Part shown: positions 1 to 64,000 of the stretch, piece after piece
Layout of the letters: each line of letters starts with the position of its first letter
Position numbering within the stretch: the stretch's first letter is position 1
Origin: Deltaproteobacteria bacterium
GTDB taxonomy: Bacteria; Myxococcota; Myxococcia; SLRQ01
Direction of reading: 5' to 3'
Assembly: GCA_029210625.1 (NCBI GenBank)
Contig: JARGFU010000010.1
Coordinates: 1-64,000 of the forward strand
Length of the DNA: 64,000 bases
Position numbers and translations under genes: made by a program
Notes under the pieces: generated by a model
Told to the model about the DNA's origin: nothing
The model's input: only the letters and a program-made list of their open reading frames with translations
The model's database searches: none

Positions 1-1
1 G

Positions 2-730
2 GCCGCCGCCCCGCCACCCCCGGCACCCGAGCCGCCGCCCCCGGCGCCGACGCCGGCCCCGGCCCCGGCCCCGGCGATGGAGGACGACCTCGGCGCGGTG
101 CAGGCGCCCGTGGTGATCTCCACCGACACCGACGTGCGCAAGGTCGATCAGGTGCAGGCGCCGGTGGTGACCTCCAAGGAGCGCATCGGCCGGGAGGTGA
201 AGAAGCAGACCGAGGCGGAGATCGAGGAGGTCCTCGCCGACCTCTTCCAGCGCACCTCGGAGATCTTCGACGCCACCGACGCTCGCTCGGCCCTGGCCTT
301 CGTCCTCGATCTGGCGATGGAGAAGATCCCCTCGGACTCGGGCAGCGTCTACCGCGCGAACATCTCGGCCCACGAGCTCACCTTCGCCGCCGCCCGCGGC
401 CCCAAGGCCGACGAGCTGCTCCGGCTGGACATCCGGGTGCCGGTGGGCACCGGCCTCGCCGGGGTCTGCGTGCAGGAGGGGGTCGGCATCGCCATCTCCG
501 ACGCTCACCGCGACCCCCGCTTCTTCCAGGCCGTCTCCGACAAGCTCGGATACGAGGTGAAGTCGGTGATCACCGTGCCGATCCAGCACCAGGGTCAGGT
601 CATGGGCGCCGTGCAGCTGATCAACCGCAAGAAGGGGACCTCCTTCTCGGTGGATGATCTCTCCGTGCTGAATTACCTGGCGCGGGAGGCGGCGGACTAC
701 CTCGTCCGGACCGGCGAGGTCACGGTCTAG
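2..730 (+). CDS. GAF-domain protein, 5' end outside window
   Basis: The frame is open from the left edge, so the gene starts upstream. The first 25 codons seen are almost only Pro and Ala with one Glu and one Thr, a flexible linker that probably joins to an unseen N-terminal domain. A charged stretch follows, then a GAF fold from about nt 290 to the end, with the typical VPVGTGLAGVCVQ, SVITVPI and MGAVQLINRK blocks. GAF domains bind small ligands or act in signalling; no output domain follows, so the effector part may lie upstream. An ATG at nt 77 could serve as a start but would begin within the linker. It converges on the Nudix gene, with a 22-bp palindrome between the two stops. Confidence 0.85.
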   Translation, partial: AAAPPPPAPEPPPPAPTPAPAPAPAMEDDLGAVQAPVVISTDTDVRKVDQVQAPVVTSKERIGREVKKQTEAEIEEVLADLFQRTSEIFDATDARSALAFVLDLAMEKIPSDSGSVYRANISAHELTFAAARGPKADELLRLDIRVPVGTGLAGVCVQEGVGIAISDAHRDPRFFQAVSDKLGYEVKSVITVPIQHQGQVMGAVQLINRKKGTSFSVDDLSVLNYLAREAADYLVRTGEVTV

Positions 731-735
731 AACAA

Positions 736-757
736 CCGTGCACGTGCACGTGCACGG
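736..757. terminator. 22-bp perfect palindrome between convergent genes
   Basis: Three consecutive GTGCAC units (each itself a palindrome) separated by G-C steps and capped by CC and GG form a perfect 22-bp dyad. It sits 5 nt after the GAF stop and 21 nt from the Nudix stop. It could form a hairpin from either strand and serve as a bidirectional transcript end, but no T-tract follows on either side. A protein-binding site is the alternative. Confidence 0.45.
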
Positions 758-778
758 CTTCTCCCTGGAGCGATGGGT

Positions 779-2056
779 TCAGCCGATCGGCTCCCAGCGC
801 TCACCCTCACGAAGGACCCGCTTCTCCACCTCGAGCTTCAGCAGATGCGCCAGCACGCTCCGCTCCGCGAAGACGTGCAGATAGGTCGGCACGTCCGTGT
901 AGACCGCCGCCACGATCGCCGGGATCTCCCGGGCTCCGGCCTCCATCGCCGCGAGGATCGCCGCCTCGCGGGCGAGGCGGTGGGCGCGGTACATCCGGAT
1001 CCGCTCGCCCACCAGCGTGCTCGGGGGTCCGTGGGCCGGCAGCAGGAGATCGGCCCCCAGCCCCTCCAGCCGGTCGAGGCTCTCCAGGTAGGCCTTCAGG
1101 TCGCCGTCGGGGGGATCGATGATCACCGTGCCCACCCCCGCCAGGTGATCTCCACAGAGCAGTGAGCCCCGGGCCTCCTCGAAGAAGCTCAGGTGATCGC
1201 CGGTGTGCCCGGGGGTGGCCACGACCCGCCAGCGTTGGGGGATCGGGCCGGGCAGCTCGACCACCTCCTCGTCGCGCAGGGTCGCGTCCACCACGCCCCC
1301 GGGCAGCGCCCGGGCGGTGAGGGGGTGGGCCCGGCAGCGGATCGTCTGGCGCGCCCGCAGGTAGGGCAGGGCGGCGTGGTGGTCCCGGTGGTGATGGGTG
1401 AGCCAGACCTCCCGAAGACGGATCCCCGCCGCCGCGAGCGCGTCGAGGGCCTCGAGGAGGGGGCGGGCGTCGGCGGGATCGTCGGCGCCGGGGTCGACCA
1501 GGATCCGCTCCTCGCCCGTGCCCAGGAGGTAGCAGTTGGTGTGGGTGGCCGGCGGCAGGGTGGGGGCGGGCAGGGCCAGGAGCTGCACGCCCCGCCGCAG
1601 CTCCAGCGCTCCGGCCGCCACCTCGCCGGCCTCGCGGGCCTCGAGGATCGCGCGCACCGAGTCGGAGAGGGGCAGCCGCCCTTCGGCCCAGCCCGCGAGC
1701 AGCTCGCCCACCGGACGCCACCCCGCCGTGGCCGCGTCGTCGCCCGCAACCGGCTCGGCGGCCTCGGCTTCGGCGAGGTGGGCCGTGAAGACGCGCAGGC
1801 GCAGCGGCGCGGGGACGTAGCCCTCCATGAGGAAGTCGCCCGCGGGCTCCAGCCGCTCGCGCGGCAGCACGAGCCCCGTCTCCTCTCGCAGCTCTCGCAG
1901 CGCGCCGGCCTCGGCGTCCTCCCCCTCCTCCAGCCGGCCGCCGGGGAAGGCGAGGGTCCCCTCCAGGACGCTGCCCCCGGCGCGCTCGATCAGCAGCGCC
2001 CGGCGCCCGGCGCCCTCACCGGCGAAGAGCGCCACCGAGCCCGCCTCGAGCCGCAT
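779..2056 (-). CDS. Nudix hydrolase / metallo-beta-lactamase fusion
   Basis: A 425-residue two-domain hydrolase. Residues 1-140 form a Nudix domain with a full Nudix box: G40, E46, R54-E55, E58-E59, G61 in the spacing G-x5-E-x7-RE-x2-EE-x-G. Residues about 165-425 form a metallo-beta-lactamase fold with the zinc motif THHHRDHH near residue 220, ATPGHTGDH, LLCGDHL and LLPAHGP. The C-terminal part resembles LACTB2-like MBL proteins, which are known beside or fused to Nudix domains; those cut RNA or hydrolyse thioesters. The substrate here is not readable. It is last in a minus-strand run mutY-lipoprotein-Nudix/MBL, 6 nt after the lipoprotein stop, so probably cotranscribed. Confidence 0.9.
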   Translation of the reverse strand: MRLEAGSVALFAGEGAGRRALLIERAGGSVLEGTLAFPGGRLEEGEDAEAGALRELREETGLVLPRERLEPAGDFLMEGYVPAPLRLRVFTAHLAEAEAAEPVAGDDAATAGWRPVGELLAGWAEGRLPLSDSVRAILEAREAGEVAAGALELRRGVQLLALPAPTLPPATHTNCYLLGTGEERILVDPGADDPADARPLLEALDALAAAGIRLREVWLTHHHRDHHAALPYLRARQTIRCRAHPLTARALPGGVVDATLRDEEVVELPGPIPQRWRVVATPGHTGDHLSFFEEARGSLLCGDHLAGVGTVIIDPPDGDLKAYLESLDRLEGLGADLLLPAHGPPSTLVGERIRMYRAHRLAREAAILAAMEAGAREIPAIVAAVYTDVPTYLHVFAERSVLAHLLKLEVEKRVLREGERWEPIG

Positions 2057-2062
2057 CGCCCT

Positions 2063-2947
2063 CTAGCCGCGGCGGCACCAGCCCTGGATGCCGACGATGT
2101 CGATGCCGAGGGACTGACGCAGCAGGATGGTCTGGTGGAAGGTCCCGGTGGCCTCGTCGAGCATCACGTGGAAGGCCTTCCCCACGAAGACGTAGTCGCA
2201 GCGATCGTAGACGTCGTGCTCCACCCAGGTGGCGCAGAGCGCGAAGGCGTCGCGGGCGTCATCGGGGTTCTCGGTGAACGCGACGCTCTGGAAGGTCTCC
2301 TCCATGCCGAGGAAGACCGGTCGGGTGATCGGGTAGGACGAGAGGGAGGGGACCGGCCGGGTCATCCGGGTGCGGAAGGCGACGGCGCCCAGCTCGCGCA
2401 GGGCCGCGTAGGTGGCGGGGCTGTCGGCCGGCGGGGTCGCGAAGGTCCCGCTGATGCCCGCGGCCAGCGCGCTCCAGGGGGGCGGGGGATCGAGATCCTG
2501 GGAGAGGTCCGAGACCCAGTCGCAGGCGAAGCGCACGTAGTGTCCCTCGAAGCCCGCCGGGTCCTTGCCGGTGAAGACGAAGGCCCGGGCGCTCTCGCTC
2601 GCCAGGGCCAGGTCGGTGAAGCCCGAGTCGGTCAGGTCGTCGCGGGCCTCGACCGCGTCCCGCGCGCAGGGGTAGCTGTGCTTGAAGCTGCCCAGGCTGC
2701 TCGGCGCCCCGAGGGCGCCCTCGGGCAGGGGCTCGGGATCGTCCAGGCCCTCGAAGGGCTCCCCCTCGTAGGCCAGGCGGATCAGCTCGTCCCCCATCAT
2801 CGTCCGGCCGCAGGTCAGCTCGTCGCTGATCGGGTGCTGGCTGAAGAACTCCCAGTCGGGCGGCTTGTCCCCGCAGGCGCCGAGGGCGAGGAGGGGCAGG
2901 AAGAGGAGGGCGGCGGCGTAGCGAGACACGGCTCTAGAGCTTTTCAC
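2063..2947 (-). CDS. Lipoprotein of unknown function
   Basis: A 294-residue protein starting at GTG. A basic N-region (KSSRAVSR) leads into a hydrophobic core ending in LALGAC, a good lipobox with Cys near residue 25; +2 is Gly. The rest is soluble, with scattered cysteines in the mature part and no family I recognise. It follows mutY by 21 nt and precedes the Nudix/MBL gene by 6 nt. A second in-frame GTG six codons in would give an equally good signal peptide, so the start is uncertain. Confidence 0.75.
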   Translation of the reverse strand: MKSSRAVSRYAAALLFLPLLALGACGDKPPDWEFFSQHPISDELTCGRTMMGDELIRLAYEGEPFEGLDDPEPLPEGALGAPSSLGSFKHSYPCARDAVEARDDLTDSGFTDLALASESARAFVFTGKDPAGFEGHYVRFACDWVSDLSQDLDPPPPWSALAAGISGTFATPPADSPATYAALRELGAVAFRTRMTRPVPSLSSYPITRPVFLGMEETFQSVAFTENPDDARDAFALCATWVEHDVYDRCDYVFVGKAFHVMLDEATGTFHQTILLRQSLGIDIVGIQGWCRRG

Positions 2948-2968
2948 GGGCGTGCTTCCGGAAACAAG

Positions 2969-4003
2969 TCAGACCAGGGCCAGGGCCTTGCGGGCCAGCG
3001 CCGAGAGGGGGAGCTCCTCCGGCGCGCGGCTCCAGGCCGTCGCCTCGTAGAGGTCGGCGGCCAGGGGCGGGTGCGCGTCCCGGCGGGCGATACTCCCCTG
3101 CACGACGCGCAGGGTGAGCTCGAGGTGGGTGAAGACGTGGCGGACCTCGCCGCGGGGCACGAGGCCGCCGGGCACCCGCGCCAGCTGGGGCGGCTCCCAG
3201 AGCCCGCCGAGGAGGCCGGGGCGCCGGCGGGCCAGGAGGAGCGCGCCCCGCCGGTCCTGGATCAGGCCGCAGGTCGCCAGCGCCTGCTTGCGCCGGGGCG
3301 CCGGGCTGCGATCGGGGAAGCGGGTGGGCTCCCCCGAGCGGTGGGCGGCGCAGCCCGCGGCGAGGGGGCAGAGCTCGCAGGCCGGGGAGCGGGGCGTGCA
3401 GACCAGGGCGCCCAGCTCCATCAGGGCCTCGTTGAGGCGGCCGGGGTGCCCGGCGGCCTCGACCAGCTCGCCGGCCAGCGCCCAGAGCCTCGGCTCGAGG
3501 GGAGGGCGCCGCGGATCGCCCGCGAGGCCCTCGAGGCGAGCGAGGACCCGGGCGACGTTGCCGTCGACGATGGGGCTACGCTCCCCGAAGGCGAGGGAGG
3601 CGATGGCGCCGGCCGAGTAGCGGCCGATCCCCGGCAGGGCCTGCAGGGCCTCGGCGCTCCGGGGCAGCCGGCCGCCCTGCTCCTCGAGCACCTGCCGCGC
3701 GGCCCGGTGGAGGTTGCGCGCGCGGCGGTAGTAGCCGAGCCCGGCCCAGGCCTCGAGGACCGCCTCCTCCCTCGCGCCGGCGAGCGCCTCGAGGGTGGGG
3801 AAGCGCTCCAACCAGCGCAGGTAGTAGGGCACGACCGTCTTCACCTGGGTCTGCTGGAGCATGATCTCGCTGACCCAGACCCGGTAGCCGCGCTCGCCGG
3901 CGCCGCGGCCCCGGTGGCGCCAGGGCAGGTCCCGGGCGGCGCGCCCGAACCAGGCCTCGAGGGCCTGGCTGCGCTGCCGGGGCGAGGGTCGCGGGGAGGC
4001 CAT
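2969..4003 (-). CDS. mutY: A/G-specific adenine glycosylase MutY
   Basis: A base-excision repair glycosylase removing adenine mispaired with 8-oxoguanine. Visible signatures are SEIMLQQTQV (catalytic Glu), the helix-hairpin-helix LPGIGRYSAGA, the catalytic Asp in IVDGNVARVL, and an Fe-S cluster with C-x6-C-x2-C-x5-C spacing (CTPRSPACELCPLAAGC). A MutT-like C-terminal recognition domain follows (CGLIQDRRGALLLARRR onward). I chose the ATG at 4003, giving 344 residues, because the 32 extra codons upstream lack family similarity and run into the divergent promoter region. It heads a minus-strand operon and is divergent from the secreted protein at 4080. Confidence 0.95.
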   Translation of the reverse strand: MASPRPSPRQRSQALEAWFGRAARDLPWRHRGRGAGERGYRVWVSEIMLQQTQVKTVVPYYLRWLERFPTLEALAGAREEAVLEAWAGLGYYRRARNLHRAARQVLEEQGGRLPRSAEALQALPGIGRYSAGAIASLAFGERSPIVDGNVARVLARLEGLAGDPRRPPLEPRLWALAGELVEAAGHPGRLNEALMELGALVCTPRSPACELCPLAAGCAAHRSGEPTRFPDRSPAPRRKQALATCGLIQDRRGALLLARRRPGLLGGLWEPPQLARVPGGLVPRGEVRHVFTHLELTLRVVQGSIARRDAHPPLAADLYEATAWSRAPEELPLSALARKALALV

Positions 4004-4079
4004 GGAGCCCAGGATGGAGCCATCCGGCTCCGGACGCCACTTGCGAAAGAGGCCGAGCGCGGGGCAACCTCGAAGGCAC

Positions 4080-5303
4080 GTGCTGCGAATCCCGGCCATC
4101 CTCCTCGCCCTGGTCCTCCTCCCGGCGCCGCTCGCGGCCGCGCCGGCCGCGCGGGCGAGCCTCGCCGATCCGGGCTGGCCTCTCCCCGAGGATCCCGCGC
4201 TGAAGGGCGTGCGCCTCGATCACCCCCGCGGAGGGCCGGCGGCCTCGGCCCTCCACCGCCTGGCTTCCTGCGTGGGGAGCGAGGACGAGTCGGCGGGCTG
4301 CGTCGAGCGCTTCTTCCCGGGCGCGGACCTGAAGGTCCGCGTCCTCGCTCGCACCACCGCCGAGTCCGCGGCCGGGGAGCGCCCGGGCCTGGTCCGCCGG
4401 GCGGTGGAGGCCCTCACGGCGCTGCCGGTCGAGCAGGTCCGGGGCAACCAGGTCCCGGCCATGCGGGAGTGCGAGCTGGTGATGGAGGCGGCCCTCCGGG
4501 GGCGCTGCGACGATCAGGGCCCGGTGAAGGGCCTGGCCGGCGTCCGCGAGGTGCTCGACGAGGAGACCCGCTCGCTCCTCTCTCCCTTCCTGGAGCGGCT
4601 CCCCGCGCCCGGCCGCCGGACGATCCACCGGGTGGTCTGCGGCCCCATCGCCCTGGGCGGCGACCTGCGCCTGGACGAGGCGCTGGTGGTCCTGGGCGCC
4701 GGGGCGCCGCGGGCGGTGGAGGATCTGCGCTGCCGGATGGTGCCGCGCCCGGGGCCGGATCAGACCGCCGGGGCGCAGGTCTGGGCCCAGGCCCGCCGCC
4801 AGACCGAGGCGGTGCGGGCCCTGGTGCTGGGCCTGGACTGCCTCGACGAGGGCGGCGGGGCCTGCCAGGCCCGGGTGGCGCCGCTGACCTTCTCCCAGCT
4901 GGAGGCCCTCAACCGGGGCCTGGACGAGGCCTCGGAGGCCAAGCGGGCGATCTGGCTGGAGGGGATGCGCGAGCGGATCCTGGGGCACCCCGGCCAGCGG
5001 CGGTCCTGGATCCTCTCCCTGGCCTACGACGCCTGCCCCTCCCTGGCCTCGATCCCCGAGGACCGCTCCTGCGTGGCCGGCCCCTCCCGCGGGGCGAGGC
5101 CTCCCCCCTTGCCCCGGGGCCTCAAGGGGGGCGAGGCCGCCCAGGCGCGGGCCCTGCGGGCGATCCTGGAGTCCTCGCTCAAGGGGCTCGAGCCGAGGCA
5201 GGCCGAGGTGCAGTGCGGGGAGGTGCGGGCCCAGGTCACCTACGCCGCGCCGGAGGAGGGGCTCCCCGTCCTCCTGGGGATGCGCTGCGGGATGCCCGAG
5301 TAG
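4080..5303 (+). CDS. Secreted protein of unknown function
   Basis: About 407 residues from a GTG start. The first 25 residues (LRIPAILLALVLLPAPLAAAPAA) are a clean signal peptide with an A-x-A cleavage site, which is why I prefer this start to the ATG at 4002 that overlaps mutY. The mature protein carries roughly a dozen cysteines, several in pairs (for example DCLDEGGGACQ and CELVMEAALRGRC), suggesting disulfides in the periplasm or outside. The middle shows two loosely similar helical stretches beginning AVEAL and AVRAL. No known domain recognised. The stop lies 6 nt from the convergent Nit stop. Confidence 0.75.
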   Translation: MLRIPAILLALVLLPAPLAAAPAARASLADPGWPLPEDPALKGVRLDHPRGGPAASALHRLASCVGSEDESAGCVERFFPGADLKVRVLARTTAESAAGERPGLVRRAVEALTALPVEQVRGNQVPAMRECELVMEAALRGRCDDQGPVKGLAGVREVLDEETRSLLSPFLERLPAPGRRTIHRVVCGPIALGGDLRLDEALVVLGAGAPRAVEDLRCRMVPRPGPDQTAGAQVWAQARRQTEAVRALVLGLDCLDEGGGACQARVAPLTFSQLEALNRGLDEASEAKRAIWLEGMRERILGHPGQRRSWILSLAYDACPSLASIPEDRSCVAGPSRGARPPPLPRGLKGGEAAQARALRAILESSLKGLEPRQAEVQCGEVRAQVTYAAPEEGLPVLLGMRCGMPE

Positions 5304-5309
5304 GGGCGA

Positions 5310-6134
5310 TCAGAGCACGTGGTGGGAGGCCGTCGGCAGGCGCCGCCGGATCTCCCCGGCCTGCTCCAGATCCAGGTCGGCCACGGCCAGGGCGTCTCCG
5401 GTGTCCGGCGCCCGGGCCAGCACCTTGCCCCAGGGGTCCGCGATCAGGGCGTTTCCGTAGGTCTGGCGCCCGGTGGGGTGGGTGCCGAACTGCGCCGGGG
5501 CCACCACGAAGATCCCGTTCTCGATGGCCCGGGCCCGCAGGAGGACCTCCCAGTGGTCCTTGCCGGTCTGGAGGGTGAAGGCGGCCGGGCACCAGGCCAC
5601 CCGGGCCCCGGCCTGCTCCAGGGCCCGGAAGAGCTCGGGGAAGCGCAGGTCGTAGCAGACCGAGAGGCCGTGGCGCAGCCCGGCGGCGTCCCCGGTCACG
5701 ATCTCCGAACCCCTCGAGATCACGTCACTTTCCCGGTAGCTCTCCTCGCCGGGGAGGTCCACGTCGAAGAGGTGGATCTTGCGGTAGACCGCCCGATCGA
5801 GGCCGTCCTCCCCGATCAGCACCGAGGTGGCCCGGACCCGGCCCTCACCGGCGGGCTCGGGGATGGTGCCGGCCACGATGGCCAGGGAGAGCTCCCGGGC
5901 CAGCGCCCGCAGGCGGGTCAGCGAGGGGCCCTCGATCGGCTCCGAAACCCCCGGTTTTCCTTCTTCCGGGCCCATGAAGGTGAAATTCTCGGGCAGGCCG
6001 GCGACCCGGGCCCCGGCGTCGGCGGCGCGGCGCAGGAGGGCCTCGGCCCGCTCGAGGTTCTCCTCCACCGAGTCCCCGGAGCAGAGCTGGAGGGCGGCCA
6101 CCCGTACGAATCGCTTGGAGTCAGACGTGCTCAT
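5310..6134 (-). CDS. Carbon-nitrogen hydrolase, Nit1/Nit2 type
   Basis: A 274-residue amidase of the nitrilase superfamily with the complete catalytic triad: E49 (GLPENF), K119 (YRKIHLFDVDLP) and C160 (VCYDLRFPEL). The KIHLFDVDLP and CYDLRFPEL blocks match the Nit branch, whose characterised members hydrolyse deaminated glutathione or omega-amido acids as metabolite repair enzymes. The ATG at 6134 gives the usual length; upstream codons in frame are antisense to rimP. It is divergent from rimP across a 135-bp spacer that also carries the rimP leader. Confidence 0.92.
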   Translation of the reverse strand: MSTSDSKRFVRVAALQLCSGDSVEENLERAEALLRRAADAGARVAGLPENFTFMGPEEGKPGVSEPIEGPSLTRLRALARELSLAIVAGTIPEPAGEGRVRATSVLIGEDGLDRAVYRKIHLFDVDLPGEESYRESDVISRGSEIVTGDAAGLRHGLSVCYDLRFPELFRALEQAGARVAWCPAAFTLQTGKDHWEVLLRARAIENGIFVVAPAQFGTHPTGRQTYGNALIADPWGKVLARAPDTGDALAVADLDLEQAGEIRRRLPTASHHVL

Positions 6135-6174
6135 CGGGTGGCCTTTCAGAGGGTGTAGGGAAGGGTAGGATCTA

Positions 6175-6203
6175 TTGCGAAGCTGCATCCAGTGTGCTAC
6201 GAA
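6175..6203 (+). promoter_or_regulatory. Candidate promoter of the rimP-nusA-infB operon
   Basis: TTGCGA (6175-6180), a 17-bp spacer and TACGAA (6198-6203) resemble a sigma-70 promoter. The -35 matches well and the -10 only moderately. Predicted transcription would start near 6210, giving a leader of about 60 nt that contains the two hairpins described next. Confidence 0.4.
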
Positions 6204-6206
6204 ACG

Positions 6207-6228
6207 CCCCACATTTTCGGGGTTTTTT
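6207..6228 (+). terminator. Terminator-like hairpin 1 in the rimP leader
   Basis: CCCC (6207-6210), an 8-nt loop and GGGG (6219-6222) are followed at once by six T residues (6223-6228). The stem is short (4-5 bp) but has the intrinsic-terminator layout. It lies on the plus strand where no gene precedes it. Confidence 0.45.
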
Positions 6229-6231
6229 ACC

Positions 6232-6266
6232 GGAAGTGGGCGCGGTTGGGCCCGCTTTCTTTTTTT
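6232..6266 (+). terminator. Terminator-like hairpin 2, directly before the rimP start
   Basis: GGAAGTGGGC (6232-6241), an 8-nt loop and GCCCGCTTTC (6250-6259) form a 10-bp stem with two G-U pairs in RNA, followed by seven T residues (6260-6266). This is the clearest intrinsic terminator noticed in the window, and it ends 3 nt before the rimP ATG. With no upstream plus-strand gene to terminate, it is best read as an attenuator of the nusA operon. NusA is known to modulate such hairpins and to control its own operon in E. coli. Confidence 0.65.
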
Positions 6267-6269
6267 GTG

Positions 6270-6766
6270 ATGACGACGAACGGTACAACAGGCGCGCAGG
6301 AAGCGCAGATCTGGTCGATCCTCGAGCCGGTGATCTCGGCTCAGGACTTCGAGCTGATCGAGGTCGAGCTGACCCACGATCGGGGCCGGAAGATCCTCCG
6401 TCTGTACATCGACCACCCGGACCGGGCCATCTCCATCGACGACACCACCCTGGTGACGCGGCTGGTCGACCCGGTCCTCGACGTGGAGGACCCCATCGAG
6501 GGGGCCTACTACCTCGAGGTCTCGAGCCCGGGGCTCGATCGCCCGCTTCGTCTGGCTGCCCATTTCGAGCGCTTCGTCGGCGAGCGGGTGAAGATCCGGA
6601 CCGAGCATCCGGTCTCCGACGGTCGCCGAAGGAACTTCAACGGCATTCTGAAGGGGATCCGTGACGGCCAGGTGACCGTCGACGTGGATGGAGAGCTCTT
6701 CGAGTTTCCCCACGCCGACATCGTCCGTGCCCGACTGGAGTACCGCTTCGACGAGGAGAATCGCTG

Positions 6767-6767
<1 letters not shown>
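6270..6767 (+). CDS. rimP: Ribosome maturation factor RimP
   Basis: A 165-residue protein needed for 30S subunit maturation. Two-domain layout: an N-terminal half with the family block YYLEVSSPGLDRPL, and a C-terminal Sm-like half (GERVKI ... FNGILKGIRDGQVTVDVDGELFEFPHADIVRARL). The ATG at 6270 fits family length, but its upstream 15 nt are mostly T and contain no Shine-Dalgarno sequence; an in-frame GTG at 6192 would add 26 residues unlike the family. The stop overlaps the nusA start by one base, so translation is coupled. Confidence 0.95.
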
Positions 6768-8521
<1,754 letters not shown>

Positions 8522-8556
8522 AGTCGGGTCTGACGAGGACCCTGGATTCGAAGAAA

Positions 8557-8579
8557 GGGGCTACTTCCATGTAAGCCCC
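8557..8579 (+). promoter_or_regulatory. infB leader hairpin with a start-stop codon pair
   Basis: GGGGCT (8557-8562) pairs with AGCCCC (8574-8579). The loop holds ATG directly followed by TAA (8569-8574), with the purine-rich AAAGGGG about 8 nt upstream. This could load a ribosome on a minimal ORF ahead of infB, or be chance. The nusA-infB gap is 76 nt. Confidence 0.3.
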
Positions 8580-8597
8580 GACCACAGGTGACAAGCG

Positions 8598-11318
8598 ATG
8601 GCGAAGAAGCGCGTCTATGAGATTGCGAAGGAAGTCGGCCTCTCCAACAAAGAGGTCGTCGACCGACTCCAGGAGATGGGATTCGATGTGAAGTCCCATT
8701 CCTCCAGCCTCGAGGAGATCGAGGCCGAGTCCGCCCTTGCGAGGCTCCGTGGTGATGCCCCGGCGGTCGAAGAGCCGAAGAAGGCCGTCTCCGCGGTCGG
8801 CGTCGTTCGCCGCCGCCGCAAGCGGACCACCGAGGATGGCGAGGTCGTGACCACGACCCGCGTCGTCCCGGGCGACGAGGCCAACACGGAAGAGGTGCTC
8901 TCCACCCAGGGCGTCGAGGCCGTCGCCGAGGTCGAGGAGGCCGAGGCCGAGACGGGCTACGACGCCGAGGGGTACGAGAGCGAGGCCGACGAGGCCGAGG
9001 GGTACGAGAGCGAGGCGGCCGAGTCGGACGCCGAGTACGAGGCCGCCGAGTACGAGGGCACCGAGGCTGCCGCCGAGGGAGAGGCCGTCCAGGCCGCCCA
9101 GGGCGAGGCGGTCGAGGCCGCCGCCGAGGGTGAGGCCGCCGAGGGCGAGGCGTCCGCCGAGGCGGGCACCGCCGCGGCCGAGCAGCCGAAGCTCACCGAG
9201 CCCACCGCCACCCAGGCCGTGGTCATCTCCCGTCCCCTGATCCCGGTGGCCCCCAAGGTCCCGCCGGGGCCGCGGACCCCGGCCGGCTCGCGCCGGATCG
9301 GCCCGGTGAAGGAGTACCAGGTCGTCACCGACTCGCTCGGCCGCGGCCGCGAGTTCGTGGACGTCACCAAGGACAAGGCCGGCAAGAAGAAGACCCCGGG
9401 CGGCCAGCGGCGCGCCAAGGAGGCCTTCACCAAGCGCGAGCTGATCACCCTGGCGCGGGACCGGGCCTACATCCCGGTGCGCGGCCGCAAGAAGCGCCCC
9501 ACCAAGAAGGGCAAGAAGACCGAGGTCACCGTGGCAGCCGAGCACAAGCGGGTGATCAAGGTCGAGGAGACCATCACCGTCTCCGAGTTGGCCAAGCAGA
9601 TGGGCGTGCGGCTCAACGACATGATCCGCAAGCTCATGCAGATGGGCTCGCCGGCCTCGGCCAACCAGTCCCTCGACGTCGAGACCGCCTCCCTGGCCGC
9701 CGAGGAGTTCGGCTTCAGGATCGAGAAGATCGGCCTCGAGCTCGAGCAGATCATCGACACCGGTGGTGAGATCGATGAGTCCGATCTCGTCCGCCGGCCG
9801 CCGGTCATCACGGTCATGGGGCACGTCGACCACGGCAAGACCTCGCTGCTCGACTACATCCGGCACAGCCGGGTGGCGGCGAAGGAGGCGGGCGGGATCA
9901 CCCAGCACGTCGGCGCCTACTCGGTGCCGGTGGGTGGCTCCTCCATCACCTTCATCGACACCCCGGGCCACGAGGCCTTCACCGCCATGCGGGCCCGCGG
10001 CGCCCAGATCACCGACATCGTGATCCTCGTCGTCGCGGCCGACGACTCGGTGATGCCCCAGACCATCGAGGCCATCGCCCACGCCCGCGAGGCGAAGGTG
10101 CCGGTGATCGTGGCGGTCAACAAGTGCGACCTGCCCCAGGCCAACCCCGAGCGGGTCCGGCAGAACCTCACCGAGCACAACCTCATCCCCGAGGAGTGGG
10201 GCGGTGACATCATCGTCGTGAACGTCTCCGCCAAGACCGGGGACGGGGTCGACAAGCTGCTCGAGATGATCGACCTGCAGGCCGAGATGCTCGAGCTGCG
10301 GGCCAACCCCAACCGCGCCGCGGAAGGCCGGGTCATCGAGGCCCGCATCGAGCGTGGCCGGGGCGCCGTGGCGACCCTCCTCGTCCAGGAGGGCGTGCTC
10401 AAGCGGGGTGACTTCGTCTTCTCCGGCTCGACCATCGGCAAGGTGAAGGTCCTCACCGACGACCAGCGCAAGGTGGTCAAGGAGATCGGCCCGGGCTTCC
10501 CGGCCGAGATCCAGGGCCTCGACGGCGTGCCCGCCGCGGGCGACGCCTTCTACGTGGTCAGCGACGAGAAGGCCGCGCGGGAGCTGGCCGCGAAGGCTGC
10601 CGAGCAGAAGCGCAGCGACGGCCTCGCCGGCGACGCCCGGATGGCCAAGGGCGGCAGCCTCGAGGACATCCTGGCCAAGATGAAGGGGAGCGAGGCACCG
10701 GAGCAGAAGGAGCTCAAGGTCGTCCTGCGCGCCGACGTCCAGGGCACCCTGGAGGCCGTGGCCGCCACCCTGGAGAAGCTCGCCACCGAGAAGGTGAAGG
10801 TCACCATCATCCAGAAGGCGGTGGGTGCCATCTCCGAGTCGGACGTCATGCTGGTCACCGCCTCCGGCGGGATGATCGTCGGCTTCAACACCAAGGCCGA
10901 CCCGAAGGCGAAGAAGCTCGCCGAGCACGAGAAGATCGAGATCCGGACCTACGACGTCATCTACAACGCCGTGGACGACATCAAGCTGGCGATGGCCGGC
11001 ATGCTGGACGTGGTGCGCAAGGAGAACAACATCGGCCGGGCCGAGGTGCGCGACGTCTTCCGGATCCGCGGCAAGGGCGCCATCGCCGGCTGCGCGGTGG
11101 TCGACGGCAAGATCCTGCGCAGCGCCTGGGTGCGGGTGCTCCGCGGCGACGCGCCGATCTTCGAGGGCAAGCTCGACGGCCTCAAGCGCTTCAAGGAGGA
11201 CGTCAAGGAGGTGCCCAACGGCATGGAGTGTGGTGTCAGCATCGCCAACTTCAACGATGTCCAGGCGGGTGACATCCTCGTGGCCTTCGAGGTCGAGGAA
11301 GTTCGCCCCTCGCTCTAG
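8598..11318 (+). CDS. infB: Translation initiation factor IF-2
   Basis: 906 residues. An IF2_N helical domain at 1-50 ([20 protein letters not shown]) is followed by a long acidic Glu/Ala/Tyr-rich linker (about 110-195) with near-repeats such as [20 protein letters not shown], then a basic Lys-rich stretch and a second IF2_N-like unit ([24 protein letters not shown]). The GTPase domain has G1 GHVDHGKTS near residue 408, G3 DTPGHEAF and G4 NKCD, and domains II-IV complete the protein. It delivers fMet-tRNA to the 30S subunit. ylxR (DUF448), often found between nusA and infB, is absent. Confidence 0.97.
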
Positions 11319-11340
11319 GTAGAACGCGGCGGTCGTCGAG

Positions 11341-11784
11341 ATGATGGTTGGAGTCCTCCGTCTGCAGCTCATGCTGCCAGGTACCGCTTCTCTGAAGGAG
11401 AAGAGGGCGATCCTGCGGCGTCTGCTCGATCGGGTGCGGGGGCGCTTCCACATCGCCGCGGCCGAGGTGGGTGAGCACGACCTGCACCAGAGCGCCGTGA
11501 TCGGCTTCTCCACCGTGGGCGCCGACGGCGCGAAGGTGGCCCGGGTGCTGGAGCGGGTGACCAAGTTCATCGAGGGGACCGGCCTGGTGGAGGTCGCTGC
11601 GGTGGAGGAAGAGGTCGTCCGCTACGACGAGCTCGAGGAGACCCCCACCTCGCTCGCCGAGAAGTACGGCCTGCCCGAGCTCGAGGAGCGGATCCAGGAG
11701 GAGGAGCGGGCCGCCGGCCGAGCTGCCTTCCGGCCCGGGAGCCTCGGCCTCGGCTCGAACAAGATCAGCGAGGAGGGAGGATGA
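11341..11784 (+). CDS. DUF503 family (YlxP-like) protein
   Basis: 147 residues. The first 95 match DUF503 (VGVLRLQLMLPGTASLKEKR ... VAEVGEHDLHQSAVIGF style blocks), a small family regularly found between infB and rbfA and suspected to act in ribosome assembly. The normal family length is about 90-95, so about 50 residues are an added C-terminal tail rich in Glu, Arg and Gly. The tail runs into a 4-nt overlap with rbfA, implying coupled translation. Confidence 0.88.
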   Translation: MMVGVLRLQLMLPGTASLKEKRAILRRLLDRVRGRFHIAAAEVGEHDLHQSAVIGFSTVGADGAKVARVLERVTKFIEGTGLVEVAAVEEEVVRYDELEETPTSLAEKYGLPELEERIQEEERAAGRAAFRPGSLGLGSNKISEEGG

Positions 11785-12167
11785 GCCATCGTCCCGTCCG
11801 GCTCGGAGGCGTCATCCAGCGTGAGCTCACGACCCTGCTCCAGCGGGGCAAGCTCAAGGACCCGCGGATCAGCGCGCTGACCACCTTCACCGGGGTCGAG
11901 CTCTCGAAGGACCTCTCCCACGCCACCGTCTACTTCTCGGTGATGGGCCAGGAGGAGCGGGTCTCGGAGACCGAGGCCGGCCTCGTCGCCGCGCGCGGCT
12001 TCCTCCAGCGGCACCTCGCTCGCGTGCTCGAGGTGCGCAGCGTGCCCGCGCTGCGCTTCGCCTACGACACCTCCCTCGACCGGGGGGCCCGGATGGAGGA
12101 GATCCTCTCCGGCCTCCCCGAGCTCTCGTCCAGCGCCCCGGCGGCCGGCGCGGACGACGAGGAATGA
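11781..12167 (+). CDS. rbfA: Ribosome-binding factor A
   Basis: 128 residues, near the family norm. The KH-like fold is seen in RPVRLGGVIQRELTTLLQ, DPRISALTTFTGVELSKDLSHATVYFSV and LRFAYDTSLDRGARMEEIL. It assists late 16S processing of the 30S subunit at low temperature in E. coli. The start overlaps the DUF503 stop. The last 15 residues are an acidic Ala/Ser tail. Confidence 0.95.
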   Translation: MSHRPVRLGGVIQRELTTLLQRGKLKDPRISALTTFTGVELSKDLSHATVYFSVMGQEERVSETEAGLVAARGFLQRHLARVLEVRSVPALRFAYDTSLDRGARMEEILSGLPELSSSAPAAGADDEE

Positions 12168-12196
12168 GTTTGCTTTTCAAGGTGATTTTCGGGCGC

Positions 12197-12202
12197 TAGA
12201 TT
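12197..12202 (+). promoter_or_regulatory. Possible internal -10 element before nrnA
   Basis: TAGATT lies 32 nt before the preferred nrnA start, with TTTTCA 17 bp upstream as a weak -35. GGGC...TAGA and TCTAGCCC around it could also pair as a bulged hairpin. This 67-nt gap is the only AT-richer spot inside the operon's second half. Confidence 0.3.
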
Positions 12203-12234
12203 GTGGGTCTAGCCCGATGACACCGGGAGGAGCC

Positions 12235-13200
12235 GTGCTGGATCGAATCGTCGATACCATTCGCGGGGGAGCGCGCTTTCTGGTGGCCGCGCATCAGAGG
12301 CCCGATGGGGATGCGCTCGGCTCCAGCCTGGCCATCAGCCTCGCCCTGCGAGAGATGGGCAAGGAGGTGGTGCACTTCGCCCCCGACGACCTGCCCTACA
12401 ACTTCCGCTTCCTCCCCGGGGTCGACGAGATCGCCTCGACCCTCCCCGAGGGTCCGCCCTTCGACGCGACCTTCGTCTGCGACACGCCCCGCCAGGAGGC
12501 CTTGCCCGAGGCGCTCTGGGCGAAGCAGGGGCTGCTGGGCACCCTGGTGAACATCGATCATCACCGGGACAGCGAGGCCTTCGGGGATCTGAACTACATC
12601 GACCCGACCGCCGCGGCGGTGGGCGTCATGATCTGGCGGATCCTCCAGGCCCTCGGGCATCCGGTCAGCGAGCCGGTCGCCGTCGGGCTCTACACCGCCA
12701 TCCTCACCGACACCGGCTCCTTCCGCTACGACTGCACCGACCCGGAGTGCATGCGGGTCACCGGCGAGCTCATCGCGGCGGGGGTGCACCCCTGGGAGAT
12801 GGCCTCCCGGATCTACGAGTCCCAGCCCGAGGCGCGCCTGCGCCTGCTCGCCAGCGCCCTGCAGACCCTGGAGGTCTCCCACGCCGGGCAGTACGCGACC
12901 CTGACCGTCTTCCAGGAGACCCTGCGCTCCTGCGGCGCGACCCCGGACATGCTCGACGGCTTCGTGAACCACGCCCGCTCCGTCGACGGGGTCGAGGTCG
13001 CGGCGCTCTTCGTCGAGCTCCCGGAGGGAGGCTTCAAGGTCTCCTTCCGCAGCCGGGGCAACGTCCCCCTCCAGCGCGTCGGCGAGCGCCTCGGGGGCAA
13101 CGGCTCCCGCAACGCCGCCAGCGCCCTGATCCCGGGTGAGCTGGCCTCGGCCAAGGCCCTGGCCTCCGAGGCCGTCACCGAGATCATCCCCGCCCCCTGA
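12235..13200 (+). CDS. nrnA: DHH/DHHA1 phosphoesterase, NrnA type
   Basis: About 321 residues. DHH domain motifs: AHQRPDGDALGSS, VCDTPR, NIDHHRDS (the name-giving Asp-His-His) and YTAILTDTGSFRY. A DHHA1 domain follows and ends in the glycine-rich VGERLGGNGSRNAAS. NrnA enzymes degrade 2-5-nt RNAs and dephosphorylate pAp. I prefer the GTG at 12235 because GGGAGGAG lies directly before it; the ATG at 12217 has no ribosome-binding site. The gene sits between rbfA and truB, a common order. Confidence 0.92.
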   Translation: MLDRIVDTIRGGARFLVAAHQRPDGDALGSSLAISLALREMGKEVVHFAPDDLPYNFRFLPGVDEIASTLPEGPPFDATFVCDTPRQEALPEALWAKQGLLGTLVNIDHHRDSEAFGDLNYIDPTAAAVGVMIWRILQALGHPVSEPVAVGLYTAILTDTGSFRYDCTDPECMRVTGELIAAGVHPWEMASRIYESQPEARLRLLASALQTLEVSHAGQYATLTVFQETLRSCGATPDMLDGFVNHARSVDGVEVAALFVELPEGGFKVSFRSRGNVPLQRVGERLGGNGSRNAASALIPGELASAKALASEAVTEIIPAP

Positions 13201-13215
13201 AGCGAGACCGACACC

Positions 13216-14172
13216 ATGAGCAAGCCAGGGGGCGGCACGCCCCGCCCACCGGATCCCGCCGGGATCCTGGTCGTGGACAAGCCGCGGGGTCCGACCTCGC
13301 ACGACATCGTCTCGAGCGTCCGCCGCTTCCTGAAGGTCAAGCGGGCGGGGCACACCGGCACCCTCGATCCGATGGCCGAGGGGGTCCTGGTGGTCTGCCT
13401 GGGCGAGGCGACGAAGCTCGCCGGTCACCTCACCGACACCGACAAGGGGTACGAGTGCACCGTGAGGCTCGGGGTGTCGACCGACTCCCACGACGCCACC
13501 GGTGAGGTGCTCGAGGAGCGGCCGGTGGAGGTCGAGCGGGAGCAGGTCGAGGAGGCCCTCGAGGCCTTCCGCGGCCAGATCGCCCAGGTGCCGCCGATGT
13601 TCTCCGCCCTCAAGAAGGACGGGCGGCGCCTCTACGAGCTCGCCCGGGAGGGCGAGACGGTCGAGCGCGAGCCGCGGATCGTCACCATCCACGCCCTGGA
13701 GCTGAAGCGCTTCGAGCCGCCCGAGCTCGACCTCTCGATCCAGTGCAGCAAGGGCACCTACATCCGCACCCTGGCCCACGATCTCGGCGAGGCCCTGGGC
13801 TGCGGGGCGCACCTCTCCGCGCTGGTCCGCAGCCGGGTCGGTGCCTTCACCCTCGAGCAGGCCGTGTCCCTCGAGCGCATCAAGGAGGCCCGGGATCCCG
13901 AGGTCCGGGAGGCGCTGCGCGCCGAGCTCCTGCCCATGGGTGAGGCGCTCCCCGACTGGCCCCTGATCCGCCTGAGCAAGCGCGGCGTCCGCGACGTGCG
14001 CCACGGCCGGGCGGTCGGGCTGGGCGAGCTCGCCGCCAGCGGGGGTGGGGGCCTGCGCCCCGGACAGAAGGTGCGCATCGTGGATCCCGAGGGAGACCTG
14101 GTCGCCATCGGAGAGATGAAGACCCACGGCCTGCAGCCGACGCGGGTCTTCCAGGCCCAGCCCGCGCCATGA
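13216..14172 (+). CDS. truB: tRNA pseudouridine(55) synthase TruB
   Basis: 318 residues. Catalytic D51 lies in [13 protein letters not shown]. Other family blocks are [58 protein letters not shown] and [20 protein letters not shown]. It converts U55 of the tRNA T-loop to pseudouridine. The C-terminal PUA-like part is present ([20 protein letters not shown]). The stop overlaps dtd by 4 nt. Confidence 0.96.
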
Positions 14173-14618
14173 GGATGGTCGTCCAGCGGGTCTCCCGCGC
14201 GCTGGTCGCCGTGGAGGAGCGGACCGTCGGTGAGATCGGCCCCGGGCTCCTCGTCTTCCTGGGCGTCGGCAAGGGCGACGGCCCCGCCGAGGTGGAGTGG
14301 GCGATCTCCAAGATCGCCGGCCTGCGGATCTTCGAGGACGCGGCCGGGAAGATGAACCTCTCGGTGGATCAGATCGCCGGCGCCGTCCTCCTGGTCTCGC
14401 AGTTCACCCTCTACGGGGACGTGCGCAAGGGGCGCCGCCCGGCCTTCATCGACGCCGCCGATCCCGAGACGGCCGATCGCCTCTACCAGGAGGTGGGGGA
14501 GGGCCTGCGCGCCCTGGGGCTGGAGGTCCAGACGGGCACCTTCCAGGCCCACATGGAGGTCGAGCTCCTCAACGACGGCCCGGTGACGATCCTCCTCGAC
14601 TCGGACAGGCGTTTCTGA
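14169..14618 (+). CDS. dtd: D-aminoacyl-tRNA deacylase
   Basis: 149 residues, the usual length. It hydrolyses D-amino acids mis-attached to tRNA, a translation quality-control step. Signature blocks are [23 protein letters not shown], the active-site loop [10 protein letters not shown] and the C-terminal [13 protein letters not shown] (the family usually shows NGPVT). It overlaps truB by ATGA, so expression is coupled. Confidence 0.95.
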
Positions 14619-14633
14619 ATTAACCCCTCCACC

Positions 14634-14978
14634 ATGTCCGACTGCCTCTTCTGCAAGATCGCCAAGGGTGAGATCCCGGCCAAGGTGGTGCACCAGACCG
14701 ACGATCTCCTCGCCTTCGAGGACATCGCGCCCCAGGCGCCCACCCACGTCCTCATCATCCCGCGGCAGCACATCGCCACGGTGAACGACCTCGAGGAGGA
14801 GAGCGCGGGGCTGGTGGGAGAGCTCTTCCTGGCGGCCAAGGCCATCGCGGCCGAGCGCGGGCACGAGGAGGGCGGCTACCGGCTGGTGATGAACTGCGGC
14901 GAGGGCGCCGGTCAGAGCGTCTTCCACCTCCACCTGCACCTGCTGGCCGGCCGCGCCCTGCAGTGGCCCCCGGGCTGA
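14634..14978 (+). CDS. HIT family hydrolase (HINT-like)
   Basis: 114 residues. Histidine-triad motif HLHLHLL (His98, 100 and 102) near the C-terminus, an N-terminal CLFCKIAKGEIPAKVV block with a Cys pair, and the FEDIAPQAPTHVLIIPRQH core. HINT proteins hydrolyse adenosine phosphoramidates and aminoacyl-adenylates, which fits its neighbours in tRNA handling. The stop overlaps the trmI start by one base (TGATG). Confidence 0.93.
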   Translation: MSDCLFCKIAKGEIPAKVVHQTDDLLAFEDIAPQAPTHVLIIPRQHIATVNDLEEESAGLVGELFLAAKAIAAERGHEEGGYRLVMNCGEGAGQSVFHLHLHLLAGRALQWPPG

Positions 14979-15832
14979 TGCGCACCGGCCCCTTTCAGGC
15001 AGGCGACGCCGTGATCTTCGTCGATCAGAAGGCCCGCCGCTACTTCACCGTCCTCAAGGAGGGCGGCCGCAAGGACATCCGCGGTCAGGTCTTCCAGCAC
15101 GACGACATCATCGGGCAGCCCGGCGGTATCAGCCTCGACTCGGACAAGGGCAAGCCCTTCACCATTGTCCGGGCGACCCTGCCGGACTACGTGGTGCAGA
15201 TGCCGCGCTACGCCACGGTGATCTACCCCAAGGACCTGGCGACCATCCTCCTCTGGGGGGACATCGGCCCGGGCCTCAAGTGCCTCGAGGCCGGCCTCGG
15301 CAGCGCCGGGCTGGCCCTGGCGCTCCTGCGGGCCATCGGCTCCGAGGGGCACCTCACCTCCTACGACGTGCGCACCGAGGCCATCAACCGGGGCAAGAAG
15401 AACGTCGAGGCCTTCTTCGGCGCTCAGCCCGAGAACCACACCATCAAGGTCGCCGACGTCTACGCCGGCATCGACGAGACCGAGCTCGATCGGATCATCC
15501 TCGACGTGCCGGAGCCCTGGCAGGTGGTGCCCCACGCCGCCCGCGCCCTGAAGCCCGGCGGGATCTTCGTGGCCTACTCGCCCACGGTCCTCCAGGTGGA
15601 CCGCACCGGCGAGGCCCTCCGGCGGGAGCGGGCCTTCACCGACCTGCAGACGACCGAGACCCTCATGCGGCCCTGGTTCGTCTCGCGCGCGAGCGTGCGG
15701 CCCGAGCTGCAGATGATCGGCCACACCGGCTTCCTCACCTTCGCCCGCTGCATCGTGCCGCCGCCGCAGAAGATGGCCGAGGAGGCTGCGGAGGAGGCAG
15801 AGACCGAGGTGGCGGAGCCCACCGACGCGTAG
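14978..15832 (+). CDS. trmI: tRNA (adenine-N1)-methyltransferase TrmI family
   Basis: 284 residues from the ATG at 14978, chosen for its TGATG overlap with the HIT gene. A TrmI N-terminal beta domain (1-75) precedes a Rossmann SAM-methyltransferase: motif I CLEAGLGSAGLALALLRA, acidic loop SYDVRTEAINRGKKNVEAFFG, and LDRIILDVPEPWQVV. The family methylates A58 in the T-loop, the region also modified by TruB upstream. The last 25 residues are an acidic Glu/Ala tail. It is the last gene of the operon. Confidence 0.92.
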   Translation: MRTGPFQAGDAVIFVDQKARRYFTVLKEGGRKDIRGQVFQHDDIIGQPGGISLDSDKGKPFTIVRATLPDYVVQMPRYATVIYPKDLATILLWGDIGPGLKCLEAGLGSAGLALALLRAIGSEGHLTSYDVRTEAINRGKKNVEAFFGAQPENHTIKVADVYAGIDETELDRIILDVPEPWQVVPHAARALKPGGIFVAYSPTVLQVDRTGEALRRERAFTDLQTTETLMRPWFVSRASVRPELQMIGHTGFLTFARCIVPPPQKMAEEAAEEAETEVAEPTDA

Positions 15833-15853
15833 GCTCGGTGACAGTGCTGGACG

Positions 15854-16027
15854 GCTGCGAGCTGCGAGCTATGAGCTCGCTCGTGGGCCTGCGGTGGGTT
15901 CGGGTCGTTTCGTCACCTGACGTCATGCCACTGCCAGCCGATGCGGGCGCCTTCACCACGGTAGAGAGGTCGAGGCGCTATCGGGCCAGCACGGCAGAGC
16001 TCACAGCTCACAGCTCACAGCTCACAG
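15854..16027. repeat. Inverted arrays of a 7-bp repeat (GCTRYGA)
   Basis: Left array: GCTGCGA (15854-15860), GCTGCGA, GCTATGA, then GCT at 15875. Right array: four copies of AGCTCAC (15998-16025) plus AG, which read on the other strand as GCTGTGA repeats. The two arrays face each other across about 120 bp and could pair into a long imperfect stem. They fill most of the 212-bp gap between trmI and the Cys-rich gene. No ORF is contained. Possibly a small mobile repeat or a transcript end. Confidence 0.6.
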
Positions 16028-16044
16028 CCCTCCGCGAGACCGCG

Positions 16045-17907
16045 CTACCTCCGCTGACACAGCGGCTGACTGACGTCGAAGACGCTGTCTCCGTCCACGT
16101 CGAAGAGCTCCGAGAGGCAGCGGAAGCCCGAGGGGCAGTCGGCGTCGCTGCAGCAGGTGTCGGTGCAGTAGGGCGGGGCCCCCGTCTTGTCCTCGAAGCA
16201 CCAGGCGCTGCGGCAGGGGGTGTGGTCGGCCCGGTTGCAGGGGCTGCCCACCGGGGCGGTGCCCGTGGGAGGCATGGCGCCGCAGGCCCGGAAGAGCCCC
16301 TCGGCGCCGGGCCGCTGCACCGGCTGGCAGGTGAAGCCCGTCGGGCAGTCGGTGCTCTTGCAGCAGGGGTCCGCGCAGATCGAGCCGGGCGGGGTGCCCA
16401 TGCAGTTGCCCCGCATGCACTGATCGTTGGAGGAGCAGGCGTCGCCGGTGGTCCCGCCGAAGCCCCGGGGGAAGCAGATGGTGCGCACCTCGTCGATGTA
16501 GTTGCCGTCGAAGTCGCCGATGAGAAGGGTGCAGGCGTCCCCCGAGAGGCAGTCGCGGTCGTGCTGGCAGGAGTCGGTGCAGGCGCCCACCAGGGTCAGG
16601 CACATCCCCGACTGGCAGGTGTTCACGGTGCCCGAGCAGGCGGTCCCCATGGGGCTGGGGCCGTAGTCCTTCCCGATGAGGGTCTCGTGCAGGCAGAAGG
16701 AGGTCCCCGGCGGAGGGATCGCGTAGCAGTTGAAGTCGACCGGGCACTGGTGGGTGGCGGAGCAGGCCCGGGTGCAGCGGCCCTGTCCGTCCCCGAGGAT
16801 CACGCAGTAGTCGTCGGCGCACTGCTCGTGGGTGGTGCAGTTCTGACCCAGGGGCACCGTGCCCCGCGGCTCGCAGGCACCCAGGTAGGGATCGCAGAGC
16901 GAGCCGGTGGTGCAGCCGGTGGTGGTGCAGTCGCTGCTGCCGTCCGCCACGCAGGTGCCCCCCGCGCAGAGGGGGAAGGGGGCCGAGCAGTCGGCGTTGG
17001 TGGAGCAGGTGGTGGTGGCGGTGCCGCAGCGGCCGGTGGAGGTGTTGCAGGTGCCGGTGGTGCAGCCGGTGGTGGTGCAGCCGGCGGTGCAGCTCCCGCC
17101 CACGCAGATCGCCGCCGGGGGGGAGCAGTTCGCGTCGCTGATGCAGCCGCCCGTGCCGCTCTCGCAGCGGCCGGTGCTGGTGTTGCAGCTCCACTCGGTG
17201 CCGCAGCCGCCGGGGGTGCAGCCGTCGATGCAGCTCCCCGAGTGGCAGATCCGGGCCGGGGCGCCGCACTCGGCGTCGGAGGTGCAGCTGCCGTCGGACT
17301 CGCAGCGCCCGGTGGCGGCCAGGCAGGTCCAGCCCGTGCTGCAGCCGGTGTCGCCGCAGCCGGGGACGCAGGCGCCGCCCTCGCAGATCCGGGCCGGAGG
17401 AGAGCACTGGGCGTCGGTGCTGCAGCCGCCCACCGGTTGGCAGCGGCCGGTGCTGGCCTCGCAGGTGTCGGTCCCGCTGCAGCCGCTCTGCGCGCAGCCG
17501 GGGACGCAGGCGCCGCCCTCGCAGATGGTCTGCGGCGGGCTGCAGTCGAGGTCGCGGGTGCAGCCCGGATCACCGATGCAGGTGCCCGTGGCCAGATCGC
17601 AGCGCTCCAGGGAGCCGCAGGCGGCGTCGCTGGTGCAGCCGGTGGTGCTCACGCACTTCCCGGTGAGGGCCTCGCAGCGCTCGCCGGCGCGGCAGTCGGT
17701 GTCCACCGAGCAGGGGCCGTCCCGGGCCGGGACGCAGACGCCCTGCTCGCAGATCTCTCCGCCCGCGCACTCTCGATCCTCGAGGCAGAAGCCCGCGTCG
17801 CTGCAGGTCTCTCCCTCGCAGTCGCCCTTCTTCGGACAGCCGGCGCTGGCGAGGGTCGAGAGGAAGAGCAGCGCCGTCAGCAGGCAGGTGCGGGTCCCGG
17901 GGTGCAT
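16045..17907 (-). CDS. Secreted Cys-rich repeat protein
   Basis: 620 residues. An N-terminal signal (LLTALLFLSTLASAGC) ends in a weak lipobox. The protein is about 11% Cys, arranged in repeats of the form C-x-S/T-DADC-x3-P-x2-IC-x-GG-C-V-x-GC-x4-C-x6-C-x3-TGRC, repeated about eight times through residue 330. A second half has looser Cys-rich units (QCPVDFNCY, CCKSTDCPTGFTCQ). Such Dickkopf/EGF-like Cys repeats are common in myxobacterial surface lipoproteins; their binding partners are unknown. It is monocistronic, with a palindrome at its start. Confidence 0.85.
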   Translation of the reverse strand: MHPGTRTCLLTALLFLSTLASAGCPKKGDCEGETCSDAGFCLEDRECAGGEICEQGVCVPARDGPCSVDTDCRAGERCEALTGKCVSTTGCTSDAACGSLERCDLATGTCIGDPGCTRDLDCSPPQTICEGGACVPGCAQSGCSGTDTCEASTGRCQPVGGCSTDAQCSPPARICEGGACVPGCGDTGCSTGWTCLAATGRCESDGSCTSDAECGAPARICHSGSCIDGCTPGGCGTEWSCNTSTGRCESGTGGCISDANCSPPAAICVGGSCTAGCTTTGCTTGTCNTSTGRCGTATTTCSTNADCSAPFPLCAGGTCVADGSSDCTTTGCTTGSLCDPYLGACEPRGTVPLGQNCTTHEQCADDYCVILGDGQGRCTRACSATHQCPVDFNCYAIPPPGTSFCLHETLIGKDYGPSPMGTACSGTVNTCQSGMCLTLVGACTDSCQHDRDCLSGDACTLLIGDFDGNYIDEVRTICFPRGFGGTTGDACSSNDQCMRGNCMGTPPGSICADPCCKSTDCPTGFTCQPVQRPGAEGLFRACGAMPPTGTAPVGSPCNRADHTPCRSAWCFEDKTGAPPYCTDTCCSDADCPSGFRCLSELFDVDGDSVFDVSQPLCQRR

Positions 17908-17911
17908 TCTC

Positions 17912-17925
17912 GGAAGCTAGCTTCC
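17912..17925 (-). promoter_or_regulatory. 14-bp palindrome over the presumed -10 of the Cys-rich gene
   Basis: GGAAGCTAGCTTCC is a perfect palindrome lying 4 nt before the ATG at 17907. On the minus strand it contains TAGCTT, a -10-like hexamer 6 nt from the start codon. It could be an operator over a leaderless promoter. The spacer to the divergent metzincin gene is 113 bp. Confidence 0.4.
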
Positions 17926-18020
17926 CACCAGCGCCGCCACCCTGACAACCGGCCGTAGGCAAGGTGGGGGGGGCTTGCTACCTTCTGCGCCCGAACGTCT
18001 CTTCTCACGGGAGGTGGGGA

Positions 18021-21000
18021 ATGCGCGGGATCCTCTGGACCCTGGCCCTGGTGGGTCTCTTCGCGGGCTGCGCCCAGAACGTGGGCGACATCGATCGCAC
18101 CCAGCCGGGCAAGCTGCGCAAGTCGGCCCTCGAGGGGGAGTGGTACTACCGCCAGACGGTGGTGGACGTGCCCTTCACCACCGGGGTGACCTTCATCGGC
18201 GAGCAGTCCTGGCTCGAGCGGGTGCGCTTCGAGATCAGCGAGGATCAGCTCACGGCCTACCGGACCTACGAGCGGGTGCAGGGCTCGGAGGGGCCCAGCA
18301 ACCTCCCGGGGGAGCCCTACCTGGGCGCGCCGGTGGCGGCCTTCCGGATCGTCAGCCACTTCGACGTGCAGCGGGAGTACAACCCCGCCACCGGCGAGCA
18401 GACCAACGTCATCGTCGAGAACGCCAGCGACCGGCCCTGGTACGACCGGGAGTACATGCGGGTCGACTGGTCGAGGAACCTGCTGGCGAACTTCGACTTC
18501 ATCGCCGCTGGTGACACGGCGATGGGGGTGACCGTGCAGGGGGCCTCCTACGCCGTCACCGATCCCGACGATCCCGACGCCCCGGTCTTCGGCACCTGGT
18601 ACGAGGACGGCTGGGAGGACGTGCGCGATCCGATGGTCTGGGGTGACCTCGAGTACATCGACTACTTCGACATCACCCAGCGGCTCCAGGTGACGCCCGA
18701 GACCTTCGAGATCTACTACGACGACGGCACCACCGAGGCCTGGCCCGCCTGCTGGTTCTACGAGTACGGGCCCTGGGACTGCGCGTCCCAGACCGTCGAG
18801 GTGCGGGGCTCCTTCCTGCGGGTCTTCGAGTCCAACTACGAGCCCCTCTACTACCCGGACAACGAGGTGGCCCGGGACGAGAACGGCGAGGCCATCGGCC
18901 TGCGCTGGAACGATCAGGTCGGCGACATGGTGCCCTGCCAGGTGGACGAGACCGCCGACTGCGAGCTCGTCCGCATCCCCTACTTCGACCGCTTCGGCTA
19001 CTTCCGCACCGAGCGGGAGACCTACGACCGGGGCTACGGGGTCACCGAGAAGGGCCGGATCTACCTGGCCAACCTCTTCAACCTCTGGAGCGACGAGACC
19101 GGCGCGCCCGAGCCCATCACCTACGTGCTCTCCCCCGGCTTCCCCGAGGCGCTGGTCCCCTCCGCCGAGGAGATCGCCAGCTGGTGGTCCGAGCCCCTGA
19201 AGACCTCCCTGGAGCAGGGCTGGGGCGAGACCCCGCCCGCCGAGATGTTCCGGGTGCAGCGCAACACCTTCCGGGTCGAGGGGGGGCGCGTCGTCGACCA
19301 CGGTCAGCGCAACGGCGACCTGCGCTTCAACTTCCTCTACTGGGTGGATGATCCGCAGCTCTACTCGCTGCTGGGCTACGGCCCCTCCTCGGCCGATCCC
19401 CTCACCGGCGAGATCGTGAGCGCCTCGGCCTACGTCTTCGGGGCCTCCATCGACGAGTGGGTGTCCCAGAGCGCGGACGTGATCGACCTGGTGCGGGGCA
19501 AGATCGACGAGCGGGAGTTCCTCCAAGGCGAGAACGTCGGGCCTGCCCTCTCGCGGCTCGGCAAGGAGCCCAGCTACGATCCGGTGGAGACCCGGGGCCG
19601 CGTCGAGCGCACGATGGAGCGGGGCCTGGGGGAGCGGCTGGCCCGGCTCCGGGAGGGGCCGCGCGAGCCCTTCCAGCGCGGCCGGGACTGGGCCGGAAGT
19701 CGGCTGCGGCGGGCGGACGGCGACCCCCGGGTCGACGCGCTCTGGAACGAGGAGATGCAGCTCTCCCTCGAGCGCCGCTTCGGCCGCCGCCTCACCCCGA
19801 GCGAGCGGCACGGCGGCCGGCTGCTGCGGGCGATGCGCAAGCACCGGCTGAAGCTCGGCGCCCGGGCGGTCGACCTGCGCGACTTCGAGGACGGCGCGGT
19901 GCTCGGCCTGGTGGAGGAGCTCCGGGACCAGCCGCGGGAGGTGATCCTCGCCCGTCTCCGGGAGTACCTCTTCAAGTCCACCGCGGCCCACGAGGTGGGC
20001 CACACCCTGGGCCTACGGCACAACTTCGCGGGCACCACCGACGCGCTGAACTTCCACGACGCCTACTGGGATGCCCGGGATCCGGGCGCCCGCACCCTCG
20101 ATCTGCCTACCGACGCCGAGGCGGCCGCCGGCGTGCGCGGCCACTCCTACTCCTCCCTGATGGACTACGGCTCGCGCTTCTCCTCCGACATCCGGGGGCT
20201 GGGCTACTACGACCGGGCGGCCATCGCTTTTGCCTACGGCGGGCTGGTGGAGGTCTTCGACAACCCGCCCGACTGGCAGCAGAAGGACGTCCTCTACTAC
20301 ATGGGCCTCGAGGACGCGGTGCACGACTACCTGCACTACACCTCGCTGCCTGACCTCTTCGGCGGCCTGCCCAACATGCGGGCGCGCAGCTTCGTGCCCG
20401 TCGAGGACTACATCGGCTACCTCACGTGGGATCCCGACGCGCCGGACCTCACCGACGCCGTGGTGCCCTACCGCTTCTGCTCCGACGAGTACGTGGGGGC
20501 CGTCTGGTGGTGCGACATGTTCGACGAGGGCGCCGACCCCTACGAGATCGTCGCCTACGCCGCGCAGGAGTACGAGGACTACTACATCTTCAACGCCTTC
20601 AAGCGGCACCGCCGCTACCTCGACCCCTTCGACTACTACTACTCGGTCTACTTCAACTCGATGATGCCGATGTCGCTGCAGTACCAGAACTGGCTCTTCG
20701 ACCAGTGGTACCGCTCGGGCGACTGGTACTGGATGTCCCAGGACGCGCCGGACTTCATCACCGACGAGGACTGGAACCTCGATCCCAACGGGGGGCTCTC
20801 CTACACCGCCGCCTCGATGCTGGGGATGAACTTCCTGGCGAAGGTCATCGCCACCCCGGAGCCGGGCTCCTACTGGACCGACCCCGACACCGGGCTGCTC
20901 ACCTGGTGGACCGATCAGCAGGACGTCATCTGCCGTTCGGATCAGAACTCGGCCGTCGATCCCTGCTCGGACCTCTACGTCCCCCTCGGGGAGGGGCGCT

Positions 21001-21761
21001 ACGCCCTCTCGGAGTTCGACGCCGAGAGCGGCTACTACTGGTACGAGCGCATCCGGGTGGTGGGCTCCTTCTGGGACAAGCTGGCCGCGGTCGAGACCCT
21101 GGCCGACCCCACCAGCTACTTCCTCGGCGTCGACGACGTGGGCGACTACACGACCTACATCCTCGGCTTCAACGTCGCCTTCCCCCACGCCGTGGAGACC
21201 CTCTTCGGGGCGATGGTGAACGACGACTACCGGAAGTTCGCGCCGCAGCTCGAGCCCGACGGCAGCATGAGCATCCTGCCGGTGCTCGAGGACGTGATCT
21301 CGGCCTACGGTGACCTGCCGGCCCCGGATCGTCCCGGCCCCTTCGTGGATCCCGCCACCAACTGGACCGTCTCCCTCTACGGCCTCTTCTACGGGATGGC
21401 CCTGCTCTCCGCGAACTTCGACATGTCCTTCCTGGACGGGGCGAAGATCTACCTGGAGGGCAGCGGCGAGGGCTTCACCCCCACCGCCGGCGCCGTCGTG
21501 GGCCGCTTCGAGAACCCCTACAACGGCCGGGTCTACCTGGCGGTGCAGAGCCCGGATCCCCTGACCTACTCGATGGGCTACGAGATGGTCGAGCGGGCCC
21601 AGCGGCTGGCTCACGATCCGGTGGACGGCGTGGTGGCGACCAACTGCCTCTACCGCGACGACCCGGCCTGCTGGGGCAAGCAGTGGGAGCTGCAGAACCT
21701 GATCGAGAACATCGAGGTGGTCCGCGGCTACCACGACCTCTTCGGCTACTCGATCTTCTGA
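18021..21761 (+). CDS. Large extracytoplasmic zinc metalloprotease (metzincin-like lipoprotein)
   Basis: 1246 residues from the ATG at 18021, which follows GGGAGGTGGGG. The lipobox GLFAGC places it in the envelope. The zinc site HEVGHTLGLRH has His657, Glu658, His661 and His667, and a Met-turn SLMDYG follows with Met714, both hallmarks of metzincins. The HEVGHTLGLRHNF form resembles the extended met-zincin group (DUF4953/DUF5117). Flanking regions are very rich in Tyr, Asp and Trp, and no other domain is recognised. It precedes the ABC genes by 41 nt on the same strand, so they could share a transcript. The substrate is unknown. Confidence 0.88.
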   Translation: MRGILWTLALVGLFAGCAQNVGDIDRTQPGKLRKSALEGEWYYRQTVVDVPFTTGVTFIGEQSWLERVRFEISEDQLTAYRTYERVQGSEGPSNLPGEPYLGAPVAAFRIVSHFDVQREYNPATGEQTNVIVENASDRPWYDREYMRVDWSRNLLANFDFIAAGDTAMGVTVQGASYAVTDPDDPDAPVFGTWYEDGWEDVRDPMVWGDLEYIDYFDITQRLQVTPETFEIYYDDGTTEAWPACWFYEYGPWDCASQTVEVRGSFLRVFESNYEPLYYPDNEVARDENGEAIGLRWNDQVGDMVPCQVDETADCELVRIPYFDRFGYFRTERETYDRGYGVTEKGRIYLANLFNLWSDETGAPEPITYVLSPGFPEALVPSAEEIASWWSEPLKTSLEQGWGETPPAEMFRVQRNTFRVEGGRVVDHGQRNGDLRFNFLYWVDDPQLYSLLGYGPSSADPLTGEIVSASAYVFGASIDEWVSQSADVIDLVRGKIDEREFLQGENVGPALSRLGKEPSYDPVETRGRVERTMERGLGERLARLREGPREPFQRGRDWAGSRLRRADGDPRVDALWNEEMQLSLERRFGRRLTPSERHGGRLLRAMRKHRLKLGARAVDLRDFEDGAVLGLVEELRDQPREVILARLREYLFKSTAAHEVGHTLGLRHNFAGTTDALNFHDAYWDARDPGARTLDLPTDAEAAAGVRGHSYSSLMDYGSRFSSDIRGLGYYDRAAIAFAYGGLVEVFDNPPDWQQKDVLYYMGLEDAVHDYLHYTSLPDLFGGLPNMRARSFVPVEDYIGYLTWDPDAPDLTDAVVPYRFCSDEYVGAVWWCDMFDEGADPYEIVAYAAQEYEDYYIFNAFKRHRRYLDPFDYYYSVYFNSMMPMSLQYQNWLFDQWYRSGDWYWMSQDAPDFITDEDWNLDPNGGLSYTAASMLGMNFLAKVIATPEPGSYWTDPDTGLLTWWTDQQDVICRSDQNSAVDPCSDLYVPLGEGRYALSEFDAESGYYWYERIRVVGSFWDKLAAVETLADPTSYFLGVDDVGDYTTYILGFNVAFPHAVETLFGAMVNDDYRKFAPQLEPDGSMSILPVLEDVISAYGDLPAPDRPGPFVDPATNWTVSLYGLFYGMALLSANFDMSFLDGAKIYLEGSGEGFTPTAGAVVGRFENPYNGRVYLAVQSPDPLTYSMGYEMVERAQRLAHDPVDGVVATNCLYRDDPACWGKQWELQNLIENIEVVRGYHDLFGYSIF

Positions 21762-21802
21762 TCGGCACGGGCTGCTCGACTGGCCTATGCTCGGTGCTCC
21801 CG

Positions 21803-22753
21803 ATGAGCACCGAGCCCGTCATCGTGGCCGAGGGCCTCGTGAAGCGCTTCGATGGCGTCGCCGTCGTCGACGGGGTGAGCTTCACCGTCGGGGCCGGCGA
21901 GGTGGTGGGCCTGCTCGGCCCCAACGGCGCGGGCAAGACCACCACCCTGCGGCTCCTCTCGGGGCTCTACGCCGCCGACGCCGGGAGCGCCCGGGTCGCG
22001 GGTGAGCCGATACGGGCCGGGGCCCTCCCCGGCGCGAGCCTGCGGGCCCGGGTGGGCCTGCTCACCGAGTCGCCGGGCTTCTACCCCCGCCTCTCGGCCC
22101 GCGAGAACCTGCGCTACTTCGCCGCCCTCTACGGGGCGGACGGCGGGGACCTCGAGGCGCGGATGGAGCGCCAGCTCTCCCGCCTCGGCCTCGCGGCCCA
22201 CGCCGACAAGCGCTTCGGGGCCCTCTCCCGGGGGATGAAGCAGAAGCTGGCGGTGATCCGGGCGCTCCTCCACCGCCCGCCGGTCGTCTTCCTCGACGAG
22301 CCCACCGTCGGCCTCGACCCCGAGTCGGTGGGCTCCCTGCGCGAGCTGGTCACCGAGCTCCGGGACGAGGGGACGGCGGTGCTGCTCTGCTCCCACCTCC
22401 TCGACGAGGTCGAGCGCCTCTGCCAGCGGGCGGTCTTCCTGGCCCGGCGGGTGGTGGGCATCCACCCGGTGGTCTCGGACGACCGCCTGGTGCGCGTCGA
22501 GCTCTTCGAGCGCGGCGCCTCCCCGGCCGAGCTGGCCGCGCGGCTGCAGGGCCTCGAGCAGCTCGAGGGGGCCCGGGCGGAGGGGCAGACTCTCCACCTC
22601 ACCCTGCGCGAGGCCGGCGAGATCGCCGAGGTCGTCCGCCTGCTGGTCGAGGCCCGGGCCGCCGTGCGCCGGGTCGAGCCGGTGCGGGTGGCCCTGGAGG
22701 GGGCCTACCTCGGCTTCCTGGCCGCGGCCCGCCAGGAGGGCCTGCTGCCATGA
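21803..22753 (+). CDS. ABC transporter ATP-binding protein (ABC-2 type)
   Basis: 316 residues. Walker A GPNGAGKTT (39-47), signature LSRGMKQK, Walker B VVFLDEPTVGLDP and the switch SHLLDEVERLC. The C-terminal 90 residues are the accessory region usual in ABC-2 exporters (DrrA/CcmA-like). TATGCT lies 11 nt before the ATG. It overlaps its permease by 4 nt. The cargo is not readable. Confidence 0.93.
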   Translation: MSTEPVIVAEGLVKRFDGVAVVDGVSFTVGAGEVVGLLGPNGAGKTTTLRLLSGLYAADAGSARVAGEPIRAGALPGASLRARVGLLTESPGFYPRLSARENLRYFAALYGADGGDLEARMERQLSRLGLAAHADKRFGALSRGMKQKLAVIRALLHRPPVVFLDEPTVGLDPESVGSLRELVTELRDEGTAVLLCSHLLDEVERLCQRAVFLARRVVGIHPVVSDDRLVRVELFERGASPAELAARLQGLEQLEGARAEGQTLHLTLREAGEIAEVVRLLVEARAAVRRVEPVRVALEGAYLGFLAAARQEGLLP

Positions 22754-23520
22754 GGACGATCTGGATCCTCCTCCAGCGCGAGCTGCGCGACACCCTGCGC
22801 TCGCCGGCCCTGCTGGCCTCGATGATCTCCCTGCCCATCACCGTGGTGGTCGTGCCCCTGGTGCTGGTCGTCTACCTCGATCGGGCCGCCCCCGAGGCGA
22901 CCCGGGCGGCCATCCAGCAGCTCTACGAGCTGAAGGCCGAGGACCCCACCGAGCTGCTGGTCGAGGCGGTGGCCTTCGCCTGGCTGCCGATCTTCCTCCT
23001 GATGCCGGTCTTCGTGCCGATCCTCCTCTCGGCCCAGTCGGTGGGCGGCGAGCGCGAGCGCAAGACCCTCGAGCCGCTGCTCGCGACCCCGGTCTCGACC
23101 ACCCAGATCGTCCTGGCCAAGAGCCTGGCCTCGGTGGTGCCCGCGGTGCTGCTCTGCTGGCTCTCGGCGGCGGTCTTCATCGGCGGCCTGGACTGGGTGG
23201 CCTACCGCGGCAACGGGAGCCTGCCCCTGCCGGATCTGCCCTGGGCGGTCGGCGTGCTCGTGCTCGGCCCCCTCCTCTCGATCTTCGGCAACGCCGTGGC
23301 GGTGGCGATCTCCGCGCGGGTGCGTGATCCGCGGGCGGCCCAGAACCTCGCGGCCATGACCGTGATGCCCGTCATCGGGCTGGGCATCACCCAGATCGCC
23401 GGGGGCGTGCGGCTGGGCATCGGCTTCTACGTCGTGGCGACGGTGGTGCTGGTCGCCCTCGACGTGGGCCTCGTCTACCTCGCCGCGGCCCTCTTCGACC
23501 GCGAGCGCCTCCTGCGCTAG
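22750..23520 (+). CDS. ABC-2 family permease
   Basis: 256 residues with about six membrane segments: ASMISLPITVVVVPLVLVVYL, WLPIFLLMPVFVPILLS, VVPAVLLCWLSAAVFIGG, VGVLVLGPLLSIFGNAVAVAI, MTVMPVIGLGITQIAGG and YVVATVVLVALDVGLVYLAAAL. The cytoplasmic block GGERERKTLEPLLATPVSTTQIVLAK is the ABC-2 signature seen in NatB-like exporters. It starts inside the ATPase gene. A 37-nt gap leads to the 1393-residue membrane protein, so a functional link with that gene is plausible but unproven. Confidence 0.9.
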   Translation: MRTIWILLQRELRDTLRSPALLASMISLPITVVVVPLVLVVYLDRAAPEATRAAIQQLYELKAEDPTELLVEAVAFAWLPIFLLMPVFVPILLSAQSVGGERERKTLEPLLATPVSTTQIVLAKSLASVVPAVLLCWLSAAVFIGGLDWVAYRGNGSLPLPDLPWAVGVLVLGPLLSIFGNAVAVAISARVRDPRAAQNLAAMTVMPVIGLGITQIAGGVRLGIGFYVVATVVLVALDVGLVYLAAALFDRERLLR

Positions 23521-23557
23521 GCTGCCCTCGCTCCAAAGCGAAAAGGGGGAAGCGCGA

Positions 23558-26500
23558 ATGACTCGCCACCTGTCCGTCGTCTCGGCTCTCGTCGTCCTCT
23601 CCGGTCTCTCGCTCCCGGTCGCCGCCGCCGAGCCCGTCGTGCCGCCGGCCCTCGCGGACTGGAAGGCCTGGGTGCTCGAGGGCCAGGAGGCGCAGCTCTG
23701 CCCGCTCGAGCAGGGCAACTCGGGGAGCCGGCGCTGCCGCTGGCCCTCCTCCCTCGAGCTCACCTTGAGCGCCTCCGGCGGGAGCTTCACCCAGGTCTGG
23801 ACCTTCTCGGCGCCCGGGGAGCTCCGCCTGCCCGGCGGCGGTGAGCACCCCGCCCAGGACGTGCTCCTCGACGGCCGCCCGGCCGCGGTCTTCCCCCGGG
23901 GGGAGGACCTCGCCATCGAGGTGCCCGCGGGGCGCCACACGGTGAGCGGCAGCTTCCTCTGGGACCGCCTCCCCGAGGTGCTCCAGGTCCCCGCCCAGAC
24001 CGGGCTGCTCTCCCTCTCGGTGGAGGGCAAGGCCATCCCCTTCCCGAAGCGGGAGGCCGACGGCCGGGTCTTCCTCCAGCAGCAGCAGGAGGAGAGCCGC
24101 GCCGAGGATCGGCTCGAGGTCCTCGTGCACCGCAAGCTCACCGACGAGGTCCCCCTGCGGGTGACCACGCGCCTGGAGGTGAGGGTCTCGGGGAAGAACC
24201 GCGAGGTCCTCCTCGGGCCGGTCGTCCTCCAGGACGGCATCCCCACCGGGCTCTCGGCGCCGCTGCCCGCACGCATCGAGGCGGACGGCAAGCTGCGGAT
24301 GCAGGTGCGGCCCGGGACCTGGACGATCACCGTCGAGTCCCGGCAGCCCGATCTCGTCGAGTCCCTCGGCGCGCCGAAGCTGCCTGCCCCCTGGCCCGCC
24401 GAGGAGATCTGGGTCTTCGAGGCGCGCCGGGACCTGCGGGTGGTCGAGGTGCAGGACGCGCCGGCGGTGGATCCGCAGCAGACCCGCCTGCCCCAGGAGT
24501 GGAAGGGGCTGCCCGCCTATGGCCTGCAGGCCGGCGCGAAGCTCACCCTGAAGGAGGAGCGCCGCGGTGACGTCGATCCGGCGCCGGATCAGCTGGAGCT
24601 CGAGCGGCAGTGGTGGCTCGACTTCGACGGGCAGGGGGTCACGGTGCAGGACCGGATCACCGGCGTGATGCACAGCGGCTGGCGGCTGACCATGCAGGCC
24701 CCCACCGAGCTGGGCCGGGTGGTCGTCGACGGCCGCGAGCAGCTGATCACCCGCCTGGGCGAGGGGCAGCCCTCGGGCGTGGAGGTCCGTCGGCGGCAGA
24801 TGCAGGTCATCGCCGACAGCCGCCTGGAGACCCCGGCGGCCCGGATGCCCGCGGTGGGGTGGAACCACGACTTCCAGCGGGTGAGCGGCCAGCTCCACCT
24901 GCCGCCGGGCTGGCGCCTCTTCCACGTCTCGGGCGTGGACAGCACCTCGCCCGACGACTCGGTCTGGATCGAGTCCTGGACCCTCCTCGATCTCTTCCTG
25001 GTGCTGGTGCTCACCCTCGCCCTCGGCAAGCTCTTCGGCTGGCGCTGGGGTGCGGTGGCCCTCGTCACCCTCACCCTGATCCTGCCGGACGAGGGGCCGG
25101 TCTGGGTCTGGGCCTTCGTCCTCACCTTCGAGGCGCTCTGGCGGGCGCTGCCGGGAGGCTGGCTGCGCAAGACCGCCTGGTCGCTGCGCGGCCTCTCGGT
25201 GCTGGTGCTGGTGGTGTGGACCATCGCCTTCATGGTGATGCAGGTGCGCACCGGCATGTACCCGATGCTCGAGCGCTCCTGGTCCACCATCGACGGCGGC
25301 TACGGCGGCGGCGGCTACACCTTCGACCTCCCCACGATCGGCGCGGCGGCGCCGATGGCCGGCAAGGGCGCCATGGAGCCGCCCACCGAGGCCTGGGACG
25401 AGTACGACGGCCGGGCCGAGGGCGGCGACATGGCCGGCGAGCTGATCGAGCTCGAGGAGATGACCAGCGAAGACGTCGGCAACCTCGCCCAGCAGGCGCA
25501 GCAGCTCGAGCAGACCTTCGAGCGCAAGAAGGGCCGCCGCTCCTGGGGCCTCTCCTCGCGCTCCTACGACAAGGCCGCCTCGCTCTCCTACCAGGTGGAT
25601 CCCAACTCGGTGGTGCAGACCGGCCCGGGCCTGCCGCGCTGGCAGTGGGAGGACGTGCGCCTGACCTGGTCGGGGCCGGTGGCGAAGGAGCAGGAGCTCA
25701 AGCTCTCCCTCCTCTCGCCCACCCTGAACCTGCTCCTCGCCCTCCTGCGGGTGGCGCTGCTCGGGGTGCTGGTCCTCTGCGTCCTCGGCGCCTTCCGGCC
25801 CGCGGGCTTCAAGGACCTCGGCGCCGGCGGGGCGGCCGCGGCGCTGCTCCTGGGGCTGCTCCTCCTGCCCGCCGCGGCGCGGGCCGAGCTGCCCTCGCCG
25901 CAGCTCCTCGGCGAGCTCCAGCAGCGGCTGCTGCAGGCGCCGCGCTGCGCGCCCACCTGCGCCTCCTTCAACCGGATGCAGCTGGACGCGACCCCGGCGG
26001 CCCTCACCCTGCGGCTGGAGGTCTCGGCGGCGGCCGACACCGCGGTGCCCCTGCCCGGCGACGCCCGGCACTGGCTCCCCTCGCGGGTCCTCCTCGACGG
26101 CAGCGACGCCGAGGGCCTCGCCCGGGGCGCGGACGGCAAGCTCTGGCTCCTCTTGCCCGCGGGCAAGCACCAGGTGCTCGCGACCGGCCCCTTGCCCGCG
26201 CGCGAGACGGTGCAGCTGCCCCTCGGGCTGCGGCCGCTCCACGTCAGCGAGCGGGTGCAGGGCTGGACCCTCGACGGCCTCCACGAGGACGGAGTGGCGG
26301 ACGACTCCCTCCAGCTCTCCCGCATCCGCGGCCAGGGGGAGGGGAGCGGCGAGCTGCAGGCCGGCACCCTCCCGGCCTTCGTGCGGATCGAGCGCCACCT
26401 CCACCTCGGCCTCGACTGGACCGTGGACACCACCTTCACCCGCCTGACCCCGGCGGACTCGGCGGTGGTCGTGGCCGTGCCCCTCCTCGAGGGCGAGAGC

Positions 26501-27739
26501 CCGACCACCGACGGGCTGCGCACCGAGGAGGGCAAGGTGCTGGTGAACCTCTCGCCGGGCACCAGCCACTTCGAGTGGCAGTCGGTCCTCGAGCCCCGCG
26601 ACGCGCTCAAGCTGGTGGCCGCCGAGACCACCGAGTGGATCGAGGTCTGGCGGATGGACGCCAGCCCGGTCTGGCACGTCGAGGCCGAGGGCATCCCGCC
26701 GATCCACACCCAGGCCGACGTGCCGGTGCGCGAGTGGCGCCCCTGGCCGGGTGAGGCCGTGGGCCTGACCGTCGTGCGGCCGGCGGCGGCCGAGGGTCAG
26801 CGCTTCACCATCGACCACAGCAAGCTCACCATCTCGCCGGGCCGGCGGGTGACCGACGCCACCCTCGAGCTCTCGATCCGGGCGAGCCGGGGAGAGCCCC
26901 ACACCCTCACCCTCCCCGAGGGCTCCCAGCTCCAGAGCGTGTACATCGACGGCACGGAGCAGCCGCTGCGCGCCAAGGAGCGGGAGGTGACCCTGCCGCT
27001 GCGCCCCGGCGCCCAGCAGATCAAGCTGGAGTGGCGGGAGACCCGGCCGGCCTCCTTCGTCTACGAGACCAGCCCGGTGGACCTGGGGACGCCCTCGGTG
27101 AACGCCGCGCTCACGGTGAAGCCCCCGGAGGGCCGGTGGATCCTCTTCGCCTGGGGCTCGGTGGCCGGGCCGGCGGTGCTCTTCTGGAGCCTGCTCATCG
27201 TGCTCCTCCTGGCCTCCGGGGTTCTCGACCGGGTGACCCTGACCCCCTTGCGGGTGCACCACTGGGCCCTGCTGGGCATCGGCTTCACCCAGTCCTCGGT
27301 CTGGGTCGGCGCCTTCGTCGCCGGCTTCTTCCTCTTCGTGGGGTGGCGCGGAAAGAAGACCGACCTCTCGCGCAACTGGTTCAACCTGCGGCAGCTCCTG
27401 CTGGTGGGCTGGGCCGGGGTCGTCGCCATCGTGCTGGTGGTGGCGGTGAGCCAGGGCCTCCTCGGCGAGCCGGACATGCAGATCAGCGGCAACGGCTCGG
27501 ACCGCTACGCCCTGCACTGGTTCGTCGATCGCGCGGAGCCGGTGCTGACCTCGGCCACGATCTGGTCGGTGCCGAGGATCGTCTACACCCTGCTGATGCT
27601 GGCCTGGGCCCTCTGGCTGGCGGTGGCCCTCCTGGGCTGGGTGAGGTGGATCTGGGAGTGCTTCAAGGCCGACGGCCTGTGGCGCTCGCCGCCCAAGAAG
27701 GAGAAGCCGGCCGGGAAGGAGGCCCCCACCGAGCCTTGA
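23558..27739 (+). CDS. 1393-residue membrane protein with two copies of one architecture
   Basis: It has no domain I can name. Signal peptide 1-24. The first half has a Cys pair near 47 and 60, a beta-rich exported region to about 470, and a membrane cluster from about 478 (DLFLVLVLTLALGKLFGW...). A Gly-rich segment and a coiled segment (NLAQQAQQLEQTF) follow, then a helix near 727-747. At about 760-780 LLLGLLLLPAAARA-ELP reads like an internal signal peptide. The second half repeats the plan: a Cys pair near 796 and 800, a beta-rich region, then a membrane cluster from about 1195. It follows the ABC-2 permease by 37 nt with a GGGGGA ribosome-binding site. A fusion of two secreted membrane proteins is likely. 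Confidence 0.8.
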   Translation: MTRHLSVVSALVVLSGLSLPVAAAEPVVPPALADWKAWVLEGQEAQLCPLEQGNSGSRRCRWPSSLELTLSASGGSFTQVWTFSAPGELRLPGGGEHPAQDVLLDGRPAAVFPRGEDLAIEVPAGRHTVSGSFLWDRLPEVLQVPAQTGLLSLSVEGKAIPFPKREADGRVFLQQQQEESRAEDRLEVLVHRKLTDEVPLRVTTRLEVRVSGKNREVLLGPVVLQDGIPTGLSAPLPARIEADGKLRMQVRPGTWTITVESRQPDLVESLGAPKLPAPWPAEEIWVFEARRDLRVVEVQDAPAVDPQQTRLPQEWKGLPAYGLQAGAKLTLKEERRGDVDPAPDQLELERQWWLDFDGQGVTVQDRITGVMHSGWRLTMQAPTELGRVVVDGREQLITRLGEGQPSGVEVRRRQMQVIADSRLETPAARMPAVGWNHDFQRVSGQLHLPPGWRLFHVSGVDSTSPDDSVWIESWTLLDLFLVLVLTLALGKLFGWRWGAVALVTLTLILPDEGPVWVWAFVLTFEALWRALPGGWLRKTAWSLRGLSVLVLVVWTIAFMVMQVRTGMYPMLERSWSTIDGGYGGGGYTFDLPTIGAAAPMAGKGAMEPPTEAWDEYDGRAEGGDMAGELIELEEMTSEDVGNLAQQAQQLEQTFERKKGRRSWGLSSRSYDKAASLSYQVDPNSVVQTGPGLPRWQWEDVRLTWSGPVAKEQELKLSLLSPTLNLLLALLRVALLGVLVLCVLGAFRPAGFKDLGAGGAAAALLLGLLLLPAAARAELPSPQLLGELQQRLLQAPRCAPTCASFNRMQLDATPAALTLRLEVSAAADTAVPLPGDARHWLPSRVLLDGSDAEGLARGADGKLWLLLPAGKHQVLATGPLPARETVQLPLGLRPLHVSERVQGWTLDGLHEDGVADDSLQLSRIRGQGEGSGELQAGTLPAFVRIERHLHLGLDWTVDTTFTRLTPADSAVVVAVPLLEGESPTTDGLRTEEGKVLVNLSPGTSHFEWQSVLEPRDALKLVAAETTEWIEVWRMDASPVWHVEAEGIPPIHTQADVPVREWRPWPGEAVGLTVVRPAAAEGQRFTIDHSKLTISPGRRVTDATLELSIRASRGEPHTLTLPEGSQLQSVYIDGTEQPLRAKEREVTLPLRPGAQQIKLEWRETRPASFVYETSPVDLGTPSVNAALTVKPPEGRWILFAWGSVAGPAVLFWSLLIVLLLASGVLDRVTLTPLRVHHWALLGIGFTQSSVWVGAFVAGFFLFVGWRGKKTDLSRNWFNLRQLLLVGWAGVVAIVLVVAVSQGLLGEPDMQISGNGSDRYALHWFVDRAEPVLTSATIWSVPRIVYTLLMLAWALWLAVALLGWVRWIWECFKADGLWRSPPKKEKPAGKEAPTEP

Positions 27740-27745
27740 GTTGGC

Positions 27746-27763
27746 GGGGCCGTCCACGGCCCT
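27746..27763 (+). terminator. Hairpin after the 1393-residue gene
   Basis: GGGCCG (27747-27752), loop TCCA, CGGCCC (27757-27762), extended by a G-T pair. The 6-7-bp GC stem lies 7 nt after the stop codon. No T-tract follows; the next bases form the -10 of the following gene. Confidence 0.4.
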
Positions 27764-27765
27764 GA

Positions 27766-27771
27766 TACAAT
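27766..27771 (+). promoter_or_regulatory. -10 element of the MopE-repeat gene, probable leaderless start
   Basis: TACAAT matches TATAAT in five of six bases and ends 7 nt before the GTG start at 27779. Transcription would begin at or next to the start codon. No Shine-Dalgarno sequence is present. Confidence 0.5.
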
Positions 27772-27778
27772 CCGGCGC

Positions 27779-30490
27779 GTGGGAAGGGGAATCAACGGGT
27801 CTGCGCTCTGCGCCTGGGTCGGGTCCGTGAGCGCCGTCGCGCTGCTCCTGGTGGGGGGCTGCGACTGCGGTGGCGCGGGCCTGCAGTCCGGGCGCCCCGT
27901 CATCAGCGTGCAGGTCACGGCGCTGGACTTCGGGGCGATCCCCGAGGCCACCCGCGAGGTGCGCGGCCTGCAGATCGACAACCCGGGCCTCAAGACCCTG
28001 GAGATCACCGCCACCATCGAGGAGGGCTCGCCCGACTTCGCGGTGGTCGGGGCGCAGCTCTCCGTCCCCCCCTCCCAGAGCGCGCAGCTGGAGGTGGCCT
28101 TCACGCCGGCGGACGAGGGCGAGGACTCGGCCGTCCTCCTGCTCACCTCCAATGACCCCCTCGAGCCGGAGCTGCGGGTGGACCTCCACGGCGGGCCCAT
28201 CCAGGCCCTCCTGGTGGCGGATCCCGATCCGGTGGTGGTCGTGGGCGACCAGCCCCTCGAGACCGTGGGGGTGACCCTGCGCAACGACGGGATGGCCCAC
28301 CTCGACCTGCGCTCGGTGGGGGTCGATCCCCTCGGCAGCCCCGACTTCTCGGTGCGCGCGACGGGGATCCCCACCGCGCTGCCCTACCGCCAGAGCCTCA
28401 CCGTCCAGGTGGACTACGCCCGCAGCACGAACCCCGATCAGGGGCGGATGGTGATCCTCTCCAACGACGCCGCCGGGGAGCAGAAGGTCGTGCCCCTGAT
28501 CCCCGCGCCGGTCGCCCTCTGCGCGGACGGGATCGACAACGACGGCGACGGCCTCACCGACTTCCCCGACGATCCGGGCTGCCTCGACGCGGTGGACAAC
28601 GACGAGCAGGATCCCCCCGAGTGCATCGACGACGCGACCCAGCCCTGCGGGGTCAGCGAGGGGAGCTGCGTGGCGGGCACCCGCACCTGCGCCGGTGGGC
28701 AGTGGGGTCCCTGCGAGGGGGCCGCGGGGCCGGGCACCGAGACCTGCAACGGCGAGGACGACGACTGCGACGGCACCACCGACGAGGGCATCTCGGCGCC
28801 CTGCGGGGCGGGCGCCTGCGCGGGCACCTCGACCTGCGTCGAGGACGCGGGCGTCGCGGGGGGCGAGTGGGGTCCCTGCGTGGTCCCCGGCGCCAGCGCC
28901 GAGACCTGCAACGGCGTCGACGACGACTGCGACGGGCAGACCGACGAGAACCTGCAGCAGGCCTGCACGGTGAACGCCTGCGTGGGCACCGAGACCTGCC
29001 TCGGGGGCGGCCCGAACGACTGGAGCGTCTGCCAGCCCGATACCGTGAACACCGAGACCTGCAACGGCGTCGATGACGACTGCGACGGGCAGACCGACGA
29101 GGGGCTCGGCGCGCCGACCTGCACCATCAACGGCTGCGCCGGCACCCGCGCCTGTCAGGGGAGCGGGGGCTGGTCGAGCTGTAACCCCGACTTCGTCGAC
29201 CCCGAGAGCTGCAACGGCATCGACGACGACTGTGATGGCGCCACCGACGAGGACGTGGCGCCCCAGGCCTGCACCACCACCGCGGGCTGCACCGGCACCC
29301 GCAGCTGTCCCCTCAACGGCGACGGACAGTGGGGAGCCTGCCAGCCCGACACGACGGCACCGGAGCTCTGCGACGGAGTGGACAACGACTGCGACGGGCA
29401 GACCGACGAGGCCTTCCCCTCCCTCGACACCCTCTGCTCGGTGGGGATCGGTGAGTGCAGCACCGACGGCATCGTGGTCTGCAACCTCGCGGAGACCGGC
29501 ACCGAGTGCTCGGCCAGCCCGGGCACGCCGGGCACCGAGATCTGCAACGGCCTCGATGACGACTGCGACACCTTCGACGACGACGGCCTGGGGCCGGTGC
29601 CCTCGGTGAACCAGAACGGCGCCTGCGCCGGCAACCAGGACATCTGCATGGGCAGCGCGGGCTACCAGCCCGATCCGGGCAACCACACCCCCACCACCGA
29701 GCTGTGCAACGGCGTGGACGACGACTGCGACACCGCGACCGACGAGGCCTTCCCGACCCTCGGGGCGGCCTGCAGCGTGGGCGCCGGAGAGTGCGCGAGG
29801 AGCGGGAACGTCGTCTGCGACGCCGCCCTCACCGGGGTGGAGTGCGACGCCACGCCCGGCGGGCCGATCAGCGAGCTCTGCAACGGGCTCGACGACGACT
29901 GCGATGGCGGCACCGACGAGACCTTCCCCACCCTCGGGGCGGCCTGCACCTCGGGCACCGGAGAGTGCGCGCGGAGCGGGAGCTTCGTCTGCGACGCGGC
30001 CCTGACCGGGGTGGAGTGCGACGCCACCCCGGGGACGCCGGGCACCGAGATCTGCAACACCCTCGACGACGACTGCGACGGCAGCACCGACGAGGGCGGG
30101 GTCTGCGGGGCCTGCGATCCCGACGGGACCTACTCGATCATCGCCGGCGGCCCGACCCTCTCCTACTCCTGCTGCGGAGGGCTGGTGGGCGTGACCGTCT
30201 CCTCCTTCACCCTCGCCAACGACGGCGCGCTGGCCACCTCGGCCCCGTCGGACCCCGTCCCCATGATCGGCGGTGCGACCTCCTGCAACGGGGGAAGCTT
30301 CGACGACCAGGGCTCCATCGCTGGCGGCTGCACCGAGATCTACCGGGTCGCGGGGACCTTCACCGACGCGAACACCTGGACCGGGACCTACTCGGTGACC
30401 TTCGTCGGCTCCCAGTGCGACTGCTTCGGGGGGCTCCTCGGCGCACCCTGCGTGAGTCAGAGCTGGCCCATCACCGCCCAGAAGCCCTGA
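27779..30490 (+). CDS. Lipoprotein with ASH-like domains and nine MopE-type repeats
   Basis: 903 residues from GTG. Lipobox LLVGGC followed by Asp at +2, which in E. coli would favour the inner membrane. Two ASH/choice-of-anchor-D-like beta domains (about 40-240: VTALDFGAIPEATREVRGLQ and its partner) lead to ADGIDNDGDGLTDFPDDPGC and then nine Cys/Asp motifs of the form CNGxDDDCDGxTDE between about 320 and 775, spaced about 45-60 residues. The motif matches the putative metal-binding repeat named after the MopE copper protein, and its Asp pattern would suit Ca2+. A short Cys-containing beta domain closes the protein. Surface display is likely. Confidence 0.85.
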   Translation: MGRGINGSALCAWVGSVSAVALLLVGGCDCGGAGLQSGRPVISVQVTALDFGAIPEATREVRGLQIDNPGLKTLEITATIEEGSPDFAVVGAQLSVPPSQSAQLEVAFTPADEGEDSAVLLLTSNDPLEPELRVDLHGGPIQALLVADPDPVVVVGDQPLETVGVTLRNDGMAHLDLRSVGVDPLGSPDFSVRATGIPTALPYRQSLTVQVDYARSTNPDQGRMVILSNDAAGEQKVVPLIPAPVALCADGIDNDGDGLTDFPDDPGCLDAVDNDEQDPPECIDDATQPCGVSEGSCVAGTRTCAGGQWGPCEGAAGPGTETCNGEDDDCDGTTDEGISAPCGAGACAGTSTCVEDAGVAGGEWGPCVVPGASAETCNGVDDDCDGQTDENLQQACTVNACVGTETCLGGGPNDWSVCQPDTVNTETCNGVDDDCDGQTDEGLGAPTCTINGCAGTRACQGSGGWSSCNPDFVDPESCNGIDDDCDGATDEDVAPQACTTTAGCTGTRSCPLNGDGQWGACQPDTTAPELCDGVDNDCDGQTDEAFPSLDTLCSVGIGECSTDGIVVCNLAETGTECSASPGTPGTEICNGLDDDCDTFDDDGLGPVPSVNQNGACAGNQDICMGSAGYQPDPGNHTPTTELCNGVDDDCDTATDEAFPTLGAACSVGAGECARSGNVVCDAALTGVECDATPGGPISELCNGLDDDCDGGTDETFPTLGAACTSGTGECARSGSFVCDAALTGVECDATPGTPGTEICNTLDDDCDGSTDEGGVCGACDPDGTYSIIAGGPTLSYSCCGGLVGVTVSSFTLANDGALATSAPSDPVPMIGGATSCNGGSFDDQGSIAGGCTEIYRVAGTFTDANTWTGTYSVTFVGSQCDCFGGLLGAPCVSQSWPITAQKP

Positions 30491-30494
30491 CCGG

Positions 30495-30509
30495 CCGGGA
30501 ATTCCCCGG
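30495..30509 (+). terminator. Weak hairpin after the MopE-repeat gene
   Basis: CCGGG (30495-30499), loop AATTC, CCCGG (30505-30509). The five-base-pair stem lies 4 nt after the stop, without a T-tract. Weak evidence. Confidence 0.25.
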
Positions 30510-30582
30510 ACGTCGGGGGGGTTGAGCCGGCAGATCCTGCAGGCGAGGTGCGCGTAGGATCCCGTAGACTGGAGACGCGACC

Positions 30583-30957
30583 ATGAGCAAGCACGTATCG
30601 GCGCTGGGCTTCCTCTACACCCTCTTCGGCCTCTTCACGGCGGCCCTGGGGGTGCTGGTGCTGGTCATCGGGCTGGGCTCGGTCGGCTCCTTCCTGCGGG
30701 AGATCCTCGACCTCATCGGCTACGGGCACCTGATGCGCTGGCTGGGCGCCGGCTTCGGCGCCTCGCTCCTGGGGGCGGGGCTCTTCTCCCTGGCGACGGC
30801 CTACGGGCTCTTCGCCCGGCGCAGCTGGGGCCGGCTCCTGGCCCTCCTGGGTTGCCTCTCGCAGGTGGTCACCTTCTCCTGGCCCGCGCTGCTGGGGGTC
30901 TACGGCTTCTGGGTGCTCCTCTCCGAGGACGGCGCCCGGCAGTTCGCGCGCCGCTAG
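30583..30957 (+). CDS. Small multi-pass membrane protein, unknown
   Basis: 124 residues with about four hydrophobic segments (FLYTLFGLFTAALGVLVLVIGL, GAGFGASLLGAGLFSLATAYGLF, LLALLGCLSQVVTF and WPALLGVYGFWVLL). The ending DGARQFARR is usual for small envelope proteins of the DUF2127 kind, but I cannot assign a family. It lies between the MopE-repeat gene and the hybrid kinase, on the same strand. CTGGAG about 12 nt before the ATG is the likely ribosome-binding site. Confidence 0.7.
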   Translation: MSKHVSALGFLYTLFGLFTAALGVLVLVIGLGSVGSFLREILDLIGYGHLMRWLGAGFGASLLGAGLFSLATAYGLFARRSWGRLLALLGCLSQVVTFSWPALLGVYGFWVLLSEDGARQFARR

Positions 30958-31005
30958 AGAAGCCCTCGAACGGCCCTCCCGAAATCGGGTAGCCTTACGG
31001 GGCTC

Positions 31006-32973
31006 ATGAGCGTCTCCTCTCCTCATCCCTGCGCCTGGCCGCAGGCCTTCGAGAGCCTCCACGAGGCCGTCCTCGGGGTCACCGAGGACGACCGGCTCTG
31101 CTACCTCAACCCGGCGGCCCGGCGGTTGCTGGCCTGGCCGGAGGAGCGCCCGGCCGAGGGAACGCTGATCGAGCTCTTCCACCCGGTCGACGGGCTCGAG
31201 CTCGGGCCCGAGGGTCGGCTGGCGGCGCGCATCTGCGAGCACACCGAGCTCACCGGGGGGCGCCCCCTGCGCCAGGCCCTCCGGCGCCAGGACGAGGTCG
31301 TGCTCGAGATGGAGGTGACGGCCTCCACCCTGCTGAGCGAGGCGGGCGAGCGCTGTCACGTGATCCTCCTGCGCCGCCCCCCGGAGCTCGTGGACTTCGA
31401 CGGAGGCGGGACCCGGCTGCGCGCCGGGCGCGAGCGCCCCGAGCCCTCCTGGCAGCTGGTCTTCGAGAACGCGCCGGTGGGCATCTTCCACTTCGACAAC
31501 CGCGGCGTGATCACCGCCTGCAACGAGCGCTTCGTGGAGAACCTCGGCTCCAGCCGCCAGATGCTCATCGGGCTGGACATGCGGACCCTGCCGAACGCGG
31601 AGATCGTCCGCTGCGTCGAGCAGGCCGTGGCGGGCGAGCGCACGATCTACGACGGCGACTACACCTCGGTCACCGGTGGGCGGCACCGCATCGTGCGGGT
31701 CGCCTTCTCGCCCATCCTCTCCGAGGAGGGGGAGGTCGAGAGCGGCGTGGGGATCGTCGAGGACATCACCGACGCCCGCCGGGCACAGCAGGTCCTCTCC
31801 CGCGCCGACCGCATGGCCTCCCTGGGTACCCTCGCCGCGGGCATCGCGCACGAGATCAACAACCCCCTCGCCTACGTCATGGCCAGCCTGGAGTACGCGC
31901 TGCGCACCCTCCCGCGCTCGAGCCGGGCGCTCGAGCAGACCGAGGTCGCCGGCGGGAAGAGCTGGCTGGACATCCAGCGCGACGCCCTCGGCAACGCCCT
32001 GGAGGGCACCGAGCGGGTGCGGAGGATCGTCTCCGACCTGGGCACCTTCTCCCGGCCGGCGGCCCTCGCGGAGGGGAGCTCGGGCCTCTCCCGGGTGCTG
32101 GACAGCGCGGCCGCCCTGGCCTGGAACGAGATCCGCCACCGGGCGCACCTGGTGAAGAACTACGGAGAGACCCCCCGGGTGCGGGGGGAGGAGCCCCGCC
32201 TGGTGCAGGTCTTCCTGAACCTGCTGCTCAACGCGGCGCAGGCCATCCCCGACGGAGACGCCGAGCACAACCTGATCGAGGTGGGCGTGACCCGGACCGA
32301 GAGCGGCGTGATCGTCGAGGTCCGCGACACCGGCGGCGGCATCGCGCCCGACGTGATCGATCACATCTTCGAGCCCTTCTTCACCACCAAGGAGACGGGT
32401 CGGGGGACCGGGCTCGGGCTCTCGGTCTGCCACGGCATCGTCAGCTCCCTGGGGGGCACGATCTCCGCTCACCCCAGCGCGGGCGGCACGACGATGCGGG
32501 TGCTCCTCCCGGAGGCCAGGCCGGAGACCCGCCCCGAGGAGGAGCGGGTCGTCCGCCGGGAGCCGCGGCCCACCTACGCGGTCTCGCCCCTGCGGATGCT
32601 CTTCATCGACGACGAGGAGCGGCTGGCCGAGACCCTCGCCATCGCCCTCTCGCCGCACGAGGTCGTCTCGGCCACGAGCGGGGGAGAGGCCCTGAGCCTG
32701 CTCGAGCGCGACCGGGACTTCGTGCTGGTCCTCTGCGACCTGATGATCCCCGACCTCTCGGGGCCGGAGATCTACCAGAAGGTGCTGCAGCGGGATCCCG
32801 AGCTCGCCGCGCGCTTCGTCTTCGTCTCCGGCGGTGCCTTCACCGAGCGGGCGCGGGATCAGCTGGCCCGCATCGACGTCCCCCTGGTGAACAAGCCCTT
32901 CGACATCGAGACCATCGAGGACCTCCTCGAGGATCGGCGGGACAGCGAGGCCTACAAGGGCCACGGGATCTAG
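31006..32973 (+). CDS. Hybrid sensor histidine kinase/response regulator
   Basis: 655 residues, no membrane segment, so cytosolic. Order: PAS-like 1-125, PAS 150-265 (FENAPVGIFHFDNRGVITACNERF), HisKA with phospho-acceptor His282 in AAGIAHEINNPLAYV, HATPase with N box FLNLLLNAAQAI and G boxes VRDTGGGIAPD and GRGTGLGLSV, and a C-terminal receiver with Asp578 in LCDLMIPDLSG and Lys in VNKPFD. The group resembles myxobacterial PAS-HK-REC orphans. The next gene begins directly after its stop, so they are coupled. Confidence 0.94.
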   Translation: MSVSSPHPCAWPQAFESLHEAVLGVTEDDRLCYLNPAARRLLAWPEERPAEGTLIELFHPVDGLELGPEGRLAARICEHTELTGGRPLRQALRRQDEVVLEMEVTASTLLSEAGERCHVILLRRPPELVDFDGGGTRLRAGRERPEPSWQLVFENAPVGIFHFDNRGVITACNERFVENLGSSRQMLIGLDMRTLPNAEIVRCVEQAVAGERTIYDGDYTSVTGGRHRIVRVAFSPILSEEGEVESGVGIVEDITDARRAQQVLSRADRMASLGTLAAGIAHEINNPLAYVMASLEYALRTLPRSSRALEQTEVAGGKSWLDIQRDALGNALEGTERVRRIVSDLGTFSRPAALAEGSSGLSRVLDSAAALAWNEIRHRAHLVKNYGETPRVRGEEPRLVQVFLNLLLNAAQAIPDGDAEHNLIEVGVTRTESGVIVEVRDTGGGIAPDVIDHIFEPFFTTKETGRGTGLGLSVCHGIVSSLGGTISAHPSAGGTTMRVLLPEARPETRPEEERVVRREPRPTYAVSPLRMLFIDDEERLAETLAIALSPHEVVSATSGGEALSLLERDRDFVLVLCDLMIPDLSGPEIYQKVLQRDPELAARFVFVSGGAFTERARDQLARIDVPLVNKPFDIETIEDLLEDRRDSEAYKGHGI

Positions 32974-33615
32974 ATGGTCGGCTCGAGCCTCCTCAACGGC
33001 TGGACCTTCGTGGCCCTCGGCATCGCGGGCTTCTTCTACTTCTGCCTCCTGGCCGTGGGCGGCGCGGTCACCGCGGACGACAGCGGCCTGCTGGCCTTCG
33101 GGATCCTGCTCTTCGCCTCGGGCCTGATCTGCGAGTGGCGCACGATGCCCGGCCGCCTCCTCGGCGCGCCGATCTGGGCCTGGGGCGCGCTCCTGGCGCT
33201 CCTCGGGCTGGTGAAGATCTTCGGTCCCCTGGCCCTGGCCCCGGCGGTGGGCGCCGGGCTCCTCGGGGGGCTGGTCTACTGGCGGCAGCGCCGCCGGCAG
33301 GTCGCCGATCGCTGGCCCGCGGCCGAGGCCGCCCTCGATCGCGCCCGCGACGCCGCCGAGGCCGCCGACCTCGGGGGCACCTGGGCCGCGCTGGAGGCCG
33401 CGCTGATCCTCCCCGCCGACCCCGAGCCCTCCCGGCTGCGGGGTCACCTCGGGGCGATCGCCGCGCTCCTGCGGGCGACCTTCGGGGCCCTCCTCTCGGC
33501 CGAGCAGCGCGAGCGCCTGGAGGCGCTCGGGGAGGCGCTCTCGGGCGGGCAGGGGCCGGTCGAGGAGGCCGATCGGGCCTGGATCGCCGAGCTCGTCACC
33601 CGCCGGGGCATCTAG
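32974..33615 (+). CDS. Membrane protein of unknown function
   Basis: 213 residues. Three to four membrane segments in the first 105 residues, a basic RQRRRQ turn, then an Ala/Leu-rich helical domain (about 110-213) that is probably cytoplasmic. It starts with no gap after the hybrid kinase stop, so translation is coupled and a role with that kinase is likely. No family recognised. Confidence 0.7.
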   Translation: MVGSSLLNGWTFVALGIAGFFYFCLLAVGGAVTADDSGLLAFGILLFASGLICEWRTMPGRLLGAPIWAWGALLALLGLVKIFGPLALAPAVGAGLLGGLVYWRQRRRQVADRWPAAEAALDRARDAAEAADLGGTWAALEAALILPADPEPSRLRGHLGAIAALLRATFGALLSAEQRERLEALGEALSGGQGPVEEADRAWIAELVTRRGI

Positions 33616-33631
33616 GGAAGCCGCAGAGCCG

Positions 33632-33646
33632 GTAACGAGTCGTTAC
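33632..33646. terminator. 15-bp dyad after the hybrid-kinase operon
   Basis: GTAACG, spacer AGT, CGTTAC is a perfect 6-bp inverted repeat 17 nt after the stop of the membrane gene. It is flanked by GCCG and GGC, which could extend the stem. There is no T-tract, so it may equally be an operator. Confidence 0.3.
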
Positions 33647-33707
33647 GCCCCGGCTCCGGGAGTGATCTCTTTGCAGACACCGTCCGCAAGCTGAACGATC
33701 ATCTCTC

Positions 33708-33837
33708 AAGTATCTGAAAATACTATGATTTGACCCCCTGGGGCCCCCGCCGGGCGCGGCAATGGGAGCCCCGGTGCGCGTCGGGTGGTGCTCCAGCGCC
33801 CCCGGACCCATTGCTTTCATCGAAAATTCAGGTACTT
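33708..33837. repeat. Imperfect inverted repeat element
   Basis: AAGTATCTGAA at 33708-33718 and AAGTACCTGAA on the minus strand at 33827-33837 bound a 130-bp segment. Both are followed inward by AT-rich bases and ATGA. GCAATGGG and CCCATTGC form a second, inner pair. This could be a small palindromic element or paired regulator sites. Confidence 0.35.
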
Positions 33838-33936
33838 AGCCCGGTCAGCCGGCGCCCTGGCGCTGGCATGGACGCTGCTATGAGGACACCTCGGTTCCGG
33901 GCCCCTTCCGGAAGACTCGCAGCAAGAGGAAAGCGC

Positions 33937-36507
33937 ATGGCTCACCGCTTCGTCGTCCCCGCTCTCGCCCGCAAGCTCATCGGCCTGCTCCCGGTGCTCT
34001 CCCTCGCGCTCCTGGCCGGCTGCCAGGGCGGCAGCGCGGGTCAGCTCCTCGAGGACGCGGTGCGGCCCGACGAGGAGGGCCTGACCCTCCTGCTGGCCCA
34101 GGACGACCTCCTCCACCGGCAGTTCAGCGGCGCGGCCGAGGGCGGCTTCACCACCGAGATCCTCGGCACCGGCGAGCGCAGCTTCAACCGGGTGGGCCTG
34201 CGCATCGACGCGCACCGCACGCCGGTCATCGAGGCCTCGGGCAGCCCGGACGGCGTCGCCTTCGGTCCCTGGCACCACGGCACCATCACCTACCAGGACG
34301 GCTTCGCCTACAACGCTCACGTCGACCTCGAGCACGGCAGCCGCTTCCTGCGCCTGCGCCTCTCGGGGATCGCCGAGGAGGACCTCTCCTTCCTCTCCCT
34401 CGAGGTCTTCACCTTCGAGCCCCTCGCCGGCCTCGATCCGGGCTTCGAGCCCGAGCTGCAGGACGCCCCGGAGGGCCTCGGTCAGCTGCGCTCGAACCTG
34501 GCCGCCGACGGCGTGGCGGTGATGCGCTCCCAGTGGGGGGCGCGGGCCACCCAGTGCACCTCGCGCCACACCCCCGTGCGGATGGCCATCCACCACACGG
34601 TGACCCCCAACAACGACACCTACGACATGCCCCGCCGGGTGCGGCAGATCCAGGCCTACCACATGGACAGCCGGGGCTGGTGCGACGTGGGCTATCACTT
34701 CCTCATCGGCCAGGACGGCGAGGTCTACCAGGCGCGGGAGGAGACCTACATCGGCGCGCACGTCGCCAACCACAACACGCAGACCGCCGGCATCTCCTTC
34801 ATCGGCGACTTCACCTCGATCGTCCCCAGCCAGGCCATGCTCGACGCCGGCGCGCGGATCGTCCGCTCCCTCTCGTCGACCTACGGCATCTCCATCGACC
34901 GCACCGCCATCAAGGGTCACCGCGAGTTCTCCGGCGCCTCCACTGCCTGCCCGGGCAACGCCTTCTACCCGACCCTCGACGCCTTCGTGGCCCTGGCGGC
35001 CTCCGGCGGCGGCGGCGGCGGTGGTGGCGGCGGGGCGACCAACGGCACCCTGCGGGGCGCGGTCTTCTGGGGCACCGACTTCGCGGCCGACATCAACGAC
35101 ACCGCCAAGCGGATCTCCGGCGCCACGGTGACCCTCTCCAACGGTGACGTCGACACCACCGACGCCGATGGCTGGTATCAGTTCGACGTCCCGGCGGGCA
35201 GCTACACCGCCACCATCACCGCCGCCGGCTACCAGAGCGGCACCCTCGCCCGCGACGTCAGCGCCGGCACCACCGCCTGGGGCAGCGTGATGCTCACCCC
35301 GGCGGCCACCTCCACCGGCACGGTGAAGGGCGTCGTCTTCTGGGGCGCCACCCTCGACGACTACGCGGTGAACGTCGGCGACGCCAGCAAGCGCATCGCC
35401 GGGGCGACCGTGACCTTCTCTCCCGGCGGCCGCAGCGCGAGCACCGACTCCAGCGGCTGGTACGAGATCGACCTGCCGGTCGGCACCTACACCCTCACCG
35501 CCTCGGCGGCGGGCTACCAGGACGCCACCCGGCCCGATCCGGTGACCGTCACCGAGAGCGCCGTCTCCTGGGGCTCGACCATGGTCCTCGGCGGCCCGAC
35601 CGTCGGGGTCGACGATCGGGCGGCGCCCATCGTGACGATCTCCAGCCCCTCCGACGGCGCGGTGGTGGACATCCCCGAGCTGATCGTCGTGGGCACCATC
35701 GTCGACGACTCGCCCATCGCCTACCTGCGGGCCAACGGCAGCGACGTGACCGTGACCAACGGCACCTTCCGCCACGCCACCTTCCTGACCCCGGGCGAGA
35801 ACCAGATCGTCTTCGAGGCCGCGGACGACCTCAACAACGTCGGCACCCAGACCCTCACCGTGACCTACGTGGGTGAGGAGGCGAGCGGCGTGCGGGGCTT
35901 CGTCTACGACGCCGCCCGGGGCCCCGAGGTGCGGATCGCCGACGCGACGATCCAGCTCACCGGCCCCGAGGACCGGCAGCTCAAGAGCGACGCCGCCGGC
36001 GCCTTCGACCTCGACCTCCCGGTGGGCAACTACCTCCTCTCCATCCGCGCCCCGGGCTTCGACCCCTACCAGAACGCGGTGGTGGTCACCGCCGGCTCCC
36101 GCACCCGGGTCGAGGCCGGCCTGGCGCTCGAGGGCAGCAGCGCCGGCAACGGGGTGGTGGAGATCACCTTCCCGGCGGCGGGCGAGCTCATCGAGGCCAA
36201 GCGGGTGCTGGTCACCGGCAAGGTCGATCCGGAGGTCGTCGTGCGCGTCGTGGTCTCCGGTCAGGACGCCACCCTGGTGGGGGAGGACTTCAGCAGCGAG
36301 GTGACCCTCGCCAAGGGCGCCAACCACCTGGTGGCCGTGGCCTTCGACGCCAGCGGCGCCGAGCTGGCCCGGGCCACCGTCGACGTCACCCGCAAGGCGG
36401 GCGCGCTGGGCTGCCAGAGCGCCGGCGGCGGCGCCCCCGGCCTCGCCTTCACCTTCCTCGGCCTCCTGGGGCTGCTGGGCGTCAGCGCCAAGCGTAGGCG
36501 GCGCTAG
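33937..36507 (+). CDS. N-acetylmuramoyl-L-alanine amidase (PGRP fold) with Ig/CarboxypepD-like repeats and MYXO-CTERM-like anchor
   Basis: 856 residues from the ATG at 33937 (ribosome-binding site AAGAGGAAAG). Lipobox ALLAGC. An N-terminal beta region to about 190 is followed by an Amidase_2/PGRP domain (about 200-355) with zinc ligands His219/220 (AIHHT), His328 (KGHREF) and Cys338 (TACPG). A poly-Gly linker leads to two tandem carboxypeptidase-regulatory-like modules (both with FWG, KRIxGATV and GWYxxD), an Ig-like module, a third regulatory-like module and another Ig-like module. The C-terminus GCQSAGG, hydrophobic helix, KRRRR resembles the MYXO-CTERM sorting signal. It should cleave the peptidoglycan stem-peptide link at the cell surface. 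Confidence 0.9.
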   Translation: MAHRFVVPALARKLIGLLPVLSLALLAGCQGGSAGQLLEDAVRPDEEGLTLLLAQDDLLHRQFSGAAEGGFTTEILGTGERSFNRVGLRIDAHRTPVIEASGSPDGVAFGPWHHGTITYQDGFAYNAHVDLEHGSRFLRLRLSGIAEEDLSFLSLEVFTFEPLAGLDPGFEPELQDAPEGLGQLRSNLAADGVAVMRSQWGARATQCTSRHTPVRMAIHHTVTPNNDTYDMPRRVRQIQAYHMDSRGWCDVGYHFLIGQDGEVYQAREETYIGAHVANHNTQTAGISFIGDFTSIVPSQAMLDAGARIVRSLSSTYGISIDRTAIKGHREFSGASTACPGNAFYPTLDAFVALAASGGGGGGGGGGATNGTLRGAVFWGTDFAADINDTAKRISGATVTLSNGDVDTTDADGWYQFDVPAGSYTATITAAGYQSGTLARDVSAGTTAWGSVMLTPAATSTGTVKGVVFWGATLDDYAVNVGDASKRIAGATVTFSPGGRSASTDSSGWYEIDLPVGTYTLTASAAGYQDATRPDPVTVTESAVSWGSTMVLGGPTVGVDDRAAPIVTISSPSDGAVVDIPELIVVGTIVDDSPIAYLRANGSDVTVTNGTFRHATFLTPGENQIVFEAADDLNNVGTQTLTVTYVGEEASGVRGFVYDAARGPEVRIADATIQLTGPEDRQLKSDAAGAFDLDLPVGNYLLSIRAPGFDPYQNAVVVTAGSRTRVEAGLALEGSSAGNGVVEITFPAAGELIEAKRVLVTGKVDPEVVVRVVVSGQDATLVGEDFSSEVTLAKGANHLVAVAFDASGAELARATVDVTRKAGALGCQSAGGGAPGLAFTFLGLLGLLGVSAKRRRR

Positions 36508-36524
36508 ACCCGAAAACGCCGGTC

Positions 36525-36548
36525 CCGCCCCTCGCACGAAGGGGGCGG
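36525..36548 (+). terminator. Hairpin after the amidase gene
   Basis: CCGCCCC (36525-36531) pairs with GGGGCGG (36542-36548) over a 10-nt loop. TTGT follows, a weak T-run. Located 17 nt after the amidase stop and 36 nt before the next start. Confidence 0.5.
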
Positions 36549-36583
36549 TTGTCGCCGGCCCCTCTCGTCCCCACGTTGTTCTC

Positions 36584-37432
36584 ATGCTGGGGGAACGATG
36601 GCTGGCCGTTGCAGCCGGAGCGCTCCTGCTCTCGGGCTGCGGGGTGACGGATCTCGAGCGCGGCCCCCCCGATGGGGCCGAGGACACGGCCTCGCTCGAC
36701 GCCGGCGCGCCGAACGGGGAGGGGAGCCCGGAGCCCGAGTGCGGCAACGGCCTGCTCGAGGCGGGCGAGGAGTGCGACCCCGGCCTCTTCACTCCCGGGC
36801 CCGTCGCGGCCCTCTGTCACGACGACTGCCGGCGGGCGCGCTGCGGTGACGGCGTCCTCGACCCGGGCGAGAGCTGCGACGAGGGGGGCGAGACCACCCG
36901 CTGCACCGCCGACTGCCGGCTCCCGCCGCCGCCGATCGCCACCTACCGGATGGCCGCGGAGCTCTACAGGATGGGCGAGGTGGGAAGGGAGCGCTGGGGC
37001 GAGCTCGGCGGCTGCCTCGAGCTCGCCCTCCACGGCGAGCCGACGGTGCTCGGAGGCGGGGTGGGCGCCGACCTCGAGGTGCTGGTCTTCGCCGGCCACC
37101 TCCTCGGCCCCGACGGCCTGGAGCACCGGCTGGAAGGCCTCGACGACGGTGAGGTCGAGGTCGTGACCGAGACCGGCTGGGCGCCGACCCTCGGCTACCT
37201 GCGGATCTACCTGGGCGGGTTCCCGGAGCTGCACCTCCTCGACCTGGCCGTCGATGGCCTCCTGGCCCCCGGCGATCAGGTGGGCGGGCCGAGCTACGAG
37301 GGGGCGACCTGGAGCGGTGACTTCCCCTGGCCCGAGCAGGTCGAGGCCACCGGGCTGGTCTTCCTCTCCGCGGTGGGCCTCGTCGGTGAGATCGACTACC
37401 GCCTCGAGCAGGCCGCCTGCGCTCCGCTCTAG
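36584..37432 (+). CDS. Lipoprotein with two DUF4215-type Cys repeats
   Basis: 282 residues. Lipobox LLLSGC. Near residues 45-105 are two copies of the myxobacterial Cys repeat, CGNGLLEAGEECD and CGDGVLDPGESCD, each followed by a C-x3-C or C-x3-DC pair. The remaining 170 residues are a beta-rich domain of unknown type. It lies between the amidase and the opposing pspC, with only 10 nt to the pspC stop. Confidence 0.85.
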   Translation: MLGERWLAVAAGALLLSGCGVTDLERGPPDGAEDTASLDAGAPNGEGSPEPECGNGLLEAGEECDPGLFTPGPVAALCHDDCRRARCGDGVLDPGESCDEGGETTRCTADCRLPPPPIATYRMAAELYRMGEVGRERWGELGGCLELALHGEPTVLGGGVGADLEVLVFAGHLLGPDGLEHRLEGLDDGEVEVVTETGWAPTLGYLRIYLGGFPELHLLDLAVDGLLAPGDQVGGPSYEGATWSGDFPWPEQVEATGLVFLSAVGLVGEIDYRLEQAACAPL

Positions 37433-37442
37433 CCCGAAGGCA

Positions 37443-37700
37443 CTACGCCGCGGCGTGGTCGGTGGCCGGGGTGGACTCGACCTCGACCGTCCGGCGGCTG
37501 GTGAGCAGCTCGGGGCCCTCCGGCAGGATCAGCCAGGCCGCGAGGTAGGTGAGCACCAGCGGCAGGATCCCGGTGAGGAAGAGGAGGGGGATGGCCAGGA
37601 GGCGCACGAGGTTGGCGTCGACCTCCAGGTGCTCGGCGAGGCCGCCGCAGACGCCGAAGATCTTCCGGTCATGATTCGAGAGGCGAAGCTGCTTCTTCAT
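37443..37700 (-). CDS. pspC: PspC domain protein
   Basis: 85 residues. PspC core LRLSNHDRKIFGVCGGLAEHLEVDANLVRLL, then a membrane helix pair (IPLLFLTGILPLVLTYLAAWLILP) and a short polar tail. Family members sense inner-membrane stress in the phage-shock response. AAGGAG precedes the ATG. No pspA or pspB is nearby. Confidence 0.9.
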   Translation of the reverse strand: MKKQLRLSNHDRKIFGVCGGLAEHLEVDANLVRLLAIPLLFLTGILPLVLTYLAAWLILPEGPELLTSRRTVEVESTPATDHAAA

Positions 37701-37747
37701 TGGAAGCTCCTTTCACCTCTCTCTACGAGCAGGCCGGGGCCTCCATT

Positions 37748-39502
<1,755 letters not shown>

Positions 39503-39558
39503 GAGGTCCTCCCGTGGACCGTCAGATACCACGCTTGTCCGCCGGGTCGCAGCGCCGC

Positions 39559-39564
39559 TACCAT
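39559..39564 (+). promoter_or_regulatory. -10-like TACCAT before the cyclase, probable leaderless start
   Basis: TACCAT ends 6 nt before the GTG at 39571, in the divergent gap with the M14 gene. The spacing would put the transcription start at the codon itself. Confidence 0.4.
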
Positions 39565-39570
39565 CCCCAC

Positions 39571-41046
39571 GTGCCTTGCCTGATCCAGGACACCCCGGAA
39601 GGGCCGCGGGTCTTCGAGCTGAAGGAGACCACCTACATCGGCCGGGCCCCCGAGTGCGACATCGTCCTCTCGGACGCCTCGATCTCCCGCCGCCACGCCC
39701 GCATCCACCGCGTCGGCGGCAAGCACGTCCTGCAGGACGAGGGCAGCCGCTTCGGCTCCTTCGTCAACGGCTCGAAGGTGGCCTCCTTCGCCCTCTCCGA
39801 GGGAGATCGCGTGCAGCTGGGGAGCGTCGAGCTGATCTACCGCCTGGACCTGAAGCTCGACACCGGGCTGCGGGAGATCACCGGCGAGGGCGAGCGCCTG
39901 CCGGTCGACCCCGTCGAGGTGAAGCGCATCCTCGGCGAGCTGGAGCGGACCAAGGCCCTCCTCGCCCTGCAGCACACCTTCGTGCGCTGCACGAGCCTGA
40001 ACATGGTGCTCCAGGGCGCAGGCCCCGAGCTCACCCGCAAGCTGCGCGCCGACCGGGCGCTGGTGCTGATCTACGACTCGCGCACCAACGCCTTCACCAT
40101 CCAGTTCCAGCAGGGGCTGCCCTCCATCCCGCAGCACCGGGTCGGCGAGGTGGACCAGGCCTTCTCCACCGCCCAGATCCGCCACATGACGCCGGACCAC
40201 GACGGCCGGATCGCCATGGCCATCCCGATCCCGGGGAGCGAGCGCTACCCCCAGGGGCTGGTCTACGTCGAGTTCCCCCCCGGCCGGGTGCCGGAGGAGG
40301 GGCAGATCGAGATGGCGCGGGCCATGTGCGGCGAGCTGGGCAGCGCCCTGACCCACCACCGCCTGCTGAACCAGGTGCGGGAGGAGGCCGAGGCCCGCTC
40401 CAACCTCTCCCGCTACCTCGCCGACCAGGTCGTCGAGGCGGTGCTGGCCGGCAAGATCAATCTCGCCATGGGCGGTGAGCACCGCACGGTGACCGTGCTC
40501 TTCACCGACATCCGCTCCTTCACCACCCTCTCGGAGCGGATGCCCCCCGAGCACGTGCTCTCGATGCTCAACGAGTACTTCTCCGAGGCCGTGCCGATCA
40601 TCAAGCGCTACGAGGGCACGGTGGACAAGTTCATCGGTGACGCCCTGATGGCGGTCTTCGGTGCGCCCAACGAGCTACCCGACCAGGCCCTGCGGGCGGT
40701 GCGGGCCGCGGTGGAGATCCGGGACGTCGTCCGCGAGCTGCGCGTCCGCTGGGCCGACCGGCCCTGGGCCGCGCACATGGATGTTTCGAACTTCGCCGTG
40801 GGCATCGGCGTGAACACCGGCCCCGCGGTGGCCGGCAACCTCGGCTCGGAGGACCGGCGCGAGTACGGGGTCATCGGTGACGCGGTGAACGTGGCCGCGC
40901 GCCTCTGCTCCAAGGCCGGCCCCGACGAGGTCTTCATCGGCGGCGACACCGCCGCCGGGGTGGGCGATCAGATGCAGCTGAAGTTCCTGGAGCCGATGCC
41001 GGTGAAGGGCCGGCAGCAGCCGGTGCAGGCCTACAGCGTCCTCTGA
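39571..41046 (+). CDS. FHA-GAF-class III adenylate cyclase
   Basis: 491 residues from the GTG at 39571. FHA domain about 5-85 with the phosphothreonine-binding core YIGRAPECDIVLSD, SISRRHARI and GSFVNG. GAF-like region 120-280. Class III cyclase 300-490 with metal-binding Asp313 (LFTDIRSF) and Asp357, substrate-Lys candidate in KFIGDALMAVFG, and IGDAVNVAARL. All metal and transition-state residues appear present, so it should make cAMP. FHA domains read phosphothreonine, which links it to the kinase gene that ends against its stop. Confidence 0.92.
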   Translation: MPCLIQDTPEGPRVFELKETTYIGRAPECDIVLSDASISRRHARIHRVGGKHVLQDEGSRFGSFVNGSKVASFALSEGDRVQLGSVELIYRLDLKLDTGLREITGEGERLPVDPVEVKRILGELERTKALLALQHTFVRCTSLNMVLQGAGPELTRKLRADRALVLIYDSRTNAFTIQFQQGLPSIPQHRVGEVDQAFSTAQIRHMTPDHDGRIAMAIPIPGSERYPQGLVYVEFPPGRVPEEGQIEMARAMCGELGSALTHHRLLNQVREEAEARSNLSRYLADQVVEAVLAGKINLAMGGEHRTVTVLFTDIRSFTTLSERMPPEHVLSMLNEYFSEAVPIIKRYEGTVDKFIGDALMAVFGAPNELPDQALRAVRAAVEIRDVVRELRVRWADRPWAAHMDVSNFAVGIGVNTGPAVAGNLGSEDRREYGVIGDAVNVAARLCSKAGPDEVFIGGDTAAGVGDQMQLKFLEPMPVKGRQQPVQAYSVL

Positions 41047-41994
41047 TCAGGCGATCACGCCGAGCTTCTCGGCGAGGTAGCCCTCGAAGGCGCCGGGCGC
41101 CAGCTGGCAGTCCTCGTCGAGCTGGTAGCGCACCAGCGCCCCGCAGAGGGCGCCGGCGGTCGGGTAGCGGTTCTTGGAGGCCCGGGAGAGGGCCTTCTGG
41201 AGGATCTTCTTCATCGCCTCGTCGACCAGCCCCGGCGGGAAGTCGACCTTCGCCGCCGCGATGGACTGGAAGAGGCGCAGGTCGTCCTCTCCGTCGAAGG
41301 GCCGGTAGCCCACCACCAGCTCGTAGAGCATCACCCCGATCGCCCAGAGGTCGTCCGCCTGGCAGCGCTCGCCCCCGGCGACGATCTCCGGAGAGAAGTA
41401 GTGACGCTTGCCCAGGGCCATCCCCGGGGGGAGCTGCACGCCCGCGCCGATGCCGTCGATGGTGGCGACCCCGAAGTCTCCGAGCTTCACCTCGCCCTCC
41501 ACCGAGAGGAAGACGTTCGAGGGGTTCACGTCGCCGTGGATCAGCGCGAGGGGGTGCCCGCCCCGCCCCCGGGCCTGGTGGAAGGAGGCCAGGCCCCGCA
41601 GCACCGAGCAGATCACGTGGAGGGTCACCTCCAGCGGCACCCCGTCCGAGCTCTGGTGGTGGGAGGACATCAGGGTGCGCAGGTCGCCCCCGAAGAGGTC
41701 CTCCATCGCGATGAAGGCCCGGCCGCCGGCCTCCCCCACCTCGAGCCGGGCCACGAGGTTGGGGTGGTGCAGCAGGTTCATCAGGTCGGCCTCGAGCACG
41801 AAGAGATCGGTGACCTCCTCGTCTGCCCCCTTCTGGAGCAGCTTGAGGATGGCCGTGCGCAGCTCGCCCCGCTCGTCGACGTACTCGGCGCGGAAGATCT
41901 CGGCCATGCCCCCCTCACCGACCCTGGTGGCGAGCTGGTACTGACCGAAGCGCCGCGAGGCGATGACCCCCAGATTCTCCATCCCGTGAGACAC
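41047..41994 (-). CDS. Ser/Thr protein kinase with variant catalytic loop
   Basis: 315 residues, no membrane segment, almost only the kinase domain. Gly-loop VGEGGMAEIF, Lys51 in ILK, Glu68 in the C-helix, and catalytic loop H153-G154-D155-V-N157-P-S-N160 in place of HRD-x-K-P-x-N. The DFG at 173-175 is intact and SPE replaces APE. The catalytic Asp is kept but Arg becomes Gly and the phosphate-contacting Lys becomes Asn, so activity may be reduced or altered. It converges on the FHA-cyclase with no spacer. No PASTA or sensor domain. Confidence 0.9.
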   Translation of the reverse strand: MSHGMENLGVIASRRFGQYQLATRVGEGGMAEIFRAEYVDERGELRTAILKLLQKGADEEVTDLFVLEADLMNLLHHPNLVARLEVGEAGGRAFIAMEDLFGGDLRTLMSSHHQSSDGVPLEVTLHVICSVLRGLASFHQARGRGGHPLALIHGDVNPSNVFLSVEGEVKLGDFGVATIDGIGAGVQLPPGMALGKRHYFSPEIVAGGERCQADDLWAIGVMLYELVVGYRPFDGEDDLRLFQSIAAAKVDFPPGLVDEAMKKILQKALSRASKNRYPTAGALCGALVRYQLDEDCQLAPGAFEGYLAEKLGVIA

Positions 41995-42039
41995 CCTATC
42001 GTTCCCGCCGGGGCGGATTCCAGGGCAAGATGGGCCCCG

Positions 42040-44358
42040 ATGGAACGCTTCGTGGAGGGAGTCCTGCGAAGGAGGCTCTGGGTGCTGGCCGCGATCGGCC
42101 TGCTCTCCGGGCTCTCCCTCCTCTCCCTCACCCGGGCGGTGATCGCCTCCTCGGTGGCCGAGCTCTTCCTGGGGGAGAGCGCCGAGTACCAGGCCTTCCT
42201 CGAGCAGGCGCGCACCTTCGGCAACGACGAGATCGGCGTCTTCATCCTGCCCGCGAAGGGGATCCTCGAGCCCGAGGGCCGCGAGGCCCTCGCCCGGGCC
42301 ACCGGCGCGATCGAGTCGATGCCCGAGGTCGCCCGGGTGCTCTCGATCCTGGACGTGCAGAGCATCCGCTCGGACGACGACGACCTAGTGGTGGAGAGCC
42401 GGGTCGACCGCATCGAGAGCGCCGGGCTCGGCGGCGCCGAGGCCCTGGCCGAGCTCGAGGACGAGCCGCTGGTCCGCGGCACGCTCCTCTCCCGGGACGG
42501 CAACCACACCGCGGTGGTCGTCGAGCTGCGCACCGACGGGCAGCGGGCGGCCGAGCGCCTCGATCTCTACATCCGGCAGATGCTCGACGCCTTCGTCGAC
42601 GCGGGCTTCCCCCGGGAGGAGATCCGCCGGGCCGGCGCCATCGTGGTGATGTCCGAGGTGATCGTCCAGACCCTCTACTCGGTGAGGGGCATCTTCCCGA
42701 TCTCGGCGGTGGTGCTGCTCTTCGCGGTCTGGGCCCTCTTCCGGCGCCTCTGGCCCTCGATGCTCTCCCTGGGGATCGCGCTGGTCGCGGTCCTCTGGAC
42801 GATGGGCCTGGCCGTCGCCATCGACCCCCAGGTGAACATCCTGATGGCGACGGTGCCGGCGGTGATCCTGATCGTCTCCTTCTCGGACGTGGTGCACCTC
42901 TGCTCGGCCTATCTGCTGGAGCTCGAGCGGGGGCTCGAGAAGGATGCGGCCATCCGTCAGGCGGCGGCCGACGTCGGCCGGGCCTGCCTCTACACCTCCC
43001 TGACCACCTTCGTCGGCTTCGTCTCCCTCTCCCTGATCCCCACCAAGGCCTTCCGGCAGCTGGGGCTGATCCTCGGCTTCGGCGTGGCGGTGGCCCTCCT
43101 CCTGGCCGTCACCCTCGCCCCCATCGCCTTCCACCTCCTGCCGCAGCCGAAGGCCCTGCGCGCGGGCACCACCGGCAGGGTGCAGGGCCTCCTCGACGGT
43201 GTGCTGGCCGCCGTGCAGCGCCTGGTCCTGCGCTTCCCGCTGCCCACCGCGCTCGCCTTCGGTGTCCTCTTCCTGGCCTGCGTCGCCTCCCTCTTCACCC
43301 TCCACCTCGAGACCCGCTTCTCGGATCGCCTGGCGCCGCGCAACCAGGTGCGGCAGGACCACCACTTCCTCATCGATCACTTCGGCGGCTCGAACATCAT
43401 GGAGCTCTACCTGGAGGCCCCCGAGGTGGACGGCCTGCTCGAGCCGGCCGTGATGCAGGGCGTGGCGGCGCTCGCCGCCGAGGCCCGCGCCCTGCCCGAG
43501 GTCTCGGCGGTCTTCTCGCTGGTGGATCTGATGGAGCAGCTCCACCGGTCCCTCGACCCCGGGGCGAAGGGCGCCCTGCCCGCGACCCGGGAGGCCCTCG
43601 CCCAGTACCTGCTGCTCTTCGAGATGTCCGGGGGGGAGGAGCTGGAGCGCCTGGTCGACGCCGACCGCCGCAAGATGCACCTGACGGTGCGCCTGCCCGA
43701 CGAGGGCTTCCGCAGCACGGCCGAGGTGGGCCGCAAGCTGGAGGAGGCCGGGCGCCGCCTGATCCCGGAGGAGGTGCGGGTCTGGGCGACGGGCCACACC
43801 CTGCTCTTCGGCATGTGGCTCGACGACGTCATCGCCGGGCAGCGCCGGGGCCTGGGCCTCTCGCTGGCCGTCATCGCGTTCATGATGATCATCTCGGTGC
43901 GCTCGCTGCGGATGGGGCTCTGGTCGATGATCCCCAACGTCCTGCCGCTGCTGGCGCTCGGCGGCTACCTGGCGCTGACGACCGCCGCGGTGGACACCGA
44001 CCTGATGATGGTCGCGATGCTGGCCATCGGCATCGGGGTCGACGACACCATCCACTTCCTGACCCGCTATTGCATCGAGCGGGAGCGGGGGGCGAGCCGC
44101 GAGCAGGCGATCGAGAACACCTTCCACTTCGCCGGCCGGGCCATCGTGATGACCACGGTCATCCTGGTTGTGGGCTTCGCGCCCTTCGCGAGCAGCCAGT
44201 ACCTGAGCACCCGGGTGATGGGGACGCTCCTGCCGATGGTGCTCGGGGTGGCGCTGGTCGCGGACCTGGTGCTGGTGCCCGCGCTCCTGAAGCTCGGAGT
44301 GATGGAGCGAGGCGTGGATCGCAAGGGCGACGCCATTCGTGCCGGCCGCGAGCCCTAG
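42040..44358 (+). CDS. RND/MMPL superfamily transporter
   Basis: 772 residues with the RND duplication: an N-terminal helix, an exported loop (40-220), helices 2-6, then the same order again. Motifs include VNILMATVPAVILIVSFSDVVHLCSAY and the second-half TDLMMVAMLAIGIGVDDTIHFLTRY, with DDT in the membrane as in proton-relay positions. It belongs with HAE3/MMPL exporters of lipids or hopanoids. The ATG at 42040 follows GGGCAAG weakly. Divergent from the kinase across 45 bp; monocistronic by context. Confidence 0.9.
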   Translation: MERFVEGVLRRRLWVLAAIGLLSGLSLLSLTRAVIASSVAELFLGESAEYQAFLEQARTFGNDEIGVFILPAKGILEPEGREALARATGAIESMPEVARVLSILDVQSIRSDDDDLVVESRVDRIESAGLGGAEALAELEDEPLVRGTLLSRDGNHTAVVVELRTDGQRAAERLDLYIRQMLDAFVDAGFPREEIRRAGAIVVMSEVIVQTLYSVRGIFPISAVVLLFAVWALFRRLWPSMLSLGIALVAVLWTMGLAVAIDPQVNILMATVPAVILIVSFSDVVHLCSAYLLELERGLEKDAAIRQAAADVGRACLYTSLTTFVGFVSLSLIPTKAFRQLGLILGFGVAVALLLAVTLAPIAFHLLPQPKALRAGTTGRVQGLLDGVLAAVQRLVLRFPLPTALAFGVLFLACVASLFTLHLETRFSDRLAPRNQVRQDHHFLIDHFGGSNIMELYLEAPEVDGLLEPAVMQGVAALAAEARALPEVSAVFSLVDLMEQLHRSLDPGAKGALPATREALAQYLLLFEMSGGEELERLVDADRRKMHLTVRLPDEGFRSTAEVGRKLEEAGRRLIPEEVRVWATGHTLLFGMWLDDVIAGQRRGLGLSLAVIAFMMIISVRSLRMGLWSMIPNVLPLLALGGYLALTTAAVDTDLMMVAMLAIGIGVDDTIHFLTRYCIERERGASREQAIENTFHFAGRAIVMTTVILVVGFAPFASSQYLSTRVMGTLLPMVLGVALVADLVLVPALLKLGVMERGVDRKGDAIRAGREP

Positions 44359-44408
44359 TCGAGAATCGACCCGCTCCTGAAGGCGGCCGTCGGCCAACCT
44401 CCGGTCGG

Positions 44409-44437
44409 TTGCCCGGGCCCGGGAGGACGCCTAGAAT
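44409..44437 (+). promoter_or_regulatory. Sigma-70-like promoter of the FecR/PEGA cluster
   Basis: TTGCCC (44409-44414), 17-bp spacer, TAGAAT (44432-44437). This is one of the best -35/-10 pairs in the window. Transcription would start near 44444, about 67 nt before the first gene. Confidence 0.6.
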
Positions 44438-44460
44438 TGCTCTACTGGGGTGGGCTCAGA

Positions 44461-44485
44461 AGCAGGGGTCGTGCTGACCCCTGCT
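44461..44485 (+). promoter_or_regulatory. Perfect 10-bp hairpin in the leader of the FecR/PEGA cluster
   Basis: AGCAGGGGTC (44461-44470), loop GTGCT, GACCCCTGCT (44476-44485). It lies between the promoter and the ribosome-binding site AGGAG. There is no T-tract, so it is either a transcript-stabilising stem or a DNA operator downstream of the start point. Confidence 0.6.
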
Positions 44486-44510
44486 CGTGTGATCAAGCTG
44501 CAGGAGCCGG

Positions 44511-46433
44511 ATGGAATCCTCTGCCACTTCGATTCAGTGGGTTCCGGTCTCCGAGGTGGGAGGAGACTGGGTCCAGGCGAGGGTGCGGGTGGTGTTCAAG
44601 GGACACCGGATCACCCGGACGAGCGAGGCCATCTGCCTGGAGGGGCTCAGCGTCGAGGGCGACGCACCCAGCCCCATCGGGACAGAGGTGATCGTGGCCT
44701 TCGACTCCCCCTGGGGCGAAGGGCGGATCTACGCCCGGGGGCGCATCGAGGGGCTGGACTGGGCGCCGCTGCACACCAACATCTTCGCCACCGGCGAGGA
44801 GGGCTTCGCGATCTCCTTCCACGCCTTCCACAAGGCCAAGGTGATCGAGGAGCTCCGGACCTTCGTCGGGGCAGCGGGCCCCGCGGCGGCTCCCGTCCAG
44901 AACGGGGAGGTCGATCTCGCCGACCTCATCGGTGACTCCCTCCTCGACGAGGACGCACCGGCGCCTGCTCTGCCTCCGACCGCGGTCGGGCCTGCCCCGG
45001 GCCAGCCCGCGGCGCCCGCGGAAGATCTCGGCGCGACGCCGACCCCCCGGCCCTCCGGCTCGGGGCGAGGGCGCCTCGCGTTGATCGCCGCCGCCGCCGG
45101 CCTCGGCCTGGTGTCGATCGCGCTCTTCGGCTGGAGCTTCTTCGAGGGGGGAGAGAGCGCGCCGCCGGCGACGGAGCCGGAGACGACTGCCCTGGCGGCG
45201 CCGCCCACCCCGGCGCCCCCAGAGCCGGAGCCGGAGCCCGTGGCGAGCTGGGAGTGCGCTCCCCTCTCCGGCGCGGCGCCGTCTCCCATGCCGGCCGAGG
45301 CCCTCGGCTGCGCGGTGGGCATGGTCGGAGAGGCCCAGGTCCGCCGGGCGGGCACCGAGGCATGGGTGTCCCTGCGGGAAGGGGAGCCCCTGCGCCAGGG
45401 CGACCAGGTCCGGGGCAGCGAGGGGGGGCGGGTGAGCCTGCGCCTCTCCTCGGGGGAGCTCTTCGAGCTCGACCCGGGAGCGGCAGTCCGGGTGGCCGCC
45501 GAGGAGAGCGAGGCCGGCAAGCGTGGTCGCGTCGAGGTCGTCACCGGCGCCATCTCGGCCACCCTGGAGGCGGGCGGCTCACAGGCGGTGGTGGCCGAGG
45601 CGGGGGGTGAGCCCCTACGCATCGAGTCGGATCCCGGAGAGGAGCCGGTCCAGTACCGGATGACCAGCCGGGAGGATGGCTCCCTCGAGGTCGCCGTCCG
45701 CAAGGGGAGCGCGCGCCTCGTCGATCGCGGCGGCCGCAGCGTCTCCCTGGTGGCCGGCAAGGCCCAGGACGTCGCGGAAGGCTCGCTGCGGGGCGAGGCG
45801 TTGACCCTGCCCGACTTCCCCCAGATGGTCTCGCCCGGGGTGGACGCCACCCTCACCTTCGAGAAGGACCTCGAGACCGCGCTGGAGTGGCGAGCGGTGA
45901 AGGGCGCGGCCTCCTACCGGGTCGAGGTGGCGGTCGACCAGGGCTTCCGCAACCTGCGCTTCTCCGAGGTCGTGAAGAAGACCGGCGCGGTCTTCCGGCC
46001 GACGGAGCCGGGGGTCTTCTACTGGCGGGTGGCCGCCCGCAACACCGCCGATCGCGAGGGCGAGTTCGGCTTCAACCGGCGCCTCTACGTGGTCGCCGAG
46101 GATGAGATCGACTACCTGGTCGCTCCCGCGGCGGACGCGAGGGTCGCCTACCTCGGGCCCAGCACCGAGATCAGCTTCTCGTGGCGGGCCGCGGTCGGGG
46201 GAAGTCGCTACAACCTGATCGTCGATCGGGATCCCGGGCTCGAGGGCAAGGCGGTCCGCTCGGTGAAGACCGAGGCCCAGGAGGTTCGGGTCCGCAACCT
46301 CCGCCCGGGCGTGTACTTCTGGGGCGTCTTCCTCGACACCGGGGAGGCCCGCGAGCCGCTCTTCACGACCAGCCGGAAGCTCACGGTCAAGAAGGACAAG
46401 ATCCAGGTCCCCAAGCGCCTGAAGTGGGACTAG
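44511..46433 (+). CDS. PilZ-like / FecR-domain membrane protein
   Basis: 640 residues. Residues 1-115 resemble a PilZ domain (ICLEGLSVEGDAPSPIGTEVIVAF), though the RxxxR motif is not clear. A Pro/Ala linker leads to a membrane helix at about 185-207, then a Pro/Glu linker and a FecR-type domain (about 270-410: MVGEAQVRRAG...WVSLREGEPLRQGDQVRGSEGGRVSLRLSSGELFELDPGA). The C-terminus (445-640) has two beta modules of the form YRVEVAVDQGF / YNLIVDRDPG and VFYWRVA / VYFWGVF. The predicted layout is PilZ in the cytoplasm and FecR outside. First gene of a four-gene operon. Confidence 0.85.
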   Translation: MESSATSIQWVPVSEVGGDWVQARVRVVFKGHRITRTSEAICLEGLSVEGDAPSPIGTEVIVAFDSPWGEGRIYARGRIEGLDWAPLHTNIFATGEEGFAISFHAFHKAKVIEELRTFVGAAGPAAAPVQNGEVDLADLIGDSLLDEDAPAPALPPTAVGPAPGQPAAPAEDLGATPTPRPSGSGRGRLALIAAAAGLGLVSIALFGWSFFEGGESAPPATEPETTALAAPPTPAPPEPEPEPVASWECAPLSGAAPSPMPAEALGCAVGMVGEAQVRRAGTEAWVSLREGEPLRQGDQVRGSEGGRVSLRLSSGELFELDPGAAVRVAAEESEAGKRGRVEVVTGAISATLEAGGSQAVVAEAGGEPLRIESDPGEEPVQYRMTSREDGSLEVAVRKGSARLVDRGGRSVSLVAGKAQDVAEGSLRGEALTLPDFPQMVSPGVDATLTFEKDLETALEWRAVKGAASYRVEVAVDQGFRNLRFSEVVKKTGAVFRPTEPGVFYWRVAARNTADREGEFGFNRRLYVVAEDEIDYLVAPAADARVAYLGPSTEISFSWRAAVGGSRYNLIVDRDPGLEGKAVRSVKTEAQEVRVRNLRPGVYFWGVFLDTGEAREPLFTTSRKLTVKKDKIQVPKRLKWD

Positions 46434-46464
46434 GCGCGGCGAGGACGTGAATGGAGGAGCTGGG

Positions 46465-46857
46465 ATGAGAGTCGGAAGATGGTCAGCGGTGCTGTCGCTG
46501 GGACTCCTGCTGGGCTGCGCGACCCCCGCGCCCGAGCCCGATCCGCTCCCGGAGGCCGAGGCTGCCCCGCCGGCGGCGGAGGTGAGCCCCGCGGAGGCGC
46601 CGGCGCCGACCTGCCCTGAGGCGTCGGGCCTCTGTCTCGTGGTCCAGCCCGAGGACACCCTCGTCGTGGTGGACGGAGACGAGCACGGCATGGTCTCCTC
46701 CATCGGCGAGGCGGGGGCGCGGTTCATCCCCCTCTCCCCGGGCATCCACCGCATCACCTTGCGTCGCGAGGGCATGCAGACGTGGCGGACCGAGGTGACG
46801 GTGGCCCAGAGGGCCGAGCCCATCGTGGTGGAGCTGGAAGAGATGGCGGAGCCCTAG
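46465..46857 (+). CDS. PEGA-domain lipoprotein
   Basis: 130 residues from the ATG at 46465 (GGAGGAGC upstream; a GTG at 46447 is weaker). Lipobox LLLGC, a Pro/Glu/Ala linker, then one PEGA-like beta module (LVVQPEDTLVVVDGDEHGM ... LSPGIHRITLRREGMQTWRTEVTV). PEGA domains are surface or periplasmic and often accompany FecR proteins. It lies 31 nt after the FecR gene and 5 nt before the next. Confidence 0.8.
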   Translation: MRVGRWSAVLSLGLLLGCATPAPEPDPLPEAEAAPPAAEVSPAEAPAPTCPEASGLCLVVQPEDTLVVVDGDEHGMVSSIGEAGARFIPLSPGIHRITLRREGMQTWRTEVTVAQRAEPIVVELEEMAEP

Positions 46858-46862
46858 CCTCC

Positions 46863-48836
46863 ATGAACCGGTCTCGCACCCTGGCGCGCCTCCTCGGCGC
46901 CCTCGGGCTGCTGCTCACGCCGGGCCTCGCCCGGGCGGGCGCGGAGGAGGCCATCACCTTCCGGGTCGAGCACGAAGGCCCCATCATCCTCGGCGAGGCT
47001 GCGCAGGAGCTGACCGTCTCGGTCGGCGTCCCCGCCGAGCTCGACGATCCTCGCGAGGCGCCGAAGCTCACGGCGAACGTGGGCTCCTTCGGTCCGGTGG
47101 AGCGGGTCGGGGAGGGGCAGTACCGGGGCGTCTTCCACCTCCCCCGGAAGCACTTCCCCCAGGTGGTCCTGGTGGCGATCTGGTGGCAGACCCGGCCCGA
47201 GGTGAAGGTGCCCATCCACCGCATCCGCCTCTTCGCGAAGACCTCCATCACCGTACGAGCGAGGCGGGGCGCGAGGGTGACCGCCATCGTCGGCGAGCAG
47301 CGCTTCGGCCCCGAGGTGACCCGCGGCAGTGGCGTCGCGACCATCCCCATCGTCGTCCCTCCCGGGCTCGCCTCGGTGATGGTGGAGATCAAGAAGGGAC
47401 GCTCTCGCCGACGGCAGCGGATCGACGTGGGGGTGCCTCCCTACAGCCGCCTGATCCTCCTCGCGGTGCCCGACCGGGTGGTGCCCGGCGGGAACTCCGA
47501 GGTCCGGGTGATGGCCTACCTCGACGAGGAGCGACCCGGCCGGCGGTCCGCGCCCGTGCAGGTGAAGGCGCCCTCGGGCCGCATCGAGCGCCTGGGCCAG
47601 GAGGGGGGATGGTACCTCTTCCGCTTCGTTCCCCGCCGGGACGAGAAGCGGGCGAGGCTGCGGCTGCGCGCATGGGTCAAGGGAGACGCGGTCAACGCCG
47701 ACACGGCCACCGTCCGCTTCGGCCCCGGCGAGCCGAGCATCATCACCTTCGGGGAGCTGCCCGGGGGGCTGGTCGCCGACGGGGCGAGCGAGGTCGAGCT
47801 CGCGATCTCGGTGAAGGACCGCTACGGCAACGGGGTGGATGGCCTTCGCCTGGAGGTTCGACCCGGCGGCGCGCGGCTCCTCTCGGTCGAGGAGGGTGAG
47901 CCCGGCGTCTACCGGGTCCGCCTCGGGGGGCCGGAGGTCTGGCCCGAAGGTGGCCGCTCGCGGGTCGCGGTCCGGGTCCTGCTGAGCGGGCGGGAGCCCC
48001 TCGAGGCCTCCCTGGAGGTGCCGGTGGCGCCGCCACCCTGGCCCTCCTCGATCTCGATCCAGACCGATCCCGCCAAGCCCTTCGCCGATGGTCGATCCTC
48101 CTTCGAGGTGGTGGTCGACGCGCGGGACGCCAGCGGCGCGCCCTTCACCGGGGGAGGGCTCTGGCTCGTCGACGGCGAGGGACAGAAGATCGAGCTGGAG
48201 ACCGCCGGGGAAGGGGGCTACCGGACGCGCCTCGTCGCTGCGCCGGGGCGGACCTCGATGACCCTGCGGGCGGCCAGCGAGCACGGTGAGCACGGTGCGC
48301 CCCGGACGCTGGCGCTCCGGGCACCGCCGAAGCGGGCTCGCCTCGGGGCGCGCCTCGCCCTGGGCTACGACGGCGCCCTCTACCCGTCCGGGGGCCTCGA
48401 GGCCTCCTGGTGGCTGCGGGGCAGCGGCTACGCCCTGGCGCTGGTGGGTGCGGCCGAGTACCGCTTCAACCGCCTGGCGGTGAGCGGCCTCGAGCTGGTC
48501 GCGCCGGGCTCCGCGCTGGAGGCGAGGGTCCGCTGGCAGATGGTGACCGGCACCGCTGGTCTCCGGATGATGATCCGCCGCTTGCCGGCCGGGATGAAGC
48601 TGCACGCCACGGGGAGCGCCGCGCTGGTGGGCTGGGAGGCGAGGAGCGGAGTGCCCTCCTACGCGCCGACCATCGTGCGGGGGCTCGCACCGGCCGCGGA
48701 GCTCTCGATCGGGCTGGAGCGCTCGGGCCTCCTCCTGCAGGCGATGGGACGGGGGCTGTGGATCCGCGATCCGGAGCTCTCGGGGCCGGGCTGGTCGGTG
48801 TCGCTGGCGCTCGGCTACGAGTGGGGGGTGCTCTAG
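46863..48836 (+). CDS. Secreted Ig-like protein with C-terminal beta-barrel-like domain
   Basis: 657 residues from the ATG at 46863. Signal peptide LLGALGLLLTPGLARA. Several Ig/invasin-like modules in series, the clearest at about 295-375 (SIITFGELPGGLVADGASEV ... VEVRPGG-like block) and 395-480 (SISIQTDPAKPFADGRSSFEV). The final 165 residues alternate small and aromatic residues (LGARLALGYDGALYPSGGLEASWW ... VSLALGYEWGVL) like an outer-membrane barrel. The ORF ends directly at the next ATG. A surface anchor or adhesin is likely; the ligand is unknown. Confidence 0.8.
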   Translation: MNRSRTLARLLGALGLLLTPGLARAGAEEAITFRVEHEGPIILGEAAQELTVSVGVPAELDDPREAPKLTANVGSFGPVERVGEGQYRGVFHLPRKHFPQVVLVAIWWQTRPEVKVPIHRIRLFAKTSITVRARRGARVTAIVGEQRFGPEVTRGSGVATIPIVVPPGLASVMVEIKKGRSRRRQRIDVGVPPYSRLILLAVPDRVVPGGNSEVRVMAYLDEERPGRRSAPVQVKAPSGRIERLGQEGGWYLFRFVPRRDEKRARLRLRAWVKGDAVNADTATVRFGPGEPSIITFGELPGGLVADGASEVELAISVKDRYGNGVDGLRLEVRPGGARLLSVEEGEPGVYRVRLGGPEVWPEGGRSRVAVRVLLSGREPLEASLEVPVAPPPWPSSISIQTDPAKPFADGRSSFEVVVDARDASGAPFTGGGLWLVDGEGQKIELETAGEGGYRTRLVAAPGRTSMTLRAASEHGEHGAPRTLALRAPPKRARLGARLALGYDGALYPSGGLEASWWLRGSGYALALVGAAEYRFNRLAVSGLELVAPGSALEARVRWQMVTGTAGLRMMIRRLPAGMKLHATGSAALVGWEARSGVPSYAPTIVRGLAPAAELSIGLERSGLLLQAMGRGLWIRDPELSGPGWSVSLALGYEWGVL

Positions 48837-51236
48837 ATGAAGTCCTGGCGGCGCTCGCCTCTCGCCCTCCTCGGGCTCCTCCTCTGCTCCACGCTGGCTG
48901 GCGCCTGCGCCGACGAGATCCCCGGCCCTCCGGCCTCGCTCTCCATCACGCCGACGAGCGGGCCGGAGGGGGTCCGGACCACCGTGGTCGTCCGGGGCGA
49001 GTTCGAGGCGGTCCGCCTGGAGGTCGACTACCCGGATCCGAGCGTCGGAGCGGGCCTCGAGCTCTACCTCGGCGACACCGCCCTCGAGGAGGTGCGCCTG
49101 GTCGGCGAAGGCGCGGTCGAGGCGGTCGTTCCGGAGACGGTCCCCGCCGGCCTCCATCCCCTCCGGGTCATCGACGGACGGGGCCAGGAGGGCCGGCTCG
49201 AGGACGCGTTCCGGGTGCTCGGGGCCGCCGATCGGATCGACCACTTCGAGATCGATCCCATCCCGGACGTCTTCACCGACACCCCCTTCGACGTGGTGGT
49301 GCGCGCCGTCGACGCGAGCGGAGCCCTCCTCACCGACTTCACCGGTGGGGCGGCGGTGGTGGACCGCACCGGCACCCTCTCCCCGACCACCCTCTCCCCC
49401 TTCGTCGGGGGAGTCTGGAGCGGCAGCCTGACCATCGTCGACCCCATCGCCGACGACACGCTCACGGTCACCGCCGGCAGCGCCAGCACCGAGAGCAACC
49501 ACTTCGCGGTCACCTGCCCCGGGAGCTGCACCTGCATCCCCTTCCTCGCCGACACGGACGTCGACGGCTTCGGGGACGACGCCCGGCGCCGCTGGGCCTG
49601 CGCGGCGCCCGCCGGCTACGTGGAGGAGGGGGGCGACTGTGATGACGCGGTGCGGGAGATCCACCCGGGCGCCCCCGAGGTCGCCGCCGACGGCATCGAT
49701 CAGGACTGCGACGGAGTCGACGCCTGTTACCACGATGGCGACGGGGACACCTACGGAGGGCTGGTCCCCCTTCCCGACGACGATCTGGACTGCACGAACA
49801 GCGGGCCAGCGGTGGTCACGATCGGGGGGGACTGCCTGGACTCCGACGACACGGTTCATCCCGGGGCGGCGGAGCTCGTCGCCGACGGAGTGGATCAAGA
49901 CTGTGACGGCCGCGAGCGCTGCTACCAGGATCTGGACGGGGACGGCTTCGGGACCACCGTCGAGGTGGACGACACCGACACCGACTGCAGCAACGCCTCG
50001 GCGGGCGAGGCGGACAACCCGGACGACTGCGACGATCAGGTGGCGACCTGCACCACCTCCTGCACCACCAACACCGACGGCGACGTCCCGGCGGTCTCCG
50101 ACTGCATGGAGCTCTTCTGCGGCTCGGACCCCCTCGATCCTGCCAGCTCCTGCGTGATCGCCGATGGAGCCACCACCTCTCTCGAGGACGCCATCGCCAC
50201 CGCCAACTCGACCCCGGGCTACGAACACATCCTGGTCGACTATGCCGCCTTGGTGGCCGGTCCGCTGGTGATCAGCTCGGCCGACGGGTCCTGTCTCGAT
50301 CTGCGCACCATCGGGGGCCGGCGGATCACCGTGACCGGCGGCTCGCCAGGCGTGCAGATCGACGATGATGGCTGCCACCTCGAGGGCCTCGACATCGTCG
50401 ACGCCACCGTCGGCGTGCTGATCTCGGGAGACGGCTCCACGCTTCGCGATCTGCGGGTCAGCAGCGGAGCCACCGGGTTCCATGTCGAGGGTAGCTTTTC
50501 CACCCTCAGCGGCGTCCAGGCCAGCGGCTTCTCCGACGAGGGAGTGAAGCTGACCGGTGCGGGCAATCGAGTCATCGACTCCATCCTCCACGGTTGCCTC
50601 GGCCCCCCCTCGGGCGGGCGGGCCGGGGTGGTGATCGACTTCGACGGGGGCGGGGTGAAGCCCGACGGCAACGTGATCGCCGACAACCTGATCGTGAACA
50701 ACGCCTGCGCCGCGATCCAGCTGCGGGAGTCCCCGGACGCCACCGTCATCGATCACAACACCATCGCCTTCAACACGAGCGGGGTGACCTTCCTGAGCGC
50801 CGGCGTCGGCGCCAGCAACCTCTGCATGCGCGGCAACCTCATCACCGACAACACCGGAGCGGCGCTCGAGTTCAACAAGCTGGCCACCTTCGATACCAGC
50901 GCGGCCTGCGTTGGACCTCTGCCCGTCGGCCCCGTCTGGGGCAACGGACAGGTGGCCAACGCGCTCGGCGCCTGCTCGGGCAGCGTCTGCGCCGCCTGTG
51001 CGTGTCTCCCGGCGGGCTCGTTCTGGAGCCACGATCTCGCTCCCGCCTACCTCGAGACCACGGACCCCACCGCCGCGAACGCCTTCTGCCCGGGTGAGGT
51101 GGGCCTCGTCGACCAGGGCGTCGACCTCGGCTACGACCTGAACGGTCCCCAGGATGGCCTCCACGCGGGCGCCGCGCCCGACCTCGGGGCGCGGGAGACC
51201 GGCGCCGAGGGCTGCCCCTCGCCGCCGGGTCCCTGA
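48837..51236 (+). CDS. TIG/MopE-motif lipoprotein with right-handed beta-helix
   Basis: 799 residues. Lipobox TLAGAC. An IPT/TIG-like domain (about 30-120), an Ig-like domain (125-225), and three Asp/Cys motifs (GGDCDDAVREIHPGAPEV..., GGDCLDSDDTVHPGAAEL..., NPDDCDD) between 265 and 400 of the MopE/Ca-binding kind. A parallel beta-helix follows at about 440-680 with repeats such as LEGLDIVDATVGVLISG, LRDLRVSSGATGFHVEG and LSGVQASGFSDEGVKLTG. The ATG touches the previous stop. Fold and Cys count suggest a surface protein; no catalytic residues identified. Confidence 0.82.
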   Translation: MKSWRRSPLALLGLLLCSTLAGACADEIPGPPASLSITPTSGPEGVRTTVVVRGEFEAVRLEVDYPDPSVGAGLELYLGDTALEEVRLVGEGAVEAVVPETVPAGLHPLRVIDGRGQEGRLEDAFRVLGAADRIDHFEIDPIPDVFTDTPFDVVVRAVDASGALLTDFTGGAAVVDRTGTLSPTTLSPFVGGVWSGSLTIVDPIADDTLTVTAGSASTESNHFAVTCPGSCTCIPFLADTDVDGFGDDARRRWACAAPAGYVEEGGDCDDAVREIHPGAPEVAADGIDQDCDGVDACYHDGDGDTYGGLVPLPDDDLDCTNSGPAVVTIGGDCLDSDDTVHPGAAELVADGVDQDCDGRERCYQDLDGDGFGTTVEVDDTDTDCSNASAGEADNPDDCDDQVATCTTSCTTNTDGDVPAVSDCMELFCGSDPLDPASSCVIADGATTSLEDAIATANSTPGYEHILVDYAALVAGPLVISSADGSCLDLRTIGGRRITVTGGSPGVQIDDDGCHLEGLDIVDATVGVLISGDGSTLRDLRVSSGATGFHVEGSFSTLSGVQASGFSDEGVKLTGAGNRVIDSILHGCLGPPSGGRAGVVIDFDGGGVKPDGNVIADNLIVNNACAAIQLRESPDATVIDHNTIAFNTSGVTFLSAGVGASNLCMRGNLITDNTGAALEFNKLATFDTSAACVGPLPVGPVWGNGQVANALGACSGSVCAACACLPAGSFWSHDLAPAYLETTDPTAANAFCPGEVGLVDQGVDLGYDLNGPQDGLHAGAAPDLGARETGAEGCPSPPGP

Positions 51237-51251
51237 GACGGCCTGGCCGTC
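51237..51251. terminator. Palindrome between convergent genes
   Basis: GACGGCC-T-GGCCGTC immediately follows the beta-helix gene stop. A GACGG/CCGTC stem with a 5-nt loop is feasible. No T-tract. It probably ends the four-gene operon. Confidence 0.4.
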
Positions 51252-51285
51252 CCGGTCAGCCTGCGCCGACCGTCGCCCGGGAGCG

Positions 51286-51846
51286 CTAGGGGGCGACCAC
51301 CCGGACCTGGGTGGTGGTGCCGCCGGCGAACTGCCAGATCTCGACCGGGCCGCTGACGTCGTCGCTGGCGTCGAAGTCGCAGGGACCCGAGGCGCCCTCG
51401 TAGTTGACGGCCTCACCCGCCGCGAGGGCGTCGAGGCCCTTCTGGAACTCGCCCACGCCGTTCACGGTGCCCGGCGCGCTGGCGACCTCTCGCAGCGCGT
51501 CGCGGAGGGCGGTGCCGTCGTTCTGCTTCGCCTTGGCCATGGCCAGCCCGATCAGCATGGCGGCGTCGTAGTAGTTCTCGGCGAAGATGCCGGCCTCCTC
51601 GCCGAACAGCTCCAGATAGGTCGCCTTGAAGAGGTCGTAGCTGGCACCGGAGGCCGAGGCCGGCGCGGTGCCCTTGATGCCCTCGACCACCGAGCTGCCC
51701 ACGTTCGCGGCGATGTCATCGCTCTTCATGCCGTCGGTGAGGTACGAGGCGCCGCTGAAGCCGCCCGCCGAGTTCCAGGTCGACAGGAACGAGGAGGACA
51801 AGCAAGGAGAGTCCCCCCCGGAGTGGGCCATGGGGGCCCCTCTCAT
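51286..51846 (-). pseudogene. Truncated amino-acid ABC transporter substrate-binding protein (LivK-like) remnant
   Basis: Only about the last 165 residues of a periplasmic-binding-protein type 1 (Peripla_BP_6/LivK) are left: AENYYDAAMLIGLAMAKA, VNGVGEFQKGLDALAAGEAVNYEGASGPCDFDASDDVSGPVEIWQF, a normal family C-terminus. A full protein has about 380-420 residues with a signal peptide, and both are missing. The reading frame before about 51785 has no family resemblance. The 5' part was probably lost by deletion next to the GMC gene. No ribosome-binding site or promoter seen. Confidence 0.75.
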
Positions 51847-51873
51847 CAGCTCGGATCGCGGATGAGCTCGAAG

Positions 51874-53373
51874 CTAGGCCGCCCTGGAGACCTTCGCGTC
51901 CTCGGCCAGGCGCTCGGCGGCGCGGTAGCAGAGGGCCATGATGGTGTGCTGCGGGTTCACCCCGACGGTGGTCGGGAAGATCGAGGCGTCCATGACGTGG
52001 AGGCCCCGGCGATCATGCACCTCCAGCGTCGGCGACACGACCGACCGTCCTGGATCCGAGCCGGCGCAGGCCGTGCCGAAGAGATGTGTCGCGACGAGGT
52101 GGAAGTCCTTGGGCCGCACCGTCCCCTCCTCGAGGAGGCGCACCTCGTCCGCGCTGCGCAGGATCTCCGGCCGTCCGGCCATGCCATGGTAGACCTCCTT
52201 CGCCCCGGCGGCGAACATCATCTTGCTGGCCATCACGACCCCCTGGCGCATGCGCTCGAGGTCCTCGGGCAGGGGCTGGTACTTGATGCGGGCGCTGGTG
52301 CGGCCCGGGCGCACGGTGCCCATGGCCCGCATCCGGACCATCACCGCCCACTGGGCGTAGCGGTCCATGTGGGCGAGGCGCTCCTGCCAGGCCTCGCCGG
52401 CGCCGGGGAGGCGGGCGCCGAGCATCTCGGGGGGCAGGGAGAGGCTCTCGAGCTTGAAGCCCTCCTCGAAGAAGGGGACCTGGTAGCCCTGGGTGGCCCC
52501 GAAGACCATCCGGATCGGCTCCTCGAAGCGGCCGAGGACCGGGCCGCCGGGGTGGGCCTGGAAGCGGTCGCCCACGAGGCCGCCGAGGCCGCTGCGGCGC
52601 AGGAGCACCGGGGTCTGGACGGCGCCGCCGGAGACGACGACGCCCTTGCGGGCACGCACCTCGAAGGGGCGGGTGGGCCTCCGGGTCACCGCGTCGACGT
52701 GGTGGCCCGAGACGCCCACGGCCCGGCCGGCCTCGAAGTGGATCTTCTCCACCCGGCACAGCGCGTGGAGGCGCGCGCCGTACTTCAGGGCCCGCGGCAC
52801 GTAGGAGACGTCCATGCTCCGGCGCGAGGCCGAGGGGCAGCCCTGCAGGCAGGTGGCCGCGCCGGTGCAGCCCGGGGTGTTGCGGACGGTCGGGTGCCCC
52901 TCGTGGCCCAGCGCCTTGGCGCCTCGCTCCAGGGCCAGCGAGTTGCCGCCCAGGACCTCGCGGGGGGTGGGGGCGCAGCCCAGGTCCTCCTCGATGGTCT
53001 CGTAGATCCGCGTGAGGGCCTCCTCCTCGAGGAGCCAGCCCAGCCCGTACTCGTCCTTCCAGTGGCGGACGATGTGCTCGGGCAGGCGCCAGATGATGCC
53101 GGAGTTGATGGCGCTGCCGCCGCCGACCAGGCGGCCCTGGATCACCGGGATGGGGAAGGCGCCGTGGGCCACCGAGGTGCCCGCCTCCCGGAAGGTGTCG
53201 TTCATCGCCGGGATCATCGCCGTCGGCCGGCTCCTCGGATCGAGACTGGGCCCTTCCTCCAGCATGGCCACCGAGTGGCCCGCTTCCGAGAGCACCTTGG
53301 CGGCGGTGGCGCCGCCGGGGCCCGTGCCCACGACGACGAAGTCGACCTCGTCCAGCAAGCTGTGGGTCTTCAT
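51874..53373 (-). CDS. GMC-family FAD-dependent oxidoreductase
   Basis: 499 residues from the ATG at 53373, preceded by AGGAGGTGG. FAD site VVVGTGPGGATAAKVLSEAG (G16-x-G18-x2-G21), GGGSAINSGIIWRLP, Cys-rich CTGAATCLQGCPSASRR, HLFGTACAGSDPGRSVV, and the C-terminal DASIFPTTVGVNPQHTIMALCYRAAERL with the His of the NPQH site. Overall it resembles long-chain-alcohol or sterol oxidases of the GMC group; the substrate is unknown. It starts one base inside the preceding small gene, so the two are coupled. Confidence 0.92.
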   Translation of the reverse strand: MKTHSLLDEVDFVVVGTGPGGATAAKVLSEAGHSVAMLEEGPSLDPRSRPTAMIPAMNDTFREAGTSVAHGAFPIPVIQGRLVGGGSAINSGIIWRLPEHIVRHWKDEYGLGWLLEEEALTRIYETIEEDLGCAPTPREVLGGNSLALERGAKALGHEGHPTVRNTPGCTGAATCLQGCPSASRRSMDVSYVPRALKYGARLHALCRVEKIHFEAGRAVGVSGHHVDAVTRRPTRPFEVRARKGVVVSGGAVQTPVLLRRSGLGGLVGDRFQAHPGGPVLGRFEEPIRMVFGATQGYQVPFFEEGFKLESLSLPPEMLGARLPGAGEAWQERLAHMDRYAQWAVMVRMRAMGTVRPGRTSARIKYQPLPEDLERMRQGVVMASKMMFAAGAKEVYHGMAGRPEILRSADEVRLLEEGTVRPKDFHLVATHLFGTACAGSDPGRSVVSPTLEVHDRRGLHVMDASIFPTTVGVNPQHTIMALCYRAAERLAEDAKVSRAA

Positions 53374-53834
53374 CACGCCACCTCCTGATCCGTGTTCGCG
53401 GCGGGGAGCTCGGCGACCGGCACCCTCGGCAGGGCCGTCTCCTCGCTGGTGTCGTAGTCGGTCCGCTCGCGCACCGGCCCGGGCTGGAGCAGCGCCATGC
53501 AGGTGACGACCTTCAGCAGGAGGCAGAGCTCGCGCACCAGGTAGACCGGGTGCTCCAGCAGCCGGTGGAGCAGCTCGGTGCGCTGCCACCCCTCGAGGCC
53601 GGCGATGGTCTTCAGGCGGCGCTGGGCCCAGAGAGGGGAGAGGGCGACCAGCCAGAGGGCCAGGCGCAGGCCGAAGCGGGCCAGGCGGTTGCTGCCGGCC
53701 ATCATCGCCTCGAGGGCGGCGAGGTAGTCGACCTCCCCGGGCCTCGGGGCGAGCAGGCCCGTGGCCGGCTCGGCCCTCTCGGGGGCGAAGCTCCCCAGCG
53801 TCGCGACTGCCCAGCGCTCCTCGAATCCTCGCAT
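53373..53834 (-). CDS. Putative small partner of the GMC oxidoreductase
   Basis: 153 residues from the ATG at 53834 (CAGGAGG upstream). One hydrophobic helix (RFGLRLALWLVALSPLW) near residue 60 and a second near 105-120 (YLVRELCLLLKVVTCMALL). No family recognised with confidence; small helical proteins directly before GMC oxidoreductases are common and may be accessory or membrane partners, like gluconate dehydrogenase subunit 3. Its stop overlaps the oxidoreductase start. Confidence 0.7.
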   Translation of the reverse strand: MRGFEERWAVATLGSFAPERAEPATGLLAPRPGEVDYLAALEAMMAGSNRLARFGLRLALWLVALSPLWAQRRLKTIAGLEGWQRTELLHRLLEHPVYLVRELCLLLKVVTCMALLQPGPVRERTDYDTSEETALPRVPVAELPAANTDQEVA

Positions 53835-53853
53835 CGTCCGGCCCTCCTGGATT

Positions 53854-53868
53854 ATTGGTCTGACCAAT
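53854..53868 (-). promoter_or_regulatory. Operator-like dyad ATTGGTC-T-GACCAAT
   Basis: A perfect 7-1-7 inverted repeat 19 nt upstream of the ATG at 53834, in an AT-rich island. The TTGGTC-x-GACCAA core matches the site type of FadR-subfamily GntR repressors (FadR, PdhR, LldR class). TetR-family sites can look similar. The regulator is not encoded in the window. Confidence 0.65.
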
Positions 53869-53958
53869 TAGGGGTGTTGATAACGCACCGTGTCGAGGAG
53901 ATCAAGGGGAAAAGATCTCGGCCCGTGACAGGGCCCCTCCGGGCCTCTACAAGGCCCC

Positions 53959-55215
53959 ATGCGCAGTCCGACCCCCGCCGCCGCCTTCCTGCTCTCGACC
54001 CTCCTGCTGGCCGCCTGCGGTCCCGGAGACATCTACCTGCCCCCGGACGGGGGCGACGCCGGCACCGACGGTGGGAGCGGGGACGCCGGGACGGACGGCG
54101 GCAGCGACGGGGGCACGAGCGGGCGCGAGTACCTCCCCGCCGATCGCCTGCGCTACGGCGTGGTCTCGCACCCCCGCGACGCGGCGGGCGCCGACTCGAA
54201 CGTCTGGCATGTCTTCACGGTGGACACCGACGGCACGATCACCGGCACCACCCGCACCTTCCAGATGGGCCGGGCCTCCGAGGGCGAGGTCGCCTTCACC
54301 CCCGACGGGGAGATCGGCATCGCCCCGCTGCTCACCGGCGGCGTCGGGGTCTTCAAGCTGGACGCCGACGGCACCCCGACGGTGATCCACACCGCCCTGG
54401 ACGTGGGGTATCCGAACCAGGTGGTGATGGGGCACCGGGGCGAGCGAGCCTGGACGATCGACTTCCAGTGGGAGGAGCACGGCGGGGGCATCCACGAGCT
54501 GGCCATCGGCGCCGACGACAGCGTCACCTACGTCGGGCGCATCATGGAGGGCCGCAGCCTGGGGCAGATGCACCTCTTGCCCGGCCGGGACGAGGCCCTG
54601 GTCGGGGGCGGCGCCGTGAACGCCGTGTACGACGACGCCGACCTCTTCCACATCGACCTCTCCGTCTCACCGCCGGCGCTGATCCAGTCGATCGACCTCT
54701 TCGGTGACGAGGGCTGCTGGGCCTCGGCCCTGGCCCTCACCCCCGACGAGCGCTTCGTGTTGATGGCGGACAACAACATGCTGGGCACCGGCCACCGCGT
54801 CGGGATCGCCCGCTTCGGCACCGACGGACTCCTGACGGCGCTGCCCGCGGTGCCCCAGCCGCCGGCCTTCATCGAGGACCCCACCGGCATCCACCCCTCC
54901 CCCTCGGGAGGACGGATCGCGGTGCTCGCCTCCTTCGGCGAGGCCCTGCACTCCCTGACCTGGGATGCGACGCAGGCCGACGGCGCCTTCGCCCACGAGG
55001 GCCTCGCCCCTGGCGGCAACCTCGGGGGTCAGCTCCCCCAGGGCTCGGTCATGATCGAGCGGGGGAGCCTCGCCGGCCGGATCCTGGTGGCCGAGTACCA
55101 GCACCTGCACGCCTTCCAGCACGAGGCCGACGGGACCCTCACCGACCACGGCCGGGTGGCCCTCGACGCGGGCAGCCCGCCGCTCACCCTCGGGGCGATC
55201 GGCATCCAGCCCTAG
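53959..55215 (+). CDS. Lipoprotein with beta-propeller-like domain
   Basis: 418 residues. Lipobox LLLAAC, then a Gly/Asp/Thr-rich linker (DGGDAGTDGGSGDAGTDGGSDGG) and a repeated beta unit built around W-x-V-F-T-V-D-x-D-G and G-R-A-S-E-G-E-V-A-F-T-P-D-G, as in lactonase/WD-like seven-bladed propellers. TACAAG 5 nt before the ATG is a possible -10. Divergent from the GMC operon. Catalytic residues not identified. Confidence 0.8.
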   Translation: MRSPTPAAAFLLSTLLLAACGPGDIYLPPDGGDAGTDGGSGDAGTDGGSDGGTSGREYLPADRLRYGVVSHPRDAAGADSNVWHVFTVDTDGTITGTTRTFQMGRASEGEVAFTPDGEIGIAPLLTGGVGVFKLDADGTPTVIHTALDVGYPNQVVMGHRGERAWTIDFQWEEHGGGIHELAIGADDSVTYVGRIMEGRSLGQMHLLPGRDEALVGGGAVNAVYDDADLFHIDLSVSPPALIQSIDLFGDEGCWASALALTPDERFVLMADNNMLGTGHRVGIARFGTDGLLTALPAVPQPPAFIEDPTGIHPSPSGGRIAVLASFGEALHSLTWDATQADGAFAHEGLAPGGNLGGQLPQGSVMIERGSLAGRILVAEYQHLHAFQHEADGTLTDHGRVALDAGSPPLTLGAIGIQP

Positions 55216-55223
55216 GAGGCCGA

Positions 55224-56162
55224 TCAGTGGCGGGTGACGGTGTGCCCGCGCTTCTTCATCATGGACGGCAGGCCGTCGTCGCCCACGAGGTGGGCGGCGC
55301 CGACGATGACGAAGTGCCGCTTGCCGCTCTTCAGGTAGCCGTCGAGCTTCTCGGTCATCCGCTCGTTGCGGTGCAGGAAGAGTACGTCGTAGATGGCGCG
55401 GGTGTCCTCGCCCTCGCGGATCTCGTCGAGGAGCTTCACCATGTAGGCCAGATCGCCGGCCTTCCAGGCCGCGAGCAGCTTCTGGGTCTCCTCGGTGAGC
55501 AGGCTCAGGTCCTCGAGGGTGTAGGAGAGGAAGGCCGCCTGCTCCTTCTCGTCGAAGGAGGCGAAGAGCTTCAGCTGGGCGAGGACGCCCTCGAGCTCGA
55601 CGATGGGCTTCTCACCCCGGGCCTTCTTGAGGAAGTAGCGCTCGACCCCGTACTTGCCGGTGATGCCGGCCTTCTGGAGGACGACGCCCATGAGGGTGAC
55701 CGCGGCCAGCCAGGGCTTCATGCGGTCGAGGGCCAGCATGGTCATCCCGGCCTTCGCGGCGCTCTGGGTGACAGCGCTGTAGGTCTCGGGGGGGAGGTGG
55801 TCGGAGAGGGAGGAGCCGTCGGTGAGCATCCCCTCGGAGAGGAGGAGCGACTGGGTGGTCGCCGGGTCGACGCCGTCCACGTCCGCCTCCACCGCCACGA
55901 CCTCGGCGGCCTCGAAGCGCTTCTCCATCGCCGCGGGCAGCGGATAGAGCGAGGGGTCGCCGAGGTGCACCGAGCCCAGGAGGGTCAGCTCGCCGCCCTC
56001 CTTGCCCTTCACGGTCCAGAGGAAGTGCGGGCCGCTCGCGGCCCCGGCCTTCGCCGGCTTCGCGGCGGCCTTGCCGGCCGGCGCCGGGCCCTCGGCGTGG
56101 AGGGCCCCCGCCGGAGCGAGGAGCGCGGCGAGGGTCAGGGCGAGGAGTGCGTTTCGAAGCAT
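55224..56162 (-). CDS. TraB/GumN family protein
   Basis: 312 residues from the ATG at 56162 (a GTG 12 nt upstream is also open). Signal peptide LLALTLAALLAPAGALHA. Family landmarks are LTLLGSVHLGDPSLYPLP at the start of the domain and FVIVGAAHLVGDDGL with VTRH at the end; the paired G-S/A-x-H motifs are the presumed metal or active site of the TIKI/TraB fold. It follows the IgGFc-like gene with a gap of 4 nt, so probably cotranscribed. Periplasmic location likely. Confidence 0.9.
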   Translation of the reverse strand: MLRNALLALTLAALLAPAGALHAEGPAPAGKAAAKPAKAGAASGPHFLWTVKGKEGGELTLLGSVHLGDPSLYPLPAAMEKRFEAAEVVAVEADVDGVDPATTQSLLLSEGMLTDGSSLSDHLPPETYSAVTQSAAKAGMTMLALDRMKPWLAAVTLMGVVLQKAGITGKYGVERYFLKKARGEKPIVELEGVLAQLKLFASFDEKEQAAFLSYTLEDLSLLTEETQKLLAAWKAGDLAYMVKLLDEIREGEDTRAIYDVLFLHRNERMTEKLDGYLKSGKRHFVIVGAAHLVGDDGLPSMMKKRGHTVTRH

Positions 56163-56166
56163 GGGA

Positions 56167-58545
56167 TCAGCCACCCGGGTTGATGATGACGATGGAGCGC
56201 AGGTCGAGGCCGCCCGGGTAGCCGTAGGATACCGACCAGTCGAAGCCGTAGACCGAGAGGCCGACGGGCTGGTCGGCCTGGAGCCGGTGGGTGCCGTCCT
56301 GGATCTCGATGCGGCCGACCTCCCAGCTGGTGCCGGCGATGGGGCTCCAGGTGGTGTTCATCGGGACGGCGTCGAGGGTGACGGTGGCGCCGGTGGGGCG
56401 GACCACGCTCACGAAGTCCCGGGCGATGGTGTCCGGGGTGGTGAAGGTGTAGGCGTCCCGGAACTGCTGGGTCGGGATGGCCAGCACCATCGAGGGGTCG
56501 CCGACGTTGCTCTTGTCGCTGGGGTCGGCCAGGAGCGGCAGGACGGTCTCGATGCCCACGAAGTACTGCACCACCATGATCGGGTGGTCGAGGTCCTGGC
56601 TCTGCACGACGAAGTCCTGGGTGGTGGTGATCTCGAGGAACTCGCCCCGGGCGAGGGTGACGGGGGCATGGACGGAGGCTGGGGTCACGACGATCTGGGT
56701 GGCGTCCGCGCCGGCCACGATCCGCCACACGTCTCCGACGCTGGTGTTGTTCGGGTATTCGGAGTGGGCCGCGACGTAGGAGGTGCCCCACTTGGAGAAG
56801 GGGAAGAGCTGCTGCTCGAGGTGGTCGCAGGCCTGCTTGTTGTAGGGGACGTAGGCGCAGTCGGCGCCGCTGTAGACCGCGATGGGCTTGTCCGAGGTGA
56901 TCACCGAGCCGGTCAGGTCGGCCTCGAGGTAGCGGCGGAAGGTCGGCCCCAGGAAGACCGAGGTCTCCTCGGGGGTGCCGTACTGGCGGGTGGCGATCTG
57001 CACCACGTCTCCCGCGTCGAGGGAGAGGGTGGTCTGGCCGCCCGGGTCGAGGGTCGAGAGCCCGCCGCCCGCGGCGGTGGCGCCGGCCGAGGTGAAGGTC
57101 ACGGTGGTGGCGTCCTGGGTGCCGACGATGGCCACGTAGGCGGGCATGTCGTAGTCCCCCGAGAGCGCGCTGCTGGAGTACTCGTGGGGCGGTGAGACGG
57201 CCATGTAGCCGCTGGTGCCGGTGGCCGCGTCGCCCAGGATGTGGGCGGGCAAGAGGAGGGAGGCGTCGTTGGTGTAGGAGTAGTCGTCGTAGCCGCAGGA
57301 GCGAGGCGCCGCGCCCGCGAGGCAGCCCGAGCCCGGATCGAGGGCGGTGTAGCCGGGGCAGTCGCTGTCCTGGGTGCAGCCGCTGGGGAGGTTCGAGGCC
57401 AGGGGGTTGAACTGGTAGGCGGTCACCGGGACGCTGCTGGTCAGCTTGTAGGCGATGGCGCCGCGGGCGCTGGTGGAGGCGCCCCCGCTGACGGCGTCGA
57501 GGGCGTTCCAGGGCAGGCGCAGGGTCTCGAGGGTGCCGCCCGCGACCTGCGCAGTGAGCACCGGGGTGGCGCTGCCCGGGGCGAAGACCGCGACGTCGGC
57601 GGTGGTGCCCACGTTCGGGTTGGCCAGGACGACGGCGAAGTCGCTGCGGAAGCGGTCGGCCAGGGCGGAGTTCGAGAGCACCACCGGCCAGTACTCGCAG
57701 CCGATGTAGGAGTCGTTCTGCACGGCCTCGGCGCAGAGGTTCACGCACTGGTCGGTGCGGCAGGTGGCGCCCGTGGCGGCGCAGTCCTCGATGAGGTCGA
57801 AGCCGTCGCCGGTGGCGTTGCACTCCACCAGGCGCTCACCCTGACAGCCGACGACGCCGGTGGTGCAGGAGATGGGGATGCAGCTGCCGCTGCTGGCGTC
57901 GCAGACGTTGGTGGTGCCGCAGTCGGAGTCGAGCCAGGCGGTGCCGGTGGAGTTGCAGGTCTGGAGGGTGGCGGTGTCCGCGCAGCGGGTGGCGCCGGCC
58001 GGGCAGAGCAGGCAGACGCCGCCGCTGCAGCTGCCGCCGGCCGCCGCGCAGTCCTCGCTGTCCCAGCCCGAGCCGTCCGCGCGGCAGGTCATGGCCGTGT
58101 CGCCGTTGCAGTCGCCCATCCCCGGGGCGCAGACCACGCAGTCCCCGGCGAAGCAGGCCGGGACCTGCGAGGGGCAGGCCGCCGAGCGCCAGCGGGTGCC
58201 GTCGGGGGCGCAGACCTCGAGGGTGACGCCGTCCTGGTTGCAGCGGGAGTCGTTGGGGGTGCAGATCTGCGCGCCGCCGTCGCCCGTCCCGCCGTCGGTG
58301 TCGCCGCCGTCGGTGACGCCACCGTCGGGGTAGGAGCAGGTGCCGGTGAGCAGGTCGCAGGTGCCGCCGTTGCAGTCCAGATCCGAGGCGCAGCCGCCGC
58401 CGTCGCTCCCCCCGCCGTCGCTGACGCTACCGTCGGAGCCGCCACCCCCGTCGTCGTCCTCCTTCGGGCAGCCCGGCAGGAGCAGGGTGAGGCCGAGGAG
58501 GAGGGAGAGGAGGGGGAGGGTCGTCCGGATCGGGAGCTTGCGCAT
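56167..58545 (-). CDS. Lipoprotein with Cys modules and IgGFc-binding-like domain
   Basis: 792 residues from the ATG at 58545 (GAGGTG upstream). Lipobox LLLPGC, an Asp/Gly/Ser linker, then six or more short Cys modules (residues 50-280; for example CVVCAPGMGDCNGDTAMTCRADGSGWDSEDC). The remaining 500 residues match the bacterial IgGFc-binding N-terminal domain layout (YWPVVLSNSALADRFRSDFAVVLANP, SSVPVTAYQFNP, ASLLLPAHILGDAATGTSGYMAVS, GSVITSDKPIAVYSGADCAYVP, WGTSYVAA). In bacteria this domain is read as an adhesin or binding module; the ligand is unknown. Followed by the TraB/GumN gene. Confidence 0.85.
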   Translation of the reverse strand: MRKLPIRTTLPLLSLLLGLTLLLPGCPKEDDDGGGGSDGSVSDGGGSDGGGCASDLDCNGGTCDLLTGTCSYPDGGVTDGGDTDGGTGDGGAQICTPNDSRCNQDGVTLEVCAPDGTRWRSAACPSQVPACFAGDCVVCAPGMGDCNGDTAMTCRADGSGWDSEDCAAAGGSCSGGVCLLCPAGATRCADTATLQTCNSTGTAWLDSDCGTTNVCDASSGSCIPISCTTGVVGCQGERLVECNATGDGFDLIEDCAATGATCRTDQCVNLCAEAVQNDSYIGCEYWPVVLSNSALADRFRSDFAVVLANPNVGTTADVAVFAPGSATPVLTAQVAGGTLETLRLPWNALDAVSGGASTSARGAIAYKLTSSVPVTAYQFNPLASNLPSGCTQDSDCPGYTALDPGSGCLAGAAPRSCGYDDYSYTNDASLLLPAHILGDAATGTSGYMAVSPPHEYSSSALSGDYDMPAYVAIVGTQDATTVTFTSAGATAAGGGLSTLDPGGQTTLSLDAGDVVQIATRQYGTPEETSVFLGPTFRRYLEADLTGSVITSDKPIAVYSGADCAYVPYNKQACDHLEQQLFPFSKWGTSYVAAHSEYPNNTSVGDVWRIVAGADATQIVVTPASVHAPVTLARGEFLEITTTQDFVVQSQDLDHPIMVVQYFVGIETVLPLLADPSDKSNVGDPSMVLAIPTQQFRDAYTFTTPDTIARDFVSVVRPTGATVTLDAVPMNTTWSPIAGTSWEVGRIEIQDGTHRLQADQPVGLSVYGFDWSVSYGYPGGLDLRSIVIINPGG

Positions 58546-58567
58546 GGGTGCACCTCTTCGAAGCAGC

Positions 58568-58585
58568 GGGGGCCCCTGGGCCCCC
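58568..58585. terminator. GC-rich hairpin between glgA and the IgGFc-like gene
   Basis: GGGGGCCC, CT, GGGCCCCC: an 8-bp stem with the shortest possible loop, or 7 bp with a 4-nt loop. Located 39 nt after the glgA stop (minus strand) and 23 nt before the next ATG. It may end the glgCA transcript. It would also lie near the 5' end of a transcript from the -10 at 58598-58603. Confidence 0.4.
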
Positions 58586-58597
58586 GAAGAAGGGCGC

Positions 58598-58603
58598 ATC
58601 CTA
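58598..58603 (-). promoter_or_regulatory. -10-like TAGGAT upstream of the IgGFc-like gene
   Basis: On the minus strand TAGGAT lies 52 nt before the ATG at 58545, just after the glgA stop. No convincing -35 was seen. Confidence 0.3.
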
Positions 58604-58623
58604 CCGGCGGAGGGGGCGATCCG

Positions 58624-59997
58624 TCACGCCGCGCCGTCGACCAGGAGCGGCTGGTCCTCGATGCCGTAGATGCGTCGGTAGGCCTGGGCGGCGCGCCTCC
58701 AGCCGACCTCGCGCTTCATCCCGGCGGCACCGATGACGTCGCGCTTCAGGGGGCCGTGGGCCAGGCGAGAGAGGCCGGCGATCAGCCCCTCGGGGTGGGC
58801 GCACTCGAAGCGGATGCCGGTCTGCCCGTCGATCACCGTGTCGAAGAGTCCGCCGGTCGCCCGCACCACCGGCACGGTGCCGTAGCGCATGGCGATGAGC
58901 TGGGAGAGGCCGCAGGGCTCCCAGCGGGAGGGCATGAGGAAGGCCTCGGCCCCGGCGTAGATCCGGTGGGCCAGGGGCTCGTCGTAGCCCCGCCGGAAGA
59001 CGACCCTGCCGGGGTAGTTGTCGGCGGCGGCCTGGCACTGCCGCTCCAGGACCGGCTCGCCGCTGCCGAGGATGCAGAGGTCGTAGCCCATCTCGAGCAG
59101 GCGGGGCAGGGCGTCCAGGACGATGTCGATGCCCTTCTGCCAGAAGAGGCGGCTGATCACGCCCAGGATGGGGCCGGAGAGGTGCAGCTCCCGCCCCAGG
59201 GCCACCCGGCAGGCCTGCTTCCCGGGGTCGTCGATGCTCTCGTAGTTCGCCGGCAGGTGGGGGTCGGTGGCGGGATCCCAGTAGCGGGTGTCGATGCCGT
59301 TCAGCACGCCGGTGAGCTTGCCGCCGTGGTGCCGCAACACGCCGTCGAGCCCCTCGCCCCGCGCCCGGGACTGGATCTCCCGGGCGTAGGTGGGGCTCAC
59401 GGTGGTGATGGCGTCGGCGAAGACGAGGGCGCCCTTGAGCAGGTTCACCTTGCCGAAGAACTCCAGGCCCTCGGGGGTGTGGAGGGAGCGCGGCAGGCCG
59501 GTGGCCTCGTAGAAGGCGTCGGCCTCCCAGAAGCCCTGGTAGGCCAGGTTGTGGATGGTGAAGACGCACTGCACCCGGGAGCGGCGGTTCTTGAGCAGCA
59601 CGGCGATCAGCGCGGTGGGCCAGTCGTGGAGGTGCACGACCTGGGCCGGCCGGTGGCGCAGGTCGGCGTCCACCGCGAGGCAGTAGCGGGTGTAGCGCAC
59701 GAGGTCCGCGGCGTCGCCCTCGTAGACCGGGCGGCCCCGGAAGTCGGGGAGATCGACGAAGCGGTAGCGCACGCCCTCCCGCTCCAGGCGGCGGACCTCG
59801 ACCTTCTCCTCCTGGCCCTTCCAGCTGAAGGTGCGCTCGCCGATGACCTTGCCGCCCTCCCGGCCGCGGCCCGGCAGGTAGATGGTCAGGTCGTTGTGTT
59901 CGTCCGCCAGCACCGGCGGCAGGCTGCCGACCACGTCGGCGAGGCCTCCCACCTTGGAGAAGGGGACGGCCTCGGAGGAGACGAAGGCGATGCGCAT
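58624..59997 (-). CDS. glgA: Glycogen synthase GlgA
   Basis: 457 residues, close to the usual 470-500. GT-B fold: ADP-glucose-binding FSKVGGLADVVGSLP at the N-terminus (Lys15), HLHDWPTALIAVLLKN, IHNLAYQGFWEADAF, NGIDTRYWDPATDP, GVISRLFWQKGIDIV, SRWEPCGLSQLIAMRYGTVPVVRATGGLFDTV. It extends alpha-1,4-glucan using ADP-glucose made by GlgC. The start overlaps the glgC stop by one base (TGATG). Confidence 0.97.
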   Translation of the reverse strand: MRIAFVSSEAVPFSKVGGLADVVGSLPPVLADEHNDLTIYLPGRGREGGKVIGERTFSWKGQEEKVEVRRLEREGVRYRFVDLPDFRGRPVYEGDAADLVRYTRYCLAVDADLRHRPAQVVHLHDWPTALIAVLLKNRRSRVQCVFTIHNLAYQGFWEADAFYEATGLPRSLHTPEGLEFFGKVNLLKGALVFADAITTVSPTYAREIQSRARGEGLDGVLRHHGGKLTGVLNGIDTRYWDPATDPHLPANYESIDDPGKQACRVALGRELHLSGPILGVISRLFWQKGIDIVLDALPRLLEMGYDLCILGSGEPVLERQCQAAADNYPGRVVFRRGYDEPLAHRIYAGAEAFLMPSRWEPCGLSQLIAMRYGTVPVVRATGGLFDTVIDGQTGIRFECAHPEGLIAGLSRLAHGPLKRDVIGAAGMKREVGWRRAAQAYRRIYGIEDQPLLVDGAA

Positions 59998-61244
59998 CAG
60001 AATCGGGGGTGTTCGGGGACGACGGTGATCCCGTTCTCGGTGACCTTGAAGCCGCGGGCGAGGTCCTCCTCCAGATCCCAGCCGATGCGGGTCTCGGGGG
60101 GAACGATGACCTGCTTCTCGACGATGCAGTTCTTCAGCTTCGAGCCGCGCCCGACCTCGACGCAGTCGAAGAGGACGGCGTGATCGACCTCGGCGTAGGA
60201 GTTCACCCGGCAGCGGCGCCCCAGGACGCTCCGCCGGACGGTGCCCCCGCTGATGATCGAGCCCCCGGAGAGGAGGCTGTTGAAGGCCTGGCCCATGCGG
60301 TCGCCCGACTCGTGGACGAACTTGGTGGGGGGCGAGAAGGTGTTGGCCGTCCGCAGGGGCCACTGCTCGTTGAAGAGGTCGAACTCGGGCACCACCTGCA
60401 CGATGTCCATGTTGGCCTCGTAGTAGGCGTCGAGGGTCCCCACGTCGCGCCAGTAGTCGTTGGGACCCTCCTGGCCGGGGATGGGGTTGCGCATGAAGTC
60501 GTAGACCCGGATGCCGTAGCCCTCGCGCAGGGAGCGCGGGATCACGTCCTTGCCGAAGTCGTGGGAGGAGTCCTCCTCCTGGCTGTCCTGCTCGAGCATC
60601 TCGTGCAGGGCCTCGGTGCGGAAGAGGTAGTTTCCCATCGAGATCAGGGCCCGGTCGGGGTGACCCGGGATGGGGGTGGGGTTCTCGGGCTTCTCCTGGA
60701 AGCCGGTCAGGTTCCAGTTCTCGTCCACCTGCAGCACGCCGAAGCGGCTGGCCTCCTCGATGGGCACGGTGTAGCCGGCGATGGTCAGGTCGGCCCGGTG
60801 CTGGCGGTGGTAGTCCACCATGTGGCGGACGTTCATCTTGAAGATGTGGTCGCCGCCGAAGATCGCCACCACCTCCGGCTGCTGATCCTCGATGAGGTGC
60901 TGGTTCTGGTAGATGGCGTCGGCGGTGCCGCGGTACCAGACAGCGCCGAGCTCCTCGTAGCGGAACATCTGGGCCGGGGCGAGCTCGATGAAGTGCGAGT
61001 CGAGGAAGGTGCCGAAGCGCCAGTAGCGCTGGATGTGGCGGGTGAGCGACTGGGCCCGGAACTGCGTGAGCACGTAGATCGAGAAGATCTGCGAGTTCAC
61101 GAAGTTGTTCAGGATGAAGTCGATGATCCGGTACTTCGAGCCGAAGGGGACGGCCGGCTTGGCGCGCCGGCTGGTCAGCGGCTCGAGCCGGGAGCCGTGA
61201 CCGCCGGCCAGGATCATTCCGAGGACACGTCCGGAGCTGGGCAT
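59997..61244 (-). CDS. glgC: Glucose-1-phosphate adenylyltransferase GlgC
   Basis: 415 residues. N-terminal nucleotidyltransferase [74 protein letters not shown]-terminal left-handed beta-helix ([36 protein letters not shown]). It makes ADP-glucose, the committed step of glycogen synthesis. First gene of the glgC-glgA pair, about 20 nt downstream of the small lipoprotein stop. Confidence 0.97.
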
Positions 61245-61265
61245 CTTCCCTCCCTTCGTCCCCGC

Positions 61266-61745
61266 CTACTGCGGGGGCCGGGTGCCGTTGAAGACCTGGC
61301 GGGTCACGCACTCCGCGATGGCGTCGCAGTCGGGGTTCCCGTTGGTGGCCTCGGTGTAGAGGATCTCACCGGTCAGGACGTCGCCGTCCGCCTCGGCCAG
61401 GAGGTTGGCGTTGGTGGTGTAGGTGCAGTTGCCCTGGGTCTGGGAGCGGGTGCCGTAGAGGGTCAGGTCCAGCCCGTCGCCGTGGATCTCACCGGAGAAG
61501 GTGTGGCCGCCGAGCACCGGGTCGAGGAGCACGCGGGTCAGCCCGCCGACCACGGCGGTGACGTCGTTGCCGTCCTGGGTGACGGTCACCGGCACGCCGG
61601 TGGTCTGGTCTCCTTCCGTCCAGTTCGACCAGCCGCACTCGTTCTCCCGGTTGGTCACCGAGATCGTGTACTCGCCGGCGACGTCGGCCGGGCCGCAGGC
61701 GGGCAGGGCCAGCAGGGGCAGCAGGAGGAGGGCAAGCTTGCGCAT
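61266..61745 (-). CDS. Small lipoprotein, unknown
   Basis: 159 residues. Lipobox LLALPAC at residue 17. The mature domain is a compact beta protein with a Cys/Trp/Asn-rich start (RENECGWSNWTEGDQTTGVPVTVTQDGNDV), two GG turns and a C-terminal CDAIAECVTRQVF pair. No family recognised. It lies upstream of glgC on the same strand; a shared transcript is possible. TAAACT 6 nt before the ATG suggests a leaderless start. Confidence 0.75.
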   Translation of the reverse strand: MRKLALLLLPLLALPACGPADVAGEYTISVTNRENECGWSNWTEGDQTTGVPVTVTQDGNDVTAVVGGLTRVLLDPVLGGHTFSGEIHGDGLDLTLYGTRSQTQGNCTYTTNANLLAEADGDVLTGEILYTEATNGNPDCDAIAECVTRQVFNGTRPPQ

Positions 61746-61751
61746 GGCCGG

Positions 61752-61757
61752 AGTTTA
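61752..61757 (-). promoter_or_regulatory. -10-like TAAACT, leaderless start of the small lipoprotein
   Basis: On the minus strand TAAACT ends 6 nt before the ATG at 61745. No Shine-Dalgarno sequence lies between, so transcription likely begins at the ATG. Confidence 0.45.
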
Positions 61758-61775
61758 GCACCGTGCCCGGCGTTG

Positions 61776-64000
61776 TCAGGGGATCACACCACCGCAGAGG
61801 AAGCCCTGCCGCTCGGCGTCGTTGTTGTCCTCGGTGCACTCGTTGTGGACGCCTGTCCCGCCCCCGCCGTCGTCGGCCGCCACCCTCAGGTCCAGGGGGG
61901 TGTCCCGCTGGGCCGGATCCAGGGGGTGGTCATGGGTCAGGGCCTCCCGCTGCCCGGGGATGAGGGCGGTGGTCGTGAGCAGGGTGAAGAGGGCCGTCCC
62001 CTCCAGGTAGACGGTCACCGGCACCCCCGCCGGGACGATCCGGCTGCCCTGGTTCATGACCTCGAAGGCGAGGTGCAGGGTGCCGTCCCCGTCGCAGGAG
62101 GCCGCCAGGTTCAGGACCACCAGGTCCGGGGCCCAGAAGAGCCCCTCTCCCTGGACGTTCTGCCGGAAGTTGTTGAGGGCCGGGTCGGTCCAGTTGGGGG
62201 TCTCCTGCTGGGGGATGTCGCCCCGCTCACCCACGTTCGAGACGTGGTAGCCGTGCTGGTTCCAGATCCGCCGGGTGAAGACCCAGTTGTCGTTGGCATC
62301 GGACCAGACGATGATCCCGGGCTGCCCGGCGCCGCTATTGGTGCGGTTCTCGGCGATGATCACCTCGGCGTTGCCGTCGTTGTCCACATCGGCGATCACC
62401 GGCTCCTCCAGCCGCGTGTGGCTGCGGTGCGCGGCGTCGGTGAAGAGCACCGCGCCGGTGGTGCCGTCGAAGATCCGGAAGGTGGTCTCGTCGGCGTAGA
62501 CGACCTCGGCCTTGCCGTCCCCGTCGAAGTCGAAGACCGAGGAGGCGGTGACCCGGCTGGAGCAGTCCTGGTTGGGGACGGCCCAGAGCACGCCCGGGCT
62601 CTGGCAGCCCGCCGGGAGGGGGGGGGCCTGGCAGTCGAGGTCGGCCACCACGTAGAAGTCCCCGGCGGCGGTGCCGATCTCGGGCCGGCCGTCCCCGTCG
62701 AAGTCGGCCACCGTCGGCGGCCCGCTCTCGTTGTTGGGGCAGTCGTCCACCGGGATGGGCTGGCGCCACTTGAGCCCGCCGTCGTGCTCGAAGACGAAGA
62801 TCTCTCCCTGGCGCACGACGACCACCTCGCCCTCGGGGTCCCCGTCGAAGTTGCCCACGCCGTTGTAGCCGTCGCAGGTCAGGGCGCCCTGGGCGCCGCA
62901 GGAGGAGTTGCTGGTGGAGTAGGCGTAGGTCCACCAGACGCTGCCGTCCGCGTGGTAGACGGTGTTGCCGGCGATGACCTCGTTCTCGTTGTCGAGGTCG
63001 AGGTCGGCCACGGTGGAGACGGGGCCCAGGAAGGCGTTGTTGCCGATGCCGCCGGTGCCGCCGCTCTCGACCACGCCGTCCCAGACGAGGGCGCCGGTCT
63101 GGCCGTCGAGGACGACGTTGCCGATGACGACCTCGGGTCCGCCCCGCCCATCGAGGTTGACGATCGAGGGCTGGGCGCCGCCGCGTTGGTGCACGTCGAA
63201 GGTGGGGTAGGTGTCGTTCTGCCAGTAGACCTCCCAGGCCGCGCCGTTCGCCGAGGTGCGCCGGAAGGCCACGGTCCCCTGGGGGCGGCCGTTGCCCGAG
63301 GCAGGGTTCCAGAGGATGCCGACGAGCTCCGGGACCCCGTCGCCGTCGAGGTCGCCCAGGGCCAGGCCGCCCGAGTTGTCGAGGGCCGGGGTGCTGGTGG
63401 CGAAGAGGGTCCGCATCGTGCCGTCGTTGTTGCAGCGCCCGTCCACGATGCGCAGGGTGCCCGGCGTGTTGCAGCAGCCGTCCCCGATGCGGTCGTAGCT
63501 GACGAAGGCGATGTCGGGGAGGTCGAAGGTGTTGGTCAGGCCGTCGTCGGTGTCATCCGTCAGGTTGCCCACCACCGGGGTCATCACGACGTCGACCCGG
63601 TTGGGGTCGAGGTCGCCCGCCGCCGGCGACCAGCGGCAGTCGGCGCCGGGGGTGAAGACGCCGGCGGGCGGGTGGTACTCGCAGGTGCCCACGGAGGTGC
63701 GGTCGATGCAGACCCCGAGATCGCGCTCGCAGATCTGGTCCTCGGGGCAGTCGATGGGCCCGTTGCAGGGGACGAAGGCCGGGGTGCAGCTCGTGCCGTA
63801 GCAGATCTCCCCGGCGCCGCAGCAGAGATCGAGGCCGACGCCGCAGCGCTCGGCCCCGCCGCAGTCGGTCATGCAGAGGCCGGCCTCGCAGACCGTCCCC
63901 GCGCCGCAGCAGAGCTCGAGGGCCGCGCCGCAGCGGGTCCCGAGGCACTCGGGCAGGCAGCGGCCCTCGAGGCACTCGCCCCGCCCCGGGCAGCAGCTAC
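61776..64000 (-). CDS. Cys-rich/FG-GAP repeat protein, 5' end outside window
   Basis: At least 740 residues; the frame runs off the right edge, so the N-terminus is missing. The visible start is Cys-rich (CLEGRCLPECLGTRCGAALELCCGAGTVC, then CGVGLDLCCGAGEICYG). A VCBS/FG-GAP beta-propeller follows from about 100 residues in, with repeats such as GLALGDLDGDGVPELVGI, STVADLDLDNENEVIAGN, PTVADFDGDGRPEIGTA, SVFDFDGDGKAEVVYAD and VIADVDNDGNAEVIIAEN; the DxDxDG loops bind Ca2+ in this family. The last 150 residues are Ig-like. A surface or secreted protein of adhesin type. Confidence 0.88.
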   Translation of the reverse strand, partial: SCCPGRGECLEGRCLPECLGTRCGAALELCCGAGTVCEAGLCMTDCGGAERCGVGLDLCCGAGEICYGTSCTPAFVPCNGPIDCPEDQICERDLGVCIDRTSVGTCEYHPPAGVFTPGADCRWSPAAGDLDPNRVDVVMTPVVGNLTDDTDDGLTNTFDLPDIAFVSYDRIGDGCCNTPGTLRIVDGRCNNDGTMRTLFATSTPALDNSGGLALGDLDGDGVPELVGILWNPASGNGRPQGTVAFRRTSANGAAWEVYWQNDTYPTFDVHQRGGAQPSIVNLDGRGGPEVVIGNVVLDGQTGALVWDGVVESGGTGGIGNNAFLGPVSTVADLDLDNENEVIAGNTVYHADGSVWWTYAYSTSNSSCGAQGALTCDGYNGVGNFDGDPEGEVVVVRQGEIFVFEHDGGLKWRQPIPVDDCPNNESGPPTVADFDGDGRPEIGTAAGDFYVVADLDCQAPPLPAGCQSPGVLWAVPNQDCSSRVTASSVFDFDGDGKAEVVYADETTFRIFDGTTGAVLFTDAAHRSHTRLEEPVIADVDNDGNAEVIIAENRTNSGAGQPGIIVWSDANDNWVFTRRIWNQHGYHVSNVGERGDIPQQETPNWTDPALNNFRQNVQGEGLFWAPDLVVLNLAASCDGDGTLHLAFEVMNQGSRIVPAGVPVTVYLEGTALFTLLTTTALIPGQREALTHDHPLDPAQRDTPLDLRVAADDGGGGTGVHNECTEDNNDAERQGFLCGGVIP

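Follow-up and report, generated by a model that had tools for sequence, protein, structure and literature searches.

In Bradyrhizobium japonicum, cytochrome b and cytochrome c1 are derived from a single precursor, FbcH, which is cut at an internal signal peptide. To our knowledge, bacterial genes seldom join two membrane proteins through an internal signal peptide, and FbcH is the known example. The 1393-aa protein studied here resembles FbcH in that one bacterial gene encodes two inner-membrane proteins joined via an internal signal peptide with a predicted site for signal peptidase I. However, FbcH joins two unrelated subunits of the bc1 complex, whereas the family of the 1393-aa protein joins paralogues and is spread over two phyla. 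A literature search on FbcH, internal signal peptides and the Azoarcus homologue (see below) found nothing relevant in the paper library searched. The two-fold repeat of one helix, a large periplasmic loop and five helices is also reminiscent of the RND/MMPL family, although the loops of the 1393-aa protein are all-beta and the first helix of each half resembles a cleavable signal peptide. No match to the RND/MMPL family was obtained, either by sequence (Pfam, PDB sequences) or by fold among the Foldseek matches listed. The third point of comparison is Ost1 (ribophorin I), a non-catalytic subunit of the eukaryotic oligosaccharyltransferase (OST); it has two luminal beta domains that resemble each other, and it binds glycosylated peptides (PMC7226087). 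The periplasmic regions of both halves of the 1393-aa protein resemble Ost1 in fold only; Ost1 possesses one membrane helix, compared to five per half here, and there is no sequence match to its family (no Pfam and no PDB sequence match).

The gene was studied in a window of 64,000 nucleotides (the whole stretch of DNA that was analysed), where it follows an ABC-2 gene pair; the positions of these three genes in the initial annotation were all correct:

21803-22753, + strand: ABC ATPase of the NatA/CcmA/DrrA type (Pfam ABC_tran, 8e-32)
22750-23520, + strand: ABC-2 permease (Pfam ABC2_membrane_2, 1e-16)
23558-27739, + strand: 1393-aa ORF, a single frame for two paralogous secreted membrane proteins

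The permease gene and the 1393-aa ORF lie on the same strand with a gap of 37 bp, a ribosome-binding-like stretch (AAAGGGGGAAG) is present 5' of the ORF, and a search for a terminator-like site between the two genes found none. This layout agrees with the earlier suggestion that the 1393-aa protein and the adjacent ABC-2 pair form an export or envelope machine. However, an ABC-2 permease flanks the family gene in 0 of approximately 35 relatives (some contigs are short, so that the distant flank is not always visible), and the permease has relatives in 52 of 58 related genomes, the majority of them without the 1393-aa family gene. ATPase matches near the family gene were encountered in only three of the approximately 35 relatives and are generic (28-32% identical). 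The placement next to the ABC-2 pair is, therefore, real within the window but not a property of the family, and co-occurrence with the ABC genes was not found. The ABC ATPase and permease are judged not to be part of the system of the 1393-aa protein and a joint machine is highly improbable; a link restricted to the lineage of this one genome is possible. Clustering of flanking ORFs also revealed no constant neighbour of the family gene. The upstream ORFs of 20 relatives are of diverse, unrelated types (among them GGDEF, ALAD, MCP, PNTB, IS4 transposase, aminotransferase, HAD and esterase) or do not match Pfam. The lack of a constant neighbour favours a self-contained unit.

Upstream in the window, 41 bp before the start of the ABC ATPase gene, lies the gene of a 1265-aa protein (17964-21761, + strand) with a Met-zincin (DUF4953) match around the HEVGHTLGLRHN site. 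Downstream, 39 bp after the 1393-aa ORF, a 903-aa protein is encoded (27779-30490, + strand) that contains nine MopE copper-binding-type motifs and a HYDIN-like Ig (choice-of-anchor D) domain, and further on a 925-aa protein (33730-36507, + strand) combines an N-acetylmuramoyl-L-alanine amidase domain with repeated CarboxypepD_reg/Glucodextran_B domains. A 2099-aa open frame (23387-29686, - strand) runs antisense to the 1393-aa ORF; comparable antisense frames, present in most of the relatives with high GC content, look like artefacts that mirror codon usage.

The 1393-aa protein has no match in Pfam or NCBIfam at E <= 1, and a search of PDB sequences with a profile of 23 relatives gave no match either. 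A Pfam scan of these 23 relatives yielded only four isolated weak matches, each in one member. The protein thus belongs to no family of the libraries searched, in line with its earlier designation as a candidate for an undescribed system. Relatives nevertheless occur in 33 of 195 genomes of Myxococcota (a few as fragments or weak matches only) and, by profile search, in 32 of 399 genomes of Pseudomonadota (about 25 of these at full length, the others as fragments or weakly matching). They are also present in several named assemblies of both phyla, and a plasmid of Azoarcus sp. KH32C carries a full-length relative (WP_015452075) annotated as "hypothetical protein." Full-length relatives are mostly 31-49% identical and nearly all are encoded by one ORF of approximately 1350-1590 aa; this includes all 25 strongly matching pseudomonadotal loci that were fetched and the Azoarcus locus (1348-1542 aa). 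The gene is single-copy wherever it was found whole. In a phylogenetic tree most sequences cluster with others of their phylum, although at least two moves from one phylum to the other are apparent. It had been proposed to look for the two halves as separate genes, but no convincing split was found among the genomes examined, and partial matches were traced to contig ends (such as L179) or to a truncated copy that is fused with unrelated sequence (L075). The 1393-aa protein thus represents a conserved, single-copy family across two phyla without a name in the databases searched.

The domain plan of the protein, which was derived from the sequence and from AlphaFold models of the two halves made separately (mean pLDDT of 78.6 for half A and 87.4 for half B), is as follows:

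23558-23629, + strand: N-terminal signal peptide, residues 1-24, ending PVAAA/EP (sequence; low-confidence helix at residues 10-16 in the model)
23630-24967, + strand: periplasmic beta region of half A, residues 25-470, with conserved C48 and C60 (AlphaFold, Foldseek, Cys counts)
24983-25258, + strand: membrane cluster of half A, four helices, residues 476-567 (AlphaFold)
25649-25786, + strand: beta hairpin and fifth membrane helix of half A, residues 698-743 (AlphaFold)
25811-25885, + strand: internal signal peptide, residues 752-776, with predicted cleavage at A776/E777 (25885/25886) (column counts, shuffles, pLDDT)
25886-27157, + strand: periplasmic beta region of half B, residues 777-1200, with conserved C797 and C801 (AlphaFold, Foldseek, HHalign to half A)
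27182-27463, + strand: membrane cluster of half B, four helices, residues 1209-1302 (AlphaFold)
27512-27667, + strand: beta hairpin and fifth membrane helix of half B, residues 1319-1370, with a basic cytoplasmic tail behind it (AlphaFold)

Most elements of this plan had been recognized in the initial annotation and were recovered here: the N-terminal signal peptide is present, the beta-rich exported domains and membrane clusters are seen in both half models, and the close Cys pair of each half is conserved among 58 relatives (C48 in 54, C60 in 55, C797/C801 in 57). The two models share the same order of elements, i.e., a hydrophobic N-terminal helix, approximately 30 beta strands, four membrane helices, a beta hairpin and a fifth membrane helix. 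In half A the hairpin and fifth helix are preceded by a variable linker of low confidence in the model, and a conserved motif, QTGPG.P.W.W (residues 687-697), in which G689 and G691 are invariant, stands directly before the hairpin.

Profile-profile alignment of residues 25-575 with residues 776-1393 by HHalign, using 56 sequences, gave a probability of 98.9 and an E-value of 1.9e-17 over 425 collinear columns. With 31 sequences and half B taken as residues 757-1393 the E-value was 2.5e-13, and in the controls, with either half reversed, it was 0.05-0.07. The similarity between the halves, the lack of which would have spoken against the fusion of two secreted membrane proteins proposed earlier, is thus well above chance and, together with the matching models, supports that proposal. 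Taken alone, the membrane clusters of the two halves gave no profile alignment. Half A and half B also look alike at their mature starts (E..VPPAL and E.LPSPQLL, respectively), which suggests that the signal peptide was duplicated along with the whole secreted protein. The two halves are, therefore, supported as true paralogues that arose by tandem duplication/fusion of two secreted membrane proteins.

The internal segment that had been noted as resembling a signal peptide was found at residues ~752-776 and is conserved family-wide. Across the 56 usable relatives a basic stretch is followed by a short hydrophobic core, in many cases by P771, and then by A-x-A directly in front of the mature start of half B. 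The n-region has K/R at 752-753 and a mean net charge of +2.6 over residues 741-760. A776 (-1) is Ala in 54 of the 56 and A774 (-3) in 47, with residue 775 (-2) free; A776 ranks among the approximately 96 best-conserved columns of the entire protein, while the segment before it drifts freely. Of the 56 sequences, 52 have AxA in the 20-residue stretch that precedes P779, versus 36 ± 3 when this stretch is shuffled (maximum 44 in 500 shuffles); at four other helix ends AxA occurs in only 6-24 of 56. The pLDDT of the AlphaFold model falls below 50 exactly at residues 770-777. These column counts and shuffles were used instead of a small position matrix derived from 19 signal peptides of E. coli, which was too noisy to decide and ranked the best site of the junction region first in only 19 of 58 proteins. 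A separate internal translation start was also considered and was rejected; the window gene contains no ATG, GTG or TTG codon between residues 745 and 776, which makes separate initiation directly before the internal signal peptide unlikely.

The simplest reading of the junction A-x-A is that of a predicted signal peptidase I site, which would make the protein a precursor yielding two chains. The conserved AxA after a hydrophobic stretch could, however, belong to an uncut signal anchor instead, in which case residues 752-776 would form a sixth membrane helix in a single polytopic protein (1+5/1+5 helices) with two large periplasmic loops that would work as a transporter or channel. Such a protein agrees with the number of helices and loops, and two pseudo-symmetric halves are usual in transporters, but in an uncut helix there is no reason for the conservation of Ala at -1 and -3 with a free -2. 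Furthermore, the membrane segments contain few charged residues and no RND-like proton relay, a beta hairpin interrupts each cluster before the fifth helix, and an RND fold match is absent for both halves among the matches listed. We consider an uncut transporter, therefore, somewhat unlikely.

Fold comparison provides an indication of what the periplasmic regions may do. The best PDB fold match of each half independently is Ost1/ribophorin I (Foldseek E-values of 2e-8 to 9e-6, probability 1.00). It is followed in both halves by the N-terminal domain of M1 peptidases (probability 1.00, with approximately 140-185 aligned columns in most matches); in half B integrin chains rank between these two. 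Whole-chain TM-scores of the Ost1 and M1 N-domain matches are low (0.12-0.29 overall, 0.13-0.29 for Ost1), which is what a superposition of single domains alone would give. The fold likeness gives the kind of domain, not membership of the Ost1 or M1 families. The beta regions of the family resemble Peptidase_M1_N (LTA4H, aminopeptidase N) in fold, but the family lacks the M1 catalytic domain, and identity as an M1 aminopeptidase is not supported, with no Pfam M1 match and HExxH in only 1 of 58 relatives. Sequence homology to M1 N-domains was considered and dismissed, as weak matches of single sequences vanish in profile-profile comparison (E 0.1-0.4). No catalytic motif common to the family is visible. 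The genomic distribution of the family gene in Myxococcota is associated neither with STT3 (3 of 33 genomes that carry the gene versus 13 of 162 that do not) nor with exosortase (8 of 33 versus 26 of 162), counting families over cut-off in both cases. That the family is a widespread bacterial membrane complex, formed by two paralogous products of one precursor processed by signal peptidase, with Ost1-like periplasmic modules, i.e., a counterpart of the eukaryotic ribophorin fold acting on envelope polypeptides or glycans, is a speculative and, in our opinion, unlikely interpretation.

Some lineages do carry peptidase genes next door. In five related pseudomonadotal loci (L116, L118, L119, L123 and L124) a gene for a secreted M23 peptidase lies directly upstream of the family gene and a gene with a zinc ribbon and an FGE-sulfatase domain downstream, a block that may hint at a clade-specific partner. 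Two distantly related loci have an M1 aminopeptidase gene as same-strand neighbour (downstream in L073, upstream in L130), where by a rough estimate about 0.1 case would be expected by chance at approximately 4 M1 genes per genome. Given also the resemblance of the fold to the M1 N-domain, the beta regions might present substrate to these peptidases. However, these arrangements are restricted to certain lineages, with neither M23 nor M1 at most loci and unrelated genes as the remaining neighbours, and the profile comparison with the M1 N-domain was null. A peptidase partnership is, therefore, quite unlikely.

The reading that we favour, with a probability of approximately 0.6, is that of a precursor cut at the internal signal peptide into two paralogous inner-membrane proteins that stay together in a binding or scaffold role. 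The family, the duplication, the domain plan, the conserved signal peptide at the junction and the absence of an ABC link were computed directly; we infer from them the actual cleavage, the pairing of the products and the binding or scaffold role. The present gene would have arisen when the gene of a secreted inner-membrane protein was duplicated in tandem and the stop codon between the copies was lost. Half A would be sent to the Sec translocon by the N-terminal signal peptide and, with the chain back in the cytoplasm after the fifth membrane helix of half A, the second complete signal peptide (752-776) would re-start export, followed by a cut by signal peptidase I after A776. This would release two paralogous inner-membrane proteins of about 752 and 617 aa in a 1:1 ratio, each with a periplasmic beta region of ~430 residues, five membrane helices and a conserved Cys pair. 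The two released chains probably assemble together and would stay so as a pseudo-symmetric pair. The periplasmic region is a sandwich of the type seen in Ost1 and in the N-domain of M1 peptidases, and the family has no zinc-protease motif in common; a non-catalytic role is, therefore, most likely, with the pair binding a polypeptide or glycan in the periplasm or serving as a scaffold for an envelope enzyme. A counterpoint to this precursor model is that two genes would do if both chains were merely needed together, and that a fusion that never splits is left unaccounted for. The occurrence in two phyla of paralogues that are joined and essentially never split in the genomes examined indicates that the fusion itself is probably under selection.

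Our results describe a large, conserved family of envelope proteins for which Pfam and NCBIfam hold no model. With a complete signal peptide predicted within the chain, it offers a sharp test case for in-chain processing of a polytopic protein by signal peptidase I.

Follow-up and report, generated by a model that had tools for sequence, protein, structure and literature searches.

Do two genes that meet end to end in a window of 64,000 nucleotides (the whole stretch of DNA analyzed here, from the draft genome of a Deltaproteobacteria bacterium of the class Myxococcia), one for a nucleotide cyclase with an FHA domain and the other for a Ser/Thr kinase with an altered catalytic loop, form a signaling module, and is the chemistry of the kinase unusual? 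An earlier note, made from the sequence alone, had proposed a compact kinase-to-cAMP module with unusual catalysis. The features on which our analysis is based are as follows.

39571..41046 (+): FHA-GAF-class III nucleotide cyclase of 491 aa, with a GTG start, assigned by similarity
39634..39822 (+): FHA domain with Gly24-Arg25, Ser39-x-x-His42 and Asn66-Gly67 (Pfam, motif)
39910..40407 (+): GAF-like middle domain and flanking helices, approximate limits (GAF_3 matches of relatives, secondary structure of the model)
40477..41034 (+): class III cyclase catalytic domain (Pfam, invariant residues, nearest solved folds)
41044..41049 (no strand): abutting stop codons TGATCA, with TGA at 41044-41046 for the cyclase and TCA (TGA on the minus strand) at 41047-41049 for the kinase
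41047..41994 (-): stand-alone Hanks-type Ser/Thr kinase of a non-RD clade, 315 aa plus stop (Pfam Pkinase, tree, model)
41515..41538 (-): catalytic loop HGDVNPSN, residues 153-160 (non-Arg in 50/50 relatives)
41386..41412 (-): P+1 loop GKRHYFSPE, residues 195-203 (Gly195 and Lys196 invariant in a 22-row alignment)

The two genes are convergent, and their stop codons abut with no spacer at all, as the earlier note had read; its description of the pair as back to back was right about the abutment, whereas "tail to tail" better describes the orientation. Convergent genes cannot share a transcript, and a scan of the interval 39400-42200 revealed neither terminator-like nor sigma-70-like sites. The pair is adjoined on one side by a gene for an M14 carboxypeptidase (37748-39532, minus strand) and on the other by that for an MMPL transporter, which begins at 42040 on the plus strand and is divergent from the kinase gene. 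A further gene in the window (33730-36507, plus strand) encodes a protein of the Amidase_2 type that contains several repeats (CarboxypepD_reg, Glucodextran_B and PEGA). The 6.1-Mb draft genome to which the window belongs (G000) yielded 55 Pkinase, 42 FHA and 28 cyclase matches.

The FHA domain of the cyclase was recognized by Pfam (PF00498, E 5.2e-19; 68.9 bits with a cut-off of 20.7) and resembles that of GarA (E 6e-13), a kinase-controlled FHA switch. It contains the Gly-Arg, Ser-x-x-His and Asn-Gly residues, which PMC1262709 gives as those that bind phosphothreonine, and Gly24, Arg25, Ser39 and His42 were nearly invariant among 21 FHA-cyclases. For the middle domain, no GAF match was obtained for the window cyclase with Pfam at E<=0.1, and GAF_3 matched four of five alignment rows, the window row being the exception. 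Given that the rows of relatives match GAF models and that a domain of alpha/beta type (approximately residues 114-279) separates the FHA domain from the cyclase domain in the AlphaFold model, the GAF label is supported indirectly. The catalytic domain matched the class III cyclase family (PF00211/Guanylate_cyc, E 2e-26; 93.1 bits with a cut-off of 21.9), and Asp313, Asp357, Lys353, Asn440 and Arg444 were invariant in a 21-row cyclase alignment. We take Asp313 and Asp357 to serve the metal, Lys353 the base, and Asn440 and Arg444 the transition state. Lys353 favors ATP and the enzyme is most likely an adenylyl cyclase, but this assignment is not certain because the second base-specifying position, that of the threonine, is occupied by Gly433. 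The nearest solved folds are those of CyaC of Arthrospira, Cya2 of Synechocystis and CyaB of Pseudomonas, which have the catalytic fold and key residues in common with the window cyclase; the FHA input domain and the neighboring kinase set the latter apart. Only two strict orthologues were detected in the class (in genomes G093 and G091, with 45% and 43% identity, respectively), and these formed a 100/100 clade with the window cyclase in the cyclase tree. With a broader FHA-GAF-cyclase profile (E<=1e-70), matches were obtained in 125 of the 147 genomes of the class.

The kinase matched Pfam Pkinase (PF00069, E 2.7e-29; 102.8 bits with a cut-off of 31.7), no second Pfam domain was found in it, and the VAIK Lys, the HxD Asp, the following Asn and the DFG motif are all present. 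As the earlier note had stated, its catalytic loop reads HGDVNPSN in place of HRDxKPxN (His153-Gly154-Asp155-Val156-Asn157-Pro158-Ser159-Asn160), with Asp155, Lys51 and the DFG motif (Asp173) retained. Gly154 precedes the catalytic Asp, so that the protein is not an RD kinase, and the usual combination of Lys at HRDxK with Thr or Ser at GTxxYxxPE is replaced by Asn157 and Lys196. Its best sequence matches in the PDB were the PknB-type kinases StkP, PknB and PknA, from which it differs in its non-RD HGDVN loop, in the GK of its P+1 loop and in having neither a PASTA nor a transmembrane part. The AlphaFold model shows a full kinase fold with a mean pLDDT of 87.7, being weak at residues 1-6 and in the activation loop (181-192).

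Relatives of the kinase at E<=1e-50, mostly with about 50% identity, were present in at least 51 of 147 class genomes, that of the window included, a lower bound given that 15 candidates were scored per genome. The named relatives among the matches listed come from Archangium (placed in the class Myxococcia by NCBI), Citreicoccus and Myxococcales MAGs. At the 50 loci outside the window, which in every count include L135 (38% identity), probably a paralogue, the residue before the catalytic Asp was Gly in 31, Ser in 17, Gln in 1, Cys in 1 and Arg in none, and position 157 was Asn in 45, Thr in 4 and Ser in 1. Conservation of G154 and N157 had been put forward as a check in the earlier note and, given that HRD occurs at 0 of 50 loci, the altered catalytic loop is a real and conserved trait of the clade. 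Lys51, Glu68, Asp155, Asn160, Asp173 and the glycine loop were invariant in the 22-row alignment of relatives. In a kinase tree that took 13 of the 50 relatives together with kinase domains from 37 loci of the window's own genome, the window kinase was nested in the non-RD clade with the relative from G139 as its sister. The HRD arginine normally responds to activation-loop phosphorylation, according to PMC1821047, and a non-RD kinase is not equivalent to an inactive one. We conclude from sequence and model that the window kinase is an active-looking, apparently soluble, non-RD kinase and a typical member of its conserved clade.

Whether Asn157 signifies strange chemistry was judged against other kinases. 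We found 255 kinase loops, 14 of which were unreadable, and among the 241 readable distinct loops, a set that the P+1 reading pattern favors, all 109 with Lys at HRDxK had Thr or Ser in the P+1 loop, whereas Lys or Arg occupied that P+1 position in 129 of the 132 with Ser, Asn, Thr or another residue at HRDxK. The class to which the window kinase belongs, with Asn in the catalytic loop and Lys in the P+1 loop, made up 40 of the 241. A sample of 38 kinase domains from the window's own genome, one of them unread, gave the same picture: all 16 with Lys followed the pattern, and 20 of the 21 without it had the P+1 Lys. Since loops without the catalytic Lys nearly always carry a P+1 Lys or Arg, Asn157 places the window kinase in a large group and is not a singular oddity, and we rejected it as a sign of strange chemistry. 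The "unusual catalysis" of the earlier note is thus correct with regard to the altered loop and overstated with regard to its strangeness, the core residues being invariant. The two lysine states largely track one split, into two halves, of the kinase tree, and the exchange pairs are therefore not independent events. The positions of Asn157 and Lys196, which correspond to Lys168 and Thr201 of PKA, presumably touch, and the non-RD clade offers a clean test case for whether a P+1 lysine can replace that of the catalytic loop. The majority of myxobacterial kinases are described with lysine in the loop in PMC2887360, and our literature search for an exchange between catalytic-loop and P+1 lysines found no description of one.

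With regard to the proposed module, we examined 54 FHA-cyclase loci, and a kinase domain lay within 2 kb of the cyclase at 38 of them, the loci having been hand-picked from search hits at one to a few per genus, and related species not being independent; it was absent at 16, some of which are near contig ends. Twenty-six of the 38 had a co-directional downstream kinase, nine were beside a co-directional kinase-cyclase fusion and three were convergent with the kinase, these three being the window, L112 and L114. Without the five prompting loci (the window, L112, L114, G000 C3 and G000 C14), 34 of 49 remained beside a kinase. In a control with genomes G000, G093, G006 and G010, for which kinases were typed on cyclase-carrying contigs, with some distant ones on G000:C1 left out and one fused kinase-cyclase set aside, a kinase was within 2 kb of 6 of 7 FHA-cyclases versus 1 of 40 other cyclase matches (Fisher p 4.5e-6). 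The sole exception among the 40 is a cyclase without an FHA match (G010:C44:16323-17686) located 54 bp from a kinase match. FHA-cyclases as a class are thus linked to kinases by both counts. Part of this signal reflects a known tendency, given that FHA domains in general are enriched near kinases: 11 of the 42 FHA matches in the window's own genome were within 2 kb of a kinase, compared with 4.3% expected, and clustering of FHA genes with kinases in M. tuberculosis is described in PMC1262709. The partner kinases are scattered over separate parts of the kinase tree. The loop HRDLKP(E/A/D)N is common to all 36 partners other than that of the window, and not one of them falls in the non-RD clade, leaving the window partner as the only non-RD member. 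As a matter of genome organization, the FHA-cyclase/kinase link is well supported at the family level, as a module that recurs among genomes and in which the kinase can be exchanged, and it would be compatible with a relay from phosphothreonine to cAMP.

The exact pair of the window is a different matter. The earlier note had named co-occurrence of this kinase type with an FHA-cyclase as a check, and no FHA or cyclase domain was found within 3 kb of the kinase relative at any of the 50 loci. Linkage of the same two genes as a kinase-FHA effector pair was thus absent elsewhere, conserved linkage of this pair was rejected, and the pairing has been seen once. The kinase-to-cAMP module therefore survives as a pairing of the FHA-cyclase family with kinases (38 of 54 loci; 6 of 7 versus 1 of 40), but not with this kinase as the conserved partner. 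The window cyclase and both of its strict orthologues (three of three) are convergent with a downstream kinase, but that of G091 and G093 is a different, long kinase with the loop HRDLKPAN. An MshEN-like label for the NH2-terminal part of the L112 and L114 kinases was discarded, with no such Pfam match. Seventeen of the 50 relatives of the window kinase (for example, L105, L111 and L119) have a divergent upstream second kinase with a loop of the HRD(I/V)KA type, the gap between the kinase domains being 212-534 bp; the one that was scanned, at L111, contains a zinc ribbon and a COOH-terminal PEGA domain.

The explanation that we prefer, with a probability of roughly 0.42 for the whole, is that phosphothreonine gates the window cyclase, a nucleotide cyclase (most likely an adenylyl cyclase) from a family widespread in Myxococcia, and that the neighboring kinase is its partner. 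The target of the kinase would be either the kinase itself or the cyclase; the FHA domain would dock on the resulting phosphothreonine, and the change would be relayed by way of the GAF-like domain and a helical linker to the cyclase dimer, with cAMP being raised or lowered. Members of the family would normally be encoded beside their own kinase, and in the window lineage a non-RD neighbor would not depend on arginine-mediated phosphorylation of its activation loop. In favor of this explanation are the family counts (38 of 54; 6 of 7 versus 1 of 40), the convergent orthologues and the retained FHA, cyclase and kinase residues. Against it stand the lack of linkage at the 50 relatives, the HRDLKP(E/A/D)N loops of the 36 other partners, the impossibility of a shared transcript, the 16 of 54 loci without a kinase, and Gly433.

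That the window cyclase has the window kinase in particular as its partner is a single case, about as likely as that the kinase is an accidental neighbor. If the adjacency is accidental, the non-RD kinase would belong to a separate, conserved pathway of its own, with the cyclase controlled by some other kinase or by no kinase at all, a reading that we take seriously at somewhat below even odds. The absence of an FHA-cyclase beside all 50 relatives agrees with it, as do the divergent pairing of 17 of them with HRD(I/V)KA-type kinases (PEGA-tailed in the one scanned) and a convergent order that gives no co-transcription; 55 kinase matches in 6.1 Mb would, moreover, provide chance neighbors at a few percent. 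It does not readily accommodate the strong enrichment of the FHA-cyclase family beside kinases, however, or the fact that each of the two orthologues of the window cyclase likewise has a convergent kinase neighbor. Another candidate for the true partner is an orthologue of the long neighbor kinase of G091 and G093, moved to contig C14 in the window's genome. In the kinase tree, the protein encoded at C14:148678-149427 groups as sister to the partner kinases of L112 and L114 (100/100), and its gene lies approximately 5-6 kb from another FHA-cyclase. It is not linked to the window cyclase, however, and the cyclase on C14 is only distantly related and sits on a long branch of its family; we regard this alternative as improbable. 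The C14 region that spans that kinase and FHA-cyclase (148678-155914) hints at an earlier association of this type of kinase with FHA-cyclases.

A pseudokinase or scaffold role for the window kinase, limited to docking the cyclase, is in our view still less probable, and indeed very improbable. Loss of both the HRD arginine and the HRDxK lysine is what such a protein might show, but the invariance of Lys51, Glu68, Asp155, Asn160, Asp173 and the glycine loop over 22 rows, the matching of the lysine loss by Lys196 and the complete modeled fold all argue for a working kinase.

Returning to the preferred explanation, a bolder version of it, which we regard as rather doubtful, is that of a standing two-gene phosphothreonine-to-cAMP relay in Myxococcia in which the cyclase has been kept and the kinase exchanged, the non-RD, lysine-moved kinase of the window having been captured into the slot. 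At least four kinase lineages would then have occupied that slot, namely the common HRDLKPEN type, the fusion of kinase, receiver and cyclase, the long G091/G093 kinase and, in the window, the non-RD one. Exchange of the kinase beside a retained cyclase raises the question of how specificity survives. To our knowledge, few Ser/Thr kinases have been connected to a second messenger in bacteria with very large kinomes, and a family of cyclases whose phosphothreonine reader is intact and whose genes usually adjoin that of a kinase supplies concrete pairs for probing direct kinase control of cAMP.

Among known systems, mycobacterial PknB/PknG-GarA and PknH-EmbR (the latter described as a kinase-FHA pair in PMC2877116) also combine a Hanks-type kinase with an FHA protein, and the window FHA domain aligns with GarA. 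Their outputs are metabolic enzymes or transcription, whereas that of the window pair would be a class III cyclase; gene order and kinases also differ. A literature search for an FHA-cyclase/kinase gene pair found no published description. Clustering of FHA genes with Ser/Thr kinases is the known theme, on which the FHA-cyclase/kinase module appears to be a new variation.

Kinases are coupled to class III cyclase-type domains also in fusion proteins such as TOMM_kin_cyc (TIGR03903), Pkinase-Response_reg-Guanylate_cyc and Pkn2 of M. xanthus, whose GC-like domain is mentioned in PMC1262709. These differ from the window pair in being single polypeptides without an FHA reader, although several adjoin an FHA-cyclase. 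A kinase with a COOH-terminal class III cyclase-like domain is thus found next to an FHA-cyclase at L280, L282, L284, L292, L303, L307, L318 and L153, and the one such fusion that was scanned has the architecture Pkinase-Response_reg-Guanylate_cyc. At L280, the fusion sits between two FHA-cyclases. In the window's own genome, kinase and cyclase matches also occur together at C23:9556-10947, in what is apparently one open frame of 783 aa.
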